Shown here piece by piece: positions 1 through 64,000 of a stretch of DNA of 64,000 nt. The translations under genes and the position numbers were made by a program. The stretch comes from Aquificaceae bacterium. GTDB lineage: Bacteria; Aquificota; Aquificia; Aquificales; Aquificaceae. Location: contig JALSHV010000006.1 in the NCBI GenBank assembly GCA_026981975.1, positions 1 to 64,000 on the forward strand. Reading direction: 5' to 3'. The notes below the pieces were generated by a model. That model saw only the letters and a list, made by a program, of their open reading frames with translations. It was not told where the DNA came from and made no database searches. Numbering within the stretch: position 1 is the first letter of the stretch; each line of letters opens with the position of its first letter.

Positions 1-1
1 C

Positions 2-352
2 GGACTCCTTTCTTTGAGTCATCAAAAAGCCTACACTCTTTCGGGAGGACAGAAAAGAAGATTGGAAATTGCCAGAAGTCTTATTACAAAACCCAGATAC
101 ATTTTTTTGGACGAACCCTTTGCGGGCTTAGATCCCATCATAGTAAGTGATATAAGAAATTTAGTAAGGGATCTTAAGCACCAGAATATAGGTATCCTTA
201 TTACCGATCACAATGTAAGGGAAACAATAACAATAGTTGATAGAGTTTACATAATATCTGAAGGTAAAATAATTGCAGAAGGTAGTCCCACTGAAGTAGT
301 GGGTGTGGAGGAAGTAAGGAAAACTTATCTGGGAGAGAACTTTAAGCTGTAA
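2..352 (+). CDS. lptB: LptB-like LPS export ABC ATPase, C-terminal part (truncated by window start)
   Basis: The reading frame is open from the first bases of the window, so only the C-terminal 116 residues are present. They hold the ABC signature (LSGGQKRRLEIAR), Walker B (FLDEPFAGLDP) and the switch-His region (LITDHNVRET). The run FAGLDP followed by LITDHNVRETI is characteristic of LptB, the cytoplasmic ATPase that powers LPS transport with LptF/G/C. Walker A lies outside the window. The 3' end overlaps the convergent GGDEF/EAL gene by 28 nt. A LivF/LivG-type ATPase is a less likely alternative. Confidence 0.85.
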   Translation, partial: GLLSLSHQKAYTLSGGQKRRLEIARSLITKPRYIFLDEPFAGLDPIIVSDIRNLVRDLKHQNIGILITDHNVRETITIVDRVYIISEGKIIAEGSPTEVVGVEEVRKTYLGENFKL

Positions 353-2364
353 CTGTCTTCTTTCAGATAATACCCTTGTCCGAATCTTATACCTATTTTT
401 TTTACAGTTTCTAAGTCTTTTTCCGATTCTATAAATTCCGCTACAAGATCAATGGAGAATCTATCCGCCATTGTTTTTAGACTTTCAAGTATGACCCTAT
501 TGTAGGGATCTCTGCTTACATTTCTAACAAGAATACCGTCTATTTTTAGAAGATCTATAAACTTTACAAAGTATCTCATTTGAAGGATAGTAGAAAATCC
601 GCTTCCGAAGTCGTCCATTGCTATTTTAAACCCTCTGTCTTTAAGCAGATCAAGATAAGAAAGGGCGCTTTCTATGTTAAGAAAAGTTTCCCTTTCGGTA
701 ATTTCTATAAAAATCCTTGATCTAATATGCTTAGGAATGGTGGACAGTTCTTCTATTATCTTTCCTCTTTCAAGACTTCGGGGGGATATGTTTATAAAAA
801 AACAGAAGGGATCAAGTTTGCGATCTTTTATTATCCTTTTCAGGTAGCGAACGGTAATCATATCTATATCTTCCATTATGCTTAAGTCTTCTATATCTTT
901 TAGAAATCTCCCTATGGGAACAGCTTCTCCTTCCTTTATAACCCTAAAAAGGAGCTCGTAACCGTATATACTGCCTTTTTTGAGATCGTAAATCGGTTGA
1001 AGATGATGCGTTGTGGAACCTTTCAGTATCAGTTCTCTAAGATCCCTTTCTGTTTTGAATCTTTCCTTGTATATTTCCTTATCCTGCGGAAGTGTTAGCA
1101 TAACACTTCTGTTCTTCCCTGCACTTTTGGCTTTGTAAAGACTTATATCCGCTATGACAAGTAGCTCCTGTGGATCTTCTGCATCTTCGGGATAGTTGGC
1201 TATTCCAAGACTTACCGTTATATAGATATAGGTGTTTTTATCCACCCAAAGCTTTGTGCTCCGTATATTTTCTCTGATCCTCTCAGCCAGTTCGTAAGCT
1301 CCCTTTTTGTCAGTTTCAGGACAAAGAACTGCAAATTCTTCTCCGCCGTATCTGTAAAGACTGTCTGTTTCTCTTATGTTATTCCTTATAAGACGTGTTA
1401 CTTCTTTGAGTATTCTATCTCCAGCTGAGTGTCCGTAGGTATCGTTTATTCCTTTAAAGTTGTCTATATCTATCATTAACAGGCTCAGTTTTTTACCGTA
1501 TCTTTTGGAAAGCTTACCGTGATTCTTTATATCGTGTTCCAGTATACGCCTGTTAGGAACACCTGTAAGCGGGTCTGTAGTTGCAAGATGACTAAGGCGG
1601 ATAGTGCTTATAATATGTTGACATATTATTTTGAGGTAATTTTCGTCCGCTTTATACTTTGTTTCTTTAAAAAGCAGTAAAACCGCGCCCTGTGTGTCTT
1701 CTTCTAAACGAAAAAGAACAGCTCTGATAACGGTTTCTTCTTTCAAATCCTTTATACAGACGGGTTCTTCGGAGGAAGTGTAGAGTTCCTTTTTTCTTTC
1801 TTTATAAACTTCTTTAAGAAGTGCAATATCTTCTTCTTCGGCGGAATCGGAAGCTATGAAAAGAGTAAATCTGTCCCTGTGAAAATCTTCAGCTATAAAC
1901 AGGGAAGCTTTCGCATTCATTACTTCGTTAAGACGGTTAAGTATATCCTTTATAAAAGGAGGTATTTCCTCCATATAGTTAACGGTGTTAAGAACAGCTT
2001 CCAGTATTAGTTCCTGTTTTTCAACTTTTTCTTGAAATTCATGGCTAAAATCCTGCAGAAGACGTGCAACAGACCCGAACTCGTCTTTTCTGTAAATCAG
2101 CGATGAAGTTTCAGTATTCCAGTATCCTTCTCTGAGTTTTTTTGTAAGTTCAATAAGTTCTGTAAGAGGTGATTTAATTGTTCTGGACCATAAGGGGTAT
2201 AAGACTGTTAACAAACCCAGAAATATTAGAAAAGTGTTTAAGTAAAGGGAAGGATTGGCTGAATCATCACTTAGACTTTCAACACTGAAGGAGAAAACAA
2301 GAGCTAAGAAAACCGTAAAGACATATAGAAGAATTACTTTTGAAAAGTAACTGAGTGCCTTCAT
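325..2364 (-). CDS. membrane GGDEF/EAL protein (c-di-GMP synthesis/hydrolysis)
   Basis: The protein has 679 residues. Two N-terminal membrane helices (about 8-28 and 40-60) flank a short loop and are followed by a HAMP-like linker (60-110) and a GAF-like region (about 120-260). The GGDEF domain (about 262-420) has the active-site GGEEF at 340-344 and an inhibitory RxxD site (RETD) five residues before it. The EAL domain (about 440-675) starts with ELLFR in place of EALxR but keeps the metal glutamate, NIS, EITE, DDFGSG, LKIDG and the GQGYY glutamine. Both diguanylate cyclase and phosphodiesterase activity are therefore possible. A PilZ protein is encoded just downstream on the other strand. 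A TATTAA-like box sits a few bases before the start and no Shine-Dalgarno is visible. Confidence 0.9.
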   Translation of the reverse strand: MKALSYFSKVILLYVFTVFLALVFSFSVESLSDDSANPSLYLNTFLIFLGLLTVLYPLWSRTIKSPLTELIELTKKLREGYWNTETSSLIYRKDEFGSVARLLQDFSHEFQEKVEKQELILEAVLNTVNYMEEIPPFIKDILNRLNEVMNAKASLFIAEDFHRDRFTLFIASDSAEEEDIALLKEVYKERKKELYTSSEEPVCIKDLKEETVIRAVLFRLEEDTQGAVLLLFKETKYKADENYLKIICQHIISTIRLSHLATTDPLTGVPNRRILEHDIKNHGKLSKRYGKKLSLLMIDIDNFKGINDTYGHSAGDRILKEVTRLIRNNIRETDSLYRYGGEEFAVLCPETDKKGAYELAERIRENIRSTKLWVDKNTYIYITVSLGIANYPEDAEDPQELLVIADISLYKAKSAGKNRSVMLTLPQDKEIYKERFKTERDLRELILKGSTTHHLQPIYDLKKGSIYGYELLFRVIKEGEAVPIGRFLKDIEDLSIMEDIDMITVRYLKRIIKDRKLDPFCFFINISPRSLERGKIIEELSTIPKHIRSRIFIEITERETFLNIESALSYLDLLKDRGFKIAMDDFGSGFSTILQMRYFVKFIDLLKIDGILVRNVSRDPYNRVILESLKTMADRFSIDLVAEFIESEKDLETVKKIGIRFGQGYYLKEDSYSLKFSPR

Positions 2365-2393
2365 TACTTAATATCAAAATAATGATACGATAT

Positions 2394-3308
2394 TTACAAA
2401 GAGTAAAGAAGGTCGTGATACAGAGACAGAAGAGCTTTAGCTCCCTCTCCGGCAGCGGTTATTATCTGTTTTGCGAATATATTAGTGCAATCACCAGCTG
2501 CGTAAACCCTTTCTTCCGTTGTCCTGTTGTTACAGTCTATTACAATTTCCCCTTTTTCGTTTTTAACAACTCCCAACTGATCCGCAAGCTCTGTGTTCGG
2601 AACGAGTCCTATTTCTACAAACACTCCCTCTACTTTAAGTTCTTTAATACTTCTATCTTTCTCTAAGATAATACTGGTGACACTTTTCCTATCACCTTTT
2701 ATTTCTTTAACCTTTGTGTTTAGCAGAACTTCCACCCTTTCATCGGAGAGTGTGCGATCCTGAAGAATCTCATCACCTTTTATCTTATCTGTAGCTTCTA
2801 TTAGATATATCTTATTTGCGTAGTTCAAAAGTTGTTGGACAGCTTCTAAACCTGCGTTTCCACCTCCTACTACTGCTACGGTGGCATTTTTGTAAAAAGG
2901 TGCATCACAGGTGTAGCAGTAGGAAACACCTCTACCTGTGTATTCTCTTTCTCCAGGAATATTCAGCTTCCTGTATTCTGAACCTGTGCATAGGAGAAGA
3001 GAATGGCTGAAAATTTCTCTGCCACTGGCTGTAAGTATTAAAAAGTTTCCATTTCTGCGCTCAGCTTTTACAACCCTATCAATTAAGGGTTTTATTCCTA
3101 AGCGATTCATTTGATCTACCATTCTGTTTACAAACTGAATACCGTCTATTTCTGAATAACCTAAGAAATTCTCAATATCTCCGGAAGTGAGAACTTGCCC
3201 TCCCACTGTTTCCGATACAAGAAGGAATTTTATCTTCTTTCTAACAGCGTATATGGAAGCGGAAATACCCGCAGGTCCCGCACCTATTATAATCGTATCG
3301 TAAATCAT
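2394..3308 (-). CDS. trxB: thioredoxin reductase-like flavoprotein, AhpF-type pyridine-nucleotide site
   Basis: This 304-residue protein is the usual length for low-molecular-weight thioredoxin reductase. It has an N-terminal FAD motif (GAGPAG), the redox pair C131-Y-T-C134 followed by D, the second nucleotide motif GGGNAG (148-153), and the C-terminal AAGDC...QIITAAGEG. After the second Rossmann strand it reads IEATDKIKGDE. The HRRxxxR cluster that NADPH-specific TrxB uses to bind the 2'-phosphate is absent, and the segment resembles AhpF, which prefers NADH. It probably reduces thioredoxin or a glutaredoxin-like partner. The gene is monocistronic, divergent from the PilZ gene, with a GATAAT box 5-10 bases before ATG and no Shine-Dalgarno. 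Confidence 0.85.
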   Translation of the reverse strand: MIYDTIIIGAGPAGISASIYAVRKKIKFLLVSETVGGQVLTSGDIENFLGYSEIDGIQFVNRMVDQMNRLGIKPLIDRVVKAERRNGNFLILTASGREIFSHSLLLCTGSEYRKLNIPGEREYTGRGVSYCYTCDAPFYKNATVAVVGGGNAGLEAVQQLLNYANKIYLIEATDKIKGDEILQDRTLSDERVEVLLNTKVKEIKGDRKSVTSIILEKDRSIKELKVEGVFVEIGLVPNTELADQLGVVKNEKGEIVIDCNNRTTEERVYAAGDCTNIFAKQIITAAGEGAKALLSLYHDLLYSL

Positions 3309-3362
3309 TAAATATTATCTTAATCTCAAACGGTGAGGTTTTATACTATTCTCTGAAAATCA

Positions 3363-4061
3363 ATGGTTAAGTTTAGAATATCTGAGGTTTTCAGAAACGG
3401 TTATTCTTATGATATTATAACGAAATACAAAGAAATACCTGTGAAGGTTCATCTTAAACTTAACTGGATTGACAACGAAGGTAGGCTTTTAGGTTTTGAT
3501 TGGGGAAGGACTCATCTCAAGCCCGCTTTCTCTACCTTAGATCCTGTTTACGTTAGAGTGGAAAAGGAAGAATACGCTCAAACACAGGTTTTCAGTAATT
3601 TGGGAAAGGAGTTGGTTCTTATGGTGGATAACTTCGTCGGTCCTCCGGAGTTTATAAAGAGAAGATCTGTCAGAGTAGAACCTGACGAACACAAGCCTGT
3701 AATGGTGGAAATTTTCCACGAAGAGGGAAAGTTGAAAGCTACTGTAGCTGATATCAGTGAATTAGGGATAGGATTAATTGTAGCTGTAAAAGAAAATGAG
3801 AACTTTGTGAGTATTCTCAAAGAAAGATTGAAAGCTTTGAAAAAAGAAGAGTGTATTGAGTATCATCTCAAGATATTTTTACCCTCTTGTGGTATTGCTC
3901 AAGGGAAGGGTAAGCTTAAAAATGTGATAAGCCTTGACAAGGACAGCCGGCTGAAACTTGGTTTTGAGATAAATTTTCCGCAAGGGGATCTCAACACAAT
4001 TAGAAGATACGTTATAAATCGCCAAAAGGAAATAATAAAATCTCTTAGGATAGTGAAATGA
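3363..4061 (+). CDS. PilZ-domain protein (probable c-di-GMP receptor)
   Basis: The protein has 232 residues. The N-terminal ~95 residues form a beta-rich YcgR-like region. The PilZ domain follows, with the c-di-GMP binding signature RRxxR (RRSVR, 100-104) and a D-I-S-x-x-G motif at 130-135, both intact. Binding to c-di-GMP is therefore likely; the downstream target cannot be read from sequence. The stop codon overlaps the start of the next gene (ATGA), so it is co-transcribed with the LolCE/LolD genes. A TATACT box about 15 bases upstream is a plausible -10 element. Confidence 0.8.
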   Translation: MVKFRISEVFRNGYSYDIITKYKEIPVKVHLKLNWIDNEGRLLGFDWGRTHLKPAFSTLDPVYVRVEKEEYAQTQVFSNLGKELVLMVDNFVGPPEFIKRRSVRVEPDEHKPVMVEIFHEEGKLKATVADISELGIGLIVAVKENENFVSILKERLKALKKEECIEYHLKIFLPSCGIAQGKGKLKNVISLDKDSRLKLGFEINFPQGDLNTIRRYVINRQKEIIKSLRIVK

Positions 4062-5245
4062 CTCTTATTTTGAAAATAGCCTTCAGATACCTAATATCAG
4101 CCAGAGGTAGCACTTTACTTATAACTTTTATTTCTTTTTTTGGGGTTTTTCTGAGTGTATGCGCAATTCTTTTAACCTTAGGAGTATTTACAGGATTTCA
4201 AGATTCTCTTAAAGAGAAGATCCTTTCTACAGCACCGCACATAATAGTGAGTACAGTATCTGATAAAGATCTAAAATCCATAAAAAAGGAAATAGAAAAA
4301 ATTCCTCAAGTGAAAGGAGCGATAATCTTTACCCTTTACAGTGCAATACTGGCAAAAGAAGGAAGAGTTCAACCTGTTACCGTAAAGGCAGTAGATTACA
4401 AAGAAGAGTTTTTAAAGGAGCTTGTAAAAAAACAACTTAAAGAAGGACTTCTTCGTGATGCAGTTGTGGGAAAGGGGATAGCAGATGTTCTGGGTGTCAG
4501 GGTAGGTGGGGAAGCTGTTTTAGTATTTCCCATGGGTATAAGAACTCCCACAGGATTTATTCCAAAAACTAAAAACGTAAAGATAGGAGGAATTTTTGAA
4601 ACAGGTGCTTATGACAGGGATTTTGTTTTAGTTTATATGGAGAGGGAAAAGGCAAAGAACTTCTTCAAAAGGGGATTCAGATTAGAAGGTGTAGAAGTCT
4701 ATGTGAAAGATCCTTATAGAGTTCAAGAGATAAAGGAAATTATACGGGAAAAGATAGAAAGTGACTATATCTTTATAAGATCGTGGATAGATCTAAATAA
4801 ACCTCTTTTCAATGCCCTACAGCTGGAAAAGCTTGCACTATTTCTTATACTCCTTCTTATGGTATTTGTAGCTTCTTTTAACATAACAAGCTTGCTTTTT
4901 GTAAAATCACGGGAAAAGGTGAAGGATATAGCTATTCTTAAAACCTTCGGTATGAGAAGCAAAGATATACTTGCTATTTTTATAACCGTAGGTATTTCCA
5001 TAGGGACTGTAGGATCAATAGTTGGTATAGGTGCTTCCTTCTTAATAGCACATTTTATAAACGAATACAAACTCATAAGAGTGCCGGAGGAAGTTTACAT
5101 GATGAACTATATTCCGGTTCATATACAGTTTACAGATCTGCTCGCAACTTTTATAGGAACAATTCTCCTATCTTTTGGAGCTTCTCTTATACCAGCTCTA
5201 AAAGTTGCTAAGGAAAATGTGATAGGTATTCTGAGAAACGAGTAA
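4058..5245 (+). CDS. lolC: LolC/LolE-family lipoprotein-releasing ABC permease
   Basis: The 395-residue protein has the architecture of the FtsX/LolCE family: one N-terminal membrane helix (about 19-45), a large periplasmic domain (about 46-265), and three C-terminal helices (about 268-290, 310-340, 358-385). The N-terminus (FRYL-SARG) and C-terminus (ASLIPALKVAK) match LolC/E. With the ATPase encoded next it would extract lipoproteins from the inner membrane for delivery to LolA. There is one permease gene here, suggesting a homodimeric LolF-like arrangement unless a second copy lies elsewhere. It overlaps both neighbours by 1-4 nt. Confidence 0.88.
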   Translation: MTLILKIAFRYLISARGSTLLITFISFFGVFLSVCAILLTLGVFTGFQDSLKEKILSTAPHIIVSTVSDKDLKSIKKEIEKIPQVKGAIIFTLYSAILAKEGRVQPVTVKAVDYKEEFLKELVKKQLKEGLLRDAVVGKGIADVLGVRVGGEAVLVFPMGIRTPTGFIPKTKNVKIGGIFETGAYDRDFVLVYMEREKAKNFFKRGFRLEGVEVYVKDPYRVQEIKEIIREKIESDYIFIRSWIDLNKPLFNALQLEKLALFLILLLMVFVASFNITSLLFVKSREKVKDIAILKTFGMRSKDILAIFITVGISIGTVGSIVGIGASFLIAHFINEYKLIRVPEEVYMMNYIPVHIQFTDLLATFIGTILLSFGASLIPALKVAKENVIGILRNE

Positions 5246-5904
5246 TGGAATACGTCATAAAGGCTGAGAATCTTTGGAAGATATACCCTGACGGGACAAA
5301 AGCTCTCAGAGGCGTAAACTTTACACTGCGAAAAGGAGAGTTCGTAGGCATAATGGGTCCTTCAGGTTCGGGAAAAAGCACTTTAATCCACCTGTTGGGA
5401 GGTTTAGATAAACCAACTCAGGGAAAAGTGTTTTTTATGGAAAGAGATATATCTCTTATGACAGAAGAGGAGCTTACTAACTTCAGAAGAGGTAAGGTAG
5501 CGTATATATTCCAGTTTTACTATCTTTTAGAAGACTTTACAGTTTTAGAAAATCTCCTTCTTATAGGAGATCTTTTGGGTATAAAATCCGCTCAGCAAAA
5601 AGCTCTGGATCTCCTTACTCTGTTGAGACTTTCTCACAGGCTCAATCACAAACCCTACCAGCTTTCAGGAGGCGAACAGCAAAGAGTAGCTATAGGAAGG
5701 GCTTTAATGGCTGAACCTACCGTTATTTTTGCGGACGAACCTACTGGAAATATAGACTGGGAAGAGGGAAAAAAGATATTTGATATTTTCAAAAAACTCA
5801 ACGAGGAAAAGGGAATAAGTTTTGTAGTAGCAACCCACAATCCCGAACTTTCCCGTTACTTTAACCGAATAGTCAAACTCCGCGACGGTGTTTCTACTGT
5901 TTAA
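5245..5904 (+). CDS. lolD: LolD-like lipoprotein-releasing ABC ATPase
   Basis: The 219-residue ABC ATPase has Walker A (GPSGSGKST), Q-loop, signature LSGGEQQR, Walker B (IFADEPTGN) and switch His (ATHN). The short length and the GNIDWEEG segment after Walker B fit the LolD/MacB/FtsE class. Its start overlaps the permease stop (TAATG), so the pair is translationally coupled. It is expected at the inner face of the cytoplasmic membrane, driving lipoprotein release. Its 3' end overlaps the convergent RHH gene by 11 nt. Confidence 0.9.
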   Translation: MEYVIKAENLWKIYPDGTKALRGVNFTLRKGEFVGIMGPSGSGKSTLIHLLGGLDKPTQGKVFFMERDISLMTEEELTNFRRGKVAYIFQFYYLLEDFTVLENLLLIGDLLGIKSAQQKALDLLTLLRLSHRLNHKPYQLSGGEQQRVAIGRALMAEPTVIFADEPTGNIDWEEGKKIFDIFKKLNEEKGISFVVATHNPELSRYFNRIVKLRDGVSTV

Positions 5905-6184
5905 AACCTTTTCGGAGACGCTTTACTTCCTCTTCCAAAATTCTGTTGCGTTCTTCACATTTACCAAGACGATAGCTAAGCTCAGATATCTGTCTCATAA
6001 CCTTTTCAATTCTATCCATAACTCCTGATAAGGAATTAAGAAGATTTTCCCTTTCCCTGTGGTTGTCAAAGTATAGCTTTAAAGCTTCTCTTATTATCTG
6101 GGTTTCTTTTTTTCCTAATTCTTCCTTGAGAATTTTAAGGATATCAAGCGTTTCACCGTCAAACACGTAAGTTTTTTTCCTCAA
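5894..6184 (-). CDS. small ribbon-helix-helix (CopG-like) protein with C-terminal coiled coil
   Basis: The 96-residue protein starts with a short beta strand (KKTYVFDGE) and two helices, the second containing TQIIREALKLYF, which is the pattern of ribbon-helix-helix DNA-binding proteins. Residues 45-92 are a charged heptad-rich segment predicted to be coiled coil. No toxin-like partner is adjacent, so an antitoxin role is not supported. It may be an autonomous regulator. The RHH assignment is by pattern only. Confidence 0.6.
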   Translation of the reverse strand: MRKKTYVFDGETLDILKILKEELGKKETQIIREALKLYFDNHRERENLLNSLSGVMDRIEKVMRQISELSYRLGKCEERNRILEEEVKRLRKGFKQ

Positions 6185-6243
6185 GATTTTTAACCACCTT
6201 CAAGAAGAATTTAAGTTCTTTTGCTTAAAAAGCACGTTGATTT

Positions 6244-7608
6244 TCAACCTACAACTTCATAAGCTCTGTATTTCCACTCCGCTCCTAAGCTTTTTACAAG
6301 TTTTTCTACCCGCTTAATGTCAACTCCTGGATAATCTACCGCGGAAACCACAACTCTGAAACCAAGTCTTAAGGATTCTTTTATAAACTCAACAACTTTC
6401 TGAAATGCATAGGACTGAGCGGGTTTACATATTTTTAAGTAAGTTTCGGGATCGGGAGCGTTCAGAGAAACGGACCATACATCAACAAGTCCTTTCAACT
6501 CTGATAGTTTTTCCTTAGGAAGGAATGTAAACATAAGACCGTTGGTATCAACCCTTACCCTTCCCCCTTTACTCTTTACGTATTTCGCAATCTCTTTAAG
6601 AGCGGAAAACCTAAGGGTGGGTTCTCCGTATCCGCAGAAAACCACTTCTTTATATCTAAGGGGATCTTCTATAAGACGAATAACCTCTTCCACGGAAGGA
6701 TCCCTTGAGATCCAAACCCAGTATCCCTTAACCATGAAGTTCCTTTCTCTTTCTCTTTGGCAAAAAACGCAGTGGAGATTACATCTGTTGGTCAGGTTTA
6801 TGTAAAGCCGATCGTTGATTACATAAGTTACTGTTTCCCTTTTTCCGTTGTGTCCTATGTTCAAAACCAGCTTTGCATTTTCCGAAGTCATACGGTTAAC
6901 GTCTTCAAGTGAGGTATTTGGTATAAGTTGAGCAAGCACTTCGGCGGTATGCCATATATATGAAGGTTTATTAGGTTTACCTCTAACGGGCTGTGGTGCT
7001 AAAAACGGAGCGTCAGTTTCAAGGAGTATTCTGGAAGTAGGAGTTTTTTTCACTACTTCTCTGAGGGCTTGCGATCCTTTATAGGTGATTATTCCCGAAT
7101 AGGAAATGTAAAAACCCAGATCCACCGCTTTCTTCATAGTTTCTAAGGATCCGCTGAAACAGTGCATTATACCTCCCACTTCGTAAGCTTTTTCTTCTTT
7201 TAAAACTCTTAGAGTCTGTTCTTCTGCTGCTCTCATATGGATTACCAAGGGAAGTCCTACCTTTCTTGCTAAGGATATATGTCTTCTGAAGAGTTCTTCT
7301 TGCTTTTTTCTGTCGGAAAGGTTCTTGTAAAAATCTAACCCTGTTTCCCCTACCGCTTTAACTTTGGGATTACTTTTTATTATTCTTTCCAATTCCGTGA
7401 TATCTCTTTCAGAAATCTTATCGGCTTCATGAGGGTGAAAACCGACAGCACAGAATACCTTGGAATATTTGTTAGCAAGTTCAAGAGTGCTTTTTATTGT
7501 TTTCTTGTCATACCCTACCGTAAGGATATACTCAATACTTTTATCCTCTAAGGTTTCTTTAAGATCCTTTTCATTAAGAAGATCTAAATGACAATGACTG
7601 TCTATCAT
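6244..7608 (-). CDS. TatD-family DNase fused to a radical SAM domain
   Basis: The 454-residue protein joins two domains. Residues 1-255 are a TatD-type metal-dependent deoxyribonuclease with HCH (5-7), [24 protein letters not shown] and LLETDAP metal-binding segments. Residues 256-454 are a radical SAM domain with the cluster triad C276xxxC280xxC283 and the GYGEPTLR (GGE-like) motif. These two families are known as neighbouring genes (TatD-associated radical SAM proteins); here they are one open frame without interruption. The reaction of the SAM half is unknown. Its start overlaps the dut stop by 4 nt. Confidence 0.85.
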
Positions 7609-8048
7609 AAGCCGGTGCTTCCAAACCCGCCTTCTCCCCTTAAGGTTTCCGTAACCTCTTCCACTTCAACTATTTCCACTCTGCTTATGGGCGATATTAC
7701 CATCTGAGCTATTCTTTCCCCTCTTCTGATACTGACAGGTTCTTCTCCAAGATTAATAAGAATAACCTTAACTTCACCTCTGTAATCCGCATCTACGGTG
7801 CCAGGAGAATTCAACAGCGTTATTCCCTTCTTCAAAGCAAGACCGCTCCGCGGTCTTATCTGTCCTTCGTAACCTTGAGGGATTTCAAATACAAAACCCG
7901 TCGGTATGAGAACTCTTTGAAAAGATTTTATAATAACTGTATCCTCTATTGCCGCTCTCAAATCAAATCCTGCGGAGTGTTCAGTTGCGTAAGAGGGCAA
8001 ATCCAGTCCCTTCGCGTGAGGAAGTCTTTTGACTTTTATCTTAAGCAT
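7605..8048 (-). CDS. dut: deoxyuridine 5'-triphosphate nucleotidohydrolase (dUTPase)
   Basis: The 147-residue trimeric dUTPase converts dUTP to dUMP and diphosphate, protecting DNA and feeding dTMP synthesis. The five family motifs are visible: [18 protein letters not shown], the uracil pocket [17 protein letters not shown], and the C-terminal P-loop-like arm [10 protein letters not shown]. Length is normal. The start codon shares one base with the pnp stop (TAATG) and the stop overlaps the TatD fusion start, so it is the third gene of the rpsO operon. Confidence 0.95.
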
Positions 8049-10369
8049 TATGAAATTCTATCCGTTAATTTTGGTCTTCCTTTATCGTCAAGTTCAAAAA
8101 CCTTGACTTTTACCCTGTTTCCTACCCTGTATACGTCTCTTGCGTCTCTCACTCTTACCCGCATATTGTCAACATGCAACAATCCTACTTTACCGGGCAG
8201 TATTTCTATAAAAGCACCATAAGGTTCTACCCTTGTTATTTTCCCTTCGTAAATTCTTCCAACTTCTACCTTTTCTTCGGGAATTCTCTCTCCGTCTATT
8301 CCCATTGTGGTGAACTTAGGTCTTCCCATTTCGTCAACTTCCAGAACTTTAACTTTTACAAGATCCCCTACACTGTATTTTTCACCAGCGTGTTTTACGG
8401 GCTGAGCCATTTTAGAAACGTGTAGCAACCCTACTTTACCGGGCAGTATTTCTATAAAAGCACCATAAGGTTCTACCCTTGTTACTTTTCCTTCGTATAC
8501 TTCCCCTACTTCTATATCCTTTATAAGATTTTCTATGATCTCCACTGCTTGTTTTATCGCTTCATCGGAATAACCTGTAAGGAATACTTTTCCCTCTTCC
8601 CCCACCCAGACTTTCACTTGTGTTTCTTCGTATATCTTCTTAACAGTCGCTCCACCCGGTCCTATTATCAACGGTGCTTTTTCCTCTGGGACACGATGGA
8701 TAACTATGCGTGGGGCGTAAGGTGAAAGTTCCTTTCTGGGTTCTCTTATAGCGGAATACATCTTTTCAAGAATATGCAGTCTTCCATCTTTTGCCTGCTC
8801 AAGAGCTTTTTTCATTATTTCCCTTGTTATACCCTTCACTTTAATATCCATTTGAATACTGGTTATGCCTTCCTTGGTGCCTGCTACTTTAAAATCCATA
8901 TCTCCAAGGTGATCTTCATCTCCTAAAATGTCGGAAAGGATAACGTATTTATCCCCTTCAAGAATCAGTCCCATAGCTATGCCCGCTACGTGTTTTTTCC
9001 CTTTAACGGGAACTCCCGCATCAAAGAGAGCTAAGGAAGCTCCGCATACAGTAGCCATAGAAGTGGAACCGTTAGATTCAAGGATATCAGAGACGACTCT
9101 TATAATGTAAGGGAATTCCTCTTCATCTGGTATTACAGGTTCAAGTGCTCTTTCCGCAAGCGCCCCGTGTCCTATTTCTCTTCTTCTGGGAGGACCCCAA
9201 GATTTTGCTTCTCCACCCGAGAAGGGAGGAAAATTATAATGAAGCATAAATCTTTTAAAGACTTCTCCTTCCGCTATAGTTTCTATCATTTGAGCTTCGT
9301 CTGGAGCGCCTAAGGTTACGGTAACGTAAGCTTGTGTTTGTCCTCTGGTGAATACAGCACAGCCATGAGGTCTTTCAAAGGGGTGGATTTCTATGTTTAT
9401 AGTTCTTATTTCATCTGGTTTTCTGCCGTCTATCCTTATCCCTTCCTTAAGGATTTTATCTCTCATTAACTTACTTTCCAATTTTTTGTAAAAATATCTG
9501 ACTGCGAAGTGAAGATCTTCCGAAATTTCGTTCCTTTGAAGGAATTCCTGCAAAAGTTCCGCCAACTTTTTGTTCCTTTCCTTTTTGTCTTTTAAAGAAA
9601 AAGCAGACAATATACCTTGACTACATTCTTCTTCCAGAAGCTTAATAATATCTGCGGGAAGGGAAACTCCTTCAAATTGAATTTTCTGTTTGCCCACTTT
9701 TTGGCGAAGTCTTTCTTGAGCGGATAAGAGTTCCTGAAGTGCAGAATGTCCAAAGTGTATAGCTTCTATCATTACTTCTTCGGAGATTTCCTTCCCGCCT
9801 CCTTCCACCATAACTATGGCTTCTTTTGTGCCTGCAACTATTATTTCTAAATCCGCTTCCTTTCTCTCTTCGTAGGAGGGATTGATTATGAACTCTCCCT
9901 CAACTCTGCAAACTCTAACTCCCCCTACAGGTCCTTCAAAAGGGATACAGGAAAGATGAAGAGCTGTAGAAGCACCTGTTATGGCGAGCACATCTGGATC
10001 GTAACTGTCATCAGCAGACAGTGTAAGAGCTGTTATGACTACATCGTAAAAAAAACCTTCGGGAAACAAAGGTCTTACAGGTCTGTCAATAACCCGAGAG
10101 ATAAGGATTTCTCTTTCTGTAGGTTTGCCTTCTCTTTTCACAAATCCACCCGGTATTTTCCCGTAAGCTGAGGGTCTTTCCCTGTAATCCACTGTAAGGG
10201 GAGTGAAGTCTATATCTTTTACAGGCTCTTCGGACATGACAGCTGTTACCAAAACAGCTGTCCCTCCTTGACGAACTACTACCGCCCCATCTGCCTGTCC
10301 CGCGTATTTCCCTGTTTCTATAACAACTGGTTCTTTACAGTTTTTTAAGCGGGTAATTTCTTCTATCAT
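8048..10369 (-). CDS. pnp: polynucleotide phosphorylase with two tandem S1 domains
   Basis: The 773-residue phosphorolytic 3'-5' exoribonuclease has two RNase PH domains (about 1-230 and 310-540), a KH domain with GPGG near 577 and then two S1 RNA-binding domains (about 618-690 and 695-768) where the family normally has one. Both S1 copies contain the same 21-residue core ending GKVGLLHV, and their DNA is identical over 55 nt (8184-8238 and 8430-8484). The protein is about 60-70 residues longer than usual because of this. It follows rpsO with 1 nt between genes. Confidence 0.96.
8184..8484. repeat. 55-nt perfect direct repeat inside pnp (8184-8238 and 8430-8484)
   Basis: Bases 8184-8238 and 8430-8484 are identical over 55 positions in the same orientation and same reading frame, 246 nt apart. 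They encode the nucleic-acid-binding core of the two S1 domains. Sequence identity at the third codon positions indicates recent duplication or ongoing gene conversion. Confidence 0.95.
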
Positions 10370-10370
10370 G

Positions 10371-10643
10371 TTACTTTACCTGAAGTCCTAATTTCTTGGA
10401 TATTTCCGTGTATCTTTGATAATCTGTTTCTTTGAGATATTCAAGAAGCTTCCTTCTCTTATTTACCATTGCTATAAGTCCTCTTCTGGAATGAACGTCT
10501 TTTTTATGTTTCCTCAGATGTTCTGTGAGCTTTGTTATTCGTTCCGTAAGTATAGCTATTTGAACTTCTGGAGATCCTGTATCCGCTTCGTGTCTTCCGA
10601 ACTTCTTTATAAGCTCCTGCTTTTTTTCCTTGGAAAGGGGCAT
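10371..10643 (-). CDS. rpsO: ribosomal protein S15
   Basis: The 90-residue protein matches S15 over its full length ([34 protein letters not shown]). It binds the central domain of 16S rRNA. A strong Shine-Dalgarno (GGAGGT) lies 8 bases before ATG. It heads the rpsO-pnp-dut-TatD/radical SAM operon, an arrangement in which S15 and PNPase pairing is widely conserved. Confidence 0.97.
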
Positions 10644-10674
10644 CTGTTCAGACCTCCTTCAAATAGTAGTTTTA

Positions 10675-10682
10675 ATTATACC
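10675..10682 (-). promoter_or_regulatory. -10 element of the rpsO operon, overlapping the bioF leader
   Basis: On the minus strand the sequence reads TGGTATAAT, an extended -10 box, 32 bases before the rpsO start. TTATCC lies 17 bases further upstream, inside the bioF coding region, as a weak -35. On the plus strand the same bases read ATTATACC just 10 bases before bioF, so the divergent promoters overlap. Confidence 0.5.
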
Positions 10683-10690
10683 ATTAAATA

Positions 10691-11803
10691 ATGGACTGGA
10701 TAAGAGCGGAGCTGAGTGCCATAGAGCAGGCGGGATTACTTAGAAAAAGGAGACTCAGGGAGAACCTGAAGGATTTCTGTTCAAATGACTATCTTGGTTT
10801 GAGAAATCACCCTGAGGTTATAAAAGCGGCAAGGGAAGCTCTTAAAGAATACGGACTGGGATCTGGAGCTTCTCAATTAGTATCGGGATATACAAAACTC
10901 CACAAAGAGCTTGAGGAAGCTCTTGCACGTTTTAAGGGAACTCCAGCCTGTGTTCTTTTTGGATCTGGATATCTTGCCAATATAGGGGTTATTCCCGTTT
11001 TGGCAAAAGAAGGAGATCTGATACTGAGCGATCAGTTAAACCACGCTTCACTCATAGACGGTTGTAGGCTTTCAAAGGCGGAAAAAATAGTTTTCAAACA
11101 TAAAGACTACGAAGAACTTCGGGGAATTCTGGAAAAATTCAGGGAAAGCTATCGTAACGTCTTAATAGTAACGGACAGTGTGTTCAGCATGGAAGGGGAT
11201 ACAGCAGATGTAAAAGAGTTATACAAAATCTCTGAGGAATACGATTGTCTTCTTTACATAGACGACGCTCATGGAACTGGAACCTTGGGAAGGGGAAGAG
11301 GAATTTTAGAAAAAGAAAATCTCAAGTGGAAAGAAAGAGTTATTCTTATGGGAACTCTTTCAAAGGCATTGGGAAGTTACGGTGCTTTTGTATGTGCAGG
11401 TGAAGAGTTAATTGAGCTTATTGTAAATAGGGCGAGGAGTCTTATCTTTACTACTTCTCTCCCTCCTTCTCTGTGTGCGGGAGCCTTAAAAGCTATAAAA
11501 CTTATAGAAGAAAATCCCAATATGATTTCCCAGTTAAAGGAAAGAACAAGGAAAGTATACAACTCTCTTAATAAACTTCCCTACGAAATCCGCTACTACG
11601 GGACTCCTATAATACCGATAATCGTGGGTGATGAAAGGAAAACTATGGAAATATCTTCTTTTCTGTTAAAGAAAAGTATCTTTCTGCAGGGGATTCGCTA
11701 TCCCGCTGTGCCTAAGGGTTCAGCACGTTTGAGACTTACTGTTTCTTTACGCTATGAAGAGGAAGACATTGAAGAGCTTTTAAACATTCTTAACAAAGTA
11801 TAA
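10691..11803 (+). CDS. bioF: 8-amino-7-oxononanoate synthase
   Basis: The 370-residue alpha-oxoamine synthase of fold type I condenses pimeloyl-ACP (or -CoA) with alanine in biotin synthesis. The PLP lysine is in GTLSKALGSYG; the aspartate and histidine of the cofactor pocket are in IDDAHGTGTLGRGRG. AON synthases and glycine C-acetyltransferases (Kbl) are close; the short length and N-terminus (no ~30-residue Kbl extension) favour BioF. No Shine-Dalgarno is visible. No other bio gene is adjacent, though birA begins at the far end of the window. Confidence 0.85.
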   Translation: MDWIRAELSAIEQAGLLRKRRLRENLKDFCSNDYLGLRNHPEVIKAAREALKEYGLGSGASQLVSGYTKLHKELEEALARFKGTPACVLFGSGYLANIGVIPVLAKEGDLILSDQLNHASLIDGCRLSKAEKIVFKHKDYEELRGILEKFRESYRNVLIVTDSVFSMEGDTADVKELYKISEEYDCLLYIDDAHGTGTLGRGRGILEKENLKWKERVILMGTLSKALGSYGAFVCAGEELIELIVNRARSLIFTTSLPPSLCAGALKAIKLIEENPNMISQLKERTRKVYNSLNKLPYEIRYYGTPIIPIIVGDERKTMEISSFLLKKSIFLQGIRYPAVPKGSARLRLTVSLRYEEEDIEELLNILNKV

Positions 11804-11875
11804 AGCGGGCGACGGGATTCGAACCCGCGACCTGCTGCATGGCAAGCAGCCGCTCTACCGCTGAGCTACACCCGC
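11804..11875 (-). tRNA. tRNA-Gly (anticodon GCC)
   Basis: The minus strand folds into a full cloverleaf: 7-bp acceptor (GCGGGTG/CGCCCGC), D arm, anticodon stem GCTGC/GCAGC with loop TTGCCAT (anticodon GCC), and T arm with GGTTCGAATCC. The discriminator is U, as usual for tRNA-Gly. No CCA is encoded. It abuts the stop codon of bioF. Confidence 0.97.
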
Positions 11876-11906
11876 TTGATATACTATTATACCAAGGAGT
11901 TTAATT

Positions 11907-13229
11907 ATGAAAATTACCGTTGTGGGCGGAGGTTACGTAGGCTTAGTAACAGCAGCTTGTTTTTCTCATTTAGGAAATGAGGTTTTGGTTGTGGAGAAGA
12001 TTCCTGAAAAAGTGGAAATGCTCAAAAGGGGGGAGTCTCCGATTTACGAACCGGGGTTGGAGAACCTTCTGAAGGAAGGTATAAAGAAAAGATCTTTACA
12101 CTTTACTTCTTCTATAAAGGAAGGTATTTCCTTTTCAGAAATCATTTTTATATGTGTAGGAACACCTTCTCTACCGGACGGATCTGCTGATCTTTCTCAA
12201 GTTGAAGAGGTTGCTCGCCTTACAGCACAAGAGATGACTTCTTATAAGCTTCTTGTGGAAAAGTCCACCGTTCCGGTAAATACTCATAAATTGGTTAAGA
12301 AAACACTTCAAAGATACCTTAAAGCTGATATTCCCTTTGATGTAGCTTCTAATCCTGAATTTCTGAGAGAAGGATCCGCTGTTAGTGACTTTCTAAATCC
12401 CGACAGGATAGTGGTAGGTGTAGAAAGTAATAGAGCAAGGGAGTTGATGGAAAAACTGTATAAACCCCTTACGGATAAGGGATTTCCTTTATTAATCACA
12501 GATCCTTCTACCGCTGAGCTTATAAAACACGCTTCCAATTCTTTTTTAGCTATGAAAATTTCCTTTATAAATATGGTCGCGGACTTGTGTGAAAAAACCG
12601 GTGCTGATATAACCTTGGTAGCTGAGGGAATGGGTTATGACAAAAGAATAGGAAAGGAGTTTCTCAGAGCGGGTATAGGTTACGGAGGTAGTTGCTTTCC
12701 AAAGGACGTTAAAGCCTTTATAAAAATGGCGGAAGATTACGGAGTAGATTTCGGACTACTTAGGGAAGTTGAAAAGATAAACGCAAATCGTATAAACAGA
12801 TTTGTGGAAAAAGTTTTGAATGCTTTGTGGTCCTTAAAGGACAAGAAAATCGCTGTGTGGGGGCTTTCCTTTAAACCGAATACTGATGATATCAGAGAAG
12901 CACCTTCTTTGAAGGTTATCCCTTTTCTCATTTCAAAAGGAGCGGTTGTAAAAGCTTATGATCCGAAAGCAATGGATAATTTCGGCAGACTCTTTCCTCC
13001 CAATGAGAAACTCAGCTACGCGTCCGATCCTTACAAGGCGGTTGAATCGGCAGAAGCTTTACTCATACTTACAGAGTGGGAAGAATTTGAAAAAATAGAT
13101 TTAGTAAAGGTAAAAGAGTTAATGAAACTACCTGTGATAGTGGACGGTAGGAATATCTACGAACCTTTGGAAATGAAAAAAATAGGATTTGAATATTACT
13201 CTATTGGTAGAGCCTTCAATCCTTTATGA
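11907..13229 (+). CDS. ugd: UDP-glucose 6-dehydrogenase
   Basis: The 440-residue protein oxidises UDP-glucose to UDP-glucuronate with two NAD+. It has the N-terminal NAD motif (GGGYVGLVTA), the GTPSLPDGSAD and EKSTVPV segments, the catalytic cysteine in YGGSCFPKDV, and the C-terminal WGLSFKPNTDDIREAPS nucleotide-sugar domain. Length is typical. It supplies precursors for surface polysaccharide or LPS. A Shine-Dalgarno AAGGAG lies 8 bases before ATG and TATACT/TATACC boxes lie just upstream. GDP-mannose dehydrogenase is a related but less likely alternative. Confidence 0.92.
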   Translation: MKITVVGGGYVGLVTAACFSHLGNEVLVVEKIPEKVEMLKRGESPIYEPGLENLLKEGIKKRSLHFTSSIKEGISFSEIIFICVGTPSLPDGSADLSQVEEVARLTAQEMTSYKLLVEKSTVPVNTHKLVKKTLQRYLKADIPFDVASNPEFLREGSAVSDFLNPDRIVVGVESNRARELMEKLYKPLTDKGFPLLITDPSTAELIKHASNSFLAMKISFINMVADLCEKTGADITLVAEGMGYDKRIGKEFLRAGIGYGGSCFPKDVKAFIKMAEDYGVDFGLLREVEKINANRINRFVEKVLNALWSLKDKKIAVWGLSFKPNTDDIREAPSLKVIPFLISKGAVVKAYDPKAMDNFGRLFPPNEKLSYASDPYKAVESAEALLILTEWEEFEKIDLVKVKELMKLPVIVDGRNIYEPLEMKKIGFEYYSIGRAFNPL

Positions 13230-14112
13230 GATTAAAGCCTCTTGCTTGCTCCAGAGCTTTTTTAAATTCTTCCGTTGTTATTCGGCGGGCTATTTCAGGA
13301 TACTCTTTTGCTTTGTAGTGGGGATAGTATTGAGCCATAACATTAAGAGCAATCTGTGGATTAATGCTTTTTAGGAAATTCAATACTTCAGAGGTTGTAG
13401 AGATATCGTTTGGGAGGACTAAGTGTCTTACAATCAATCCGCGAATAGCTACACCTTTTGAATCGGTTACTAAATTACCTACTTGTCTAAACATCTCCTT
13501 TAAAGCTTCCTTTGCTCTTTGAGGGTAGTCTTTTACCTTAGAGTATTTCCTTCCGTATTCCGTGTTCAAATACTTAAGATCCGCAAGATAAATATCTACA
13601 ATTCCTTCAAGGAGTCTTAAGGTTTCTACAGTATCATAGGAAGAAGTGTTGTAAACCAGAGGGATTTTAAGCCCCTTTTCAACCGCTATCAGAAGAGCTT
13701 CAAGTATTTGAGGAACTACGTGGGAAGGAGATACCAAGTTTACGTTGTGACAGCCGAAATTCTGAAGTTCTAACATCATATCCGCTAAAATTTCGGGTTC
13801 TACTTCCCTTCCCTCTCCCCAGTGACTAAGATCGTAATTTTGACAGTAAACACATCTCATGTTGCAGAAGGAGAAGAAGATTGTTCCACTTCCGCGATAG
13901 CCTCTTATGGGAAACTCTTCACCCCTGTGAGGAAAGAAGCTGGATACAATAGCATATCTGCCGGTTTTACAAAATCCCAACTCTCCTTTTAATCTATTTA
14001 CCTTACATTTATGCGGACAAACTTCACAGTTTTTTAAAAGTTCCTTAGCTTTTTTAACTCTTTCAGATAGCTCTCCACTTTTGTAAAGCTTTAAATAAGA
14101 GGGATACATCAC
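13216..14112 (-). CDS. PflX-type radical SAM protein (COG1313-like)
   Basis: The 298-residue protein has an N-terminal cysteine cluster (CEVCPHKC..., GFCKTGR) followed by the radical SAM triad CNMRCVYCQN and a TIM-barrel with LVSPSHVV and the DIYLADLKY segment. This is the architecture of the pyruvate formate-lyase activase-like PflX group, whose substrate is not established. It follows valS with a 6-nt gap and overlaps the 3' end of ugd by 14 nt. Confidence 0.82.
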   Translation of the reverse strand: MMYPSYLKLYKSGELSERVKKAKELLKNCEVCPHKCKVNRLKGELGFCKTGRYAIVSSFFPHRGEEFPIRGYRGSGTIFFSFCNMRCVYCQNYDLSHWGEGREVEPEILADMMLELQNFGCHNVNLVSPSHVVPQILEALLIAVEKGLKIPLVYNTSSYDTVETLRLLEGIVDIYLADLKYLNTEYGRKYSKVKDYPQRAKEALKEMFRQVGNLVTDSKGVAIRGLIVRHLVLPNDISTTSEVLNFLKSINPQIALNVMAQYYPHYKAKEYPEIARRITTEEFKKALEQARGFNLIKD

Positions 14113-14118
14113 AGAGAT

Positions 14119-17100
14119 TTAATTTAATTCCTTAATCGCTGTAAGGATTCTGTTAATTTTCTCAAGATCCGATTCCAATTCCTCTTTTATTCTCTTTTCT
14201 CTCTCAACCACGTGAGGCGGAGCTTTTTTCATGAAATCCTTGTTGGAAAGTTTTTTGCGAATCTTTTCCAGATCTGAAACAACCCTTTTCTTTTTCTTTT
14301 CAAAGGATTCCAATAGTCTGTTTATATCTAAGTGTTTCTCCACAGAGAGAAAAATCTCCGTGTCTCCGCTAAAGGTAGCTACAGTATTTGATGGTCTTTC
14401 TTCTGCGGGTTCAAAGGATTCAAGTCGGGCAAGGTTTAATATGTGATGCTTGAATTCTCTTATAACATTGGCGGAAAGTTCTCCTTCTGTTTTAAAAAAA
14501 GCTCTTAGTTTTTTAGAAGGTTCTATTTGAAGATCAGATCTTAGGGATCTTACAGCTGAAATTATCTCCTTCAACCTTTCTACTTTCTTGGATTCTTGGG
14601 AGAATATTTCTTCCTCCTTTTTTGAAGGATACTCTTTTAAAGAAATACTTTCACCATCGCTCAAAGGTAATTTATGCCATAGTTCTTCTGTGATAAAAGG
14701 CATAAAGGGATGGAGAAGTCTAAGAGCTTTTTCAAAAACGTAATTTAAAGTGTAAACAGCACTCTCTTTGTGTTTGTCAGATTTGTAAATTCTGTCTTTT
14801 GCAAACTCTATATACCAATCGCAAAAATCAGACCACAGAAAATCGTAGATAAGATGTGAAGCTTTTGAAAATTCGTAGTCATTTAAAGCTCTGTTCATCT
14901 GATCCGCTACTTCGTTCAAACGGGATATTATCCACAGATCCTCTGGATAGAGTTCCCTTATGTAAGGTAGTTGTGAAAGCAAATTATCAGGGGTGTTCAT
15001 AAGGATAAATCTCGCTGCGTTCCATATCTTATTGGCAAAGTGCTTATAACCTTCAAAACGTTTTTCCGATAGTTTTATATCTCTTCCCTGAACTGTAAGT
15101 ATACTAAGGGTGAACCTTAAAGCATCTGCACCGTATTTCTCCGCTATGTCAAGAGGATCTATGACGTTTCCCTTAGTCTTTGACATTTTTTGTCCTTTTT
15201 CATCTCTTATAAGAGCGTGAACGTAAACGTCTTTAAAAGGAATCTTTTTAGCAAGAGCGGTTCCCATCATTATCATTCGGGCGACCCAGAAGAATACTAT
15301 GTCAAAACCGGTTATCAGTAAATCTGTCGGATACAGATCTTTTAGATCTTGGGTTTCTTCGGGCCAACCAAATACTGCAAAGGGCCAGAGAGCGGAGGAA
15401 AACCATGTGTCCAAAACATCTTCTTCTTGTTGGAGATCTTCCGAACCGCATTTCTTACACCGCAAAGCTATCTTCCACTTACCAGTTTCAGGATTGTATT
15501 TGTAAAGATTTTCCTCAGAGGAGTGCAGTTTTTCTGCTGCAAGTATAAAGTTCAAAGACTCAGCAGATAAATCTGCTGAGTAATACTTGTTAAAGACAAA
15601 TTTTTTGTAAAATTCTAATACTGTTAAATTTGGGTGAACGAAATTCGGGGATTTTAATATATTCTCTATCTCCTTGGGAGCAAACTCTTCTTTTATTTTC
15701 CCGTCAGCCAGTAAATTGAATATTATTTTATCGTGAAAATGAGAAAAATCATCGTCTGTATAAACATTGATGTTATCACATTTTTTACAATACCAAACAG
15801 GAATTCTGTGTCCCCACCATATTTGACGAGAAATGCACCAATCTTTTAAATTTTTCATCCATTCTAAGTAAAATTTCTTCCACTGAGAAGGTATAAACTC
15901 TATGCCGTTTTTTTCGTTTTTTATTATATTTTTACTCTCTGTTTTACTTCTTTCCAAACGCCAGTGAGGTTCTGGAAAGAAAATACCTTTTCCGATTACG
16001 CTGATGGTCTTCCCTTCCCAGCTTTGGAGTTTAAGCTGTTCTTTGTTATAAAGAAGAACAAACCTACCCTGTGCAACGGTTTCTTTTCTCCCTTCCTCCA
16101 ATAAATACAGCTCTCCTTCAAACCCCGCAGCGAAAGCCGGAACAGAGTATTCTCTTGAAAACCTATCTATAAGATTCTCTGGAAGTTCTGTAAAGTCTTC
16201 GTTATGACATACTGTAAGAGTGTTCTCCTCTTGAAGGTTTATGAAGAACTTTACATCTTCCAAAAGAAGGACTTTATTCTCCGAAACTATTCGCAGGTAA
16301 ATGTTTTTCGCTTCAATGCGGTTTATTTTCACTTCTCTTTCAACAGGAACGTAAATGTTCTCAACTACTTTTACCGAATTGTCCCTTATCTCGGGAGCGG
16401 ATACTTTTACAAACCATTGGACCGAAACCATGGGCTCTATTACTGTTTTACACCTGTAGCATTTTCCCACTGTATGAAGGTGTTCTTCTTCTTTTTCCAG
16501 ATAGCCTTCTTCTTTAAGTCTTTTAACTATCTCCCGGCGCGCTTCGTATCTGTCAAGACCGCGTAAGTCACCTGCATTTTCATTCATGACTCCGTTAAAG
16601 TCCATTACTCTAACAAAGGAAAGGTTGTGTTCTTTGCCTATTTCAAAATCATTAGGATCGTGAGCAGGTGTAACTTTAACAGCACCTGTTCCGAATTCTC
16701 TTTTGACTCTTTTATCAGCTATTATGGGTATAAGAACTTCTATTTCCTCTCCTTTTAGTGTTTTTCTTTTCCAACTGACCAGTGGTAGTTTTACCCTCTT
16801 TCCTACAAAGTTTTTATACCTTTCATCTTCAGGGTTGACCGCTACCGCTGTATCTCCCAGCATGGTTTCTGGTCTTGTTGTGGCAACGGTTATGTATCCG
16901 GAGCCGTCTTCAAGGGGATATTTTATATACCACAGTTTTCCTTTTTCTTCTTCGTGTTCTACTTCCAAATCTGAAAGAGCGGTTAAATCTCGTGGACACC
17001 AGTTAACTATGTATTCACTCCTGTATATGAGGTTTCTCTCGTAGAGTTCCCTGAAAGCACGCCGAACCGCTCTTGAGAATCCTTCATCAAGGGTAAACCT

Positions 17101-17526
17101 TTCTCTTTCCCAATCTACAGAAACACCTAAGCGTTTTAGTTGGGTGCGTATGGTATCTCTGGAAATAGGGACCCATTCCCAGATTCTTTTGAGAAACTCC
17201 TGTCTTCCCATCTTTCTTCTGCTTAATCCTTTTTCTGTAAGTTGTTTTTCCACTACGTATTGAGTGGCTATTCCTGCATGATCAAAACCTGGCACCCATA
17301 CCACTTTTTTGCCTTTCATTCTTTGCCAACGAGCGATTATATCTTGCAGAGTAACGTTAAGAGCATGTCCCATATGGAGTGATCCCGTAACATTCGGTGG
17401 AGGTATCACAAGAGAAAATTTGTTTTTAACATTAACATCTTCAACATGATATAGATTTTTTTCTGTCCAAAGGGTAGCCCACTTTTCCTCTATTTCCTTG
17501 GGATTATACTCTCCTAAACTGCTCAT
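14119..17526 (-). CDS. valS: valyl-tRNA synthetase with two large insertions
   Basis: At 1135 residues it is well above the usual 870-950. Class I motifs are present: HMGH (51-54), the editing-domain segment TTRPETMLGD, WCISRQIWWGHRIPVW (563-578) and KMSKT (780-784), with a C-terminal coiled-coil arm. Extra sequence occupies about residues 378-540, between QWFVKV and GIEFIPSQW, and about 585-690, between the zinc half-sites C580xxC583 and C690xxC693. The frame is uninterrupted and both flanks match ValRS, so these are in-frame insertions rather than errors. The gene lies 18 nt after mraY. Confidence 0.95.
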   Translation of the reverse strand: MSSLGEYNPKEIEEKWATLWTEKNLYHVEDVNVKNKFSLVIPPPNVTGSLHMGHALNVTLQDIIARWQRMKGKKVVWVPGFDHAGIATQYVVEKQLTEKGLSRRKMGRQEFLKRIWEWVPISRDTIRTQLKRLGVSVDWERERFTLDEGFSRAVRRAFRELYERNLIYRSEYIVNWCPRDLTALSDLEVEHEEEKGKLWYIKYPLEDGSGYITVATTRPETMLGDTAVAVNPEDERYKNFVGKRVKLPLVSWKRKTLKGEEIEVLIPIIADKRVKREFGTGAVKVTPAHDPNDFEIGKEHNLSFVRVMDFNGVMNENAGDLRGLDRYEARREIVKRLKEEGYLEKEEEHLHTVGKCYRCKTVIEPMVSVQWFVKVSAPEIRDNSVKVVENIYVPVEREVKINRIEAKNIYLRIVSENKVLLLEDVKFFINLQEENTLTVCHNEDFTELPENLIDRFSREYSVPAFAAGFEGELYLLEEGRKETVAQGRFVLLYNKEQLKLQSWEGKTISVIGKGIFFPEPHWRLERSKTESKNIIKNEKNGIEFIPSQWKKFYLEWMKNLKDWCISRQIWWGHRIPVWYCKKCDNINVYTDDDFSHFHDKIIFNLLADGKIKEEFAPKEIENILKSPNFVHPNLTVLEFYKKFVFNKYYSADLSAESLNFILAAEKLHSSEENLYKYNPETGKWKIALRCKKCGSEDLQQEEDVLDTWFSSALWPFAVFGWPEETQDLKDLYPTDLLITGFDIVFFWVARMIMMGTALAKKIPFKDVYVHALIRDEKGQKMSKTKGNVIDPLDIAEKYGADALRFTLSILTVQGRDIKLSEKRFEGYKHFANKIWNAARFILMNTPDNLLSQLPYIRELYPEDLWIISRLNEVADQMNRALNDYEFSKASHLIYDFLWSDFCDWYIEFAKDRIYKSDKHKESAVYTLNYVFEKALRLLHPFMPFITEELWHKLPLSDGESISLKEYPSKKEEEIFSQESKKVERLKEIISAVRSLRSDLQIEPSKKLRAFFKTEGELSANVIREFKHHILNLARLESFEPAEERPSNTVATFSGDTEIFLSVEKHLDINRLLESFEKKKKRVVSDLEKIRKKLSNKDFMKKAPPHVVEREKRIKEELESDLEKINRILTAIKELN

Positions 17527-17544
17527 GATTTAAATAAATATACC

Positions 17545-18624
17545 TTATCTAAGCTTCAGCATGGCTACTGATACTATTGCTAAAAGAATGGACACTATCC
17601 ACATTCTAACAACAATCTTGGGTTCTGGAAGTCCGGAGAGCTCAAGATGATGGTGGAAAGGCGCTCTCTTGAAAAGTCTTTTACCTCCTGTAAGTTTGAA
17701 GTAAATAACCTGCAGTATAACACTTATAGTTTCAAACACAAACACTCCACCCGCAATTGCCAGTAAAAATTCTGACTTAGTTAAAATGGAAACTGTTGCC
17801 AAAGCGGCTCCTAAGCTGAGCGCTCCTACATCTCCCATAAACATCTGAGCAGGAAAAGTGTTGAACCACAAAAATCCCAAACCTGCTCCTATTATGGCAA
17901 AACAGAATACAGTTATTTCACCCGCATAGGGAACATAAGGAATACCCAAATACTGGGAGATCTTTAAGTGACCGACTACATAGGCTATCACTCCGAAGGC
18001 TGTAGCTGTTGTCATAGAAGGACCTATAGCTAAACCGTCTAGACCATCGGTTAAGTTAACCGCGTTAGCGGTTCCTACTATTATAAAAACTGTAAAGGGA
18101 ATATAAAGAAATCCCAGATCAAGGGTTAACTCTTTGAAAAAGGGAAAGTATAAAACTGTTTCCAATCCAAGCCATTTGAATATCAGTAAAGCTGTTATCG
18201 TAGCAAAGAACAACTGGAGAGTTAACTTCACTTTTACCGAAAGCCCCTTTTTCTCTTTTAATTTGAGAATATCGTCTAAGAGACCTATTGAGGCAAAGGA
18301 AAGAGTAGCAAAAATGAGAATTGCTGTGTATTTTACATCTAATCTCATGAGAAGTAGGGTTGTTAGAACTATAACGGTAACTATAACTACTCCTCCCATT
18401 GTAGGAGTGTATCTCTTGTTCTCGTGGTGATCCGGAGTGTATTCCCTTACGTATCCTCCTAAGAATCTCTGAAGTTTTGAAATCCTTTCCATAAAGGTAG
18501 GAGATAAAAGTAAAGTTAGAAAAAAAGCTATTAAAATGGCACTGAAAGAACGAAAAGTTATGTATTTAAAAACGTTAAAAATGAAAAAGTAATCTCTCAA
18601 CAGAAGAGCAAGGTAGTAAGCCAT
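17545..18624 (-). CDS. mraY: phospho-N-acetylmuramoyl-pentapeptide-transferase
   Basis: The 359-residue polytopic enzyme makes lipid I from UDP-MurNAc-pentapeptide and undecaprenyl phosphate. Family motifs are clear: TPTMGG, the DDxxK (LLDDILK), [21 protein letters not shown] and the C-terminal APFHHH. About ten membrane helices are visible. It lies outside the usual mur/fts cluster, between a SPOUT methyltransferase gene (3-nt gap) and valS. Confidence 0.96.
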
Positions 18625-18627
18625 TTC

Positions 18628-19200
18628 TCAACACCTGTTACTGCTGAGTAATCTATCAAGGATAATGGCTACTGCGTTCCTCACGGACAAATGATTCCAA
18701 TCCCCCGCCCCGTAGATGGGTTCCAGTATGTAGTCAAAAGTGTTCATCATATCCGGTGGGATACCGTAGCCTGTCCCGAAAATCAAAAGAAAGTTTTTAC
18801 TTTTATCTTCCATAAGTTTTTCAAGCTCTTTGTAACTTATAGTGTTCTCATACTTCCTCGCATCGGTTCCTACAAGTATTGGTCTTCTTCCTTTTTCCTT
18901 TTCCAGTTCTTCTATTACTTCGTCAAGTGTGTATTTTAGCCTGACGAGTTTTACAGTTTCGTATCTTGTGGGATTTACTTTTTTTCCTTCTTCCGAAAGC
19001 CAGTAGGAGAGTTGTCTATTTATAACTATCCTTTGTCCGTCTATGGGTTGGACTATGTAAAACCTACCTACCTCATAAGCTCTGGCAGGTCTGGCAATAT
19101 CGTGAAGATCCATAGTTGTGAATGAGGTTACTACGATTTTTCCTTTTCTATCCATTGCGGGGTAATGGAGAAGTGCTATTGAAATGTGTTCGTTTTTCAT
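18628..19200 (-). CDS. SPOUT-type RNA methyltransferase-like protein
   Basis: From the start chosen here the protein has 190 residues. It has the trefoil-knot pattern of SAM-dependent SPOUT RNA methyltransferases: LVGTDARKY, LLIFGTGYGIPPDM and the C-terminal LSVRNAVAIILDRL. Its substrate is unknown. The frame stays open upstream but that part lies inside tRNA-Lys, so translation most likely begins at MKNEHISI (19200) or the ATG at 19212. It lies directly behind two tRNA genes and before mraY. Confidence 0.75.
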   Translation of the reverse strand: MKNEHISIALLHYPAMDRKGKIVVTSFTTMDLHDIARPARAYEVGRFYIVQPIDGQRIVINRQLSYWLSEEGKKVNPTRYETVKLVRLKYTLDEVIEELEKEKGRRPILVGTDARKYENTISYKELEKLMEDKSKNFLLIFGTGYGIPPDMMNTFDYILEPIYGAGDWNHLSVRNAVAIILDRLLSSNRC

Positions 19201-19211
19201 CAGATAGAACA

Positions 19212-19284
19212 TGAGCCGGCCGGGAATCGAACCCGGGACCCACGGCTTAAAAGGCCGTTGCTCTACCAACTGAGCTACCGGCTC
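19212..19284 (-). tRNA. tRNA-Lys (anticodon UUU)
   Basis: The minus strand gives a cloverleaf with acceptor GAGCCGG/CCGGCTC, anticodon stem ACGGC/GCCGT, loop CTTTTAA (anticodon TTT) and T arm CCGGGTTCGATTCCCGG; discriminator A. CCA is not encoded. Confidence 0.97.
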
Positions 19285-19301
19285 TTTTGCTCAGCCCCTA
19301 A

Positions 19302-19374
19302 TGGAGCCGACGGGACTTGAACCCGTGACCTCCGACATGCCATATCGGCGCTCTCCCAACTGAGCTACGGCCCC
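19302..19374 (-). tRNA. tRNA-Ala (anticodon GGC)
   Basis: The minus strand gives a cloverleaf with acceptor GGGGCCG/CGGCTCC containing the G3-U70 wobble pair that is the alanine identity element. The anticodon loop is ATGGCAT (anticodon GGC), with T arm ACGGGTTCAAGTCCCGT and discriminator A. CCA is not encoded. It is 17 nt upstream of tRNA-Lys in the same transcript direction. Confidence 0.97.
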
Positions 19375-19388
19375 TTTTGGGGTAAATT

Positions 19389-19544
19389 TTACAATAGCTT
19401 ACCCCTTCTTTCAAGCCGTGTCTCTTTAAACTTGGGAGGAAGAAGAAGCCTGATCTTCAGAGATTCCTTTCTTTTCTTTTTCTCCTCTTTAAATCTGTTT
19501 AAAGCATCTGCTCTCATCACTTCTAAAAGATCTCTAACGCCCAT
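19389..19544 (-). CDS. small basic protein of unknown function (51 aa)
   Basis: An open frame starts at ATG 19544 and encodes 51 residues, beginning MGVRDLLEVM. It is very rich in Lys and Arg (a run EEKKKRK, then RLLLPPKFKE and RLERRGKLL). A G-rich stretch (GGGGGTG) about 4 bases before ATG can serve as ribosome binding site. It lies just upstream of tRNA-Ala and tRNA-Lys in the same direction, and it is the only candidate gene in the 220-nt gap. I do not recognise a family. A chance frame is possible. Confidence 0.45.
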   Translation of the reverse strand: MGVRDLLEVMRADALNRFKEEKKKRKESLKIRLLLPPKFKETRLERRGKLL

Positions 19545-19595
19545 ATCACACCCCCGCTTATAGTCATTTTTAATTTACGGAAGTAACCTTTTGAG

Positions 19596-20639
19596 TCAAC
19601 TCCGGAGTTTTTTCTTCAAAGACAGAACTATATCTCTAAGTGCTTTGTTGTTTTCCGAGCTTATAGAGATATAAGCTTCCCGATGTCCTTGAGCATGACA
19701 CAGAGCTATGGTTTTTGTATTGGTGTGCTTTTTTAAAAGCCTTACTATAAAGTCTGTTCTGTAACAGTGAACTCCTGTGATGACTGTTAGATCGTAATTT
19801 CCCTGAAGAATGGAAAGATGCGGATTTGGTGGATCCAATTCCTTAGATAAATCAATTCCTCGTCCCTTAGGTCGGTAATCAGGAAGAACTAGAATATTAA
19901 GAGAAGGAAGGAGTTCTTTTAGTTTTCTTATAAATTTCGCTCCTTGTCTGCTTTTTTTATTCCAATCCCACAGTATAAGAGGTCCCACTATAAGAACAGG
20001 ATTTTCCGCCAGCAATAAACTCTTTACTATTTCCACTACAGCTTGGTTAAAGCTTATTTTTTTCCCTTTTACAAAATTACCTTTATCTGTTTTCAAAAGG
20101 AGATTTCTATCTTCAGTCGGTGCGGGAAGAGCTTTGGGTATTTTGTAGTAAGATGGAATGAATTTCTCAAGATCTTTCACAGCTGAAGGCACCTTTGGAA
20201 TCTTTTTTTTAGATCCTTTCGGCACAGGAGAGTTTTTTATGGAAAGTATTTTTTCAGAATCTTTTACAAGTAAATCAAGCTCTACTTGAAATTCTCCCTT
20301 ATAGGCTTTTTCTTCTTCTTCTATTCCTAAGCTGTAGCAAGTTGTTCCTGATATGTCAATTAGAACACCTCCTGCACCCCATTCCCTTGCTTTTTTGAAA
20401 ATCTCATGACGCTTTTCGTAGAATTCGTAGCAGCAATGTCCTATGTAGGTATATCCTTTTTCCGCACACCAGCGAAGAGTATCTTTGAGCATTTCAAAGC
20501 TTGTTATGGTTATCGGGATCATTCCTTTTTCGTAAGCAATCCTGTAAAGATCTCCTACTGAACACCCACCGCACTCTCCACAATCATCTGTATGCCTGTA
20601 ATCACACCAAGCTGGCTTTGCACAGTAAGGCAGGAGCAT
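19596..20639 (-). CDS. DUF116-like Cys-rich domain fused to a CODH/ACS epsilon-like domain
   Basis: The 347-residue protein starts with a Cys-rich domain (C6, C12, C20xxC23xxC26, GHCCYEFYE, GTTCYSLG) that resembles DUF116, a family thought to bind Fe-S. After a Lys/Pro-rich linker (about 120-190) the C-terminal part (about 195-345) is a Rossmann-like domain with NPVLIVGPLIL, DLTVITGVHCY and TKTIALCHAQGH. This resembles the CdhB/epsilon subunit of CO dehydrogenase/acetyl-CoA synthase. No other CODH gene is nearby. It lies last in the ubiA-lipoate ligase operon, which hints at a lipoyl-related or Fe-S role. Function is unknown; both domain calls are by eye. Confidence 0.6.
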   Translation of the reverse strand: MLLPYCAKPAWCDYRHTDDCGECGGCSVGDLYRIAYEKGMIPITITSFEMLKDTLRWCAEKGYTYIGHCCYEFYEKRHEIFKKAREWGAGGVLIDISGTTCYSLGIEEEEKAYKGEFQVELDLLVKDSEKILSIKNSPVPKGSKKKIPKVPSAVKDLEKFIPSYYKIPKALPAPTEDRNLLLKTDKGNFVKGKKISFNQAVVEIVKSLLLAENPVLIVGPLILWDWNKKSRQGAKFIRKLKELLPSLNILVLPDYRPKGRGIDLSKELDPPNPHLSILQGNYDLTVITGVHCYRTDFIVRLLKKHTNTKTIALCHAQGHREAYISISSENNKALRDIVLSLKKKLRS

Positions 20640-20698
20640 AACTTTTGCTTTCTTTACGTTTTCTTTTAAACTATTTCCGATACTTCCTATAACTTTAT

Positions 20699-21784
20699 TC
20701 AGGTTTTTTTTTCTATTCCCAGATCCTTGGCTTCAACTTTTCGCAAAGGAAAAAGGATAGCTTCAACAAAATCTTCAACTGTTAAATTTACACTTTCAAA
20801 TTTACTTCTTTTAAAGAAATCCCTAATTCTCTTTTCAACTTCTGAGATCGGGGTGTCTTTTAAGAAAGACTCAAGATCGTATATAAGTCTCTTGGGATTT
20901 ATAAAGAGATCTCCGTTTACTACAACTTGCTGAAGCAGATTCTTTTCAATGTCAACTTTTGCGGAGACTCTAAAAGTCCCCCCCGTGCATCGGTATATCC
21001 CGAATAAAACCTCTGAGCTGTCTGGAGCTTTTTTGACATGGTATATCCAATCTTTACTTCTGAAGTAATCTTTCTTTTCTCTGAGCAGTTTTAATTCTTC
21101 TTCCGTTAAATCTCCCCACTCACTTTTTATTCCGAACTCTTCTTCAAAGGCTTCTACAAAAGCCTTGAACACTATTTCTTTTTCTGGTATAAAACCGAGT
21201 TCCCTTTTAAGCCAAGTAACCCTGTCTTCCGCTGCTTTTATTCCCTTTGATGTGAGCTTCTCTACAGGTATTTGAAGGGACTTGAGCATTCTCTCCACGT
21301 TAAAATCCACCAACACTGTTCCTTGGTAAAGGAAAGCTTTCCCTTCAAATACACCTCCTGTGCCAGATATCTTTCTTCCTTCTACTTCTATATCGTTTCT
21401 GGGTCTGAACTCTGCTTTTATACCTAATTTCCTTAAGGCTTTCGCTGCAGCGGTGCATATTCTTGCTGTGAGCGTTTCGTAGTCTGGATCGCCGAGTTCA
21501 CTTCTGTGGGCTATTATCTCCCAACCTATTTGAGTTTCGTCAAAGTATATAGCTCCTCCTCCTGTTATCCTTCTGCCTACTTCTATTCCTTCCTTGGAAG
21601 TAAACTCTTCTCTTATTTCCTGTTCAACCGCTTGATGATAACCTATAAGAACACATTCTGGTTTGAACTGAAGAAATCTTATAGTGCTGGGAATTTTCTC
21701 CTGCGCGCGCAGGTGAAGCATTATCTCATCTAAGGCTATATTCTCATAATGAGGTCTTTCTCCTGTGAAAACTACTCTCCACAT
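20699..21784 (-). CDS. lplA: lipoate-protein ligase A-like protein
   Basis: The 361-residue protein belongs to the LplA/LipM/BirA catalytic fold. It has GRRITGGGAIYFDE (lipoate/AMP site), the invariant lysine segment GRKISGTGG and YQGTVLVDF. Residues about 250-350 form a C-terminal accessory domain like LplB, so it could use free lipoate. It starts 8 nt after ubiA and is followed by the DUF116 fusion gene. Its target proteins (glycine cleavage H protein or lipoate-binding sulfur-oxidation proteins) are not in the window. Confidence 0.82.
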   Translation of the reverse strand: MWRVVFTGERPHYENIALDEIMLHLRAQEKIPSTIRFLQFKPECVLIGYHQAVEQEIREEFTSKEGIEVGRRITGGGAIYFDETQIGWEIIAHRSELGDPDYETLTARICTAAAKALRKLGIKAEFRPRNDIEVEGRKISGTGGVFEGKAFLYQGTVLVDFNVERMLKSLQIPVEKLTSKGIKAAEDRVTWLKRELGFIPEKEIVFKAFVEAFEEEFGIKSEWGDLTEEELKLLREKKDYFRSKDWIYHVKKAPDSSEVLFGIYRCTGGTFRVSAKVDIEKNLLQQVVVNGDLFINPKRLIYDLESFLKDTPISEVEKRIRDFFKRSKFESVNLTVEDFVEAILFPLRKVEAKDLGIEKKT

Positions 21785-21792
21785 AATCTTAA

Positions 21793-22641
21793 CTATAATA
21801 ACTTATCAGCAAAAACTGTTATAAAAAAAAGAATACTTATATACCCGTTTATTGTAAAGAAAGCTCTGTTTATCTTTGAAATATCCGTAGGTTTTATCAA
21901 AAGATGTTCGTATATAAGAAAGAGAGAAAGTAGAGCAAACCCTGTAAAGTAGATAGAACCTAAATCCGGGTGTCTTAAACCGAGAACCAATAAAGCTAAG
22001 AAGGTAAGAAAGTGTAAGCCTTTTGCAAATCTCAATGCACCTGATGTCCCAAATTTTACAGCGATGGACTTTAATCCGTGCTTTCTGTCAAATTCAACAT
22101 CTTGTAAAGAATAGAGAATATCAAAACCGGAAACCCAAGATCCCATAGCTGTTCCCAGTATAAGAGCGTTAGTGGAGATCCTCTCGTTCAAAGCCACATC
22201 TACAGCAATCGGAATCAGAAAATACACTGTTCCCAAGAAGAGATGAGGGAAATAAGTAAACCTCTTAGCGTAGGGGTATACCCATAGGATAAGAATCACA
22301 AAAGGAGAAAGTAAAAGTGTTAATGTATTTATTAAAGCACAGCTTAGAAGAAAAACGCTTGCTGATAGAAAAATAAGACTCCATACTTCCTTTTTTGAAA
22401 CTTTCCCTGAGACTAAAGGCCAGTGTTTTGTTCTGGGATTTAATCTGTCGTAAGGTTCGTCTATTAATCTATTTAAAGCCATACCCAGTGTTCTTGCGCT
22501 TATAAGAGCTACAGTTATCCAGAAAACTTCTTTCACTGAAGGAGTGTTCTTAGCAAGTAAAACAACGGCTGCAAGTGCAAAGGGAAGGGCGAAAATGGTG
22601 TGTTCAAATTTAACAAGCTCTGCGTATTCTTTAAACTTCAC
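21793..22641 (-). CDS. ubiA: UbiA-family prenyltransferase (4-hydroxybenzoate polyprenyltransferase-like)
   Basis: The 282-residue membrane protein has the two Mg-diphosphate motifs of UbiA: NRLIDEPYDRLNPRT (NxxxD) and DILYSLQDVEFDRKHG (DxxxD). Eight to nine helices are visible. It attaches an isoprenoid chain to an aromatic acid for quinone synthesis. The start codon is GTG at 22641 with TATAAA only two bases before it and no Shine-Dalgarno. It heads the operon containing lplA and the DUF116 fusion gene. Confidence 0.88.
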   Translation of the reverse strand: MKFKEYAELVKFEHTIFALPFALAAVVLLAKNTPSVKEVFWITVALISARTLGMALNRLIDEPYDRLNPRTKHWPLVSGKVSKKEVWSLIFLSASVFLLSCALINTLTLLLSPFVILILWVYPYAKRFTYFPHLFLGTVYFLIPIAVDVALNERISTNALILGTAMGSWVSGFDILYSLQDVEFDRKHGLKSIAVKFGTSGALRFAKGLHFLTFLALLVLGLRHPDLGSIYFTGFALLSLFLIYEHLLIKPTDISKINRAFFTINGYISILFFITVFADKLL

Positions 22642-22660
22642 AGTTTATATTCTATTACTA

Positions 22661-22675
22661 CTGCTGATAGCAGTC
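22661..22675. promoter_or_regulatory. perfect hexamer palindrome between ubiA and mrp
   Basis: ACTGCT-GAT-AGCAGT is an uninterrupted inverted repeat (6-bp arms, 3-nt spacer) in the 96-nt divergent intergenic region. It may be an operator for either gene. It has no U-run to act as a terminator. Confidence 0.3.
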
Positions 22676-22737
22676 ATACTGTCAGGAAATATTTGCATTA
22701 TCCTTTATGTAAAAGATCTTAATCTTAGGAGGTTTTT

Positions 22738-23805
22738 ATGGCTATAAAAGAAATTATAGAAGCTCTCAAAAGTAAGGATCTTAGAGATCTTGGATTAAAA
22801 GAAAACTTAGCCCAGCTTGTGAAAGACATTAAGCTTCTTGGCAAGGAACTTGATATTTTACTCTACCTGCCCCGCCCTGGACTTGAAGATGTTTTGAAGT
22901 CAAAAGTAGAAGATGCTCTTGCACAAATGTCTTACGTGGAAAAAGTCAACGTTAAATTCTCCGGATCTCCTCCTCAGGGAATAGGACAATCTGTAGCTCA
23001 ACCCACTTTTGCAAAGAGAAAGGTGCCGGGTGTTAAATACCTTATAGCAATAGGAAGTGGTAAAGGAGGAGTGGGTAAATCCACTGTATCTGCCAATCTT
23101 GCTGTAACGTTGGCAAACTTAGGATATAAAGTAGGACTCTTAGACGCAGACGTTTACGGACCCAGTATTCCCACAATCTTAGGACTTAAAGGGGAAAGGG
23201 TTTCCCTAAATGAAAGGAACAAACTTATACCCTTGGAGAGATTCGGTGTAAAGGTTCTTTCAATAGGATTTATGCTCCCTTCGGAAGACACACCCGTAAT
23301 ATGGCGGGGACCCATGCTGATGAAGGCTCTGACTCAGTTTCTTTTTGATGTAGAGTGGGAAGATCTTGATTTTCTTATATTAGATCTACCACCGGGAACA
23401 GGAGATGTTCAGCTCACACTTGCTCAGAATACGGAGGTAACAGGAGCTTTAGTAGTTACTACTCCTCAGGACGTTGCACTTGCAGATGTGAGGAAAACAA
23501 CGGTAATGTTCAGGGAAGTGGGAATACCTCTTTTAGGGGTTATTGAAAATATGGCTTACTTTATATGTCCCGATTCCGGAAAGAAGTATTTTATTTTTGG
23601 TAAAGGTAAAACAGCTGAATTCGCTACTGCCTACGGTATTAAAGTGTTAGGTTCTATCCCTATTGATCCCGATGTTTCAGAGAGATCTGATAAGGGAGAG
23701 CCAATTACCGCTTTTGTCCCGGATTCACCGGTTTCAAAAGCTTTCAGGAGTATAGGAGAATTACTGATTCAGGAAATAATTGCAGGAGGTAAAGCTCATG
23801 TTTGA
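22738..23805 (+). CDS. mrp: Mrp/ApbC-type Fe-S cluster carrier ATPase with altered CxxC
   Basis: The 355-residue protein has an N-terminal MIP18/DUF59-like domain (about 1-85) and a ParA-like P-loop domain with deviant Walker A GSGKGGVGKST, DADVYGPS and LDLPPGTGD. Mrp/ApbC proteins carry Fe-S clusters bound by a C-terminal CxxC. Here that site reads C-P-D-S, so only one cysteine remains. A Shine-Dalgarno AGGAGG is 5-6 bases before ATG. It overlaps the NifS/IscS-like gene by 8 nt, pointing to joint function in Fe-S assembly. Confidence 0.88.
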   Translation: MAIKEIIEALKSKDLRDLGLKENLAQLVKDIKLLGKELDILLYLPRPGLEDVLKSKVEDALAQMSYVEKVNVKFSGSPPQGIGQSVAQPTFAKRKVPGVKYLIAIGSGKGGVGKSTVSANLAVTLANLGYKVGLLDADVYGPSIPTILGLKGERVSLNERNKLIPLERFGVKVLSIGFMLPSEDTPVIWRGPMLMKALTQFLFDVEWEDLDFLILDLPPGTGDVQLTLAQNTEVTGALVVTTPQDVALADVRKTTVMFREVGIPLLGVIENMAYFICPDSGKKYFIFGKGKTAEFATAYGIKVLGSIPIDPDVSERSDKGEPITAFVPDSPVSKAFRSIGELLIQEIIAGGKAHV

Positions 23806-25015
23806 AAGAAAGAAAGGTAAAAGAACAGTTTACGTAGATCATATAGCTACCACACCGGTTGCCGAAGAGGTTTTATCCGCAATGCTCCCTTATTTTAGGG
23901 AAAAATTCGGCAATCCTACATCTCTTCACAGTTTTGGGCAAATTGCTAAAAAGGCTATAAATGAGGCTAGAGAGAAAATAGCATCTTTAATAAAAGCAAA
24001 TACACCTGAGGAGATAATATTTACTTCTGGCGGAATAGAGGCTAACAATCTCGCTATAAAAGGTATATCCACAGCTTACAGAAGAAGAGGAAACCATATA
24101 ATTACCACTGCAATAGAACATTACTCTATTCTACACTCCTGTAAAAGTCTTGAAAAGGAAGGTTGGGAAATTACCTACCTTAAACCTGATAAATACGGTT
24201 TTATAAACCCTGATGAACTCAGAGAAGCTATTAGAGAAGATACAGTTTTAGTATCAATAGGGCATTCCAATAGAGAAATAGGAACAATTCAGAACATAAA
24301 AGAACTAGTTATCACCGCTAAGGAAAAGAATCCTAAGGTTATATTTCATACAGATGCAGCACCCACCTTAGGACATTATCCTGTAGATCTTAAAGATTGG
24401 GGTGTTGACGCCGCTTCTTTTACAGCACACTTGATGTATGGACCTAAGGGAGTAGGCGCTTTGTGGACACGTAAGGGGGTGAAGGTGAAACCTCTCATAG
24501 AAGGCGGGGTTCAGGAAAGAGGTGTTAGAGCGGGAACGGAAAATGTAGCTGGTATAGTAGGATTCGGTGTAGCGGCGGAACTGGCTCAAAGGGAATTAGA
24601 AGACAGAATAAAAAGACTATCTTCATACAGGGATAAACTCCGTAAAAAAATAGAGCAGGAATTAGACTATGTAGAATTTACAGGACACCCTACGCAGAGA
24701 TTACCCCATCATCTTTCTCTTATTGTTCACTTCATAGAAGGGGAAGCTATGTTACTCAGGTGTGACCTTATGGGTATAGAGACAGCTTCAGGTTCTGCCT
24801 GTGTTTCCATGGCTTTAAAGCAATCCCATGTGCTTGCTGCTATAGGTGTTCCTAAGGAAGTTTCTAACGGTTCTATAGTCTTCAGCTTTGGCAGGGAGAA
24901 CACAGAGGAAGATGTTAACTACATAGCTGAGGAATTTCCGAAAATAGTAAAATGGCTCAGATCTTTATCTCCTTTCAACGCGGAAAACTGGCAGAAATAC
25001 GTTAAATCAAAGTAA
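23798..25015 (+). CDS. NifS/IscS-family cysteine desulfurase-like protein lacking the PLP lysine
   Basis: The 405-residue protein aligns with class I cysteine desulfurases across the fold: EH before YSILHSC, HTDAAP, GPKGVGALW, ERGVRAGTEN and the active-site loop SGSACVS with Cys335. The Schiff-base lysine, normally in (S/T)xHK, is Leu212 (TAHLMYGPKG, codon ttg at 24431-24433). The usual DNAATTP is DHIATTP and the PLP-contacting Gln in DAAQ is Pro. Classical desulfurase activity is therefore unlikely; it may be a scaffold or sulfur/cluster ligand. The start at 23798 is fixed by AGGAGGT 7 bases upstream. It follows mrp with an 8-nt overlap. Confidence 0.9.
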   Translation: MFERKKGKRTVYVDHIATTPVAEEVLSAMLPYFREKFGNPTSLHSFGQIAKKAINEAREKIASLIKANTPEEIIFTSGGIEANNLAIKGISTAYRRRGNHIITTAIEHYSILHSCKSLEKEGWEITYLKPDKYGFINPDELREAIREDTVLVSIGHSNREIGTIQNIKELVITAKEKNPKVIFHTDAAPTLGHYPVDLKDWGVDAASFTAHLMYGPKGVGALWTRKGVKVKPLIEGGVQERGVRAGTENVAGIVGFGVAAELAQRELEDRIKRLSSYRDKLRKKIEQELDYVEFTGHPTQRLPHHLSLIVHFIEGEAMLLRCDLMGIETASGSACVSMALKQSHVLAAIGVPKEVSNGSIVFSFGRENTEEDVNYIAEEFPKIVKWLRSLSPFNAENWQKYVKSK

Positions 25016-25489
25016 TATACAGCAGTAAGGTTTGAGACTATTACTGTTTTTTTCCGCAACTTTCCGCAAGGCAATACCGGTTTTTGGATTTATGAGTTTT
25101 TCATTGAGTTCAATAAGAGGAATCAGAAAAAAATCCCTTTCCTCTAAATAAGGGTGAGGAATCTGAAGAAAGGGTAGCTCCAGCACCTTGTTTTTCCACA
25201 GAAGGATATCTATATCTATTTCCCTAGGACCCCATCTGTAGGTATATCTTCTTCCTATTTCCTTTTCTAATTTCTTGAGTTTATCCAGAAACTGAAAGGG
25301 ATTATGATCTGTTCTTACTTCAACAACACAGTTTAAAAAGTTAGGCTGATTTCCTACTCCCCACGGTTGGCTTTCGTAGACGGTAGATATCTTTACAATT
25401 TCACAGAAGCTCTTTAAGCCTTTAAGAGCTTTTAAAATATAGTTTACTCTGTTTCCTACATTACTTCCTAAGCCCAAGAATACGCACAC
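25007..25489 (-). CDS. folK: 2-amino-4-hydroxy-6-hydroxymethyldihydropteridine pyrophosphokinase
   Basis: The 160-residue HPPK transfers diphosphate from ATP to the pterin in folate synthesis. Visible motifs are LGLGSNVGNR, VYESQPWGVGNQPNFLNCV, and the signature WGPREIDIDILLW followed by IPHPYLEER. The start is GTG at 25489. A TATAAT-like element on the minus strand lies immediately upstream, back to back with the promoter of the next gene. Its 3' end overlaps the desulfurase-like gene by 9 nt. Confidence 0.94.
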   Translation of the reverse strand: MCVFLGLGSNVGNRVNYILKALKGLKSFCEIVKISTVYESQPWGVGNQPNFLNCVVEVRTDHNPFQFLDKLKKLEKEIGRRYTYRWGPREIDIDILLWKNKVLELPFLQIPHPYLEERDFFLIPLIELNEKLINPKTGIALRKVAEKNSNSLKPYCCILL

Positions 25490-25490
25490 A

Positions 25491-25509
25491 ATTATAAATA
25501 ATTTATAAT
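25491..25509. promoter_or_regulatory. back-to-back -10 elements in the folK / flavoprotein divergent spacer
   Basis: The 28-nt spacer is almost wholly an inverted repeat with TATAAT on the plus strand (25504-25509) and TATAAT on the minus strand (complement 25491-25496). The plus-strand box is 8 nt before ATG of the flavoprotein gene. The resulting transcripts would have almost no leader. Confidence 0.55.
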
Positions 25510-25517
25510 ATGGGTTT

Positions 25518-26657
25518 ATGAATCTTCCTAAGCTGAGAATAGGTTTCTTGGAAGTGGAAGTTCCAATAGTCCAAGGGGGAATGGGAGTAGGAATCTCTTG
25601 GGAGAACTTAGCGGGATCTGTTGCCGCTCAGGGTGCAATAGGTGTGGTATCCGCTGTCGGGACAGGTTACCGTTATCCAGATCTTGTTAAAAGAGACAAA
25701 TACGGCAGACCGATCGGTTCTCTGAATGCCCATAGTCCAGAAGCTCTTAAAAAAATGATAAGAGAAGCTAAGGAGATTTCAAAAGGCAGAGGTGCTATAG
25801 GTGTAAATATTCTGTGTGCCATTACAGATTACGAAAGAGTAGCAAGAGATGCTGCGGAAGCGGGAGCTGATTTGATAATTTCCGGTGCAGGACTTCCCTT
25901 AAAACTTCCTCAGAGTGTTGAAGGTTACGATATTGCTCTTGTTCCTATAGTCTCTTCCGCCAGAGCGCTTAACTTAATCTGCAGAACTTGGAAGCGTAAA
26001 TACAATCGGCTTCCCGATGCGGTAGTTTTAGAAGGTCCCAAATCGGGCGGGCATCAAGGCTTTAAATACGAAGATTGTTTCAAACCTCAGTATCAGCTTG
26101 AAAATCTACTTCCCGAAGTCCTTAAGGAAGCCAAAAGATGGGGAAATATACCCGTTATAGTTGCAGGAGGCATATGGAGTTACTCCGATATTCTTTGGTA
26201 TCTTGAAAAAGGAGCTTCTGGGGTTCAAATGGCTACCAGATTTGTTGCCACTCACGAATGTGACGCTCCTTTGATATACAAAGAGGTAATTCTTGAAGCT
26301 GAAAAGGAAGACATAATTCTTTTGAAATCACCTGTTGGTTATCCTTTAAGGGTTATAAGAACTCCTTTCGTGGAAAGGCTTTTAGCTGGTGTCAACGGCT
26401 GGATGGGCTGTGTTTCCAACTGTATAACACCGTGTAATAAAGGAGAAGAAGCTAAGAAGGTGGGATTTTGTATAGCTGATAGGCTGGGAGCGGCATGGCT
26501 TGGAAATTACGAGGAAGGTATATTTATAAGCGGGGCTAACGGTTATAAGTTAAAGAAGCAGGGGATAATTTATGTAAAGGAACTAATAGATATGCTCACT
26601 GGTAAAATTCCCGATCCCACTTTAGAAGATACGGGAAGAAAAATCACGGTATCCTAA
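25518..26657 (+). CDS. nitronate monooxygenase / FabK-like FMN oxidoreductase
   Basis: The 379-residue TIM-barrel flavoprotein has the N-terminal PIVQGGMGVGISW, the GVVSAVG loop, NILCAITDY, the phosphate-binding VIVAGGIWSYSDI and GASGVQMATRF. These are features of the 2-nitropropane dioxygenase/NMO family, which also includes enoyl-ACP reductase FabK. A Cys-rich segment (GWMGCVSNCITPCNKG) near residue 295 is unusual for classical NMO. The physiological substrate is uncertain. No Shine-Dalgarno; TATAAT lies 8 nt upstream. Confidence 0.78.
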   Translation: MNLPKLRIGFLEVEVPIVQGGMGVGISWENLAGSVAAQGAIGVVSAVGTGYRYPDLVKRDKYGRPIGSLNAHSPEALKKMIREAKEISKGRGAIGVNILCAITDYERVARDAAEAGADLIISGAGLPLKLPQSVEGYDIALVPIVSSARALNLICRTWKRKYNRLPDAVVLEGPKSGGHQGFKYEDCFKPQYQLENLLPEVLKEAKRWGNIPVIVAGGIWSYSDILWYLEKGASGVQMATRFVATHECDAPLIYKEVILEAEKEDIILLKSPVGYPLRVIRTPFVERLLAGVNGWMGCVSNCITPCNKGEEAKKVGFCIADRLGAAWLGNYEEGIFISGANGYKLKKQGIIYVKELIDMLTGKIPDPTLEDTGRKITVS

Positions 26658-27267
26658 CAGTTGTTAGGAATCTTTCAGAGGTTTTGTTCCTTCTGTAGGA
26701 AGGGAAAGTCTCTGAACAAACGGTGCATATTTCCATAAAACCTATATCTCTTACACCAAAGCTTTCCAGTTCCTTTATAACAGATTCTTGCATATCCATG
26801 AAAAGTTTTCCATCTCTCTGTCTAACGTAATCGGGAAACAAATTTTTGAACTCTTCTCCTACTCTATAGCAGCAAGATTTGGCAGCGGGACCTAAAAAAG
26901 CAAAGATATTGGAAGGATCTTCACCAAGTTCCCTTAGGAGTCTTTCCACTATTCCCGTAGCCAATCCTCTCCAACCGATGTGAGCTATTCCTACTCTTTC
27001 TTTTCCTAAGACTACAAGAGGAGTGCAATCCGCTGTTTTTACACCTATTTTTACATCTTTAAGAGCTGTTACTACTCCATCTCCTATAATAGGTAGCGCG
27101 GGGAAGTATTTCAGCAATATTATCCTGTTTGTGTGTTTTTGAAAGGGAATATAGAGATTCTTCTCTAACTTCCATTGAACTTTTACTTCAATTTGTATGT
27201 TTTTTATACAAAAGAAATAGTTCAACTTTTCAGTTTTCCCGCCTTCTCTGAAGTCCTTCTTATACAT
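26644..27267 (-). CDS. pgeF: PgeF/YfiH (laccase-domain) multicopper-type purine nucleoside phosphorylase-like protein
   Basis: The protein matches the YfiH/PgeF/LACC1 family: GVKTADCTPLVVL, IAHIGWRGLATGIVERL and GPAAKSCCYRVGEEF carry the Cys/His metal ligands. Members act as purine nucleoside phosphorylases/deaminases or in peptidoglycan edit roles. At up to 207 residues it is shorter than the usual ~240, mainly at the N-terminus. The first ATG (27267) overlaps proC by 46 nt; a TTG at 27225 overlapping the proC stop is an alternative start. The 3' end overlaps the flavoprotein gene by 14 nt. Confidence 0.82.
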   Translation of the reverse strand: MYKKDFREGGKTEKLNYFFCIKNIQIEVKVQWKLEKNLYIPFQKHTNRIILLKYFPALPIIGDGVVTALKDVKIGVKTADCTPLVVLGKERVGIAHIGWRGLATGIVERLLRELGEDPSNIFAFLGPAAKSCCYRVGEEFKNLFPDYVRQRDGKLFMDMQESVIKELESFGVRDIGFMEICTVCSETFPSYRRNKTSERFLTTVRIP

Positions 27268-27998
27268 TCTATAATTAATCCTTTGAAACCTTTTTTCTCT
27301 AAGTAAGATATCCCTTCAATAGTTGTCCCACCGGGAGATGTCACCTTTGTGATCCACTCATTGGGACTTCCTTTTTTTTCTTTAATAAGGCTCACACTTC
27401 CCTCAACTGTATCCAAGACTATTTTTAAAGCGGTTTCGTATTCAAAACCTTCTCTGACACCCGCCAGAGCAAGAGCTTCTATGAAGGAAAAGACAAAAGC
27501 AGGACCGCTACCTGCCAGAGCGGTAAAGCTGTCAAAAAGATATTCCGGAATTTCGTAAATATTTCCACAGGAAGAAAACAAATCCTTTAAGAGTTTTTTT
27601 TCTTCTTCATTTACCTCTTCTCCAAAGGCTATTGCAATTGCTCCTTTACCTACAAGTGTGTTTACACTGGGCATGAGTCTTACTACTTTTCTATTACCGA
27701 TTGTGGAGTAAAGAAAATCCAAATCTATACCTGCCGCTATGCTTATTACTAATTTTCCCTTTGTAATATCCTTTATTTCATTAATGACATTCTTTATATC
27801 TTGAGGTTTTACAGCCAAAATAAGAAGATCGCAGTTCTTTGTTAGAAAATAGGAGTTGTTGGGAACTGCAAACCCTTCTTCAATAGCTGCTTGTCTTTTG
27901 CGAGGATCTTTATCGTAAATCCACAGTTCTGCTTTGCTTTTCAACGCACGTGCTATAGCACTTCCCATATTACCGAAGCCGATAATACCTAATTTCAT
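27222..27998 (-). CDS. proC: pyrroline-5-carboxylate reductase
   Basis: The 258-residue enzyme reduces 1-pyrroline-5-carboxylate to proline. It has GFGNMGSAIARAL (NADP site), AVKPQD, VRLMPSVNTLVGKGA, and the signature ALAGSGPAFVFSF with a C-terminal VTSPGGTTIEGI. Length is normal. The start overlaps the DUF2103 stop (ATGA). Confidence 0.95.
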   Translation of the reverse strand: MKLGIIGFGNMGSAIARALKSKAELWIYDKDPRKRQAAIEEGFAVPNNSYFLTKNCDLLILAVKPQDIKNVINEIKDITKGKLVISIAAGIDLDFLYSTIGNRKVVRLMPSVNTLVGKGAIAIAFGEEVNEEEKKLLKDLFSSCGNIYEIPEYLFDSFTALAGSGPAFVFSFIEALALAGVREGFEYETALKIVLDTVEGSVSLIKEKKGSPNEWITKVTSPGGTTIEGISYLEKKGFKGLIIECIRRTSEKAGKLKS

Positions 27999-28279
27999 AA
28001 GAATCTTTCCTTGAAATCTCTTTCAAACTTTTCCTCATCGTTACAAACTACAAAGATTTCCTGAACGGAGGTTCCGGTTTTGTAGAGTAGTTTGTAGCCT
28101 ATTTGTGTTCTGTATTTTAAAAACAGCCCTCTTGATCCTCTTCCTCTGTTTTTACGCACTATTCTGCCGGGAATGATGCTGTTGACCGATTCCCATTTTT
28201 CCATTTCTTTAAGGTATTCCCTTAAACCCTCAAGAAGATGATGCTCTATTTTGAGTTTACCTTTTCTTTTCCTTAGCAT
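27995..28279 (-). CDS. DUF2103-like small protein
   Basis: The 94-residue basic protein contains KIEHHLLEGLREYL, INSIIPGRI-like NSIIPGRIVRKNRG and the C-terminal KTGTSVQEIFVV, which I recognise as the pattern of DUF2103 (annotated as predicted metal-binding, function unknown). It sits 3 nt after the DUF72 gene and overlaps proC, within the long minus-strand operon. Confidence 0.65.
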   Translation of the reverse strand: MLRKRKGKLKIEHHLLEGLREYLKEMEKWESVNSIIPGRIVRKNRGRGSRGLFLKYRTQIGYKLLYKTGTSVQEIFVVCNDEEKFERDFKERFL

Positions 28280-28282
28280 TGG

Positions 28283-29023
28283 TTAAATTTTAACACTGGT
28301 GAGAATTTCCTTCAGCTTAAGGCAGTTATACGGTGCGGCAGCATCGTAATCGTTATTAAAGTAAACGTAAATTCTCAAAGCTCCTAATTTTTTTAAACGT
28401 GAAGCCAATTGATAAAGTTCCTCTTCTGTGTAGTAATACCTATACCACTTGTTCTTACCGTGCATTCTGATATAAAGCACTTCTGAAGTCTTTACAATAT
28501 CTTCGGGAAGTCCGGGAGCGCTTACAGAACAAAAAGTTACATTGGTTTCCGCTAAGGTTTTATAAACTTCTTCCCTCCACCAGTTAGGATTTCTGAACTC
28601 AAAAACATTTGTAAAATCAGTGTTTATCTGTTTTATAAGTCTGTTTAAATTTTCCTCAGAATACCTGTAAGAGGGAGGAAATTGAAAGAGAAAGGCACCC
28701 AGTTTATCACCGAGACAAGTTGCTACCGTTTCGTAAAAGTTTTTTAAAAGTTCTTCTGTTTCTGTAAATTTTCTGAGATGTGTTATGATCCTGTTTACTT
28801 TAACGGAAAAAACAAATCCCTGTGGAGTATTCCTATAGAATCTTTTCAAGTTTTCTTTGGTGGGAAATTTGTAGAAAGTTGAGTTGATTTCCACTGTATT
28901 GAAATACCTACAGTAATAAGACAGCCAATCCGAGGGTTTAATATCCTCAGGGTAAAACTTCCCCTTCCAATCTCTGTAAAAGAATCCACTGCAACCGAGC
29001 AGGTATTTATTATCCTCCCGCAA
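28283..29023 (-). CDS. DUF72 (YecE-like) TIM-barrel protein
   Basis: The 246-residue protein has the DUF72 hallmarks: GCSGFFYRDWKGKFYP at the N-terminus, VEINSTFYKFP, FVFSVKVNRIITH, LGAFLFQFPPS, VFEFRNPNWW and the C-terminal VYFNNDYDAAAPYNCLKL. Function is unknown. The start overlaps the sulfur-carrier gene by 14 nt. Confidence 0.88.
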   Translation of the reverse strand: MREDNKYLLGCSGFFYRDWKGKFYPEDIKPSDWLSYYCRYFNTVEINSTFYKFPTKENLKRFYRNTPQGFVFSVKVNRIITHLRKFTETEELLKNFYETVATCLGDKLGAFLFQFPPSYRYSEENLNRLIKQINTDFTNVFEFRNPNWWREEVYKTLAETNVTFCSVSAPGLPEDIVKTSEVLYIRMHGKNKWYRYYYTEEELYQLASRLKKLGALRIYVYFNNDYDAAAPYNCLKLKEILTSVKI

Positions 29024-29285
29024 TTGCCGGAACTATGGAGAGAACATCACCGTCTTTAAGTTCCGTTTCTGTTCCTTTAAGGAATCTTATATCCTCGTCA
29101 TTCAGATACAAGTTTACGAAGCGCCTTACTTCTCCTTTATCGTCTAGAATGCGCTCTTTAAAACCCGGATACATCTCTTCTAATTTCTCTATAGCTTCTC
29201 TTACGGTGGAAGCGTTTACCTCTATTTCCCCTTGTCCGTCTGTTAATCTCCTCAGAGGTGTGGGAACTCTTACAGTTATAGCCAT
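29010..29285 (-). CDS. ubiquitin-like sulfur carrier (ThiS/MoaD/CysO family)
   Basis: The 91-residue beta-grasp protein ends in Gly-Gly (VPAIAGG), the terminus that is adenylated and thiocarboxylated by E1-like enzymes. Segments TPLRRLTDGQ, RRFVNLYLNDEDIRFL and LKDGDVLSIVPAIAGG resemble the CysO-like subgroup rather than canonical MoaD. The ttuA-like thiolase gene lies two genes upstream, so it may be the TtuB-type sulfur donor for tRNA thiolation, though molybdopterin or cysteine synthesis are alternatives. A structured element occupies the leader. Confidence 0.8.
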   Translation of the reverse strand: MAITVRVPTPLRRLTDGQGEIEVNASTVREAIEKLEEMYPGFKERILDDKGEVRRFVNLYLNDEDIRFLKGTETELKDGDVLSIVPAIAGG

Positions 29286-29302
29286 ACGCTAACCTAATCT
29301 TA

Positions 29303-29397
29303 ACCGGAGTTTTTAACTGTCCACTCCGGTGCCGGGCTATTTATACCGCGCCTTTTTGGGGTGTCCATGAACCCGGCAGGCGCCATTTGAACACCCC
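29303..29397 (-). ncRNA. structured intergenic RNA candidate between rplU and the sulfur-carrier gene
   Basis: This GC-rich stretch lies in an otherwise AT-rich genome. On the minus strand, from 5' to 3': GGGGTGTTC (29397-29389) pairs with GGACACCCC (29366-29358), 9 bp; the intervening loop holds GGCGCC (29384-29379) and TGCCGGG (29378-29372); downstream GGCGC (29352-29348) can pair with GCGCC, and CCCGGCA (29336-29330) pairs with TGCCGGG, 7 bp. The first and third helices interleave, giving an H-type pseudoknot. An 8-bp hairpin ACCGGAGT/ACTCCGGT (29330-29303) follows. No U-tract follows. It does not match any riboswitch consensus that I recall. Confidence 0.45.
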
Positions 29398-29400
29398 TTT

Positions 29401-29697
29401 TTAAGGTTTTATTTCTTTAATCAACAGTTCCGTGTATAGTTGTCTGTGTCCTTTCCATCTTTTGTAGTTTTTCTTAGGCTTATATTTAAATACGGTAAGC
29501 TTTTTCCCCTTACCGTGAGCCACTACTTCTGCTATCACTTTACCAGTGTTAAATTCCAAACTGCCGTCTTCTCTCTTCAGGAGAAGAGGTTTGAACTCAA
29601 CAGTGCTTCCTACGTCAGTGTCTAATTTTTCTACTCTTAGTTTCAAACCCGGTTCTACTCTATACTGCTTGCCTCCTGTTTTTATAACTGCATACAT
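29401..29697 (-). CDS. rplU: ribosomal protein L21
   Basis: The 98-residue protein matches bL21 (MYAVIKTGGKQYRVEPG, FKYKPKKNYKRWKGHRQLYTEL). It binds 23S rRNA near L20. A Shine-Dalgarno AAAGGGGGT lies about 7 bases before ATG. It is separated from rpmA (at 39.7 kb) although the two are usually adjacent in bacteria. Confidence 0.97.
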   Translation of the reverse strand: MYAVIKTGGKQYRVEPGLKLRVEKLDTDVGSTVEFKPLLLKREDGSLEFNTGKVIAEVVAHGKGKKLTVFKYKPKKNYKRWKGHRQLYTELLIKEIKP

Positions 29698-29724
29698 GGT
29701 TACTACCCCCTTTGAAGCAGTTTA

Positions 29725-30615
29725 CTATCTTACAGTAATTTCCTTTAATCTGCAAAAAGAACATACATCTGTAGGGCTGGGTTCTCCGCATATTTTACAC
29801 TTTTTTAAATCTGTAGTATCGGTTTGATTGAATTTCGGCAGGATTTTTCTTATATACTCAAGATAAAATCTGAGTTTAGTGCCGGGGAATTTTTCTTCTA
29901 TCCTGTTCAGTAGTTCTTTATAGAAAACAGTAGAAGCGTCTTTTGAAAAAGGACACTCTTCTTCAATAAAATCTATACCGTTCAGCAGAGCGTAAAGAGC
30001 TGTCTCCTTTTCTGTAAACTTACAAAAAGGTTTTACTTTTTTAACAAATCCCTTTTCCTCTTCAAGAACAGGTGATTTCCTTCCCAAATACTTCAGATTC
30101 CAGTTTAAAACATTGGACAGCAGTGAGGAAGTTTCATCGTCAAGATTGTGACCTGTGGCAACCACACTGTAACCTTTCTCCCGGGCAAATTTGTTGAAAT
30201 TATACCTTTTAACTAGTCCGCAAATGGAACACGCTTCTCTTACAGTTTTTTCTTGTAATTCCGGAATTCCTGCCAATTCTTTACTAAGATCCACTACAAA
30301 AAGTTCCGCTTTTAGTCTGAGGGATAGATCTCTACTCTTTTGTAGTGATTTTTCCGAATACTCCCCTATACCTAGGTTTATGTGAAGTGCATCTGCTCTG
30401 TATCCTAATTTACACAGTAGATACCAAAGAGCTAAGCTGTCCTTTCCACCAGAAACCGCTACTAAGATTTTGTCTTTGTGAGAAAACATTCTGAATTCTT
30501 TAAGGGTTCTTTTCGTATAGCGTTCAAACCAGTTGATAAAATCCTTTCCGCAAAGAGCTAATCTGTGATGGGGCATATAAATTACAGGTTTTTTTCTGCA
30601 AATTCTACACTTCAC
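29725..30615 (-). CDS. ttuA: TtuA-like tRNA 2-thiolation enzyme
   Basis: The 296-residue ATP-pyrophosphatase has an N-terminal zinc finger (CRIC ... LCGKDF), the PP-loop SGGKDSLALW, a catalytic/cluster cysteine in ACSICG, GHNLDDET, and a C-terminal zinc finger (CKICGEPSPTDVCSFC). This two-finger layout is that of TtuA/Ncs6 rather than TtcA or TilS. TtuA thiolates U54 of tRNA for heat stability, using the ubiquitin-like carrier TtuB. A GG-ending carrier is encoded two genes downstream. Its start overlaps the esterase-like gene by 4 nt. Confidence 0.83.
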   Translation of the reverse strand: MKCRICRKKPVIYMPHHRLALCGKDFINWFERYTKRTLKEFRMFSHKDKILVAVSGGKDSLALWYLLCKLGYRADALHINLGIGEYSEKSLQKSRDLSLRLKAELFVVDLSKELAGIPELQEKTVREACSICGLVKRYNFNKFAREKGYSVVATGHNLDDETSSLLSNVLNWNLKYLGRKSPVLEEEKGFVKKVKPFCKFTEKETALYALLNGIDFIEEECPFSKDASTVFYKELLNRIEEKFPGTKLRFYLEYIRKILPKFNQTDTTDLKKCKICGEPSPTDVCSFCRLKEITVR

Positions 30616-31307
30616 AGTTTTCCTTCCTTTACAAGGTTGGTTAAAACTTTCCCAAAAGTTTCACTCAGCTGGTGATTGTCTTCCACTTCTATAAAATCTT
30701 TAACCTTAACCTTTTTTGCAAATAAGCGACTTCTTTCTATGGGAACTATTTCATCTAAAATACCGTGAACGATCAAAATATCCACGGGAGGAATCTCGGG
30801 AAAATAAACTTCGTTACCTTTTATGATTTCATAGTTGTTTTCAATTATATCTGTTGCAAAATCTTCTCTTATTTCTATTTCCTTGTCCTCTTCTTTGATT
30901 TTAAGTTTTTCCTTTCCTTTGAGCCAGTTCTTTGTCTTTTCTTCACCAAATTCCTTAACTATCAAGGAAAGGGTTTCAAAAGAGGGTGCTAATAAAAGAA
31001 CACTGCGGGTGTTTCCTAATCTCTTAAATCTTATAAGATTTGCCACAATATAAGCTCCGTGAGAGCTACCGCATAAAGTAATGTGTTTGTAACTTTCTGA
31101 AAAACCTAAGATCAAAGCTTCCATAACTTCAAGAATTTCCGTGGTTGTATGCGTTTCGTAATTCATATCCATTGCGTAGAAGGAAAAACTTTTAGTTTTG
31201 CTAAAATGGAGTCTTGCAAATTCTATTTTTGAACCGCTGATGTCAGTAGCAAAACCGTGCAAGTGAATCCAAAGCCTTTCCGGGTTGTTTTTATCGTAGA
31301 AGAACAT
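30612..31307 (-). CDS. alpha/beta hydrolase (YqiA/UPF0227-like esterase)
   Basis: The 231-residue protein has IHLHGFATDISGSK (oxyanion region), nucleophile elbow GSSHGAY, an aspartate in VHGILDEIVPI and a histidine in DNHQL, a complete Ser-Asp-His triad. Substrate unknown. It begins 2 nt after argH and overlaps ttuA. Confidence 0.75.
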   Translation of the reverse strand: MFFYDKNNPERLWIHLHGFATDISGSKIEFARLHFSKTKSFSFYAMDMNYETHTTTEILEVMEALILGFSESYKHITLCGSSHGAYIVANLIRFKRLGNTRSVLLLAPSFETLSLIVKEFGEEKTKNWLKGKEKLKIKEEDKEIEIREDFATDIIENNYEIIKGNEVYFPEIPPVDILIVHGILDEIVPIERSRLFAKKVKVKDFIEVEDNHQLSETFGKVLTNLVKEGKL

Positions 31308-31309
31308 GG

Positions 31310-32683
31310 TTATAAACCCTCTTCTCTTTTTGCTATTTCAATCATTTTTAAAACCTCCTTCTTAGCTGTTCCTCCGTAAGTTTCTCTTCTATCGGCTACT
31401 TTAAAAGGATTAAGAATTTCAAAGACATCTTCTTCAAAGAGGAGAGAAAATCTTTGAAGCTCTTCAAGTGTCAAATCCTCGGGAGTTTTCCTTTTTTCTA
31501 CAAGATAAGATACCAAAGCACCCACTTTTTTATGAGCTTCTCTGAAAGGCATACCCTTTTCTACCAAATAGTTAGCTAAGTCAGTTACAAGTGTAAACCC
31601 GCCTGCTTTTTTTTCCATAGTTTCTTTTTTTACTCTTATGTTCTTTATCACTTCTCTCATAGCTATTATGGATCCTTTTAACGTCTTGATACTGTCAAAC
31701 AGGGGTTCTTTATCCTCTTGTAAATCCCTATTATACGCTGTAGGAAGACCCTTAAGAACAACTAACAGCGTTAAGAGGTTACCCGTAAGTCTACCGGTTT
31801 TACCCCTTACAAGCTCAAGAATGTCTGGATTTTTCTTCTGAGGCATTATAGAACTGCCTGTGCACAGTTTATCAGGCAGTTCCACATAGCCGAATTCTTC
31901 AGAAGACCATAGAATAAGATCTTCCGCTAATCTTGACAGATGAATTCCCGTTAAAGCACAGGCAAAAAGCAGTTCCACAAGGAAATCCCTATCGGAAGTA
32001 GCGTAAAGGGAATTTCTGGCAAGACGGTTAAAATTTAGAATATCAGCTGTGTAAAATCTATCCAGCGGAAAATCAACACCCGCAACCGCTCCGCTTCCCA
32101 AGGGTAACTCATCAGCTCTTCTATAACAGTCCAGTAGTCTTTCTACATCTTTAAGAAATGCTTCCCTGAATGCAAGAAAGTAGTGAGCCAATCTTATAGG
32201 TTGAGCGCGTTGCAGATGAGTATAAGCGGTTATTACTACTTCAACATTCTCCTCAGCTTTAATAACAAGAGTCTCTCTAAGTTTTTTGAGTTCTCTTAGT
32301 ATTTCTGAGAGTTCTTTTTTTATGTAAATTTTTTCATCTGTAACCACTTGATCGTTACGGGATCTGGCTGTATGTAGTTTAAGACCTACTTCCCCGATTC
32401 TCCTTACCAACTCACTTTCTATATTCATGTGAATGTCTTCAAATTCCTTTTTCCATTTAACTTTTCCCTGACTTATATCCTTTTCTATACTTTCAAGCCC
32501 TTTTAGTATTTTCTCTGCCTCTTCTTCTGTCAAAACCCCCGCTTTGAGAAGTGTTTTCACATGTGCTTTACTTTGAGAAATGTCTTCCTGAGCGAGTTCT
32601 TTGTCAAAGCTTACCGACTCTGTGAATTCCTCTACAAACTTATCGGTGTCTTCGGAAAATCTACCGCTCCACGGCTTTTCCAT
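31310..32683 (-). CDS. argH: argininosuccinate lyase
   Basis: The 457-residue enzyme splits argininosuccinate into arginine and fumarate. Family motifs are WSGRF at the N-terminus, HTARSRNDQV, THLQRAQP and the signature GSSIMPQKKNPD. The frame extends upstream to 32851 but that part overlaps the divergent lipoprotein gene; MEKPWSGRF at 32683 gives the normal family length. It heads the long minus-strand operon that runs to pgeF. No clear Shine-Dalgarno. Confidence 0.96.
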   Translation of the reverse strand: MEKPWSGRFSEDTDKFVEEFTESVSFDKELAQEDISQSKAHVKTLLKAGVLTEEEAEKILKGLESIEKDISQGKVKWKKEFEDIHMNIESELVRRIGEVGLKLHTARSRNDQVVTDEKIYIKKELSEILRELKKLRETLVIKAEENVEVVITAYTHLQRAQPIRLAHYFLAFREAFLKDVERLLDCYRRADELPLGSGAVAGVDFPLDRFYTADILNFNRLARNSLYATSDRDFLVELLFACALTGIHLSRLAEDLILWSSEEFGYVELPDKLCTGSSIMPQKKNPDILELVRGKTGRLTGNLLTLLVVLKGLPTAYNRDLQEDKEPLFDSIKTLKGSIIAMREVIKNIRVKKETMEKKAGGFTLVTDLANYLVEKGMPFREAHKKVGALVSYLVEKRKTPEDLTLEELQRFSLLFEEDVFEILNPFKVADRRETYGGTAKKEVLKMIEIAKREEGL

Positions 32684-32774
32684 AAAAGCTAATTTTAAGG
32701 TAATTTTCACTTGATTTTTCATACTTTTGTAAATAACAAGAATAAATAGAGACTCTTTTAGGGGAGGTCTAATC

Positions 32775-35120
32775 ATGCACAGGAAACTGATCTTAGCTTT
32801 GAGCTTTTTAATTCTTGGTGTGTTTTTGTTTTCCTGTGCAGAGAGCGGCACAGAACCGTCAGTTGGACCTTCTGCAGCTTACGAGCTTTCCGTTACCGGA
32901 AAGGTAACAGTTAACGGTTCTACTCCTAACTCCCAACTCAGTGTAGAAGTTGTCTCTATCTCTCCCGAAGGAAAAGTGATAGAGAAGAAGCAAAGTCAAA
33001 CAGCTTTTAGTTCAAGTCAACCCACCGTAAACGGGAGTTTTTCTGTTTCTATCAAAGCTGTTCCAAAGGGAAAGATTGTAGTAACCGCTTACGGACCCGG
33101 TTATACACAGGCAGTAAAGACACTGGTTAATAAGGGTGGCAAGAATTTATCGGTTAATCTGGATCTACAGAGCGCAACTACTCAAACTGTGAACATAAAC
33201 AACGGAATAGTCATATCTTCCTCCGGTAGAAAATACGTAAGAATCGCCTTTGCAAAAGACAACAACGGCAATCTCAAACCCATTACAGGACTCAGCGCTA
33301 TGAGTTCTAATTCAAAAGTAATAGATATAGGAATTCCATTGGAAGCTCTTCAGTCTAATACGTTGACAGTAAGTTACAAAGACTATCAACCTTCTAATCC
33401 CGATGACTACAAGAACTTTCCCGGTGAAGAAACAGAAAGAGGTGAGAGGCTTGTCTCCATTGGTTTTGATTACTTAGACATAAGAGATGAAAGCGGGAAC
33501 AATCCTTTTACACAGGGTATAAACGCTTGGCTTGTGCAGGGAGAATACTACAGAATTCTACGCTGGATAGATTGTCAGCAAATCAACAATATCAGAAATA
33601 CGCTCGGATCCTTAGATGAAGATCCCAATAAACCAGGTATTCAGCTAACCTTTTACGCTTTTGATACCGACAGAGGTGTATGGGTAGAAGCGGGAAAGGG
33701 AACATTTGTGGATAACAGCACCATTGACTTTATGAATCAAGAGTGGGACTATATTGTTCAGAACGGTTGTAATCCAAACTCTACTTCAAATAACAATAAC
33801 GATTCCGATCCGGGCTGTAGTGAATACGGTATATTCACAGATGAGAACAGTATATGTGCGGATAGCAACGACTTTGTGGTAATCAGTGTTACCAATCCGC
33901 AACTTCAATGGAAAAACCTTGACTATGTAGTTCCTGAAGGTGGCATAGTTTCTTGTGATATAAGAGTTCTTGACGAAGACGGTAATCCCATCAGCGGTGC
34001 TTGGGTTTCTGCTTTTTCCGATGTGGGTTGTATGGCCTTTGCAGAAGGAATAACAGACAGCAACGGGACGGTCACTCTTGAAGCTATGGGTTATGCTGAT
34101 AACTGCCAAGCCACTGTAGAAGTTTGGTATATGATGAACTCCACTTCCGGCACAGTTAACTTTGATAGAGGATCTCAATGTTGGGTAGATTTCATAATTA
34201 GCAATCCTTTTGATTGCACAGTTAAAGGAAAAGTAGTAAATGAAAACAACGAACCGGTTTCCGATTTATTGGTGTGGACATACGCTTCTTCTTCTCAAGC
34301 GGGACACGTTTACAACTACGGTATGACTGACTCTAATGGAGTGTTCTCCATACCTATAGCTTGTAATGCGGAAGGTTGGGTTTACGCCAAGTGGAAGTTC
34401 AAAACTTATAATGTTAACGGTAGTAAAGATTACGATGAAGTCAGCGATAGTGGAACAGTAGCAGATGTTGGGACTATACAGATAGTTAACGATCCGCCTG
34501 TTTCACAGGTTTATAAACAGAGCACATCTCCTCAGGTAGGCAATCCTATAACAATAGGTGTATGTGCATGGGATATGGAAGGAAACTATCCCCTGAGTTA
34601 TGAAATAAAAGTCAACGGCACTTCTATAGCAAGTGGTAGCGATTGGGACATATCCACAGCCTGTAGGGACTTCGTATACGATTTAAACGCAGCAGGGCAA
34701 TACTGCTTTGAGGCTTACTTCACAGACAGCACAGGTAAGGGTGCGCCTTCCGGGAGCAGTTACTGTATAAACATAGACAATTCAAATCACTACATAGATC
34801 TGACTACCATGGGAACGGGTTATTACTGGAACATTGACATACTCGGATATACTGTTGAGGAGGTTAACTTGTGGATCTTAGCTTCTGCAATGGATAGTAA
34901 TACTCTTCACAACCCTTCTGTTGATTCAATAAATTACACTTGCAGTGAGACAGATAGCGGTTCTTTAACTCCAAGTGCCTGGGGTAATACCCTTTGTAGT
35001 TCCCCAGCATGTAACGCTACTATAGATGTAAACACCCGGTGGTGCGACTTTACCATCAGCGCAACCGATGGAACACTCAGTATAAACCATACTAAGAGAA
35101 TTCAAGTCTTCGGCAGATAA
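32775..35120 (+). CDS. large surface lipoprotein with repeated Ig/carboxypeptidase-regulatory-like domains
   Basis: The 781-residue protein starts with a signal peptide ending in the lipobox LFSC (lipid-attached Cys21). The remainder is beta-rich. Segments with D-x-x-G-x-P/NGxxxxxxTDSNGxxxL spacing (for example GNPISGAWVSAF...TDSNGTVTL and NEPVSDLLVWTY...TDSNGVFSI) resemble carboxypeptidase regulatory-like domains. More than 20 cysteines in the mature part suggest disulfides or metal binding on the cell surface. Shine-Dalgarno GGAGGT is 6 bases upstream. Function unknown. Confidence 0.7.
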   Translation: MHRKLILALSFLILGVFLFSCAESGTEPSVGPSAAYELSVTGKVTVNGSTPNSQLSVEVVSISPEGKVIEKKQSQTAFSSSQPTVNGSFSVSIKAVPKGKIVVTAYGPGYTQAVKTLVNKGGKNLSVNLDLQSATTQTVNINNGIVISSSGRKYVRIAFAKDNNGNLKPITGLSAMSSNSKVIDIGIPLEALQSNTLTVSYKDYQPSNPDDYKNFPGEETERGERLVSIGFDYLDIRDESGNNPFTQGINAWLVQGEYYRILRWIDCQQINNIRNTLGSLDEDPNKPGIQLTFYAFDTDRGVWVEAGKGTFVDNSTIDFMNQEWDYIVQNGCNPNSTSNNNNDSDPGCSEYGIFTDENSICADSNDFVVISVTNPQLQWKNLDYVVPEGGIVSCDIRVLDEDGNPISGAWVSAFSDVGCMAFAEGITDSNGTVTLEAMGYADNCQATVEVWYMMNSTSGTVNFDRGSQCWVDFIISNPFDCTVKGKVVNENNEPVSDLLVWTYASSSQAGHVYNYGMTDSNGVFSIPIACNAEGWVYAKWKFKTYNVNGSKDYDEVSDSGTVADVGTIQIVNDPPVSQVYKQSTSPQVGNPITIGVCAWDMEGNYPLSYEIKVNGTSIASGSDWDISTACRDFVYDLNAAGQYCFEAYFTDSTGKGAPSGSSYCINIDNSNHYIDLTTMGTGYYWNIDILGYTVEEVNLWILASAMDSNTLHNPSVDSINYTCSETDSGSLTPSAWGNTLCSSPACNATIDVNTRWCDFTISATDGTLSINHTKRIQVFGR

Positions 35121-35124
35121 ATCC

Positions 35125-35152
35125 AAGCCCGCCTTTCATGGCGGGCTTTTTA
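35125..35152. terminator. bidirectional intrinsic terminator
   Basis: AAGCCCGCC-TTTCAT-GGCGGGCTT forms a 9-bp GC-rich stem followed by a T-run on the plus strand, right after the lipoprotein gene and before the convergent 3' end of the DUF2227 gene; the A-rich other flank lets it act in both directions. Confidence 0.85.
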
Positions 35153-35641
35153 CTTTAAAAATCTTTTGACTGTGCTTGAAAAGAAATCCACGGTAATGTG
35201 GACAAGATCCGCGCAAATTATACCCATCACCGCATAAAGAGCTGAATCACTTCTGAAGAGTTTGTCTAAAACTTCAAGGGGATTTACGTTAAGCACAGTT
35301 TTGCTGAGAGTTAAATTAAGGGAAGAGATTACACCAAGCAGTGTAAAGTAGAGGAATAATGTAACCATTGTAAGATAAAGTATTCTGATGAGACTTCCCA
35401 GTAAGGGGATATGAGATACTCCTCTGTGACGGAAGAGATTTTGATAAGGGAGCCATATACACCGTAAAAATCGCCATCTTTTGGAAGGCTTTGAATTAGA
35501 CAAATCCAAGTCCGGCGAAAGAAAGAGCGTGCCAGCTATGTAACCTACTAAGAAAGGGAAATAGGCTTCTTGAGGTAGAAAGTATAGAAACAGCGGAGCA
35601 GCGAGAAAGTTAAGAATATCGTGGGTCTTAGCCAGCGCCAT
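35150..35641 (-). CDS. DUF2227-like membrane metal-binding protein
   Basis: The 163-residue protein has several hydrophobic segments and the conserved cluster TLFLSPDLDL, WRFLRCIWLPYQNLFRHRGVSH, with Asp and His residues that could bind metal. This resembles DUF2227. The start is placed at ATG 35641 (GAGG 6 bases upstream); an in-frame TTG at 35653 is less likely. It overlaps the end of recJ by 14 nt. Confidence 0.65.
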   Translation of the reverse strand: MALAKTHDILNFLAAPLFLYFLPQEAYFPFLVGYIAGTLFLSPDLDLSNSKPSKRWRFLRCIWLPYQNLFRHRGVSHIPLLGSLIRILYLTMVTLFLYFTLLGVISSLNLTLSKTVLNVNPLEVLDKLFRSDSALYAVMGIICADLVHITVDFFSSTVKRFLK

Positions 35642-37268
35642 AAGGATCCTCAACGTCCAGTATGTAGTATTCCTTACCTACAACGGAATAAACGACTGTG
35701 GTAACCGATCCTTTTCTCAAATGCTCTGCTACATTTTTTTCCCAACATATCATCTCTATCTTTCCAGATTTCACCTTTACTCTATTAGCTGTTGGTATCA
35801 CGGAATCTATCCTACACCTATCTGAAAGAAAGGTGGGAAACGGATTGCCTTCTCCGTAAGGTTCTAATTTCTTTATGTCCGCGAGTCTCTGTGGAGTTAT
35901 GTCTTCAGGGGATAGCTTCATGTCTATGTAAATGGGTGGAGGTTCTATCAACACATTTCTGAATACGCTGTCCGCTTCTTGACTGAAGATTTCCAGAAGA
36001 TCACTTCTCAAGGTTAGTCCTGCAGCTTGAGAATGACCTCCCCACTTAAGAAACATAAAAGAGAGCTGTTTTAAACCTTCGTATACGTCTATCCCCTCTA
36101 CTGATCTGACAGATCCCACGGATTGATCTTTACCTTCTGAAAATACAGCAACGGGCTTACCCACAGAATTAGCCAATCTTCCCGCTACTATACCTAAGAC
36201 ACCCGGATGCCAGCGGGAGTCCCACAGGGATATAAAGCTTTTATGTTCTTGGAATTTCACTCTTTTTAAAGCTTCTTGATAAACTCTATCCGTGATGATT
36301 TTCCTTTTTGTATTTATCAGTTCTAATTTTCTTGCAAGGGATTCCGCTCTTCTTTTCTTTTTTTCCAATAAGAGCTGAAGTGCTAGCTTGGGATTTCCTA
36401 CTCTTCCCGGTGCGTTTATTCGCGGTGCTAAGGAATAAGCTATATCCTTAGCACTTAACCTTTCCTTTATTCCAGCCAATTGCATAAGAGCTTTTAAACC
36501 GGGTTTGTTTAAAGATCCTTTAAGAATTTCTTCCATTAGTAGTATCCCCTTAGAAACTAGAATTCTGTTTGTTCTGTTCATGGGCATTACATCTCCTACT
36601 GTTCCAAGAGCTACAAGATCTAAAAGAACACGGATATCTCTGTCCAATTCCAGCTTACGTGCCAGTAGAAAAGCCATATAAAAACACATAGCGGCGGAAG
36701 AGAGTTCTTTGAAATCTGTAGGAATATCGTCTCTAAGCTTTGGATTAACGAGAATAGCTCTTCTGGGGATTAAATTGGGAACGTTGTGATGGTCTATTAC
36801 AATAACATCTATATTTGCAGTGTCTATTTCCGTTACAGCAGAAGTTCCGTTGTCTACGGTTATGAGCAGATCTGCGTATCTTGAAAAGAGATTTACAAGC
36901 TCACTGTTCAAACCGTATCCCGTTTTCCTGCTGGGAAGGATAGGGATAACTCTTGCATTGGCTTCTTTGAGAATCTCATACAGTATTGTGGTTGCGGTTA
37001 TGCCGTCCACATCGTAATCTCCGAAGAGAAGGATTCTCTCTTTTTTCTTTACCGCTTTTATTATTCTTTCAGAAGCTTCTTCTATATTGGGAATATAAAC
37101 GTAAGGAAGAAGATACTTCAACTTTAAATCAAAAGCACTTTTAGGATCCTCAAAGCCTCGGTTTACCATAAGCTGTGCGAGAAAATATCCGTATTTTTTT
37201 GAAAGTTCAGATTCCGGAGTTATACAGTCACTCAACAGTAACCATCTTCTACCGGAAACTCCTTTCAT
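35628..37268 (-). CDS. recJ: single-stranded-DNA exonuclease RecJ
   Basis: The 546-residue DHH-family nuclease has LLFGDYDVDGITAT (motif I), TVDNGTSA (motif II), VIDHH (motif III), LALGTVGD-like VALGTVGDVMP, and the C-terminal DHHA1 segment WGGHSQAAGLTL with an OB fold after it. It degrades ssDNA 5'-3' in repair and recombination. Length matches compact thermophile RecJ. It overlaps the pgsA end by 20 nt. Confidence 0.93.
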   Translation of the reverse strand: MKGVSGRRWLLLSDCITPESELSKKYGYFLAQLMVNRGFEDPKSAFDLKLKYLLPYVYIPNIEEASERIIKAVKKKERILLFGDYDVDGITATTILYEILKEANARVIPILPSRKTGYGLNSELVNLFSRYADLLITVDNGTSAVTEIDTANIDVIVIDHHNVPNLIPRRAILVNPKLRDDIPTDFKELSSAAMCFYMAFLLARKLELDRDIRVLLDLVALGTVGDVMPMNRTNRILVSKGILLMEEILKGSLNKPGLKALMQLAGIKERLSAKDIAYSLAPRINAPGRVGNPKLALQLLLEKKKRRAESLARKLELINTKRKIITDRVYQEALKRVKFQEHKSFISLWDSRWHPGVLGIVAGRLANSVGKPVAVFSEGKDQSVGSVRSVEGIDVYEGLKQLSFMFLKWGGHSQAAGLTLRSDLLEIFSQEADSVFRNVLIEPPPIYIDMKLSPEDITPQRLADIKKLEPYGEGNPFPTFLSDRCRIDSVIPTANRVKVKSGKIEMICWEKNVAEHLRKGSVTTVVYSVVGKEYYILDVEDPYGAG

Positions 37269-37842
37269 CTTTTTCCATTATAAGTTTCTCTTTAAGAAAA
37301 ACTGCTCCTTTAATTACGTAATCTACGCCGGATACAAGAATGAGAATTCCACAGAGAAATTGAAATATGTCAAATAGTTCTATTAAGGAATTAATCTTAA
37401 AAAGTTCAAGAGCAAATCCTACACAAACTGTAATGGAAAGAAACAGAGTTGTAAGCTTACCCCAGAAAGAAGGTTCAGGCACAAAACCGAATTTTTTAAG
37501 AAAAAGAGATCCACCTATAAGAACTAAGTCCCTTACTATAAGAGTTTTCAGTAAAAGAAAGGAAGCCTTGTATTCCGTAGTTATTGTTAAAGTAAGCAAA
37601 CCGAAAAAAAGGAGGAACTTATCTGCCAAAGGATCAAGGAATTTTCCTAACTTTGTTTCGGATTTTAAAAGTCTTGCTAAGAAACCGTCAAGGGCATCTG
37701 TAAGAGCAAGGACAAAGAATAGAATAGCGGATAATCTCTCTTCTTCTCTGAAGGCAAGTAAGAAAACCCAAGGAGAAAAAAAGAGTCTTATGAGAGAAAG
37801 AGTATTTGGTAAACTTCTCACTTTAGTTTTAATATAACTCAT
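37249..37842 (-). CDS. pgsA: CDP-alcohol phosphatidyltransferase (PgsA-like)
   Basis: The 197-residue membrane protein has the signature D-A-L-D-G-F-L-A-R followed by GKFLDPLADK (DGxxAR...GxxxDxxxD) and 4-6 membrane helices; the N-terminus SLPNTLSLIRL fits phosphatidylglycerophosphate synthase. The frame is open upstream but inside engB. The start is MSYIKTK (37842), or MM at 37845, or GTG at 37821. Its start region overlaps the engB start, so its promoter must lie in engB coding sequence. Confidence 0.85.
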   Translation of the reverse strand: MSYIKTKVRSLPNTLSLIRLFFSPWVFLLAFREEERLSAILFFVLALTDALDGFLARLLKSETKLGKFLDPLADKFLLFFGLLTLTITTEYKASFLLLKTLIVRDLVLIGGSLFLKKFGFVPEPSFWGKLTTLFLSITVCVGFALELFKINSLIELFDIFQFLCGILILVSGVDYVIKGAVFLKEKLIMEKDERSFR

Positions 37843-37843
37843 C

Positions 37844-38404
37844 ATGAAAGTTGAATTCGTAAAGTCAACTGTTAAAGACTTTCCTCCGTGTGATAGACCT
37901 GAAGTGGTTTTTGTTGGAAGATCCAATGTAGGAAAATCTTCTCTTATAAACATGATAGTAGGGAAAAACATAGCAAGAGTTAGTAAAGAACCCGGCAGGA
38001 CTAGAATGATTAATTACTTTCTCTTAGAAGACAAAATTTACCTTGTAGATGTGCCGGGATACGGTTTTGCAAAGGTTCCCTTAAAGGAACAGAATAAGTG
38101 GAAAAAGATGATGGAAAACTACTTTTTTCATAGAAAAGAAAACATAAAAATGGTTTTTCTTCTTATAGATAGTCTAGCGGGTGTGCAACCCTTAGATGAA
38201 AAAATGATAAGCTGGCTTCGGTTCATAGGTGTTCCTTTTACAGTAATACTCACCAAAACAGATAAAGCAACTCAGAAAGAGCTGTCAGGGACTTTAAAAC
38301 AGATTAAGGATTATGTAGGAAAAGAAGCAGTAATACTCAGTTCTGCAAAAGAAGGAAAAGGAAAGAGAGAAATTCTCAGGAGAATACTCTCTGAAATATT
38401 ATAA
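37844..38404 (+). CDS. engB: ribosome biogenesis GTPase EngB/YsxC
   Basis: The 186-residue GTPase has G1 GRSNVGKSS, the T in GRTRMINYF, G3 DVPGYGFA, G4 TKTDK and G5 SSAKEG. It acts late in 50S subunit assembly. TATAAC lies 5 nt before ATG and no Shine-Dalgarno is present, suggesting a leaderless message. The start codon overlaps the start of divergent pgsA. Confidence 0.93.
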   Translation: MKVEFVKSTVKDFPPCDRPEVVFVGRSNVGKSSLINMIVGKNIARVSKEPGRTRMINYFLLEDKIYLVDVPGYGFAKVPLKEQNKWKKMMENYFFHRKENIKMVFLLIDSLAGVQPLDEKMISWLRFIGVPFTVILTKTDKATQKELSGTLKQIKDYVGKEAVILSSAKEGKGKREILRRILSEIL

Positions 38405-38413
38405 TGTTATAAT
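38405..38413 (+). promoter_or_regulatory. extended -10 promoter of thrC
   Basis: TGTTATAAT is a perfect extended -10 element (TGn-TATAAT) ending 25 nt before the thrC start, with the Shine-Dalgarno GGAGG between. No good -35 is seen, as expected for an extended -10 promoter. Confidence 0.6.
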
Positions 38414-38438
38414 ACTTCTCTTCTACGGAGGAGCTAAC

Positions 38439-39668
38439 TTGGCAAAAGTTAAAGGGCTTGTTTGTAAAGAGTGTGGAAGAACTTATCCTGTTGAACCCAT
38501 TCACGTATGTGAATTCTGTTTTGGACCTCTTGAAGTAATATACGATTACGAAGAAATAAAGAAAATTATCTCAAAACAGAAAATAGAAAATGGACCGCTT
38601 AGTTTATGGAGATATATAGATTTGCTTCCCGTTGAAAATCCGATAGTAGGACTTACAGCAGGGTTTACACCCCTTAAGAAAGCGGATAAACTTGGAGAAG
38701 TTTTAGGATTGAAAAATCTCTATATAAAGGACGATTCTGTAAATCACCCCACTCTTTCCTTTAAAGACAGAGTAGTTTCTGTAGCGATATCTAAAGCCAA
38801 AGAATTTGGGTTTGATACCGCCGCCTGTGCTTCAACGGGAAATCTTGCAAATTCCGTAGCTGCCCATTGCGCACAGGCGGGATTGAATTGTTTTGTGTTC
38901 ATTCCCGCAAATCTTGAAACCCAGAAAATCTTCGGCAGTCTTGTTTTCAATCCAACTGTGGTAGCTGTTGAAGGAACTTACGATGATGTTAACAGACTTT
39001 GCTCAGAAGTAGCAAATGATATGGGTTGGGCTTTTGTAAATATAAACATAAGACCTTTTTATGCGGAAGGTTCAAAAACCTTAGCCTTTGAGGTTGTGGA
39101 ACAGTTAGGTTGGACAGCTCCCGATGCGGTTGTAGTGCCGGCAGCTTCGGGATCTTTATATACAAAGATATGGAAGGGATTGAAGGAAATGTCAAAAGTA
39201 GGACTTATAGAAAAAGTCAGAACAAGAATGTTCGGGGCGCAAGCGGAAGGCTGTTCTCCGATAGCTCAAGCGTGGAAAGAGGGCAGAGATTTCATAAAAC
39301 CGGTAAAACCTAATACTATTGCTAAGTCTATTGCTATAGGTAATCCTGCAGACGGTATATACGCTCTGCAAGTTACTCAGGAGAGTGAAGGTGATTGGGA
39401 AGTTGCTACCGATGAAGAGATAATAGAGGGAATAAAATTACTCGCTCAAACAGAGGGAATCTTCACCGAAACCGCAGGAGGCACAACCATAGCTGTTTTA
39501 AAGAAACTTGTAGAAAAAAGTCTAATCTCACCTGAAGAGACGGTAGTAGCCTACATCACAGGTAACGGTTATAAAACCTTAGAAGTTCTTGAAGGACGTT
39601 TATGTGAACCCATAAGAATACAAGCTTCTCTCAAAGACTTTAAAGAAAAAGTTCTTACAAAAGTGTAA
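38439..39668 (+). CDS. thrC: threonine synthase
   Basis: The 409-residue PLP enzyme converts O-phosphohomoserine to threonine. It has an N-terminal zinc ribbon (CKECGRTYP...CEFCFGPL), GLTAGFTPL, the PLP lysine in [19 protein letters not shown] and [10 protein letters not shown]. The zinc-ribbon form is common in thermophiles. Start codon is TTG with GGAGGAG 5-8 bases upstream. It is followed by rpmA after 11 nt. Confidence 0.93.
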
Positions 39669-39679
39669 GGAGGTTGATC

Positions 39680-39967
39680 ATGGCTTCCAAAGCTAGCGGT
39701 GGATCTACGCGAAACGGAAGAGATAGTCATTCAAAAAGATTAGGAGTAAAGAGGTTTGGTGGACAATTTGTAAAGGCAGGTAATGTCTTGGTAAGACAAA
39801 GGGGAACACGTATTTATCCAGGTAAAAACGTAGGAATGGGTTCCGACTTCACTCTTTTTGCTCTTACGGACGGATACGTTTACTTTGAAAAGCGCAGAAA
39901 CAAAAAACGCGTAAGCGTTTTAACACCGGAAGAGTGGAATCTTCTCCACAACGGTAAAGGATCTTGA
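39680..39967 (+). CDS. rpmA: ribosomal protein L27
   Basis: The 95-residue protein begins [16 protein letters not shown], the standard bL27 N-terminus, and contains [20 protein letters not shown]. The ATG at 39680 is chosen over the TTG at 39674 because AAGGAGGT is optimally placed and the family starts with M-A-x-K. It is co-transcribed with thrC and away from rplU. Confidence 0.96.
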
Positions 39968-39980
39968 ATTCATTTAAAGG

Positions 39981-39998
39981 ACGCCCCAAAAGGGGCGT
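39981..39998. terminator. hairpin between rpmA and the convergent porin gene
   Basis: ACGCCCC-AAAA-GGGGCGT is a perfect 7-bp GC-rich hairpin in the 58-nt convergent spacer. Neither flank has a real T-run (AAAGACGG on plus, CCTTTAAA on minus), so it is a weak or factor-assisted terminator, or an RNA 3'-end stabiliser. Confidence 0.55.
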
Positions 39999-40025
39999 AA
40001 AGACGGACATATCGGGTGCAGGGCT

Positions 40026-41048
40026 TTAGAAAGTAAAGCCGAGCTCCACCGCAAGAGTTGTCTTGGAGTTCTCTGTTCCGTTATTAAAGAAATACTGATC
40101 AGTGGATATGTAAGAGACCTCAGCTCTTACAAAGGAGTTATCAGAGGGTTTTAAAGTGGGAGTTAATGTAACTGTATATCCGCTCTGAGCATTTCCACCA
40201 GAGTATATTCCGCTTGTTCCTTCATCAAAGTATTCAAGTCTTAAAGGAACTGATATATTTCCAAACTGGGGAATTATGTAAACCGCTAATCCGTAAGCAG
40301 CTACATCACGATTGGGTGTTTTTGCTGAATCATCAAGCCAGTGGTAATCAAAATTAAGTCCAAGATCCACGTTACCAGCACTGTAACTGAGAACAGCATC
40401 TATGAAATTTCTCAAACCTGCGTAATCATAGTAATTTAAAGCATAGCTCATATTTCCGAAAGATCCAGAAGAACCTAATGCAAAAGCATCACCTCTGGGA
40501 TTTATAGAGTCGTTGTTGTATTCAGCGTATAAACTAATGTTTTCCGTTACGTTGTAGGTAAGCCTAGCCCCCGGATATATAATCGGCTGTGCATACCATA
40601 CAGCTCCTAAATTTATATTAGGATTAGCGTAGGTGTTAACAACCTCATAACCTATATTGGTAGGTAAAAGACCAGCGTCTAAGGTTAAACCCTTTACAGG
40701 AGAATAACTAACGTATCCCCACAGAACTCCCACTTCATTTTGAGTTAACGCACCGCTGGTGTAGGAACTTATTGCATTACTGACATTTAACCATACAGAA
40801 GGAGCAAAAACACCGCCGAGAGCAAGATCAAAACCCATATTTCCGGAAGACCCCTTCAAATTGACTATGGCGTTCGTCAACCTGAATCCGTCTTGAGAAT
40901 CCACAGGACCTTCATTGTTAGTGTAAAAGTAAGCTCCCGTTATAGCACCTGAAAGTTCTAAGGGTTGAGAGATCTTCAGGATAGGTTGATTTTCCTGTGC
41001 CAAGACCACACCCGCTAACGCCAAACTTGCTGTTAGAACTTTCTTCAT
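40026..41048 (-). CDS. outer-membrane beta-barrel porin
   Basis: The 340-residue protein has a signal peptide (MKKVLTASLALAGVVLA, cleavage before QE) and alternating hydrophobic/polar strands rich in Tyr, Asn and Gly through to the C-terminal LAVELGFTF, whose terminal Phe is the outer-membrane sorting signal. No coiled-coil or SLH domain. It follows amt in the nitrogen operon after a terminator, so it may be regulated separately. Substrate unknown. Shine-Dalgarno GGGAGGTG is about 5 bases before ATG. Confidence 0.8.
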   Translation of the reverse strand: MKKVLTASLALAGVVLAQENQPILKISQPLELSGAITGAYFYTNNEGPVDSQDGFRLTNAIVNLKGSSGNMGFDLALGGVFAPSVWLNVSNAISSYTSGALTQNEVGVLWGYVSYSPVKGLTLDAGLLPTNIGYEVVNTYANPNINLGAVWYAQPIIYPGARLTYNVTENISLYAEYNNDSINPRGDAFALGSSGSFGNMSYALNYYDYAGLRNFIDAVLSYSAGNVDLGLNFDYHWLDDSAKTPNRDVAAYGLAVYIIPQFGNISVPLRLEYFDEGTSGIYSGGNAQSGYTVTLTPTLKPSDNSFVRAEVSYISTDQYFFNNGTENSKTTLAVELGFTF

Positions 41049-41082
41049 GCCAACACCTCCCTAAGGCAAAAGTTTTAAAAAG

Positions 41083-41115
41083 AAAAAAAAACGAAGCGGA
41101 GGACTGAGCCTCCTT
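41083..41115 (-). terminator. intrinsic terminator after amt
   Basis: On the minus strand GAAGGAGG-CTCAGT-CCTCCGCTTC forms an 8-bp stem with a small bulge followed by nine T residues, directly after the amt stop codon and before the porin gene. Confidence 0.8.
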
Positions 41116-41116
41116 C

Positions 41117-42394
41117 TTAAGGGTTATAGGCACTCTCTCCGTGTTGAGTGCCGTCCAGACCCTCCACTTCCTCCTCTTCTTTAACTCTGAGACCAGTTAG
41201 AGCTTTTGCTATAAAAACTATAACCGCTGTAAGCGCTCCGGAGTAAATTATAGTGGCTACAACACCCTTTATCTGTATGAACACCTGACCGGGGTTACCG
41301 TAGAGAAGACCCGCACTTTCGTTAACAGCGGGATCAGCAAATACTCCCGTGAGAATAGCACCGACTATCCCTGCAACACCGTGTATACCGAAAACGTCAA
41401 GTGCATCGTCGTATCCCAAAACAGGTTTGAGTTTTGCTACCGCAAAATATGCCAAAACCCCCGCTACAGCTCCTATGAAGATAGCCCCTACTGGATTGAC
41501 AAAACCAGCTGCTGGTGTAATAGCAACGAGACCAGCTATGATTCCCGAGGATATTCCTACAACCGTGGGCTTACCCGCGGTGATCCACTCTATAAAAAGC
41601 CAACCTAAGACAGCAGAGGAAGTAGCGACAGTTGTATTCAACATAGCGTAAACCGCAATTCCGTCCGCTGCCAGAGCAGAACCTGCGTTAAAACCGAACC
41701 AGCCAAACCAGAGAATTCCTGCACCAAGAGCTACTAAGGGAACATTATTGGGAATAAGAACAGGTTCTTTTCGCTTCCCTAAGATCAAAGCTCCTACAAG
41801 ACCCGCTATACCGGCGTTAATATGAACAACTGTTCCACCTGCGAAATCAAGCGCACCGTCTTCACTTAGAAACCCACCTCCCCAGACCCAATGTGCTATC
41901 GGGGGATACACTATTATGCTCCACAGGATACAGAAAATTATCCATGCGGAGAATTTCATTCTGCCAACTAAAGAACCGCTTACAAGAGCTGTAGTTATAG
42001 CGGCAAAGGTAAGTTGAAACATAACGTCTAAAAGAGCTGGATAACCGGTATCAGCGTTTATTCCGCTTATGCCTTGTGCAAAGAGATACTGGAATGGATT
42101 ACCCATGAACTTACCTACGTCATCTCCGTAAGCTATGGAATAGCCTATGGCAAGCCAAGTTATACTCACAACGGAAAAAGCGACGAAGGACATGGCGATT
42201 GTGTTGAGAATACTTTTACTTTTGTCCAGTCCGCCGTAAAAAAGAGCAAGTCCCGGCACAGTCATAAACACAACCAAGGCGGAAGCCATAAGCATCCACG
42301 CTGTATTACCTGTATCCAATTTAACGGTTTCTTCTGCAAGAGCGGGTATAGGTAGAAGCAAGGCGGGTGCTAAAACCCCAAGTGCGCGCCTCAT
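41117..42394 (-). CDS. amt: ammonium transporter (Amt/MEP family)
   Basis: From the start chosen the protein has 425 residues: a signal peptide (MRRALGVLAPALLLPIPALA) and then about eleven membrane helices. Family motifs include WMLMASALVVFMTVPGLALFYGG, the pore His in GTVVHINAG and FGIHGVAGIVGAIL. The frame is open to 42427, but AAAGGAGGG lies 7-8 bases before the ATG at 42394. It follows glnA and encodes the ammonia uptake step served by P-II and glutamine synthetase. Confidence 0.95.
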   Translation of the reverse strand: MRRALGVLAPALLLPIPALAEETVKLDTGNTAWMLMASALVVFMTVPGLALFYGGLDKSKSILNTIAMSFVAFSVVSITWLAIGYSIAYGDDVGKFMGNPFQYLFAQGISGINADTGYPALLDVMFQLTFAAITTALVSGSLVGRMKFSAWIIFCILWSIIVYPPIAHWVWGGGFLSEDGALDFAGGTVVHINAGIAGLVGALILGKRKEPVLIPNNVPLVALGAGILWFGWFGFNAGSALAADGIAVYAMLNTTVATSSAVLGWLFIEWITAGKPTVVGISSGIIAGLVAITPAAGFVNPVGAIFIGAVAGVLAYFAVAKLKPVLGYDDALDVFGIHGVAGIVGAILTGVFADPAVNESAGLLYGNPGQVFIQIKGVVATIIYSGALTAVIVFIAKALTGLRVKEEEEVEGLDGTQHGESAYNP

Positions 42395-42418
42395 CTCTTT
42401 TCCCTCCTTTAAAATTGA

Positions 42419-42440
42419 CCCCGCCAAAGGCGGGGTTTTT
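42419..42440. terminator. hairpin between glnA and amt (partial terminator/attenuator)
   Basis: CCCCGCC-AAA-GGCGGGG is a 7-bp stem. In the transcribed (minus) direction it is followed by TCAATTTT, a poor U-tract, so read-through into amt is expected; the five-T run is on the plus strand, where no gene ends. Confidence 0.6.
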
Positions 42441-42445
42441 AAGGG

Positions 42446-43855
42446 TTAAATATCAAAGTAAAGTTCAAACTCCTTAGGGTGAGGTATAAATCTGATTTCG
42501 TCTATTTCCGCTCTTTTGGACTCTATCCACAGTTGCAGGAATTCTTCTGTAAATACTCCGCCTTTAAGGAGAAATTCGTAATCTTTTTCCAGTTCGTTTA
42601 TCGCTTCTTCCAAGGAGCCGGGGAGCTGAGGTATTCCTTCAAGTTCTTCAGGCGGAAGAGAGTAGATGTCTTTATCAAAGGGTTCTCCGGGATCAATTTT
42701 GTTCTCTATTCCGTCCAAAGCTGCCATAAGTATAGCGCTGAAGGCAAGGTAAGGATTGGAAGTTGCGTCGGGAAATCTTATCTCTATTCTCTTAGCCTTA
42801 GGAGATTGGAAATACATGGGAATTCTTATAGCAGCAGATCTGTTCCTTGCAGAGTAGGCAAGTCTTACGGGAGCTTCAAAGCCGGGAACAAGCCTGTGGT
42901 AAGAGTTTATAGTAGGATTTGTAAGAGCTACAAGCGCCCTTGCGTGTTTTAGGATACCTCCTATAGCGTATAGAGCGGTTTCGGATAATCCCGCATAACC
43001 TGAACCTGCAAACAGAGGTTCTCCTCCTTTCCATATTGAGAAATGAGTATGCATTCCCGATCCGTTATCGTTGGGAAGTATTTTTGCCATAAAGGTAGCG
43101 TATTTACCGTGTTTTGCTGCTACGTTCCTGACAACGTATTTATAAACAAAAAGTTTGTCCGCTTGATTTACCAAGGAATCGTATCTTATATCTATCTCAG
43201 CCTGTCCAGCGGTGGCAACTTCATGATGATGGACTTCTACGGTTATTCCTATCTCTGAGAGAATTGTGGTCATTTCATTTCTTATGCTGGTCAACTTATC
43301 AAGAGGTGGTGCGGGAAAGTATCCTCTTTTATGAGGGATCTTGTAACCAGAGGAAGTTATTTCTCTATTCCACCAACCCTCTTCCGAATCTACTCTCCAG
43401 AAGGAATAGTGTTCTGCATTTCCGAATTCAACAGAGTCTAATATAAAAAACTCCGCTTCTGGTCCAAAGTAGGCGGTATCTCCTATACCAGTTTGCTTTA
43501 GATACTGCTCCGCTTTTTGAGCTATGTAGCGTGTATCTCTGCCGTATCTTTCTCCCGTTACGGGATCGTAAATGTCACATATCATTACCAAAGTCTTAGG
43601 TTCTATAAAGGGATCTACAAAGGCTGTGTTGGGATCAGGTTTTACTATCATATCGGATTCGTGAATAGACTGCCAGCCTCTTATAGAAGATCCGTCAAAG
43701 CCTATACCCGCCTCAAAGGATTCTGCGGAGATTTCATAAGCTGGCAGTGTCATATGCTGCCACTGACCAAAGGGATCGGAAAATCTCAGATCCACGTATT
43801 GGATTCCTTCTTGCTCAATAAGACTTAAAATCTCTTGCGGTGAATACTTCGGCAT
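42446..43855 (-). CDS. glnA: glutamine synthetase type I
   Basis: The 469-residue enzyme makes glutamine from glutamate, ammonia and ATP. It has IGFDGSSIRGW, GPEAEFF, EVHHHEVATAGQAE, the latch signature and NRSAAIRIP. Tyr398 in DIYSLPPEE corresponds to the adenylylation site of GSI-beta enzymes, so control by GlnE-type adenylylation is possible. It lies 26 nt after glnB with its own Shine-Dalgarno AAGGAGGTG. Confidence 0.97.
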   Translation of the reverse strand: MPKYSPQEILSLIEQEGIQYVDLRFSDPFGQWQHMTLPAYEISAESFEAGIGFDGSSIRGWQSIHESDMIVKPDPNTAFVDPFIEPKTLVMICDIYDPVTGERYGRDTRYIAQKAEQYLKQTGIGDTAYFGPEAEFFILDSVEFGNAEHYSFWRVDSEEGWWNREITSSGYKIPHKRGYFPAPPLDKLTSIRNEMTTILSEIGITVEVHHHEVATAGQAEIDIRYDSLVNQADKLFVYKYVVRNVAAKHGKYATFMAKILPNDNGSGMHTHFSIWKGGEPLFAGSGYAGLSETALYAIGGILKHARALVALTNPTINSYHRLVPGFEAPVRLAYSARNRSAAIRIPMYFQSPKAKRIEIRFPDATSNPYLAFSAILMAALDGIENKIDPGEPFDKDIYSLPPEELEGIPQLPGSLEEAINELEKDYEFLLKGGVFTEEFLQLWIESKRAEIDEIRFIPHPKEFELYFDI

Positions 43856-43881
43856 ACCTGCACCTCCTTATTAGAATTTCA

Positions 43882-44244
<363 letters not shown>

Positions 44245-44248
44245 TTAT

Positions 44249-44264
44249 AGCAAGAAATATGCCA
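44249..44264 (-). promoter_or_regulatory. sigma-54 promoter of the glnB-glnA-amt operon
   Basis: The minus strand reads TGGCAT-ATTTC-TTGCT, matching the -24/-12 consensus TGGCAC-N5-TTGCW with GG and GC 10 nt apart. It lies 28 nt before the glnB start; a transcript would start near 44238 with a leader that includes the Shine-Dalgarno AGGAGGAAG. Confidence 0.85.
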
Positions 44265-44334
44265 CAAGCGGAAAACCCCTCTGCTTAAAAAGATTGTAAG
44301 CTGAAAGAAAGATGAAGTTTTCTTCTCAATCATG

Positions 44335-45660
44335 TCAAAATGTTAACAATTTTGTAAAATTATCAACAACTTCTTTTAAATCTTCAAAGAAGCGAGGATA
44401 TGAGATTTCTACACAAAGCGGATTGTCTATTACCGTTTCTCCCTCTGCCAAAAGCCCCGCTACGGTGAAAGCCATAGCAATTCTATGATCTCCGTAGGTT
44501 CTTATATAACCGCCCCGTAGCTTTCTTCCTCCTTCTATTAAAAAGCCATCTTCCAGTTCTTCTACTCTCACTCCCATAGTCTTTAGGTTTTCCACAATAG
44601 CTTTTATCCTATCACTCTCCTTTACCCTGAGTTCGGCAGCACCTCTTACTTCAGAGATACCTTCCGCAAGAGCCATTATTACAGCCAGTATGGGAATTTC
44701 GTCTATAAGAGTGGGTATTTCATAAGGCTTGATCTTTACCGCTTTTAACCTTTTTCCTGCAATAACTTTTATATCTGCTACGGGTTCTCCGGAGAATTCT
44801 CTTTCATTTTCATAAGTTATTTCTCCTCCCATCTCCCTTATTTTTCTGTAAAAACCATCACGTGTAGGGTTGATAAGGACATCTTTTAAAATTATTTCTC
44901 CCTTCGGAGCTAGTAAAGTAAGTGCGCAGAAGAAAGCAGCTGATGAGGGATCTGCAGGACAGAAAATCTCCCTTCCAACTAGTTGATCCGTAGGTTTTAC
45001 CTTTACTGTGCGACCTTTCTCCGAAGGTATTTCTATCAAATCCGCACCAAAGAATTTAAGCATTCTTTCTGTATGATCTCTTGAAAGTAAAGGTTCGGTT
45101 ACTTCTGTTATACCTTCCGCTTTTATTCCCGCAAGCAGTAAAGCAGATTTAACCTGAGCGGAGGATTTTTTGTTAAAAAAGGAAATAGCCTTCAGTTTAC
45201 CGCCTTTTATCCCTGCGGGTAGCTTATTTCCTCTTTCCCTGCCTTCTATATAAGCTCCCATTTCTCTGAGAGGAGAAACCACTCTCAACATGGGCCTCTC
45301 TCTGAGACTTCTATCTCCTGTTAGGACACTGAAAAAAGGTTGAGTTGATAAGACTCCCAAAATTAAACGGGCGGTAGTTCCCGAATTTCCAGCGTTCAGA
45401 ATGTCTTGAGGTTCTTCAAATGTGTAATTCCTGCCTTTAATCCTAAGTAAACCTTTACTATAGTGTGCCTTAGTTCCTAAGGATCTCACAATACGAAGAG
45501 TAGATTTGGTATCTGCTGCTTCAAGCCAATTATGGACAACGGTTTCCCCTGAAGCTATAGCTCCGAGGATTACAGCTCTGTGAGAAATTGACTTGTCTGA
45601 AGGGACTCTTAATACACCTTCTACCCTTTTGAGTTTTCCTTTTATTTTCAATTTTCTCAT
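44335..45660 (-). CDS. aroA: 3-phosphoshikimate 1-carboxyvinyltransferase (EPSP synthase)
   Basis: The 441-residue enzyme has the N-terminal PSDKSISHRA, the signature LNAGNSGTTARL, GDRSLRERPM, KSAQVKSALLLAG and RVKESDRI. It joins PEP to shikimate 3-phosphate. The start overlaps tyrA by 4 nt, giving an aromatic amino acid pair. The last codons overlap a palindrome upstream of glnB. Confidence 0.96.
   Translation of the reverse strand: MRKLKIKGKLKRVEGVLRVPSDKSISHRAVILGAIASGETVVHNWLEAADTKSTLRIVRSLGTKAHYSKGLLRIKGRNYTFEEPQDILNAGNSGTTARLILGVLSTQPFFSVLTGDRSLRERPMLRVVSPLREMGAYIEGRERGNKLPAGIKGGKLKAISFFNKKSSAQVKSALLLAGIKAEGITEVTEPLLSRDHTERMLKFFGADLIEIPSEKGRTVKVKPTDQLVGREIFCPADPSSAAFFCALTLLAPKGEIILKDVLINPTRDGFYRKIREMGGEITYENEREFSGEPVADIKVIAGKRLKAVKIKPYEIPTLIDEIPILAVIMALAEGISEVRGAAELRVKESDRIKAIVENLKTMGVRVEELEDGFLIEGGRKLRGGYIRTYGDHRIAMAFTVAGLLAEGETVIDNPLCVEISYPRFFEDLKEVVDNFTKLLTF
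44336..44354. promoter_or_regulatory. near-perfect palindrome about 107 bp upstream of the glnB start point
   Basis: CAAAATGTTAACAATTTTG is an inverted repeat with a single-base slip at the centre, overlapping the aroA stop codon. Its position relative to the sigma-54 promoter (centre near -107) is what is usual for an enhancer-binding protein site. AT-rich composition makes chance possible. Confidence 0.35.
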
Positions 45661-46505
45661 TTTAAACTTACTCTTCTGGTCTTTGCTTTTTGAAGGTATT
45701 CTGTTAACTTTTCCCTTTCTTCTTTTTCTATTAACTCTTCCAACTTTGCAAGGGATTCTTTATAAACACGTAAGGTTTTAAGTAAATTTTCTTTATTTTC
45801 AAGGAAAATATCTCTCCACATTATCGGATCGCTTGCTGCTATACGGGTAAAGTCTTTAAAACCAGCACCTGAGTATCTGAAGAGATCGGTAGTATTGGAC
45901 ATTTTATCTATAGCATCAATGAGGGCAAAAGCTACCGCATGAGGCACATGGGAAACCGCTCCGAAAATCCAGTCGTGAAGTGTAGGATCCATAAATTCCA
46001 AAACACCACCTGTTCTTTCCCAAAGAAAGGCAATTTTTTCCAGAGCTTTGGTATCTGTTTTATCTGTAGGAGTTAGTATTATTTTCTTTCCTTCAAATAG
46101 ATCAGCTCTACTGTGGATAACTCCTGATTTTTCTGTTCCTGCTATGGGATGACTTCCCACGTATAGATTCCCTAAGATCCTCTGAAGATCGTAAACAAGT
46201 TTCCCTTTTACACTCCCGAGATCCGTTATGACGGTATTATTGCCAATCAGAGGTTTTATTTTTTTCGCTATACTTCTAAAAGTTCCTACGGGTGATGCCA
46301 AAACCACTGTATCGGGTTTGAAAACGGTAACATCTTCAAGTCTTACACTTCCCTCCGATATAACCCCTAAGTGCTTTGCTTCTTTTACAATTTCTTCCTT
46401 TATGTCTATACCGTAAATATTTCCTTTATAACCGTTCTTTTGAAGAGCCAAGGAAAAAGAACCGCCCATAAAACCAACACCTATTATTAAAAGACTTTCC
46501 TGCAT
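45657..46505 (-). CDS. tyrA: prephenate dehydrogenase
   Basis: The 282-residue NAD(P)-dependent enzyme leads to tyrosine. It has the Rossmann motif GVGFMGGS, LASPVG, DLGSVKG, GSHPIAGTEKSGV and the catalytic-region SHVPHAVAFALI. No chorismate mutase or ACT domain is attached. ATG at 46505 (MQESLLIIGVG) is preferred to 46523, which gives an unusual extension; a TTATCAT box lies between the two. Confidence 0.92.
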   Translation of the reverse strand: MQESLLIIGVGFMGGSFSLALQKNGYKGNIYGIDIKEEIVKEAKHLGVISEGSVRLEDVTVFKPDTVVLASPVGTFRSIAKKIKPLIGNNTVITDLGSVKGKLVYDLQRILGNLYVGSHPIAGTEKSGVIHSRADLFEGKKIILTPTDKTDTKALEKIAFLWERTGGVLEFMDPTLHDWIFGAVSHVPHAVAFALIDAIDKMSNTTDLFRYSGAGFKDFTRIAASDPIMWRDIFLENKENLLKTLRVYKESLAKLEELIEKEEREKLTEYLQKAKTRRVSLK

Positions 46506-46556
46506 GTGGAGAAATGATAACATATACTTTCATGATAGCTTCTGCGGAGGTTAGAA

Positions 46557-47726
46557 ATGACCTTTGAAATTGCTAAGAGATTAAAACTTTTACCTCCCTA
46601 CCTTTTTGCAGAGCTTGATAAAAAGAAAAGAAAAAAACAAGAAGAGGGAGTAGATGTTATAGATCTCGGTGTCGGTGATCCTGATTTACCCACCCCGGAG
46701 CCTATAGTTGAAGCTCTTATAGAAGCTTCTAAGAATCCCGAAAATCACAAGTATCCTTCTTATGTTGGTATGAAAGCTTTCAGAGAAGCTGTTTCTCGCT
46801 GGTATAAAAGAAGATTCGGTGTAGAACTAGACCCTGAAGGAGAAGTCATAGCTCTTATAGGTTCAAAAGAAGGCATAGCTCATTTTCCTTTCGCTTTTGT
46901 CAATCCCGGTGACGTGGTTTTATGCCCGGATCCCGCTTATCCTGTTTACAGGACAGGAACAATACTGGCAGGAGGTGAACCTTATCCTTTGCCGTTGAAG
47001 AAAGAGAACGATTTTCTTCCTAACTTAGGAAGTATTCCAAAAAATATACTGGATAGAGCTAAAATAATATGGATCAACTATCCCAATAATCCCACCTCTG
47101 CAGATGCGACGGAGGACTTTTACAGGGAACTTATAAAATGGGCGAAGAAGCATAGGATAATTGTCGCTTCTGATAATGCTTATTCCGAAATATACACAGG
47201 TGAAAGGAAGCCTTTGTCCTTGCTTCAAATAGAAGGGGCTAAGGAAATAGCCATAGAATTTCATTCCCTTTCAAAAACTTACAATATGACAGGTTGGCGT
47301 ATAGGTATGGCTGTGGGAAATGAAGAGCTTATAAAGGCACTTGGGAATGTAAAAACTAATATAGATTCCGGACAGTTTAACGCAGTCCAGCAGGCAGCTA
47401 TAACAGCTCTGAATCTTCCGCAGAGAGAATTAGACAAGCTCAGAGAAGTTTACAGAAAAAGAAGGGAGGTTATGACTTCTGTGCTAAGAAAAATAGGATT
47501 AAAACCCTTTGAATCCGATGTTACTTTTTACGTATGGACAGAAGTTCCGCAGGGATACAGTTCTGCACAATTTGTAAGTAAACTTATAGAAGAGGTGGGT
47601 GTGGTCTGCACACCGGGAAGCGGTTTTGGGTCTGCTGGAGAAGGCTTTTTCAGAATCTCTTTAACAGTTCCTACAAAAAGGCTTGAAGAAGCGGCAAGAA
47701 GAATAGAATCTCTCAATATACTATGA
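46557..47726 (+). CDS. dapL: LL-diaminopimelate aminotransferase
   Basis: The 389-residue fold-type I aminotransferase has LGVGDPDLPTP, NYPNNPTSA, the PLP lysine in SLSKTYNMTGWR and GFGSAGEGFFRISL. These fit DapL, which converts tetrahydrodipicolinate to LL-DAP in one step for lysine and peptidoglycan, better than AspC. Shine-Dalgarno GGAGGT is 6 bases upstream. It overlaps the next gene by 4 nt. Confidence 0.87.
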   Translation: MTFEIAKRLKLLPPYLFAELDKKKRKKQEEGVDVIDLGVGDPDLPTPEPIVEALIEASKNPENHKYPSYVGMKAFREAVSRWYKRRFGVELDPEGEVIALIGSKEGIAHFPFAFVNPGDVVLCPDPAYPVYRTGTILAGGEPYPLPLKKENDFLPNLGSIPKNILDRAKIIWINYPNNPTSADATEDFYRELIKWAKKHRIIVASDNAYSEIYTGERKPLSLLQIEGAKEIAIEFHSLSKTYNMTGWRIGMAVGNEELIKALGNVKTNIDSGQFNAVQQAAITALNLPQRELDKLREVYRKRREVMTSVLRKIGLKPFESDVTFYVWTEVPQGYSSAQFVSKLIEEVGVVCTPGSGFGSAGEGFFRISLTVPTKRLEEAARRIESLNIL

Positions 47727-49003
47727 GATTCCGTGATGTTGATTTGCTTCAGATAAGTATTTGTATCCCAACGGTTCCTTACGATCTTAGTATAAAGGAA
47801 CTAAGGGGCGTTTTTGAAGAGCTTAAGATATACAAGTATTTAACAGTCTTGAAGAATAACACACCCATAGGTATTGTTTACAGAGATCAAGTAGAAAAAG
47901 TTTCTAACGATAAATTAACAGCGGGAGAAGTGACAAGTCTGTGCTGTCGGTTGAGAAATACTTCTGTAAGGTGGGAAAGTATTGTTGGTATTTTTGAATT
48001 ACTTCCTCTTGAGAGAGAACCGGTAATAGTCACGGATAAAAAAGGAACATACTTGGGAATTTTAACCTACGATACGGTTCTTCACTTCATAAGCCATCAC
48101 AGGGAACACGTTCTTCCTGTAATACAAAGGGTTCATACGAGTTTGGGTAAAGAAGAACATCTGTGTATTTTTGGACTGAAGAATGTAGATAAATTCAGAG
48201 AGATTTTTGGTCCCGAAAAGGCGGGAAGCCTATACAAAATGCTGATGGAAAATATAAAAGATATTCTCAAAGGGGAAATGTCTGGAGTTCCGGAAAGGGA
48301 AGAGTTATGGATTTTGAGTTCCGTTGCACCTTCAAAGGAAGATATAAAAGAACTTTTCAAAGAATTTTACAGAGAATACAGCCTTCTTTTTTCTGAACCC
48401 TTTGAAGTTCATATATACGGATTTTGTGTAAATCTCGCTTTTGTAAATTCTCAAGAAAAACTTTATCAACTGAACGAGGAATTAAGAAATAGAGTTAAGA
48501 AGATAGAAGGCTCTGTTTTCATAGTTCACGGACTTCAACCCACACTTATACTTCACGATCCTAAGCGCCAGAAACTTATAACCAATATAAAGAGGAGGAT
48601 TTTAGATAACCTGCGGGATATTGTAGAACACGTAAGAGCTACACCGCGGGAGATGTGGGAATACGTCCTATACGATATGTTTGATAAATACCCTTACTTT
48701 GAACTCTTCTACATAATGGGGGAAAGAGGGCTTCAGATTACCAACAACATAGTTAATCCTAAGGCGGATTACGTAATAGTTCAGGGTAAGAAGGGAAGTG
48801 ATAGAAGTGAAAAACCTTACTTTAGAAGAGCTTTGATGGAAGGAATTTTTATATCGGAAGTGTATCTTTCCAAAGCTACAGATGATTTCTGTATAACCGT
48901 TTCTGCAAGATTTTCCTATGAAGGTAAAACTTACGTTCTTGCAGGGGATATAAACTTCAAACAAATTCATAAACTAATCCGGACCTATAAAGAAATAGCC
49001 TAA
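47723..49003 (+). CDS. soluble CBS / PDC-like sensor protein of unknown function
   Basis: The 426-residue protein has no signal or membrane helix. Residues 1-135 look like a CBS pair (LTVLKNNTPIGIVYRDQV and PVIVTDKKGTYLGILTYDTV). Residues about 140-290 resemble a GGDEF fold without its active-site motif (FGLKNVDKFREIFGPEKAG is in the place of DIDxFKxxND). Residues about 300-426 resemble a PDC/dCache sensor (RSEKPYFRRALMEG, ISEVYLSKATDDFCITVSARF, LAGDINF). PDC domains are usually periplasmic; here the protein appears cytoplasmic. Domain calls are by eye. Coupled to dapL by ATGA overlap. Confidence 0.6.
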   Translation: MRFRDVDLLQISICIPTVPYDLSIKELRGVFEELKIYKYLTVLKNNTPIGIVYRDQVEKVSNDKLTAGEVTSLCCRLRNTSVRWESIVGIFELLPLEREPVIVTDKKGTYLGILTYDTVLHFISHHREHVLPVIQRVHTSLGKEEHLCIFGLKNVDKFREIFGPEKAGSLYKMLMENIKDILKGEMSGVPEREELWILSSVAPSKEDIKELFKEFYREYSLLFSEPFEVHIYGFCVNLAFVNSQEKLYQLNEELRNRVKKIEGSVFIVHGLQPTLILHDPKRQKLITNIKRRILDNLRDIVEHVRATPREMWEYVLYDMFDKYPYFELFYIMGERGLQITNNIVNPKADYVIVQGKKGSDRSEKPYFRRALMEGIFISEVYLSKATDDFCITVSARFSYEGKTYVLAGDINFKQIHKLIRTYKEIA

Positions 49004-49033
49004 TGAGTTCGGAATACCTAAAATTAAGAGATA

Positions 49034-50575
49034 ATGGAAAGGGATACTGCCTCAAAGCATACTCTTCATGGCTTGAACTTTTACCTTTCTTACTTTGACG
49101 ATATTGCATCACTCCTTCCAAAAGACGCTCACTGTTTTATTGTAGGAGGCTGGGTAAGAGACAGAATATTAGGAGAACCCATAGGCTATGACATAGATGT
49201 GGATCTTTTAGTGACTTGTGATCCTGCGGATATAGCTTATAGATTTGCTCAACTAACGGGAGGACATTTTTTCGTTTTTGAGAAAAAAAGGTTTCTTCTC
49301 AGGCGATCTGTTGTGGCAAGTGTAGTTATTCACATTCCTCCTTACCGTTATAGATTTGACTTCTCCCAACTTAAAGGAAAGAACCTTGAAAAAGCTCTTG
49401 AGAAAGATTTAAAAGATAGGGACTTTACCATCAATGCTATGGCTGTTAATATGGACGATGTTCTCAGTATAGGAGCGAAGCAAACGTTTGTATTTGATCC
49501 CACTGGAGGAATGAAGGATCTGGAAAAAGGTATTTTAAGACCTATTTCCTTTAAAAATTTGAAAAGTGATCCTGTTAGGATTTTAAGGGGATACAGATTG
49601 GCAGTTGAAAAAGATCTTGAACTCACATCTGAGTTTACACAGTTTGTAGAAAGAAACAAAAATTTGATACTAAAATCCCCGCCTGAGAGAATAACCTATG
49701 AGCTTTTTAAGATTATAAGAAATCCTTCCAGTGCTCCTGTATTAAGGCGACTGAGTAAGGTATCTATTTTAGAAACCATAGTTCCGGAGTTTGCACAGCT
49801 AAAAAAAATAGAAGACCAAGGGAAAAATCACATTTATTCTCTTGAAGAACATACATTTAAAACCTTAGAAGAGCTGGAGAGAATACTAAGAAGTGAAGTT
49901 GGTATTCCCTTCTCTGAGATTTTTGAAAAAATAGGGAAAACAAGATTCCTTGGAGAGTTTACAGATATAGAGTTGTTAAAATGGGCTGCTTTGTTCCACG
50001 ATATAGGTAAGCCGGCAACCTTTGAAATCAAGAAAGGAAAAATTACCTTTTACAATCACGATAAAGTAGGAGAAAAGATCTTTAAGGAAATAGGCATACG
50101 TCTTAGATGGGGAGAAAAAGCTACAAAGTTTACGGCAAAACTTATTAGATACCATCTCAGACTGTTCTATTTAAGAGAATCCTTATTTAAAGGGGAACTC
50201 AAGCGCAAGGGTATGATTAAATTCTGGAGAGAATGTTCTGATATAGCTTACCATTTGTTCTTACTTTCCGTTGCCGATGCCCGAGCTTCTGGAGATTCAC
50301 AAGAGGAAATTAACGCTTTGGGAGATCTCATAAGGAAGCTGGAAAACTTCAAGGAAAAAGAACTAAAAGAGGACGGTGTTAAAGCTCTTCTTAACGGGAA
50401 GGAGATAATGGCTATTTTAGGAATCCCGCCGGGTAAAGTTGTAGGGGAGCTTAAAAGAAGACTTGAAGAGGCTCAGCTGGAAAAAAGGGTAAGGACAAAA
50501 GAAGAAGCGGAAAAATTTATAAAGAGTGAATACCTTAAAATATCCTCTTCAGAAAACTCATTAAAAGCTTGTTGA
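49034..50575 (+). CDS. class II tRNA nucleotidyltransferase / poly(A) polymerase-family protein with HD domain
   Basis: The 513-residue protein has the class II head motif [10 protein letters not shown] with the DxD metal pair in [21 protein letters not shown] and [13 protein letters not shown], then an HD domain ([17 protein letters not shown]) and a C-terminal helical tail. In Aquifex aeolicus CCA addition is divided between separate CC-adding and A-adding enzymes, so this could be either. tRNAs in this window lack encoded CCA, consistent with need for the activity. Its last 41 nt overlap a convergent gene. Confidence 0.85.
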
Positions 50576-51293
50576 AAGCTTTTGGATTTTCAAAAGGAGG
50601 CAGGTGAGCGCAGTTTTCTAACTCTTTATACTCTGCACCTTTTATACCTTCTGCTATTTCTTTTACAACTTTTGGGGGTGTGATCTTGTCATCATCTTTC
50701 CCTGCTATTACAAGAACAGGAACATCTATAGAGGATAAAATCTCCCTGTTGTCTGGTCTTTCAGCAAGAGCTTTAAGGGTGTTAACTAATCCTTCTTCTG
50801 AAGCTCTTTCCATCATACAGCGGAGTTTTCTCATTTTCTTAGGATTTTCTTTGGTAACGGGTGATGTCTGATTTTCCAGCATAACGTTTATAAGAATTTC
50901 CTTCCCTTCTATTCTTATCTTTTCTATGAGTTCATACCTTGCTTTTCTGCTTTCTTGAGTATCTGCCTCCGCTCTTGTGGAAACTAACACCATTCCTTCT
51001 ATTAGATCTTTGTATCTTTTCCACATATCAAAGATGATATAGCCTCCCATACTTACTCCCACGGGAACTATCTTCTCTACACCGAAGGCGTCAATTTTAG
51101 ATACTACATAGTCAGTAAGGTTTTCTATATCAGGTTTCATACGACTAGGTGGTTCTTCCCCAAAGCCCGGATAGTCCAATGCTATGTAAGGTATGTTGTT
51201 TTCCTTCAAGAGTTTGAATTGTTCTGAAAACATATCAAAACACAGCGGAAAAGCGTGAAGAAATAAAACCGCTTTCGGTATATACACTTTCAT
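50535..51293 (-). CDS. alpha/beta hydrolase
   Basis: The 252-residue protein has [13 protein letters not shown] (HG-like oxyanion region), LDYPGFGE, nucleophile elbow GVSMGGY, an aspartate in GKDDDKI and the histidine in [10 protein letters not shown], a complete triad. It resembles the BioH/esterase/haloperoxidase branch. Substrate unknown. It follows purF with 1 nt spacing, and overlaps the nucleotidyltransferase gene by 41 nt at its 3' end. Confidence 0.78.
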
Positions 51294-51294
51294 T

Positions 51295-52695
51295 TCACCT
51301 CCTCCTGCTTATGAGTATATTGTCCACAGCGGTGGGATATTCATTACTAAAGCAAGCATCACAAAAGTTCTTTTTCTTCGGAACACAGCTTCTTAATCCT
51401 TTAAGAGATAAATACCTTAGCGAATTTACTCCTATGAATTTTTCTATGTCTTTTAAACTCATTCTGTTAGCAATTAGTTCTTCACGCGTGGGTGTATCTA
51501 TACCGTAAAAGCAGGGTCCGATAACAGGCGGAGAAGCAATTCTCATGTGGATTTCCCTTGCACCAGCTCTTCTTAGCATGTTTACTATCCTTCGGGAAGT
51601 TGTTCCTCTTACAAGAGAGTCGTCTATAACTACTATTCGTCTGTTTTGAAGAACCGCTCTGTTAGGACTTAGCTTCATGAGAACTCTTAAATTTCTAAGC
51701 TCTTGTGTCGGTTCTATAAAACTCCTACCTACGTAGTGGTTTCTTATAAGACCCATTTCAAAGGGTATGCCTTTTTCTTCCGCATAGCCTAAGGCGGGAA
51801 CAACACCGGAATCTGGAACAGGTATAACTATGTCTGCGAAAATGTCATCTTCTCTTGCAAGCTGTCTTCCGAATTCCTTTCTTATTTCGTAGGTCCAGCT
51901 GTCAAATATAAAACTGTCTGGACGTGAAAAGTAAACGAACTCAAAAATACACAGTGCTTCTTTACTTTTCCTGTCAAAGGGAAAATAACTTCTTATACCA
52001 GTACTATCCACAACTACTACTTCACCGGGATTTATCTCCCTCCAAAATTCAGCTTCAAGTATATCAAAAGCACAGCTTTCTGAAGCAAAAAGAATAGTTT
52101 TCCCTTTTCTTCCCATACAAAGGGGACGAAAACCGAAGGGATCTCTACCCGCTATTAGCTTATCCTTCCAGAGTATTAAAAAACTGTAAGCTCCTTCAAG
52201 TTTTCTCAGTGTGTAGAAAAGTTTCGGCAGAAATTCTCTATCTCTTTCGTGAATATCAAGATAGGAAGGTAACAAGTCTTCTCCCTTATCAAGAAGAGCA
52301 AGGAACAGCTCTGTATCGGAGCTGTATTCAAAGGAAAATCCCTTATCTTCAAGTTCTTTTCGTAGGGTTATGTAGTTAACTATGTTTCCATTGTGAACCA
52401 CCGCTACATTACCTAAGGAGATTTCTCTTACTAAGGGTTGTGCGTTTCTTACTCCTGAATCCCCTGCTGTTGAGTATCTGACGTGAGCTATTGCTATATT
52501 TCCTTGAAGATAATCAAGATCTTCTTGTTTAATAGATTCCAGAACCCTACCCGCTTTTTTAACAGTTCTAATTTGATACCCATTTGAAGAACTTATCCCT
52601 ACACTTTCCTGTCCCCTGTGTTGAAGGGAGTAGATCTGTAAAAAAGCAAATTGAGAAGCGTAAGGGTTATTAAAAACACCTGCAATCCCGCACAT
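51295..52695 (-). CDS. purF: amidophosphoribosyltransferase with Fe-S type cysteines
   Basis: The 466-residue enzyme carries out the first step of purine synthesis. Translation begins MCGIAGVF, so Cys2 becomes the N-terminal nucleophile simply by Met removal, without a propeptide. The phosphoribosyl site reads VVIDDSLVRGTT. Four cysteines equivalent to the [4Fe-4S] ligands of the Bacillus enzyme are present (C249, C395, C445, C448). Family members with this cluster are often oxygen sensitive. Confidence 0.95.
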   Translation of the reverse strand: MCGIAGVFNNPYASQFAFLQIYSLQHRGQESVGISSSNGYQIRTVKKAGRVLESIKQEDLDYLQGNIAIAHVRYSTAGDSGVRNAQPLVREISLGNVAVVHNGNIVNYITLRKELEDKGFSFEYSSDTELFLALLDKGEDLLPSYLDIHERDREFLPKLFYTLRKLEGAYSFLILWKDKLIAGRDPFGFRPLCMGRKGKTILFASESCAFDILEAEFWREINPGEVVVVDSTGIRSYFPFDRKSKEALCIFEFVYFSRPDSFIFDSWTYEIRKEFGRQLAREDDIFADIVIPVPDSGVVPALGYAEEKGIPFEMGLIRNHYVGRSFIEPTQELRNLRVLMKLSPNRAVLQNRRIVVIDDSLVRGTTSRRIVNMLRRAGAREIHMRIASPPVIGPCFYGIDTPTREELIANRMSLKDIEKFIGVNSLRYLSLKGLRSCVPKKKNFCDACFSNEYPTAVDNILISRRR

Positions 52696-52718
52696 GACAC
52701 AGAATTTAAATATAAAAC

Positions 52719-53375
52719 TTATCTGATTTGTATTCTAAGAGATTGTAACTTTCCGCTTAAACTTACATTTCCCAAACTTCCCTTAAAAGAAGCGTTTACT
52801 TCCGTTTCAAGGGGGTTGTATTTATTCAGCTTAAATCTGCCGTTTCCTGTAAAATCCGCACCTGCGTATGTGATTTTTCCCCTGAACTCTTTCCCGACAA
52901 ACTTAAGTTCAACTTTTTCAGCATTAAAATTTTTAATATTAATATTCTTAAGAACTATATTGCCTTTTATGCCTTCGTTTATCTTAAGTTTACCTGATAA
53001 GTATTTCACGTCTGAAAGACACGAGAAATTCTCTGCTTGCAGATTAATTGTTCCTGTTAAGTTTATAACAGTTTCTAAAAATCCTTTTTTACAAACAGCT
53101 TTAAGATAAAGAGAAAAAGGTTTAAATTCAGCTGTTATTTTTTCAAAACTACCAAGTTCACGGTTTTTAAAGAAAAGTTTTGTATTTTCAGTAATGATTT
53201 TTAAGGGGGTTTCTTCTACCTTAGAAGCTATGAGATGTATGTTTTTTTCTCTCAACACTCTATCTACAAAGATCCCTTTCGGAAAGGAATAAAGAACAAT
53301 TACCAAAATTATCAGCAAAGATAATACAAATACTGTTATAAGCTTAAAAATATTCTTCTTCTTCGGAATCTTCAT
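52719..53375 (-). CDS. gspN: type II secretion GspN-like protein
   Basis: The 218-residue protein has one N-terminal membrane helix (about 11-32) followed by a beta-rich periplasmic domain with repeats of NxGNVSLSG-like strands at the end, as in GspN/AsmA-like proteins. It overlaps the end of gspD by 32 nt, which supports a role in the same secretion system. The other gsp genes are not in the window. Confidence 0.6.
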   Translation of the reverse strand: MKIPKKKNIFKLITVFVLSLLIILVIVLYSFPKGIFVDRVLREKNIHLIASKVEETPLKIITENTKLFFKNRELGSFEKITAEFKPFSLYLKAVCKKGFLETVINLTGTINLQAENFSCLSDVKYLSGKLKINEGIKGNIVLKNINIKNFNAEKVELKFVGKEFRGKITYAGADFTGNGRFKLNKYNPLETEVNASFKGSLGNVSLSGKLQSLRIQIR

Positions 53376-55332
53376 CTTCTTCCTTTAAATTTTCAAGACG
53401 TTTTTTTATCTCTTCGCTTATCTTCCTGTGTTCTTCTGTTATCTTGCTCAGTTCTTCCGGAGTTGAGACTATGTAAGGAGTTATGAATATAAACAGGGTT
53501 GTTTTGTCTTTCTGTTCTGTATCTCTTCTGAAGAGTCTTCCTATGATGGGAATTCTCCAAAGTCCCGGCACTCCTTCTATGGTTTTAAGAGTCTTTGTGC
53601 TTACAAGACCGCCTAAGATTACTGTTTGACCGTTTTCTACAACAACATCTGAGTTGATTTCTCTGTTGGAAGTTACGGGAACCGTGTAACTGGTAGCTCC
53701 TATCTGATTTGTAACAAAGTCTATTATCTCTTCAAGATTTAGACTTATTGTAAGTCTCAGGTTTTCTCCCGAAATTCGCGGAGTGACGTTGAGTTCCAAT
53801 CCGACTTCTTTGTAATCGTAGGTGATTATAGGTTGTCCGTTTATGTCAAACTTTACTCCTTCAGCGTAAGGTATTACTTGACCCACTTTTATTACAGCAG
53901 GCTGATTGTCCAAGGTAAGAACTTTCGGATTAGAGACTATGTTAAATCCAGTTCCTGTTTCCAGTAAGGAAAGAAGCAGAACAAGATCTGGAAAAAAAAG
54001 ACTAGTTTCTCCCACTTGTAGGGTTTTTCCCACTTCACTGAAAACTCCCATAAGAAAGCTACCTGAAAGGAAAGAGCTGTATATGTCTGTAAGAGAACTT
54101 CCTCTGAAACTGGCTCCTCCTCTTTCACCTAGTAGTTGCCATCTAACTCCTATATCCATGAGACTTCTCGTAGAAGCTTCCACTATGGTGGTTGCTATAA
54201 GAACCTGTTTTCTCCTTATATCAAGTTTTGATATGAGTTGTTTTAGTCCTTTGTATTCGCTTTCTGTAGCGTAAACTATTACGGAATTTGTTCCTCTGTC
54301 AAATCCTATTTTCATACCTTCTCTAGTTGTAATAAAACTTATTCCTGGCTGGAAAGTTGCTAGTGTTTTAGGCTGTTTAGTTTTTTGAGTGGGTTTACCT
54401 TTTACTTTTTGTGGGGTTTGCACTCTTGGTTGTTGAGGTGTTGTCTGTTTGCCTATCACTCTTGTGCGTGTTCCACCGAGAAGACTTTGAAGGCTTTCCG
54501 CTAGTTCTTCCGCGGATATAAACTTTAAAGGGATTATGAAAAATCCTCTTTCTTCCGAAAGGACATCTTCTGTATCTACTTCTTTTAAAATTCTTTTTAC
54601 CGTTTCGTGAGCAGCACGTGGGGCAAAAACTACCAATGCATTGGCGGATTCACTTGAAGAAAATACCATTTGAATCCCAAACCTTTTGGAAAAAACAGCA
54701 TTAAGTGGTGTTATCAGGCGCAAAGCGTCTTTTGCAGAAATGTATTTAAGCTTGTATATTCTTACTTCTCCTTCCGCTTCTTCTTTGTCTATACTTATAA
54801 GGATTCTCTTAACTTTTTCTACGTTTTCTCCTATGTCGGCAACTATCAGGGAATTGGAGGGATTGTGAACGGATATTCTGGCAAAAGGGGACAGAAAGGG
54901 TCTGAGAACGTTCATAACTGTTTGAGCTTCCGTATGTTTGAGATTGAATACAAGAACCGCCAGTTCACCGCTGGCTGGTTTTCCTTTCAGCTTTGCAACT
55001 GAAATAGCTTCAGAGAGAGGCATTACTTTTACTACACTTTTTTCCTCAACGACACCGAAACCTTGCATAGCCAAAGCTGAGGTGAATACGTCCCAAGCTT
55101 CTTTAATGGTTAAGGGTTTTGTAAAAATTAGACTCATTTTTCCTCTAACGGAGGGATCTACTACTACATTTCTATTGGTAAGTTCTCCCATAAACACTGC
55201 GATCTTGTTTATATCCGTATTTTGAAAGTTAAGTATTATCTCTCCCTTCTCCTTAGCCTTTTTGATGTCTTCTTGGGTTATAGGTAGAGCTGTTTTTAAA
55301 ATTAGCACTATAAGAAGTAAAGCTATCCTCAT
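53344..55332 (-). CDS. gspD: type II secretion secretin GspD
   Basis: The 662-residue outer-membrane secretin has a signal peptide (about 1-16), N0 domain, repeated N1-N3 domains (including NVLRPFLSPFARISVHNPSNSLIVADI), a Gln/Pro/Thr/Lys-rich linker (about 300-335), and the secretin beta-domain with VGEQIPY-like VGQVIPYAEG and VPGLWRIPIIGRLFR. An acidic Glu-rich tail ends the protein. It could alternatively be PilQ, but the N-domain order and GspN neighbour favour GspD. It is divergent from the sigma-54 activator gene. Confidence 0.88.
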   Translation of the reverse strand: MRIALLLIVLILKTALPITQEDIKKAKEKGEIILNFQNTDINKIAVFMGELTNRNVVVDPSVRGKMSLIFTKPLTIKEAWDVFTSALAMQGFGVVEEKSVVKVMPLSEAISVAKLKGKPASGELAVLVFNLKHTEAQTVMNVLRPFLSPFARISVHNPSNSLIVADIGENVEKVKRILISIDKEEAEGEVRIYKLKYISAKDALRLITPLNAVFSKRFGIQMVFSSSESANALVVFAPRAAHETVKRILKEVDTEDVLSEERGFFIIPLKFISAEELAESLQSLLGGTRTRVIGKQTTPQQPRVQTPQKVKGKPTQKTKQPKTLATFQPGISFITTREGMKIGFDRGTNSVIVYATESEYKGLKQLISKLDIRRKQVLIATTIVEASTRSLMDIGVRWQLLGERGGASFRGSSLTDIYSSFLSGSFLMGVFSEVGKTLQVGETSLFFPDLVLLLSLLETGTGFNIVSNPKVLTLDNQPAVIKVGQVIPYAEGVKFDINGQPIITYDYKEVGLELNVTPRISGENLRLTISLNLEEIIDFVTNQIGATSYTVPVTSNREINSDVVVENGQTVILGGLVSTKTLKTIEGVPGLWRIPIIGRLFRRDTEQKDKTTLFIFITPYIVSTPEELSKITEEHRKISEEIKKRLENLKEEDEDSEEEEYF

Positions 55333-55365
55333 AACCGTTACTGAGTATTATATTTAACTTCTGCT

Positions 55366-56868
55366 ATGAACTATAAGTTGGAACTTGAAACCCTTTACGA
55401 GATAAGCAAAGTCCTTTCCAAATCTTTGAGCTTGGAAGTAACAATCCCTTACGTTTTCAGGCTTCTAAAAAAATTTATGGGTTTTGAAAGGGTTACCCTT
55501 ACCATAAGGGATCCTTCCAGTGATCAGATAACAGTTAAGGCTACATCGGATAAAACTTTTCCGAAGGAAGGGTTTAAAAAAGGAGAAGGAATAACGGGAA
55601 AAGTGTGGAAGCACGGAGTTCCCATTGTAATTCCGGACATTTCAAAGGAGCCTGAATTTTTGAACAAGCTGTGGCGCAGGAAAAATCTAAAAGCTAAGAA
55701 AATCTCTTTCATAGCTGTGCCTCTCAAAAGAGGCAATGAAATATTAGGAGTTTTAAGTGCTGATAAGGAAATAACTGTAAAAGAATCCTTAGATGAGTTG
55801 ACCCGTTTTCTGAGTATGGTAGCTGTTTTAATAGCCAATCATTACTCTCTTGAGCGGAGAGTAGAAGAAGAAAAAAGCAATTTAGAAAGTGAGAAAAAAG
55901 CACTTACTATGGAACTCAAGAGACTCTACGCGGACAGGAAAGTGGGAGAGATAGTAGGAAGAAGCAGGCAAATTCTTGAAGTTCTTGATATAGTTCATAG
56001 AGTAGCACCTACAGATGCCACTGTTCTTCTAAGAGGTGAAAGCGGTGTAGGGAAGGAAATTTTTGCACGGACTCTTCACTTTTTAAGTTCGCGAGCGGAT
56101 AAGCCTTTTGTTACAGTTAACTGTGCTGCTATACCTGAAAGTTTGCTGGAGGCAGAACTCTTCGGTTATGAAAAGGGAGCTTTTACGGGAGCATACTCTT
56201 CAAAAAAGGGAAAATTTGAGCAAGCTCAAGGAGGAACTATATTTCTTGATGAAATAGGGGATATGCCTATAACCATTCAAACAAAACTCTTGAGAGTTCT
56301 TCAAGAAAGAGAAATAGAAAGATTAGGAGGATCAAAACCTGTAAAGGTAAACGTAAGGGTAATAGCTGCCACTAACAGAGATCTTGAAAAGATGATGAAA
56401 GAAGGATTGTTCAGAGAAGATCTTTACTACAGAATAAATGTAGTTCCTATACTTATTCCTCCTCTGAGGGATAGAAGGGAAGATATTCCCCTGTTAGTTT
56501 ATCATTTCGTAGAACTTTTTAATAAACAGTATGCTAAGTCAGTGAGTATATCACCAGCTGTTATGGATTCCCTCTTAAACTACAACTGGCCTGGAAATGT
56601 AAGACAGTTAAGGAATGTAATAGAGAGAATGGTTATTCTTGATACGGACGGTGTTCTTACAGAAGAAGATCTTCCCGTAGAGTTGAAGGATACCTTTAGG
56701 GATCAAGCTCTGCCTGTAGGAAGTTTAAAAGAGATAGAAAGAACTCTCATAGAGAAAACGTTGAAGGAAACAGGATTTACAATAAAAGAGACCGCCAGAA
56801 GACTTGGAATGACTCCGCGTCAGATAAGCTACCGAATAAAAAAATACGGTATAAAATTACCAAAATGA
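55366..56868 (+). CDS. sigma-54-dependent transcription activator with GAF domain (NifA-like)
   Basis: The 500-residue protein has a GAF domain (about 10-155), a coiled-coil linker, an AAA+ domain with Walker A GESGVGKE (224-231), the sigma-54 contact loop GAFTGA (271-276), Walker B FLDEIGDM (293-300) and [11 protein letters not shown], and a Fis-type HTH (about 465-495, [21 protein letters not shown]). It has no receiver domain, so it is not NtrC. A sigma-54 promoter is present in this window in front of glnB, making that operon a candidate target. It overlaps the MOSC gene (ATGA). Confidence 0.93.
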
Positions 56869-57644
56869 AGGAAAAACCTTTTCTTGAACGTATAAGGATT
56901 TTCCCTTTTAAGGGATTGGATCCTGTAGAGCTTGATACCGCTTTAATAGTAAAGAACGGTTCTCTTCAACATGATCGTGAATTTGCTCTTTTTGACTCCG
57001 AAGGAAATGTAGTGAGCGGAAAAAAAGAGAAGAAAATACACCGTATAAGGAGTCAAATAGACTTTGAAACAGAAACCATGAGATTTAAATACGGCGGTAG
57101 GGTTTACGAATTTAGTTTTTCCGAAGAAAAAGCGGTTGAAGATTTCTTCTCGGAAATATTCGGCTATAGAGTTTTTCTTAAAAGATCTACAGAAGGAGGT
57201 TTCCCGGACGATAGAAAGGCTCACGGACCTACAGTAGTCAGCAAAGCTACTCTTACGGAAATAGCAAACTGGTTTGCTCTGGGTGAGGAAAATGTAAGAA
57301 GAAGATTCAGAACTAACCTTGAAATCGGCGGTGTTCCTCCTTTCTGGGAAGATAAACTTGTAACCGCTGAGGGATCTGTTAAATTCAAAATAGGTGAAGT
57401 TTTACTTTTAGGAAAAGGTATCTCAAGAAGATGTCCTGTTCCCACAAGGGATCCAGAAACAGGTGAAGAGTATCAAGGATTTGTAAAAAAGTTTGTGGAA
57501 CTCAGAAGAGAAAAACTCCCTTCTTGGTCTCCCGCTGAAAGGTTTTCTGATACTTATTACAGGCTTTGTATAAACACCTCAATACCCTCCACAGAAGTGG
57601 GAAAAGTTCTTCGCGTAGGAGATGAAGTCTTTTTACAAGAGTGA
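56865..57644 (+). CDS. MOSC-domain protein
   Basis: The 259-residue protein has an N-terminal beta-barrel ([25 protein letters not shown]) and a C-terminal MOSC domain with [16 protein letters not shown] and the cysteine-bearing [20 protein letters not shown] proteins are sulfur carriers related to the molybdenum cofactor sulfurase tail or act on N-hydroxylated substrates. It lies between the sigma-54 activator and PP2C genes. Confidence 0.82.
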
Positions 57645-58398
57645 ATTAATATCTCTGGAGATAAGTTATATAACAAATACGGGAAGGTATAGACGAAGGA
57701 ATGAAGATTCTATTTCTATTGCTACTGATGTATTTTCTTGTATATCTATGGAAAAACCTTCCTATAAAGTCCTTACACTTAATCCCCCTGTTTTCCTTGC
57801 GGTAGCGGACGGTATGGGAGGACACCCCTGCGGAGATAAAGCCAGTTCTCTTGCCCTTGAAATATTGACAAAAGAGACACCTTTAGAAGTGGAAGATCTT
57901 GGAAGTGCTTTAGAAAAAGCAAAAAACGCTTTTGAAGACTACGTTTCCAAAAAGGGAGAATGTTTTGGTATGGGAACAGTTGTAGCCGGTGTTTACCTTT
58001 ATCCTGAGTATTTAATAGCCTTTAACGTTGGAGACTGTAGAGTTTACAGATTTAGGGACAGGCTTGAAAAAATAACAAAGGATCACAGTCTTTTACAAGA
58101 ACTTTTGGATAAAGGTTTTGTAGAACACGATATAGAGAATCTTTATATCAGAAATGTAGTAACTTCAGCAATAATAGGAGGTTATTCCGAAAAGCCGAAG
58201 TTTTTTGGTGTGAAAAAGGAACTTAAAAAGGGAGATGTTTTCCTGATTTGCTCCGATGGACTATGGGGAGAATTAGAATCACAAGAAATAGAATCTTTTA
58301 TAAAAACAGGAATTAAAGAAGCTGGTAATAAACTTTTTGCAAAAGCTTACAGTAAAGGTTCTGACAATATAAGCTTTATAGTCTTTAAAGTTCTCTAA
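57622..58398 (+). CDS. PP2C-family serine/threonine phosphatase
   Basis: The 258-residue protein has the PPM motifs RRRNEDS, VADGMGGHPCGDKAS, GMGTVVAG, NVGDCRVYRF, LICSDGLW and GSDNISFIV, with all metal aspartates present. No kinase gene is adjacent. It overlaps the MOSC gene by 23 nt, and the only sensible start is ATG 57622. The phosphoprotein target cannot be inferred. Confidence 0.88.
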   Translation: MKSFYKSELISLEISYITNTGRYRRRNEDSISIATDVFSCISMEKPSYKVLTLNPPVFLAVADGMGGHPCGDKASSLALEILTKETPLEVEDLGSALEKAKNAFEDYVSKKGECFGMGTVVAGVYLYPEYLIAFNVGDCRVYRFRDRLEKITKDHSLLQELLDKGFVEHDIENLYIRNVVTSAIIGGYSEKPKFFGVKKELKKGDVFLICSDGLWGELESQEIESFIKTGIKEAGNKLFAKAYSKGSDNISFIVFKVL

Positions 58399-59311
58399 AA
58401 ACAATAAATTCTAAAATTCTTTCCATTTCTTCCCTGTAATGGGTATGATCCAGCCTTTTAAGTATTTCATAAGCTCTTTCAGCTTCTGTGCGAGCTTTTT
58501 CCCTTGTTTTGTTTGCACCGCCTAATCTGAGAACCTCCTTTCTTAAGTTATCTATCTCTTCTGAAGGAGGGTTGGGATCTGACAGTATCTTTTTAACCTT
58601 TTCCTTATTCATCTGGTTTATTACACAAAGAAGAGGGTAAGTTGCTTTCCCTTCTTTAAGATCATTAGCTACAGGTTTGCCAGTTTTTTGAGGATCTCCT
58701 GTGTAGTCCAGCAAATCGTCTATAAGTTGAAATGCTCTTCCCATGTGATAGCCAATTTTTTTTATCTGCTCTGGATATCTGTAGTTAGCGCATAAAGCAC
58801 CTACGGTTGTGCAAGCACTGAAAAGAACAGCAGTCTTTCCGTCTATTATGCGAAAGTAATCTTCTTCAGAAATCAACTCTCCGACCTTTGAAATCTCAAG
58901 AACTTGAGCTTCTGCCATTTCCATAACAGCTTCACTGACAACTTCTATCATTTCCTTAGTGCCGTATCTTGTGAAAAGATGCAGTGCTTTTGCATACATG
59001 TAATCCCCTGTCAGAACCGCTGTTCCGTTTCCGAAAATGACGTTGGCTGAAGATTTTCCCCTTCTTTTAGAAGCTCCGTCAACAACGTCATCGTGGAGTA
59101 AGGAAGCAGCGTGTATGTATTCCAATCCTACACCAAGAGGGATTGCTTCTTCAGGATTTCCTCCGCACATTCCGCAGGACAGAACTGTTATAAGAGGTCT
59201 TAACCTTTTCCCCCCACCTTCTATAAGATATCTACTCGTTTCAAGAACCAGCTTAACCTTCGGGTTAAGCTCTTCAATCAATCTCTTCTCAATATTTTTC
59301 AAAAGCTCCAT
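58385..59311 (-). CDS. ispB: long-chain polyprenyl diphosphate synthase
   Basis: The 308-residue trans-prenyltransferase has the first Asp-rich motif LLHDDVVDGA and the second QLIDDLLDYTGD, plus GGGKRLRPL. The residue before the first motif region (small side chains at AASLLHDD) is in keeping with a long product such as octaprenyl diphosphate for quinones. Chain length cannot be fixed by eye. It overlaps PP2C by 14 nt at the 3' ends and is preceded by tRNA-Arg. Confidence 0.88.
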   Translation of the reverse strand: MELLKNIEKRLIEELNPKVKLVLETSRYLIEGGGKRLRPLITVLSCGMCGGNPEEAIPLGVGLEYIHAASLLHDDVVDGASKRRGKSSANVIFGNGTAVLTGDYMYAKALHLFTRYGTKEMIEVVSEAVMEMAEAQVLEISKVGELISEEDYFRIIDGKTAVLFSACTTVGALCANYRYPEQIKKIGYHMGRAFQLIDDLLDYTGDPQKTGKPVANDLKEGKATYPLLCVINQMNKEKVKKILSDPNPPSEEIDNLRKEVLRLGGANKTREKARTEAERAYEILKRLDHTHYREEMERILEFIVFREL

Positions 59312-59322
59312 GATCCTTACTA

Positions 59323-59396
59323 AGTGCCCGGCGGGACTTGAACCCGCGACCTCGGGGTCCGGAGCCCCGTGCTCTATCCAACTGAGCTACGGGCAC
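59323..59396 (-). tRNA. tRNA-Arg (anticodon CCG)
   Basis: The minus strand gives a cloverleaf: acceptor GTGCCCG/CGGGCAC, anticodon stem CGGGG/CCCCG with loop CTCCGGA (anticodon CCG), T arm GCGGGTTCAAGTCCCGC, and an A in the D-loop as required for arginine identity. The discriminator is U, where bacterial tRNA-Arg usually has A or G. No CCA is encoded. It lies between pncB and ispB in the same direction. Confidence 0.96.
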
Positions 59397-59398
59397 TA

Positions 59399-60667
59399 TT
59401 ATTTTATGATAACTTCATAGGATTCCTTTTTTAGACCTTTTAAGGAAGGCGGTAGCTTTTCCAGATCTTTCATCAGAGTTTCTCTTATTTCCTTTAAAGA
59501 AGGCATTTTTACTGAAAGAGATCCCTCTTTAAGGATTTCCTTTATAAGAGTCTCTCCTTTATTTCTTGTTGTATAAGGAACTACTTCATCGCGGTGCATT
59601 ACTCCTTCCCTGTAATACCTGTATATCTGTCTCTTGTAAGGAAAAGTCGCTTTACCAGGGCTTGTTTTTACCTTCGGTTTCCCATCGTATTCCACTAACT
59701 TGTAAGCTATGTCTAAGTAAGGTGCGTCTGCCGAAGTTATAAACTTTGTTCCTACGCCGAAGGCGTCAATGGGACAGTTTTTGGAAAGCCATTCCTTTAT
59801 ACTGTATTCATCAACTCCACCGCTTACTATTATTTTTACTTTTTTCAAACCCGCTGAGTCCAAAATACTTCGCACCTGTTTTGAAAGCTTGGCAATATCC
59901 CCACTATCAAGACGAACTCCTACAAGGGAAACTCCCTTCTTTGCTAACTGGACAGCTTTCTTAGCAGCTGATAGGGTGTCGTAAGTGTCTAAGAGAAATA
60001 CCGCATTACGGGGAAAACTGCGTGCAAAAGCTTCAAAGGCTTCTTCCTCTTTATCAAATACCATTATGTAAGAATGAGCAACTGTTCCAAAAACAGGTAT
60101 TTTAAAGCGCCTACCCGCTTCCAAGTTGGAAGTGCCTGCAAAGCCTGCTATGTAAGAAGCTCTGGCAGCGTATATACCCGCTTGAAGTTCATGAGATCTC
60201 CGAAAGCCAAAATCAACAAGAGATTTTCCTTTAGCTACCAAGTAACTCCTTACAGCTTTTGAAGCTATCAGAGTTTGAAAGTGGATTGTGTTTATTACAA
60301 GGGTTTCCAGTATTTGAACTTCGGGAAGGGATCCTTCTATCTGCACAAGAGGTTCGTTTTGAAAAACAACTCTGCCTTCCGGGACAGCGTATAGATTTCC
60401 TTTAAACTCGTATTCTTTCAGAAAATCAAGAAAAGAAGAGGAAAATATATTTAGGCTCTTCAAATAGGCAAGTTCTTTATCTCCGAATCGGAACCTACTC
60501 AAGTATTCTAAAAGAGTTTCCAAACCGCAACACACAAGGAAATTTCTCTTTTCCGGCAGATCTCTTACAAAGAGACTGAACACTGCCTTTCCTTTTTTAT
60601 TGTTTTCTAAGTAACTTTGAGCCATTGTAAGCTCATAAAGATCGGTGCACAATCCCAAAAAGTCCAT
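59399..60667 (-). CDS. pncB: nicotinate phosphoribosyltransferase
   Basis: The 422-residue enzyme makes nicotinate mononucleotide for NAD salvage. Motifs are LYELTMAQSY, FGFRRSHELQAG, the catalytic histidine in FGTVAHSYIM, LLDTYDT, and GVRLDSGDIAKL with the phosphate-binding SGG later. Length and SHELQ segment fit PncB of the PncB2 type. Its start is 26 nt from the divergent yebC frame, so the promoters are back to back. Confidence 0.92.
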   Translation of the reverse strand: MDFLGLCTDLYELTMAQSYLENNKKGKAVFSLFVRDLPEKRNFLVCCGLETLLEYLSRFRFGDKELAYLKSLNIFSSSFLDFLKEYEFKGNLYAVPEGRVVFQNEPLVQIEGSLPEVQILETLVINTIHFQTLIASKAVRSYLVAKGKSLVDFGFRRSHELQAGIYAARASYIAGFAGTSNLEAGRRFKIPVFGTVAHSYIMVFDKEEEAFEAFARSFPRNAVFLLDTYDTLSAAKKAVQLAKKGVSLVGVRLDSGDIAKLSKQVRSILDSAGLKKVKIIVSGGVDEYSIKEWLSKNCPIDAFGVGTKFITSADAPYLDIAYKLVEYDGKPKVKTSPGKATFPYKRQIYRYYREGVMHRDEVVPYTTRNKGETLIKEILKEGSLSVKMPSLKEIRETLMKDLEKLPPSLKGLKKESYEVIIK

Positions 60668-60720
60668 GGGATATTTATTTTACTTGCTCTGTAATGGAGA
60701 AAAATATTAAATTATTCAAT

Positions 60721-61473
60721 ATGGCGGGACACAGTCATTGGGCGCAGATAAAACACAAAAAAGCAAAGATAGATGCTCAAAGAGGCAAACTCTTCAGTAA
60801 ACTTATAAGGGAAATAACAGTAGCTACAAAATTGGGAGGTTCTAATCCGGAGTTTAATCCTCGTCTGCGAACAGCTATAGAGCAGGCGAAGAAAGCCAAC
60901 ATGCCTTTGGAAACCATAGAAAGAGCTATAAAAAAGGGAAGCGGTGAATTGGAAGGAGCTTCCTACGAAGAAGTTGTTTACGAAGGTTATGGACCCGCGG
61001 GAGTTGCCATTATGGTTATTGCTACCACCGATAACAGAAATAGAACCTCTGCGGAGATAAAGCACACTTTTTCTAAATTCGGTGGTAATCTGGGATCTTC
61101 TGGGTGTGTTTCTTACCTCTTTGAAAAAAAAGGAGTTATAGAAGTTCCGGCACAGAGCTTAGATGAAGGTGAACTCCTGGAGAAAGCAGCTGAGGCAGGA
61201 GCTGAAGATATACAATGGGGAAGCGAACTCCATTTTGTTTACACAACAGCGGAAGATCTTTACAATGTAAAGGAGAAATTGGAAAAATCGGGTGTTAACG
61301 TAGAAAAAGCGCAGATCACATGGATACCAATTTCAACCGTATCTGTTGAAGATGTTGAAACTGCCAAAAGAATTTTAAAACTTATAAACGCCCTTGATGA
61401 TTTGGAAGATGTTCAGCAGGTTATAGCAAATTTTGAAATACCTCTGGAAGTGCTTCAAAAAGCGGAATTCTGA
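60721..61473 (+). CDS. YebC/PmpR-family protein
   Basis: The 250-residue protein begins MAGHSHWAQIKHKK, matching the family N-terminus; an in-frame ATG at 60694 gives a nine-residue extension outside the family. Segments NPRLRTAIEQAKKANMP, ERAIKKG, YEGYGPAGVA and GGNLGSSGCVSYLF are typical. YebC proteins act as transcription regulators or relieve ribosome stalling on polyproline. No Shine-Dalgarno is visible. Confidence 0.93.
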   Translation: MAGHSHWAQIKHKKAKIDAQRGKLFSKLIREITVATKLGGSNPEFNPRLRTAIEQAKKANMPLETIERAIKKGSGELEGASYEEVVYEGYGPAGVAIMVIATTDNRNRTSAEIKHTFSKFGGNLGSSGCVSYLFEKKGVIEVPAQSLDEGELLEKAAEAGAEDIQWGSELHFVYTTAEDLYNVKEKLEKSGVNVEKAQITWIPISTVSVEDVETAKRILKLINALDDLEDVQQVIANFEIPLEVLQKAEF

Positions 61474-61476
61474 AAA

Positions 61477-62037
61477 ATGGACAGTGTAATATCCCTCTTT
61501 GAGGAAAGCGCAAAGGTAAAGATTGAATTCGCTCGTTCTTATGAAAAGGAGATTCTAACAGTAGGTAAGCTCATAGTTAGAGCTTTGAAGAAGGGAAACA
61601 AGATACTTCTCTTCGGTAACGGTGGAAGTGCGGCAGATGCTCAACATATAGCAGCTGAAATAGTAGGACGGTTTAAAAAAGAAAGAAAAGGATTGCCTGC
61701 AATAGCTCTAACAACGGATACTTCTATACTGACCGCAATAGGAAACGATTACGGTTTTGAATGTGTATTTGAAAGACAAATAGAAGCTCTCTGTAAGGAA
61801 GAGGATATTGTCATAGGAATAACAACTTCAGGAAATTCTGAAAACGTTTTAAGAGGACTTCTTAAGGCAAAGGAGAAAAAAGCTATTACTGTAGCCTTTA
61901 GCGGAAAAGGAGGGGGAAAGGTTTCAAAAGTAGCAGATTTTTGCTTCACAGTTCCTTCTGATAACACTCCGAGAATACAGGAGTGTCATATAACCCTCGG
62001 ACATGTTTTATGTGAAATAGTGGAGGAACTTATGTGA
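61477..62037 (+). CDS. gmhA: phosphoheptose isomerase
   Basis: The 186-residue SIS-domain enzyme converts sedoheptulose 7-phosphate to D-glycero-D-manno-heptose 7-phosphate for LPS inner core. It has [46 protein letters not shown] and the zinc/active-site ECHITLGH. It starts 3 nt after yebC and overlaps nadK by 4 nt. Confidence 0.94.
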
Positions 62038-62858
62038 AAAGAGTGGTGTTGTTTGTAAAAAATTCACCGAAAGCACGCAATACCGCAGAGGATTTATTAA
62101 AAACACTCAAAGGGCATGTTTCCTGTATAAAGAGAATTTTTAACCAACGGGGCGTAGAGAGAAAAGCAAATCTTAAAGGTTATGATTTAATGATAGTAGT
62201 AGGTGGAGACGGGACTTTTCTTGCGGGAGCAAGGATAGCTTCAAAATTCGGAATTCCCTTGGTAGGTGTGAACGAGGGAAGATTCGGTTTTCTTACAGAA
62301 ATAACGAAGGAAGAAGCTCCTGAAGTTTTAAAGGATATCTTAAATGGGAAGGTGAAAAGGCAAAAACGTATGATGATTTCTGTAAGTCTTTACAGAAACA
62401 GTATTAGAAAATTTCTGGGAAATTTTCTTAATGATGTAGTTGTTACAAAAAGTTCAATAGCACGCATAATGGAAATAGAGGTTCTTGCGGGTAGAGACTC
62501 TGTAGTTCACGTTTATGGAGATGGGGTAATTGTTTCAACTCCTACAGGTTCTACAGCATACGCTCTCTCCGCAGGAGGACCTATTATATATCCTGATTCT
62601 GAAAATCTTTTATTTGTTCCTATATGTCCTCATACTCTTTCCAACAGACCCGTGGTTTTACCTTCAACTTTTCCGGTGAGAATAAAGATCTTATCCGCTG
62701 ATAGAGAAAGTTTCCTTACAATGGACGGACAGAAAGGTATGTATTTGTTAAGCGGAGATGAAATAGAAGTTAAAAAGTCTAAAAGATTCTGTGAAATATA
62801 CCTTCACCCTAAGAAGAGTTTTTTTGAGATCCTCCGTGAAAAACTCAGATGGGGCTGA
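62034..62858 (+). CDS. nadK: NAD kinase
   Basis: The 274-residue enzyme phosphorylates NAD to NADP. It has the GGDGT motif (VVGGDGTFL), [10 protein letters not shown] and [22 protein letters not shown]. Start overlaps the gmhA stop (ATGTGA context). Confidence 0.95.
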
Positions 62859-62930
62859 TTCAGAACATAACATAGATTTTGTAAATGGTGTATCCTGATA
62901 TAAGGTTAAACTAAAAGGAGGTTTTAATCT

Positions 62931-63194
62931 ATGGGAATGCCGACAAAGGAAGATATTGAAAAAATCCTTGATGAAATAAGACCCGCACTGAGATTTGACG
63001 GTGGAGATGTAGAACTTGTAGATATCCAAGAAGACGGAACAGTATTGGTAAGACTCTTAGGAGCTTGTTCTGGGTGCGGTATGTCTGTTTTAACTCTTAA
63101 AGCGGGAATAGAAAGAGCGATTAAGCAGAAATTCCCCGAAGTGAAGGAAGTCAAGGACGTCAGCACGGATATACCTTCTTCCTTTGGTTTTTAA
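62931..63194 (+). CDS. Nfu-type (NifU C-terminal) Fe-S carrier
   Basis: The 87-residue protein is a stand-alone NifU C-terminal domain: IRPALRFDGGDVELVDI and the cluster-binding CSGCGMS (CxxC) followed by LKAGIERAIKQKFPEV. It delivers Fe-S clusters to apoproteins. A strong Shine-Dalgarno AAAGGAGGT is 7 bases upstream. It overlaps the convergent DsrE-like gene by 4 nt. Confidence 0.92.
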   Translation: MGMPTKEDIEKILDEIRPALRFDGGDVELVDIQEDGTVLVRLLGACSGCGMSVLTLKAGIERAIKQKFPEVKEVKDVSTDIPSSFGF

Positions 63195-63712
63195 AGAACC
63201 TTAATGTAACCGAAGCCGTTTGTTTGAAGCCTTCCTATACTGCCTACACCCGAAGGGACTATTTTAACAAAGTCAAAAAAGTTTTCGTATTTTAGCTTTA
63301 ATCCTTTTACGGTTATATCACAGATGTAAAATTCCACTTCAAATTGAGACAAATAGGAGAGTCTTTCTTCCGCTCGCTTAAGATCTATTCCTTCCATTTC
63401 CCACTTTGTTCCTTCGTGGGTTTTCATGAAAAACTTAACTCCCGAACCGTTTGCTACAAGCACTATTTTTATTCTGAAGGGATCAAAATCGTAGGCGGAG
63501 AGATGATTCCTTATGTTTGTAAGCATCATATGGAATCTACTTTCCTGAGGAAAATCGCAGTGATAAACCACCGCATCTTCTGTTTCTTTTGAAGGTAGAT
63601 CTTCAAGGTTAATCCTTTCCAGTTTAATTTCTTTTTTCTTTTCCGATGCCTTACCTACAAGGGGAACTGTAAAGGCTACCATACTTGCCTTTAAAAGATC
63701 CCTTCTTGTCAT
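63191..63712 (-). CDS. Tat-exported DsrE-like protein (COG1416-type)
   Basis: The 173-residue protein opens with TRRDLLKASMVAFTVPLV, a twin-arginine signal. The mature part has VYHCDFPQESRF, NIRNHLSAYD, IKIVLVANGSGVKFF and the C-terminal KIVPSGVGSIGRLQTNGFGYIK, all recognisable from the DsrE-like COG1416 family linked to sulfur metabolism. The classical DsrE active Cys is not at its usual place (the segment reads YICDITVKGL, giving one candidate Cys). Shine-Dalgarno GGAGGA lies upstream. Divergent from birA. Confidence 0.75.
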   Translation of the reverse strand: MTRRDLLKASMVAFTVPLVGKASEKKKEIKLERINLEDLPSKETEDAVVYHCDFPQESRFHMMLTNIRNHLSAYDFDPFRIKIVLVANGSGVKFFMKTHEGTKWEMEGIDLKRAEERLSYLSQFEVEFYICDITVKGLKLKYENFFDFVKIVPSGVGSIGRLQTNGFGYIKVL

Positions 63713-63747
63713 TTTTCTCCTCCTTCAATTAAAGTTATTTTAAAATT

Positions 63748-64000
63748 ATGTTCAAGTTTTTAATTTGGTTGAAGGAAGTAGATTCAACTCAAACAAAACT
63801 TAAAGAAGGGAATTTCCCCAACGGGACTGTTTTTGTTGCAGATTTACAGAAAGGGGGAAAGGGAAGGAAAGGAAGGAGGTGGGAGTCCCGGGAGGGAGGT
63901 CTCTATTTTAGTTTCGTTCTATCCGCCGCGGATTTTAAAGAATCTTCACAATTACCCCTTGTGGTTGGACTTGCTGTCTCGCAAGCACTTGAAGAGGAGG
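63748..64000 (+). CDS. birA: biotin-[acetyl-CoA-carboxylase] ligase, N-terminal part (truncated by window end)
   Basis: From ATG 63748 the frame is open to the window end (84 codons). It shows EVDSTQTKLKEG, ADLQKGGKGRKGRRWES and GGLYFSFVLS, the catalytic motifs of biotin protein ligase, with no N-terminal repressor domain. TTTAAAAT lies directly before ATG with no Shine-Dalgarno. Confidence 0.92.
   Translation, partial: MFKFLIWLKEVDSTQTKLKEGNFPNGTVFVADLQKGGKGRKGRRWESREGGLYFSFVLSAADFKESSQLPLVVGLAVSQALEEE

Follow-up and report, generated by a model that had tools for sequence, protein, structure and literature searches.

The element between rplU and a sulfur-carrier gene

Why does a GC-rich, multiply self-complementary sequence lie between a ribosomal protein gene and the gene for a small sulfur carrier? 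The window analysed is a 64,000-nt stretch of an Aquificaceae bacterium (GenBank assembly GCA_026981975.1, contig JALSHV010000006.1, positions 1 to 64,000). Its first-pass annotation had described a 9-bp helix, an interleaved 7-bp helix, a 5-bp complementarity, and an 8-bp hairpin ending 17 nt before an ATG. All of these were recovered at the same positions, together with the two flanking genes, whose identities were checked against the NCBIfam profiles. In the 5' to 3' order of the transcript, the features are:

29401-29697, minus: upstream gene rplU (L21), TIGR00061
29389-29397, minus: P1, 5' strand GGGGTGTTC, 9 bp with 29358-29366
29379-29383, minus: P2, 5' strand GCGCC, 5 bp with 29348-29352
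29371-29377, minus: P3, 5' strand GCCGGGT, 7 bp with 29331-29337, interleaved
29358-29366, minus: P1, 3' strand GGACACCCC, pairing with 29389-29397
29348-29352, minus: P2, 3' strand GGCGC, pairing with 29379-29383
29338-29347, minus: conserved linker GGTATAAATA between P2' and P3', UAYAARUA in most of 171 copies
29331-29337, minus: P3, 3' strand GCCCGGC, pairing with 29371-29377
29303-29330, minus: P4 hairpin, ACCGGAGT...ACTCCGGT
29286-29302, minus: 17-nt ribosome-binding region before the MoaD-like start, AGG 9-11 nt from the ATG
29010-29285, minus: downstream gene, MoaD/SAMP1-like small sulfur carrier (NF041918 with 66 bits and TIGR01687 with 54.8 bits, each exceeding its cut-off)

The three helices P1 to P3 form a 68-nt core at 29330-29397 (minus strand), which matches the covariance model with 88.7 bits (E = 1.6e-22). 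The first base of the core lies 3 nt past the rplU stop codon. In near-identical solo copies, which are not borne by a transposon, the shared sequence ends at P1 on the left and no more than about 5 nt beyond the core on the right. P4 pairs 29323-29330 with 29303-29310 over 8 bp, which leaves 17 nt between the hairpin and the ATG at 29285. The AGG upstream of this ATG is a candidate weak Shine-Dalgarno sequence. The reading that we favour, with a probability of roughly 0.4, is that the element is a cis-acting leader, probably exapted, for mRNA stability or start-site access in thermophiles.

Several minor features of the locus were also recorded. P3 pairs likewise in the register TGCCGGG/CCCGGCA. 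The nested-only fold of the minus strand has z = -2.9. In the nested MFE structure of 29286-29410 (minus strand), AACCU just 5' of P1 pairs with AGGUU in the ribosome-binding region. The best score of the sulfur-carrier gene (29010-29285) is to the SAMP1-like ubiquitin-like small modifiers (NF041918), and a TtcA/TtuA-like ORF (29725-30615, named by eye) neighbours L21 and the MoaD-like gene.

Conserved fold and covariation

The covariance model comprised 32 distinct copies with P1 as its sole modelled helix, and the alignment was fit without the use of P2 and P3. The strands follow the order P1-P2-P3-P1'-P2'-P3' (ABCABC, a "pseudotrefoil"), in which each helix crosses both others. In the 32 copies, 98.4% of the pair cells are standard. 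In 77 distinct copies the value is 99.1%, against 79.5 ± 0.6% on shuffling (0 of 500 shuffles). The same 77 copies contain 256 double-changed cells, compared with 49.8 ± 6.3 in the shuffles, a control that ignores relatedness, and 33-57 with the registers slid by 1-3 columns, a control that takes it into account. All 8 modelled pairs of P1 have changed on both sides, with 98.3% of the cells paired; its sequence is entirely different from genus to genus, with the pairing preserved. In P2 every cell is paired (100%), three pairs have changed on both sides, and the outer pair is C-G in 60 copies and G-C in 17. P3 is paired in 99.4% of its cells, with double changes at five pairs. Among the 53 copies scored from the genome of the window and from G058, which we take to be Thermocrinis albus, P2 is complete (5/5) in 50 and P3 (7/7) in 52.

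Thus, the compensatory changes that could be looked for in related genomes are present in all three core helices. The 5-bp complementarity had been read as a rival of the 7-bp helix; instead, it is a conserved third helix, as the two covary alike and nearly all copies retain them whole. The mutually exclusive switch proposed on that basis is not supported in that form: P2 and P3 are each conserved, and the ABCABC order would let them form at the same time. We regard the conserved RNA fold itself as close to certain. A simple repeat with no RNA function is countered by the orientation bias of the copies and by the covariation.

Outside the helices, the base before P2 also varies together with the second base of the linker (A.A in 82, G.G in 56, G.U in 12, and G.A in 12 of 171 copies). 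These non-Watson-Crick combinations suggest a tertiary contact beside P2. Most solo copies have P4 at the same position; the stem is about 5-14 bp long, and its sequences are unrelated between copies. The most divergent copy of the genome of the window (L065, contig C13, 70436-70502; 29 bits) has its P2 helix replaced by GCGGG/CCCGC, and its position relative to a gene is less clear.

The window and nine other loci matched no Rfam 15 family at the gathering thresholds of the covariance models, RAGATH-18, HMP-PP, Moco, fluoride, and the self-cleaving ribozymes included. Together with the strong compensatory changes, this agrees with the first-pass view of a pseudoknotted RNA outside the fluoride, ZTP, SAM-II, and Moco classes. 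The family is new to Rfam, and its three-way interleaved fold is rare: a survey of ABCABC pseudoknots counted 51 such sequences, against 1688 with a simple ABAB knot (PMC3390330). The strand order is the same as in those pseudotrefoils; this is a topological class only, and homology is not implied.

Distribution among genomes

A DNA search of the genome of the window found about 16 copies of the ~70 nt, and the covariance model found 19 dispersed copies. Matches to the model were identified in 86 of 136 Aquificota genomes, in a sample that includes several draft MAGs, and in 23 of 30 genera. The number of copies per genome is 35 in T. albus (1,500,577 bp), 7 in G036 (presumably Hydrogenobacter thermophilus), 10 in G101 (presumably Sulfurihydrogenibium azorense), and 20 in G105. 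The model found no copy in G060, although it belongs to the same genus as T. albus. Since whole sets of copies are missing in sister genomes, the module must be dispensable for its genes.

When one genome for each bacterial and archaeal species was scanned with a sequence pattern, 58 stretches matched, all from Aquificota except those in Bacterium HR19 and in a Thermodesulfobacteriaceae MAG. A second model was then applied to 297 genomes of the phylum of this MAG, and it detected copies in the MAG and in about a dozen others (E < 1e-10). The copies inspected in the second phylum are mostly solo leaders, and their target genes are again unrelated. Two ORFs there, one citramalate/isopropylmalate-synthase-like and the other phosphomannomutase-like (both named by eye), are preceded by solo leaders in more than one genome (L340/L346 and L348/L351). 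A phage origin was also considered and rejected: the lone contig of a viral collection that matches the loose pattern (L388, IMGVR_UViG_3300022514_000030, about 3880-3927) holds a transposon-borne copy, in which the P0 loop and the terminal CCAGG described below are present.

No description of the element was found in the text of the Aquificales ncRNA paper (PMC4227106). The same holds for the text of a 26-genome survey that took in Aquificae and Thermodesulfobacteria, the supplements of which may hold it as an unnamed candidate (PMC8632094).

Position and target genes

The 172 unique copies comprise 119 solo (type B) and 53 transposon-borne (type A) copies. Most copies are in sense orientation, with a start codon about 40 nt downstream. 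A sense ORF of at least 40 aa begins 15-60 nt after the core in 110 of the 119 solo copies and in 46 of the 53 transposon-borne copies. Among 118 solo copies, 25 have an exact TATAAT whose end is 4-9 nt upstream of the first core base (peak at 6), and among 48 transposon-borne copies none does; at other distances from solo cores it is found as scattered single occurrences. Therefore, the RNA should start at P1 in about one fifth of the solo copies. Many other solo copies lie directly behind an upstream stop codon, like that of the window. The fold, its covariation, its dispersal, and its fixed sense position before start codons were all computed directly.

The target genes are functionally unrelated and rich in growth genes. 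They include those of the ribosomal proteins S11, S13, S14, S18, S20, S21, L13, L25, L27, and L32, and also rpoA, rho, infC, tsf, fusA, hfq, ftsH, acpP, ppa, ftsZ, tatA, grpE, and others (a sample was confirmed by NCBIfam, the remainder being named by eye from sequence). This functional mixture speaks for a generic role and against one specific to a metabolite. A metabolite riboswitch or regulon was rejected, as the genes share no pathway. A ribosomal-protein binding site, as proposed in the first pass, is not supported for L21, because the same element heads dozens of unrelated genes; a ribosomal-protein autoregulatory leader was likewise rejected, as the element lies 3' of rplU here. An attenuator between rplU and the downstream genes had also been proposed. 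P4 is followed by TAAGATTAGG rather than a U-run, with no terminator-like site there, and a transcription attenuator or intrinsic terminator was accordingly discarded.

A regulatory leader of another kind is a possible, though unlikely, alternative. The core would be a small-molecule aptamer or would be bound by a global RNA-binding protein, and it would gate the ribosome-binding region by its folding. The near-invariant linker and P2, with the covarying non-Watson-Crick contact, resemble a binding pocket; many targets act in translation and growth; and hfq carries the element in three genera. However, the targets have no common pathway, those of the second phylum are again unrelated, and no conserved terminator or pairing that sequesters the ribosome-binding site was found. 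The mixed gene functions and the missing terminator favour a general role, exerted at the 5' end of the mRNA or at the start site. The near-invariance of P2 and the linker is more than a mere stabiliser would need, which hints at a specific partner.

Transposon-borne copies

In about 50 copies (type A), conserved DNA extends upstream of P1. Where enough sequence is available, this DNA contains the 3' ends of tnpB genes (TIGR01765, TIGR01766), and the tnpB ORF runs through the core. In one complete locus an IS607 TnpA precedes tnpB (NF033518, 202 bits). A stem-loop 5' of P1 (P0) has the apex CCUGG or CUUGG, which is complementary to CCAGG just before the downstream gene. The same pseudoknot, between an apical loop and guide-flanking nucleotides, has been reported for TnpB reRNAs (PMC10711439; PMC11061315). 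Given the overlap with the tnpB 3' end and this loop-to-guide-flank pseudoknot, both found in the type A copies, these copies sit in the omegaRNA position; TnpB binding and guided cleavage are putative. The number of such pairings is partly circular, since the split into types A and B used the P0/CCAGG motif, but two pairings do not depend on that definition, namely CTTGG/CCAAG and, in L263, the swapped CCAGG/CCTGG. In the window, the AACCU/AGGUU pairing may echo the loop-CCAGG pairing of the transposon copies.

The core is modular, as two sister omegaRNA regions have a plain hairpin where it would sit. One (L278, G053, contig C7, 87800-90300) has no pseudotrefoil and carries a GGCAAG/CTTGCC hairpin in its place; in the other (L263, G060, contig C1, 903000-905400), also without it, the sides of the guide-flank pseudoknot are swapped (CCAGG/CCTGG). 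These natural core-free relatives show what the core contributes to the guide RNA. A separate locus (L237, G088, contig C2, 1718-3870) encodes an IS607 TnpA and a TnpB-related protein of about 540 aa with no clear zinc ribbon, which falls below the NCBI cut-off for guided TnpB and near Cas12f2; its ORF spans the whole guide-RNA scaffold.

The reported IS607 omegaRNAs of ISXfa1 (PMC10711439) and ISFba1 (PMC11061315) resemble type A in their location at the tnpB 3' end, their overlap with the ORF, and the loop/guide-flank pseudoknot. However, the pseudotrefoil is an additional module that some sister omegaRNAs lack, and it has no RAGATH-18 match, while the ISFba1 RNA is RAGATH-18-derived (PMC11061315). 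The solo copies also differ from these RNAs in having neither tnpB nor the P0 loop, and no guide role in the genome of the window.

Solo copies without TnpB

The proteins of the genome of the window have no TIGR01766 match, and the sole match to the Aquificota TnpB is to a translated element. The core pairing is intact in this genome. In T. albus only TnpB of a different type is present, yet there are 35 copies. At the window copy the upstream gene is rplU rather than a tnpB 3' end, and the P0 stem-loop, the CCAGG end, and the loop-to-guide-flank pairing were not found. A TnpB guide role was therefore rejected for this copy, its genome having no detectable TnpB.

The DNA outside the core was compared between similar copies. 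For T. albus cores at least 93% identical, identity falls to background immediately outside the core. The drop occurs at P1 and about 5 nt past the core, in 28 pairs from T. albus and 8 pairs from the genome of the window. Because identity is confined to the core, what is selected or converted is the RNA core itself. At the DNA level, an IS607/TnpB-derived MITE was rejected, as homologous retained ends are absent and homology stops at the RNA core.

Several genes carry the element in more than one genome. The rpsD-rpoA gap is short in most genomes, with GGAGG at or near the stop codon; in T. albus the element follows immediately after this original GGAGG (loci located with an approximate RpoA query, 87% identical to the T. 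albus protein). Three genomes of one family (f3), from two genera, have an element at this position too, with P1 sequences unrelated but compensated, and in one of the three (G084) TnpB was not detected. The acpP leader carries the element in 5 of 5 genomes of one genus (g7), where the core is conserved and the distance to the -10 box varies. In most related genomes moaD lies behind another gene with an ordinary ribosome-binding site; it has the element in two genomes of altered context, those of the window and of G028 (relocated gene). Recurrence between genera may include independent insertions, with at least two events clearly at rpoA. Retention without detectable TnpB, the module inside tnpB 3' ends, and recurrence at the same genes across genera are direct results of these comparisons.

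The solo copies might instead be functionless or selfish debris, namely right ends or non-autonomous derivatives of IS607/TnpB elements kept by recent spread or gene conversion. Insertion at the GG of a Shine-Dalgarno sequence would account for their position, as the rpoA element of T. albus illustrates. One known IS607 TnpB uses 5'-AGGAG as its TAM (PMC11061315), and by analogy such a TAM could be the reason for insertion at Shine-Dalgarno sequences in Aquificota. The same core within tnpB 3' ends, the patchy distribution, and the resemblance of some solo P4 and 3' ends to the transposon right end AACCAGG fit this explanation as well. However, the boundary of the solo copies is exactly P1, in many cases at the predicted transcription start, and homology is absent beyond the core. 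Compensatory changes keep the pairing in TnpB-free genomes, and orthologous copies last across genera. We consider debris quite unlikely.

Proposed function as an mRNA leader

The cis-acting leader is the best reading because the fold is conserved in this position where no TnpB remains. The window sequence would be the RNA leader of the MoaD-like gene, consisting of the triple pseudoknot, the hairpin, and the ribosome-binding region. It would belong to an undescribed family of leaders whose module recurs in the omegaRNA, the guide-RNA scaffold at the right end of IS607-type TnpB transposons, and was probably exapted from it. The solo copies are proposed to act independently of TnpB, as a compact and heat-stable module at the mRNA 5' end. 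A -10 box, where there is one, would set the first transcribed base at or near P1, with the 5' end buried in the knot; copies with no -10 box of their own would part the upstream cistron from the ribosome-binding site that follows. Most probably, the downstream mRNA would be shielded from 5'-end attack and the start site would stay accessible, so that expression is raised or steadied. The probability stated for the favoured reading applies to this mechanism as a whole.

The solo leaders may derive from the right ends of transposons; alternatively, the leader may have been taken up by transposons. The P4 and AACCAGG similarities of some solo copies favour the former, and the core-free omegaRNAs fit the latter. 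More specifically, a pseudotrefoil module derived from or captured by TnpB transposons might serve thermophilic bacteria as a general, protein-independent 5' 'cap' of growth-gene mRNAs, homogenised throughout the genome by core-limited gene conversion. This version is tentative and, taken whole, unlikely; if true, one RNA domain serves both selfish guide RNAs and the host expression machinery.

Processive antitermination or polarity relief was considered as another general role, in which the RNA would bind RNA polymerase and let long operons be read through. Many T. albus copies are operon-internal, beside rpoA, rpsK, rho, and other operon genes. However, the window and nine other loci match no known antiterminator RNA family, no downstream terminators were seen, and a number of targets stand alone as genes with a promoter of their own, which makes this role improbable. 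A self-cleaving ribozyme that frees the downstream cistron from a polycistronic RNA, in line with the ribozyme-like fold of the first-pass annotation, would suit the multiply pseudoknotted core, its near-invariant single-stranded linker, and the many operon-internal copies, but it is highly improbable, as Rfam ribozymes are unmatched at the window and nine other loci, copies beginning at the transcription start would gain nothing by 5' cleavage, and the module is kept within omegaRNA regions.

Relation to known RNAs

The favoured cis-acting leader can be compared with known systems. The HMP-PP/thiS motif (PMC6478431) and the Moco, fluoride, ZTP, and SAM-II riboswitches are likewise compact, partly pseudoknotted leaders, and the target gene in the window encodes a ThiS/MoaD-fold carrier. 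Unlike these, the element has no Rfam match, serves many pathways, and contains no terminator-embedded aptamer. The TldR RNA-guided transcription factors, which are exapted TnpB proteins, are likewise a component of TnpB transposons reused by host or phage (mentioned in PMC13418256). TldR reuses the protein half with a guide RNA, whereas the element would reuse the RNA scaffold module alone, in cis.

The link between gene leaders and TnpB guide RNAs may thus be a case in which an RNA-guided nuclease system had its RNA half exapted, which would complement the known exaptation of the protein half. The element looks like a reusable RNA module common to gene leaders and mobile elements. It is present in most of the Aquificota genomes searched, and it offers a direct route to testing how hyperthermophiles keep their mRNA 5' ends and start sites functional.
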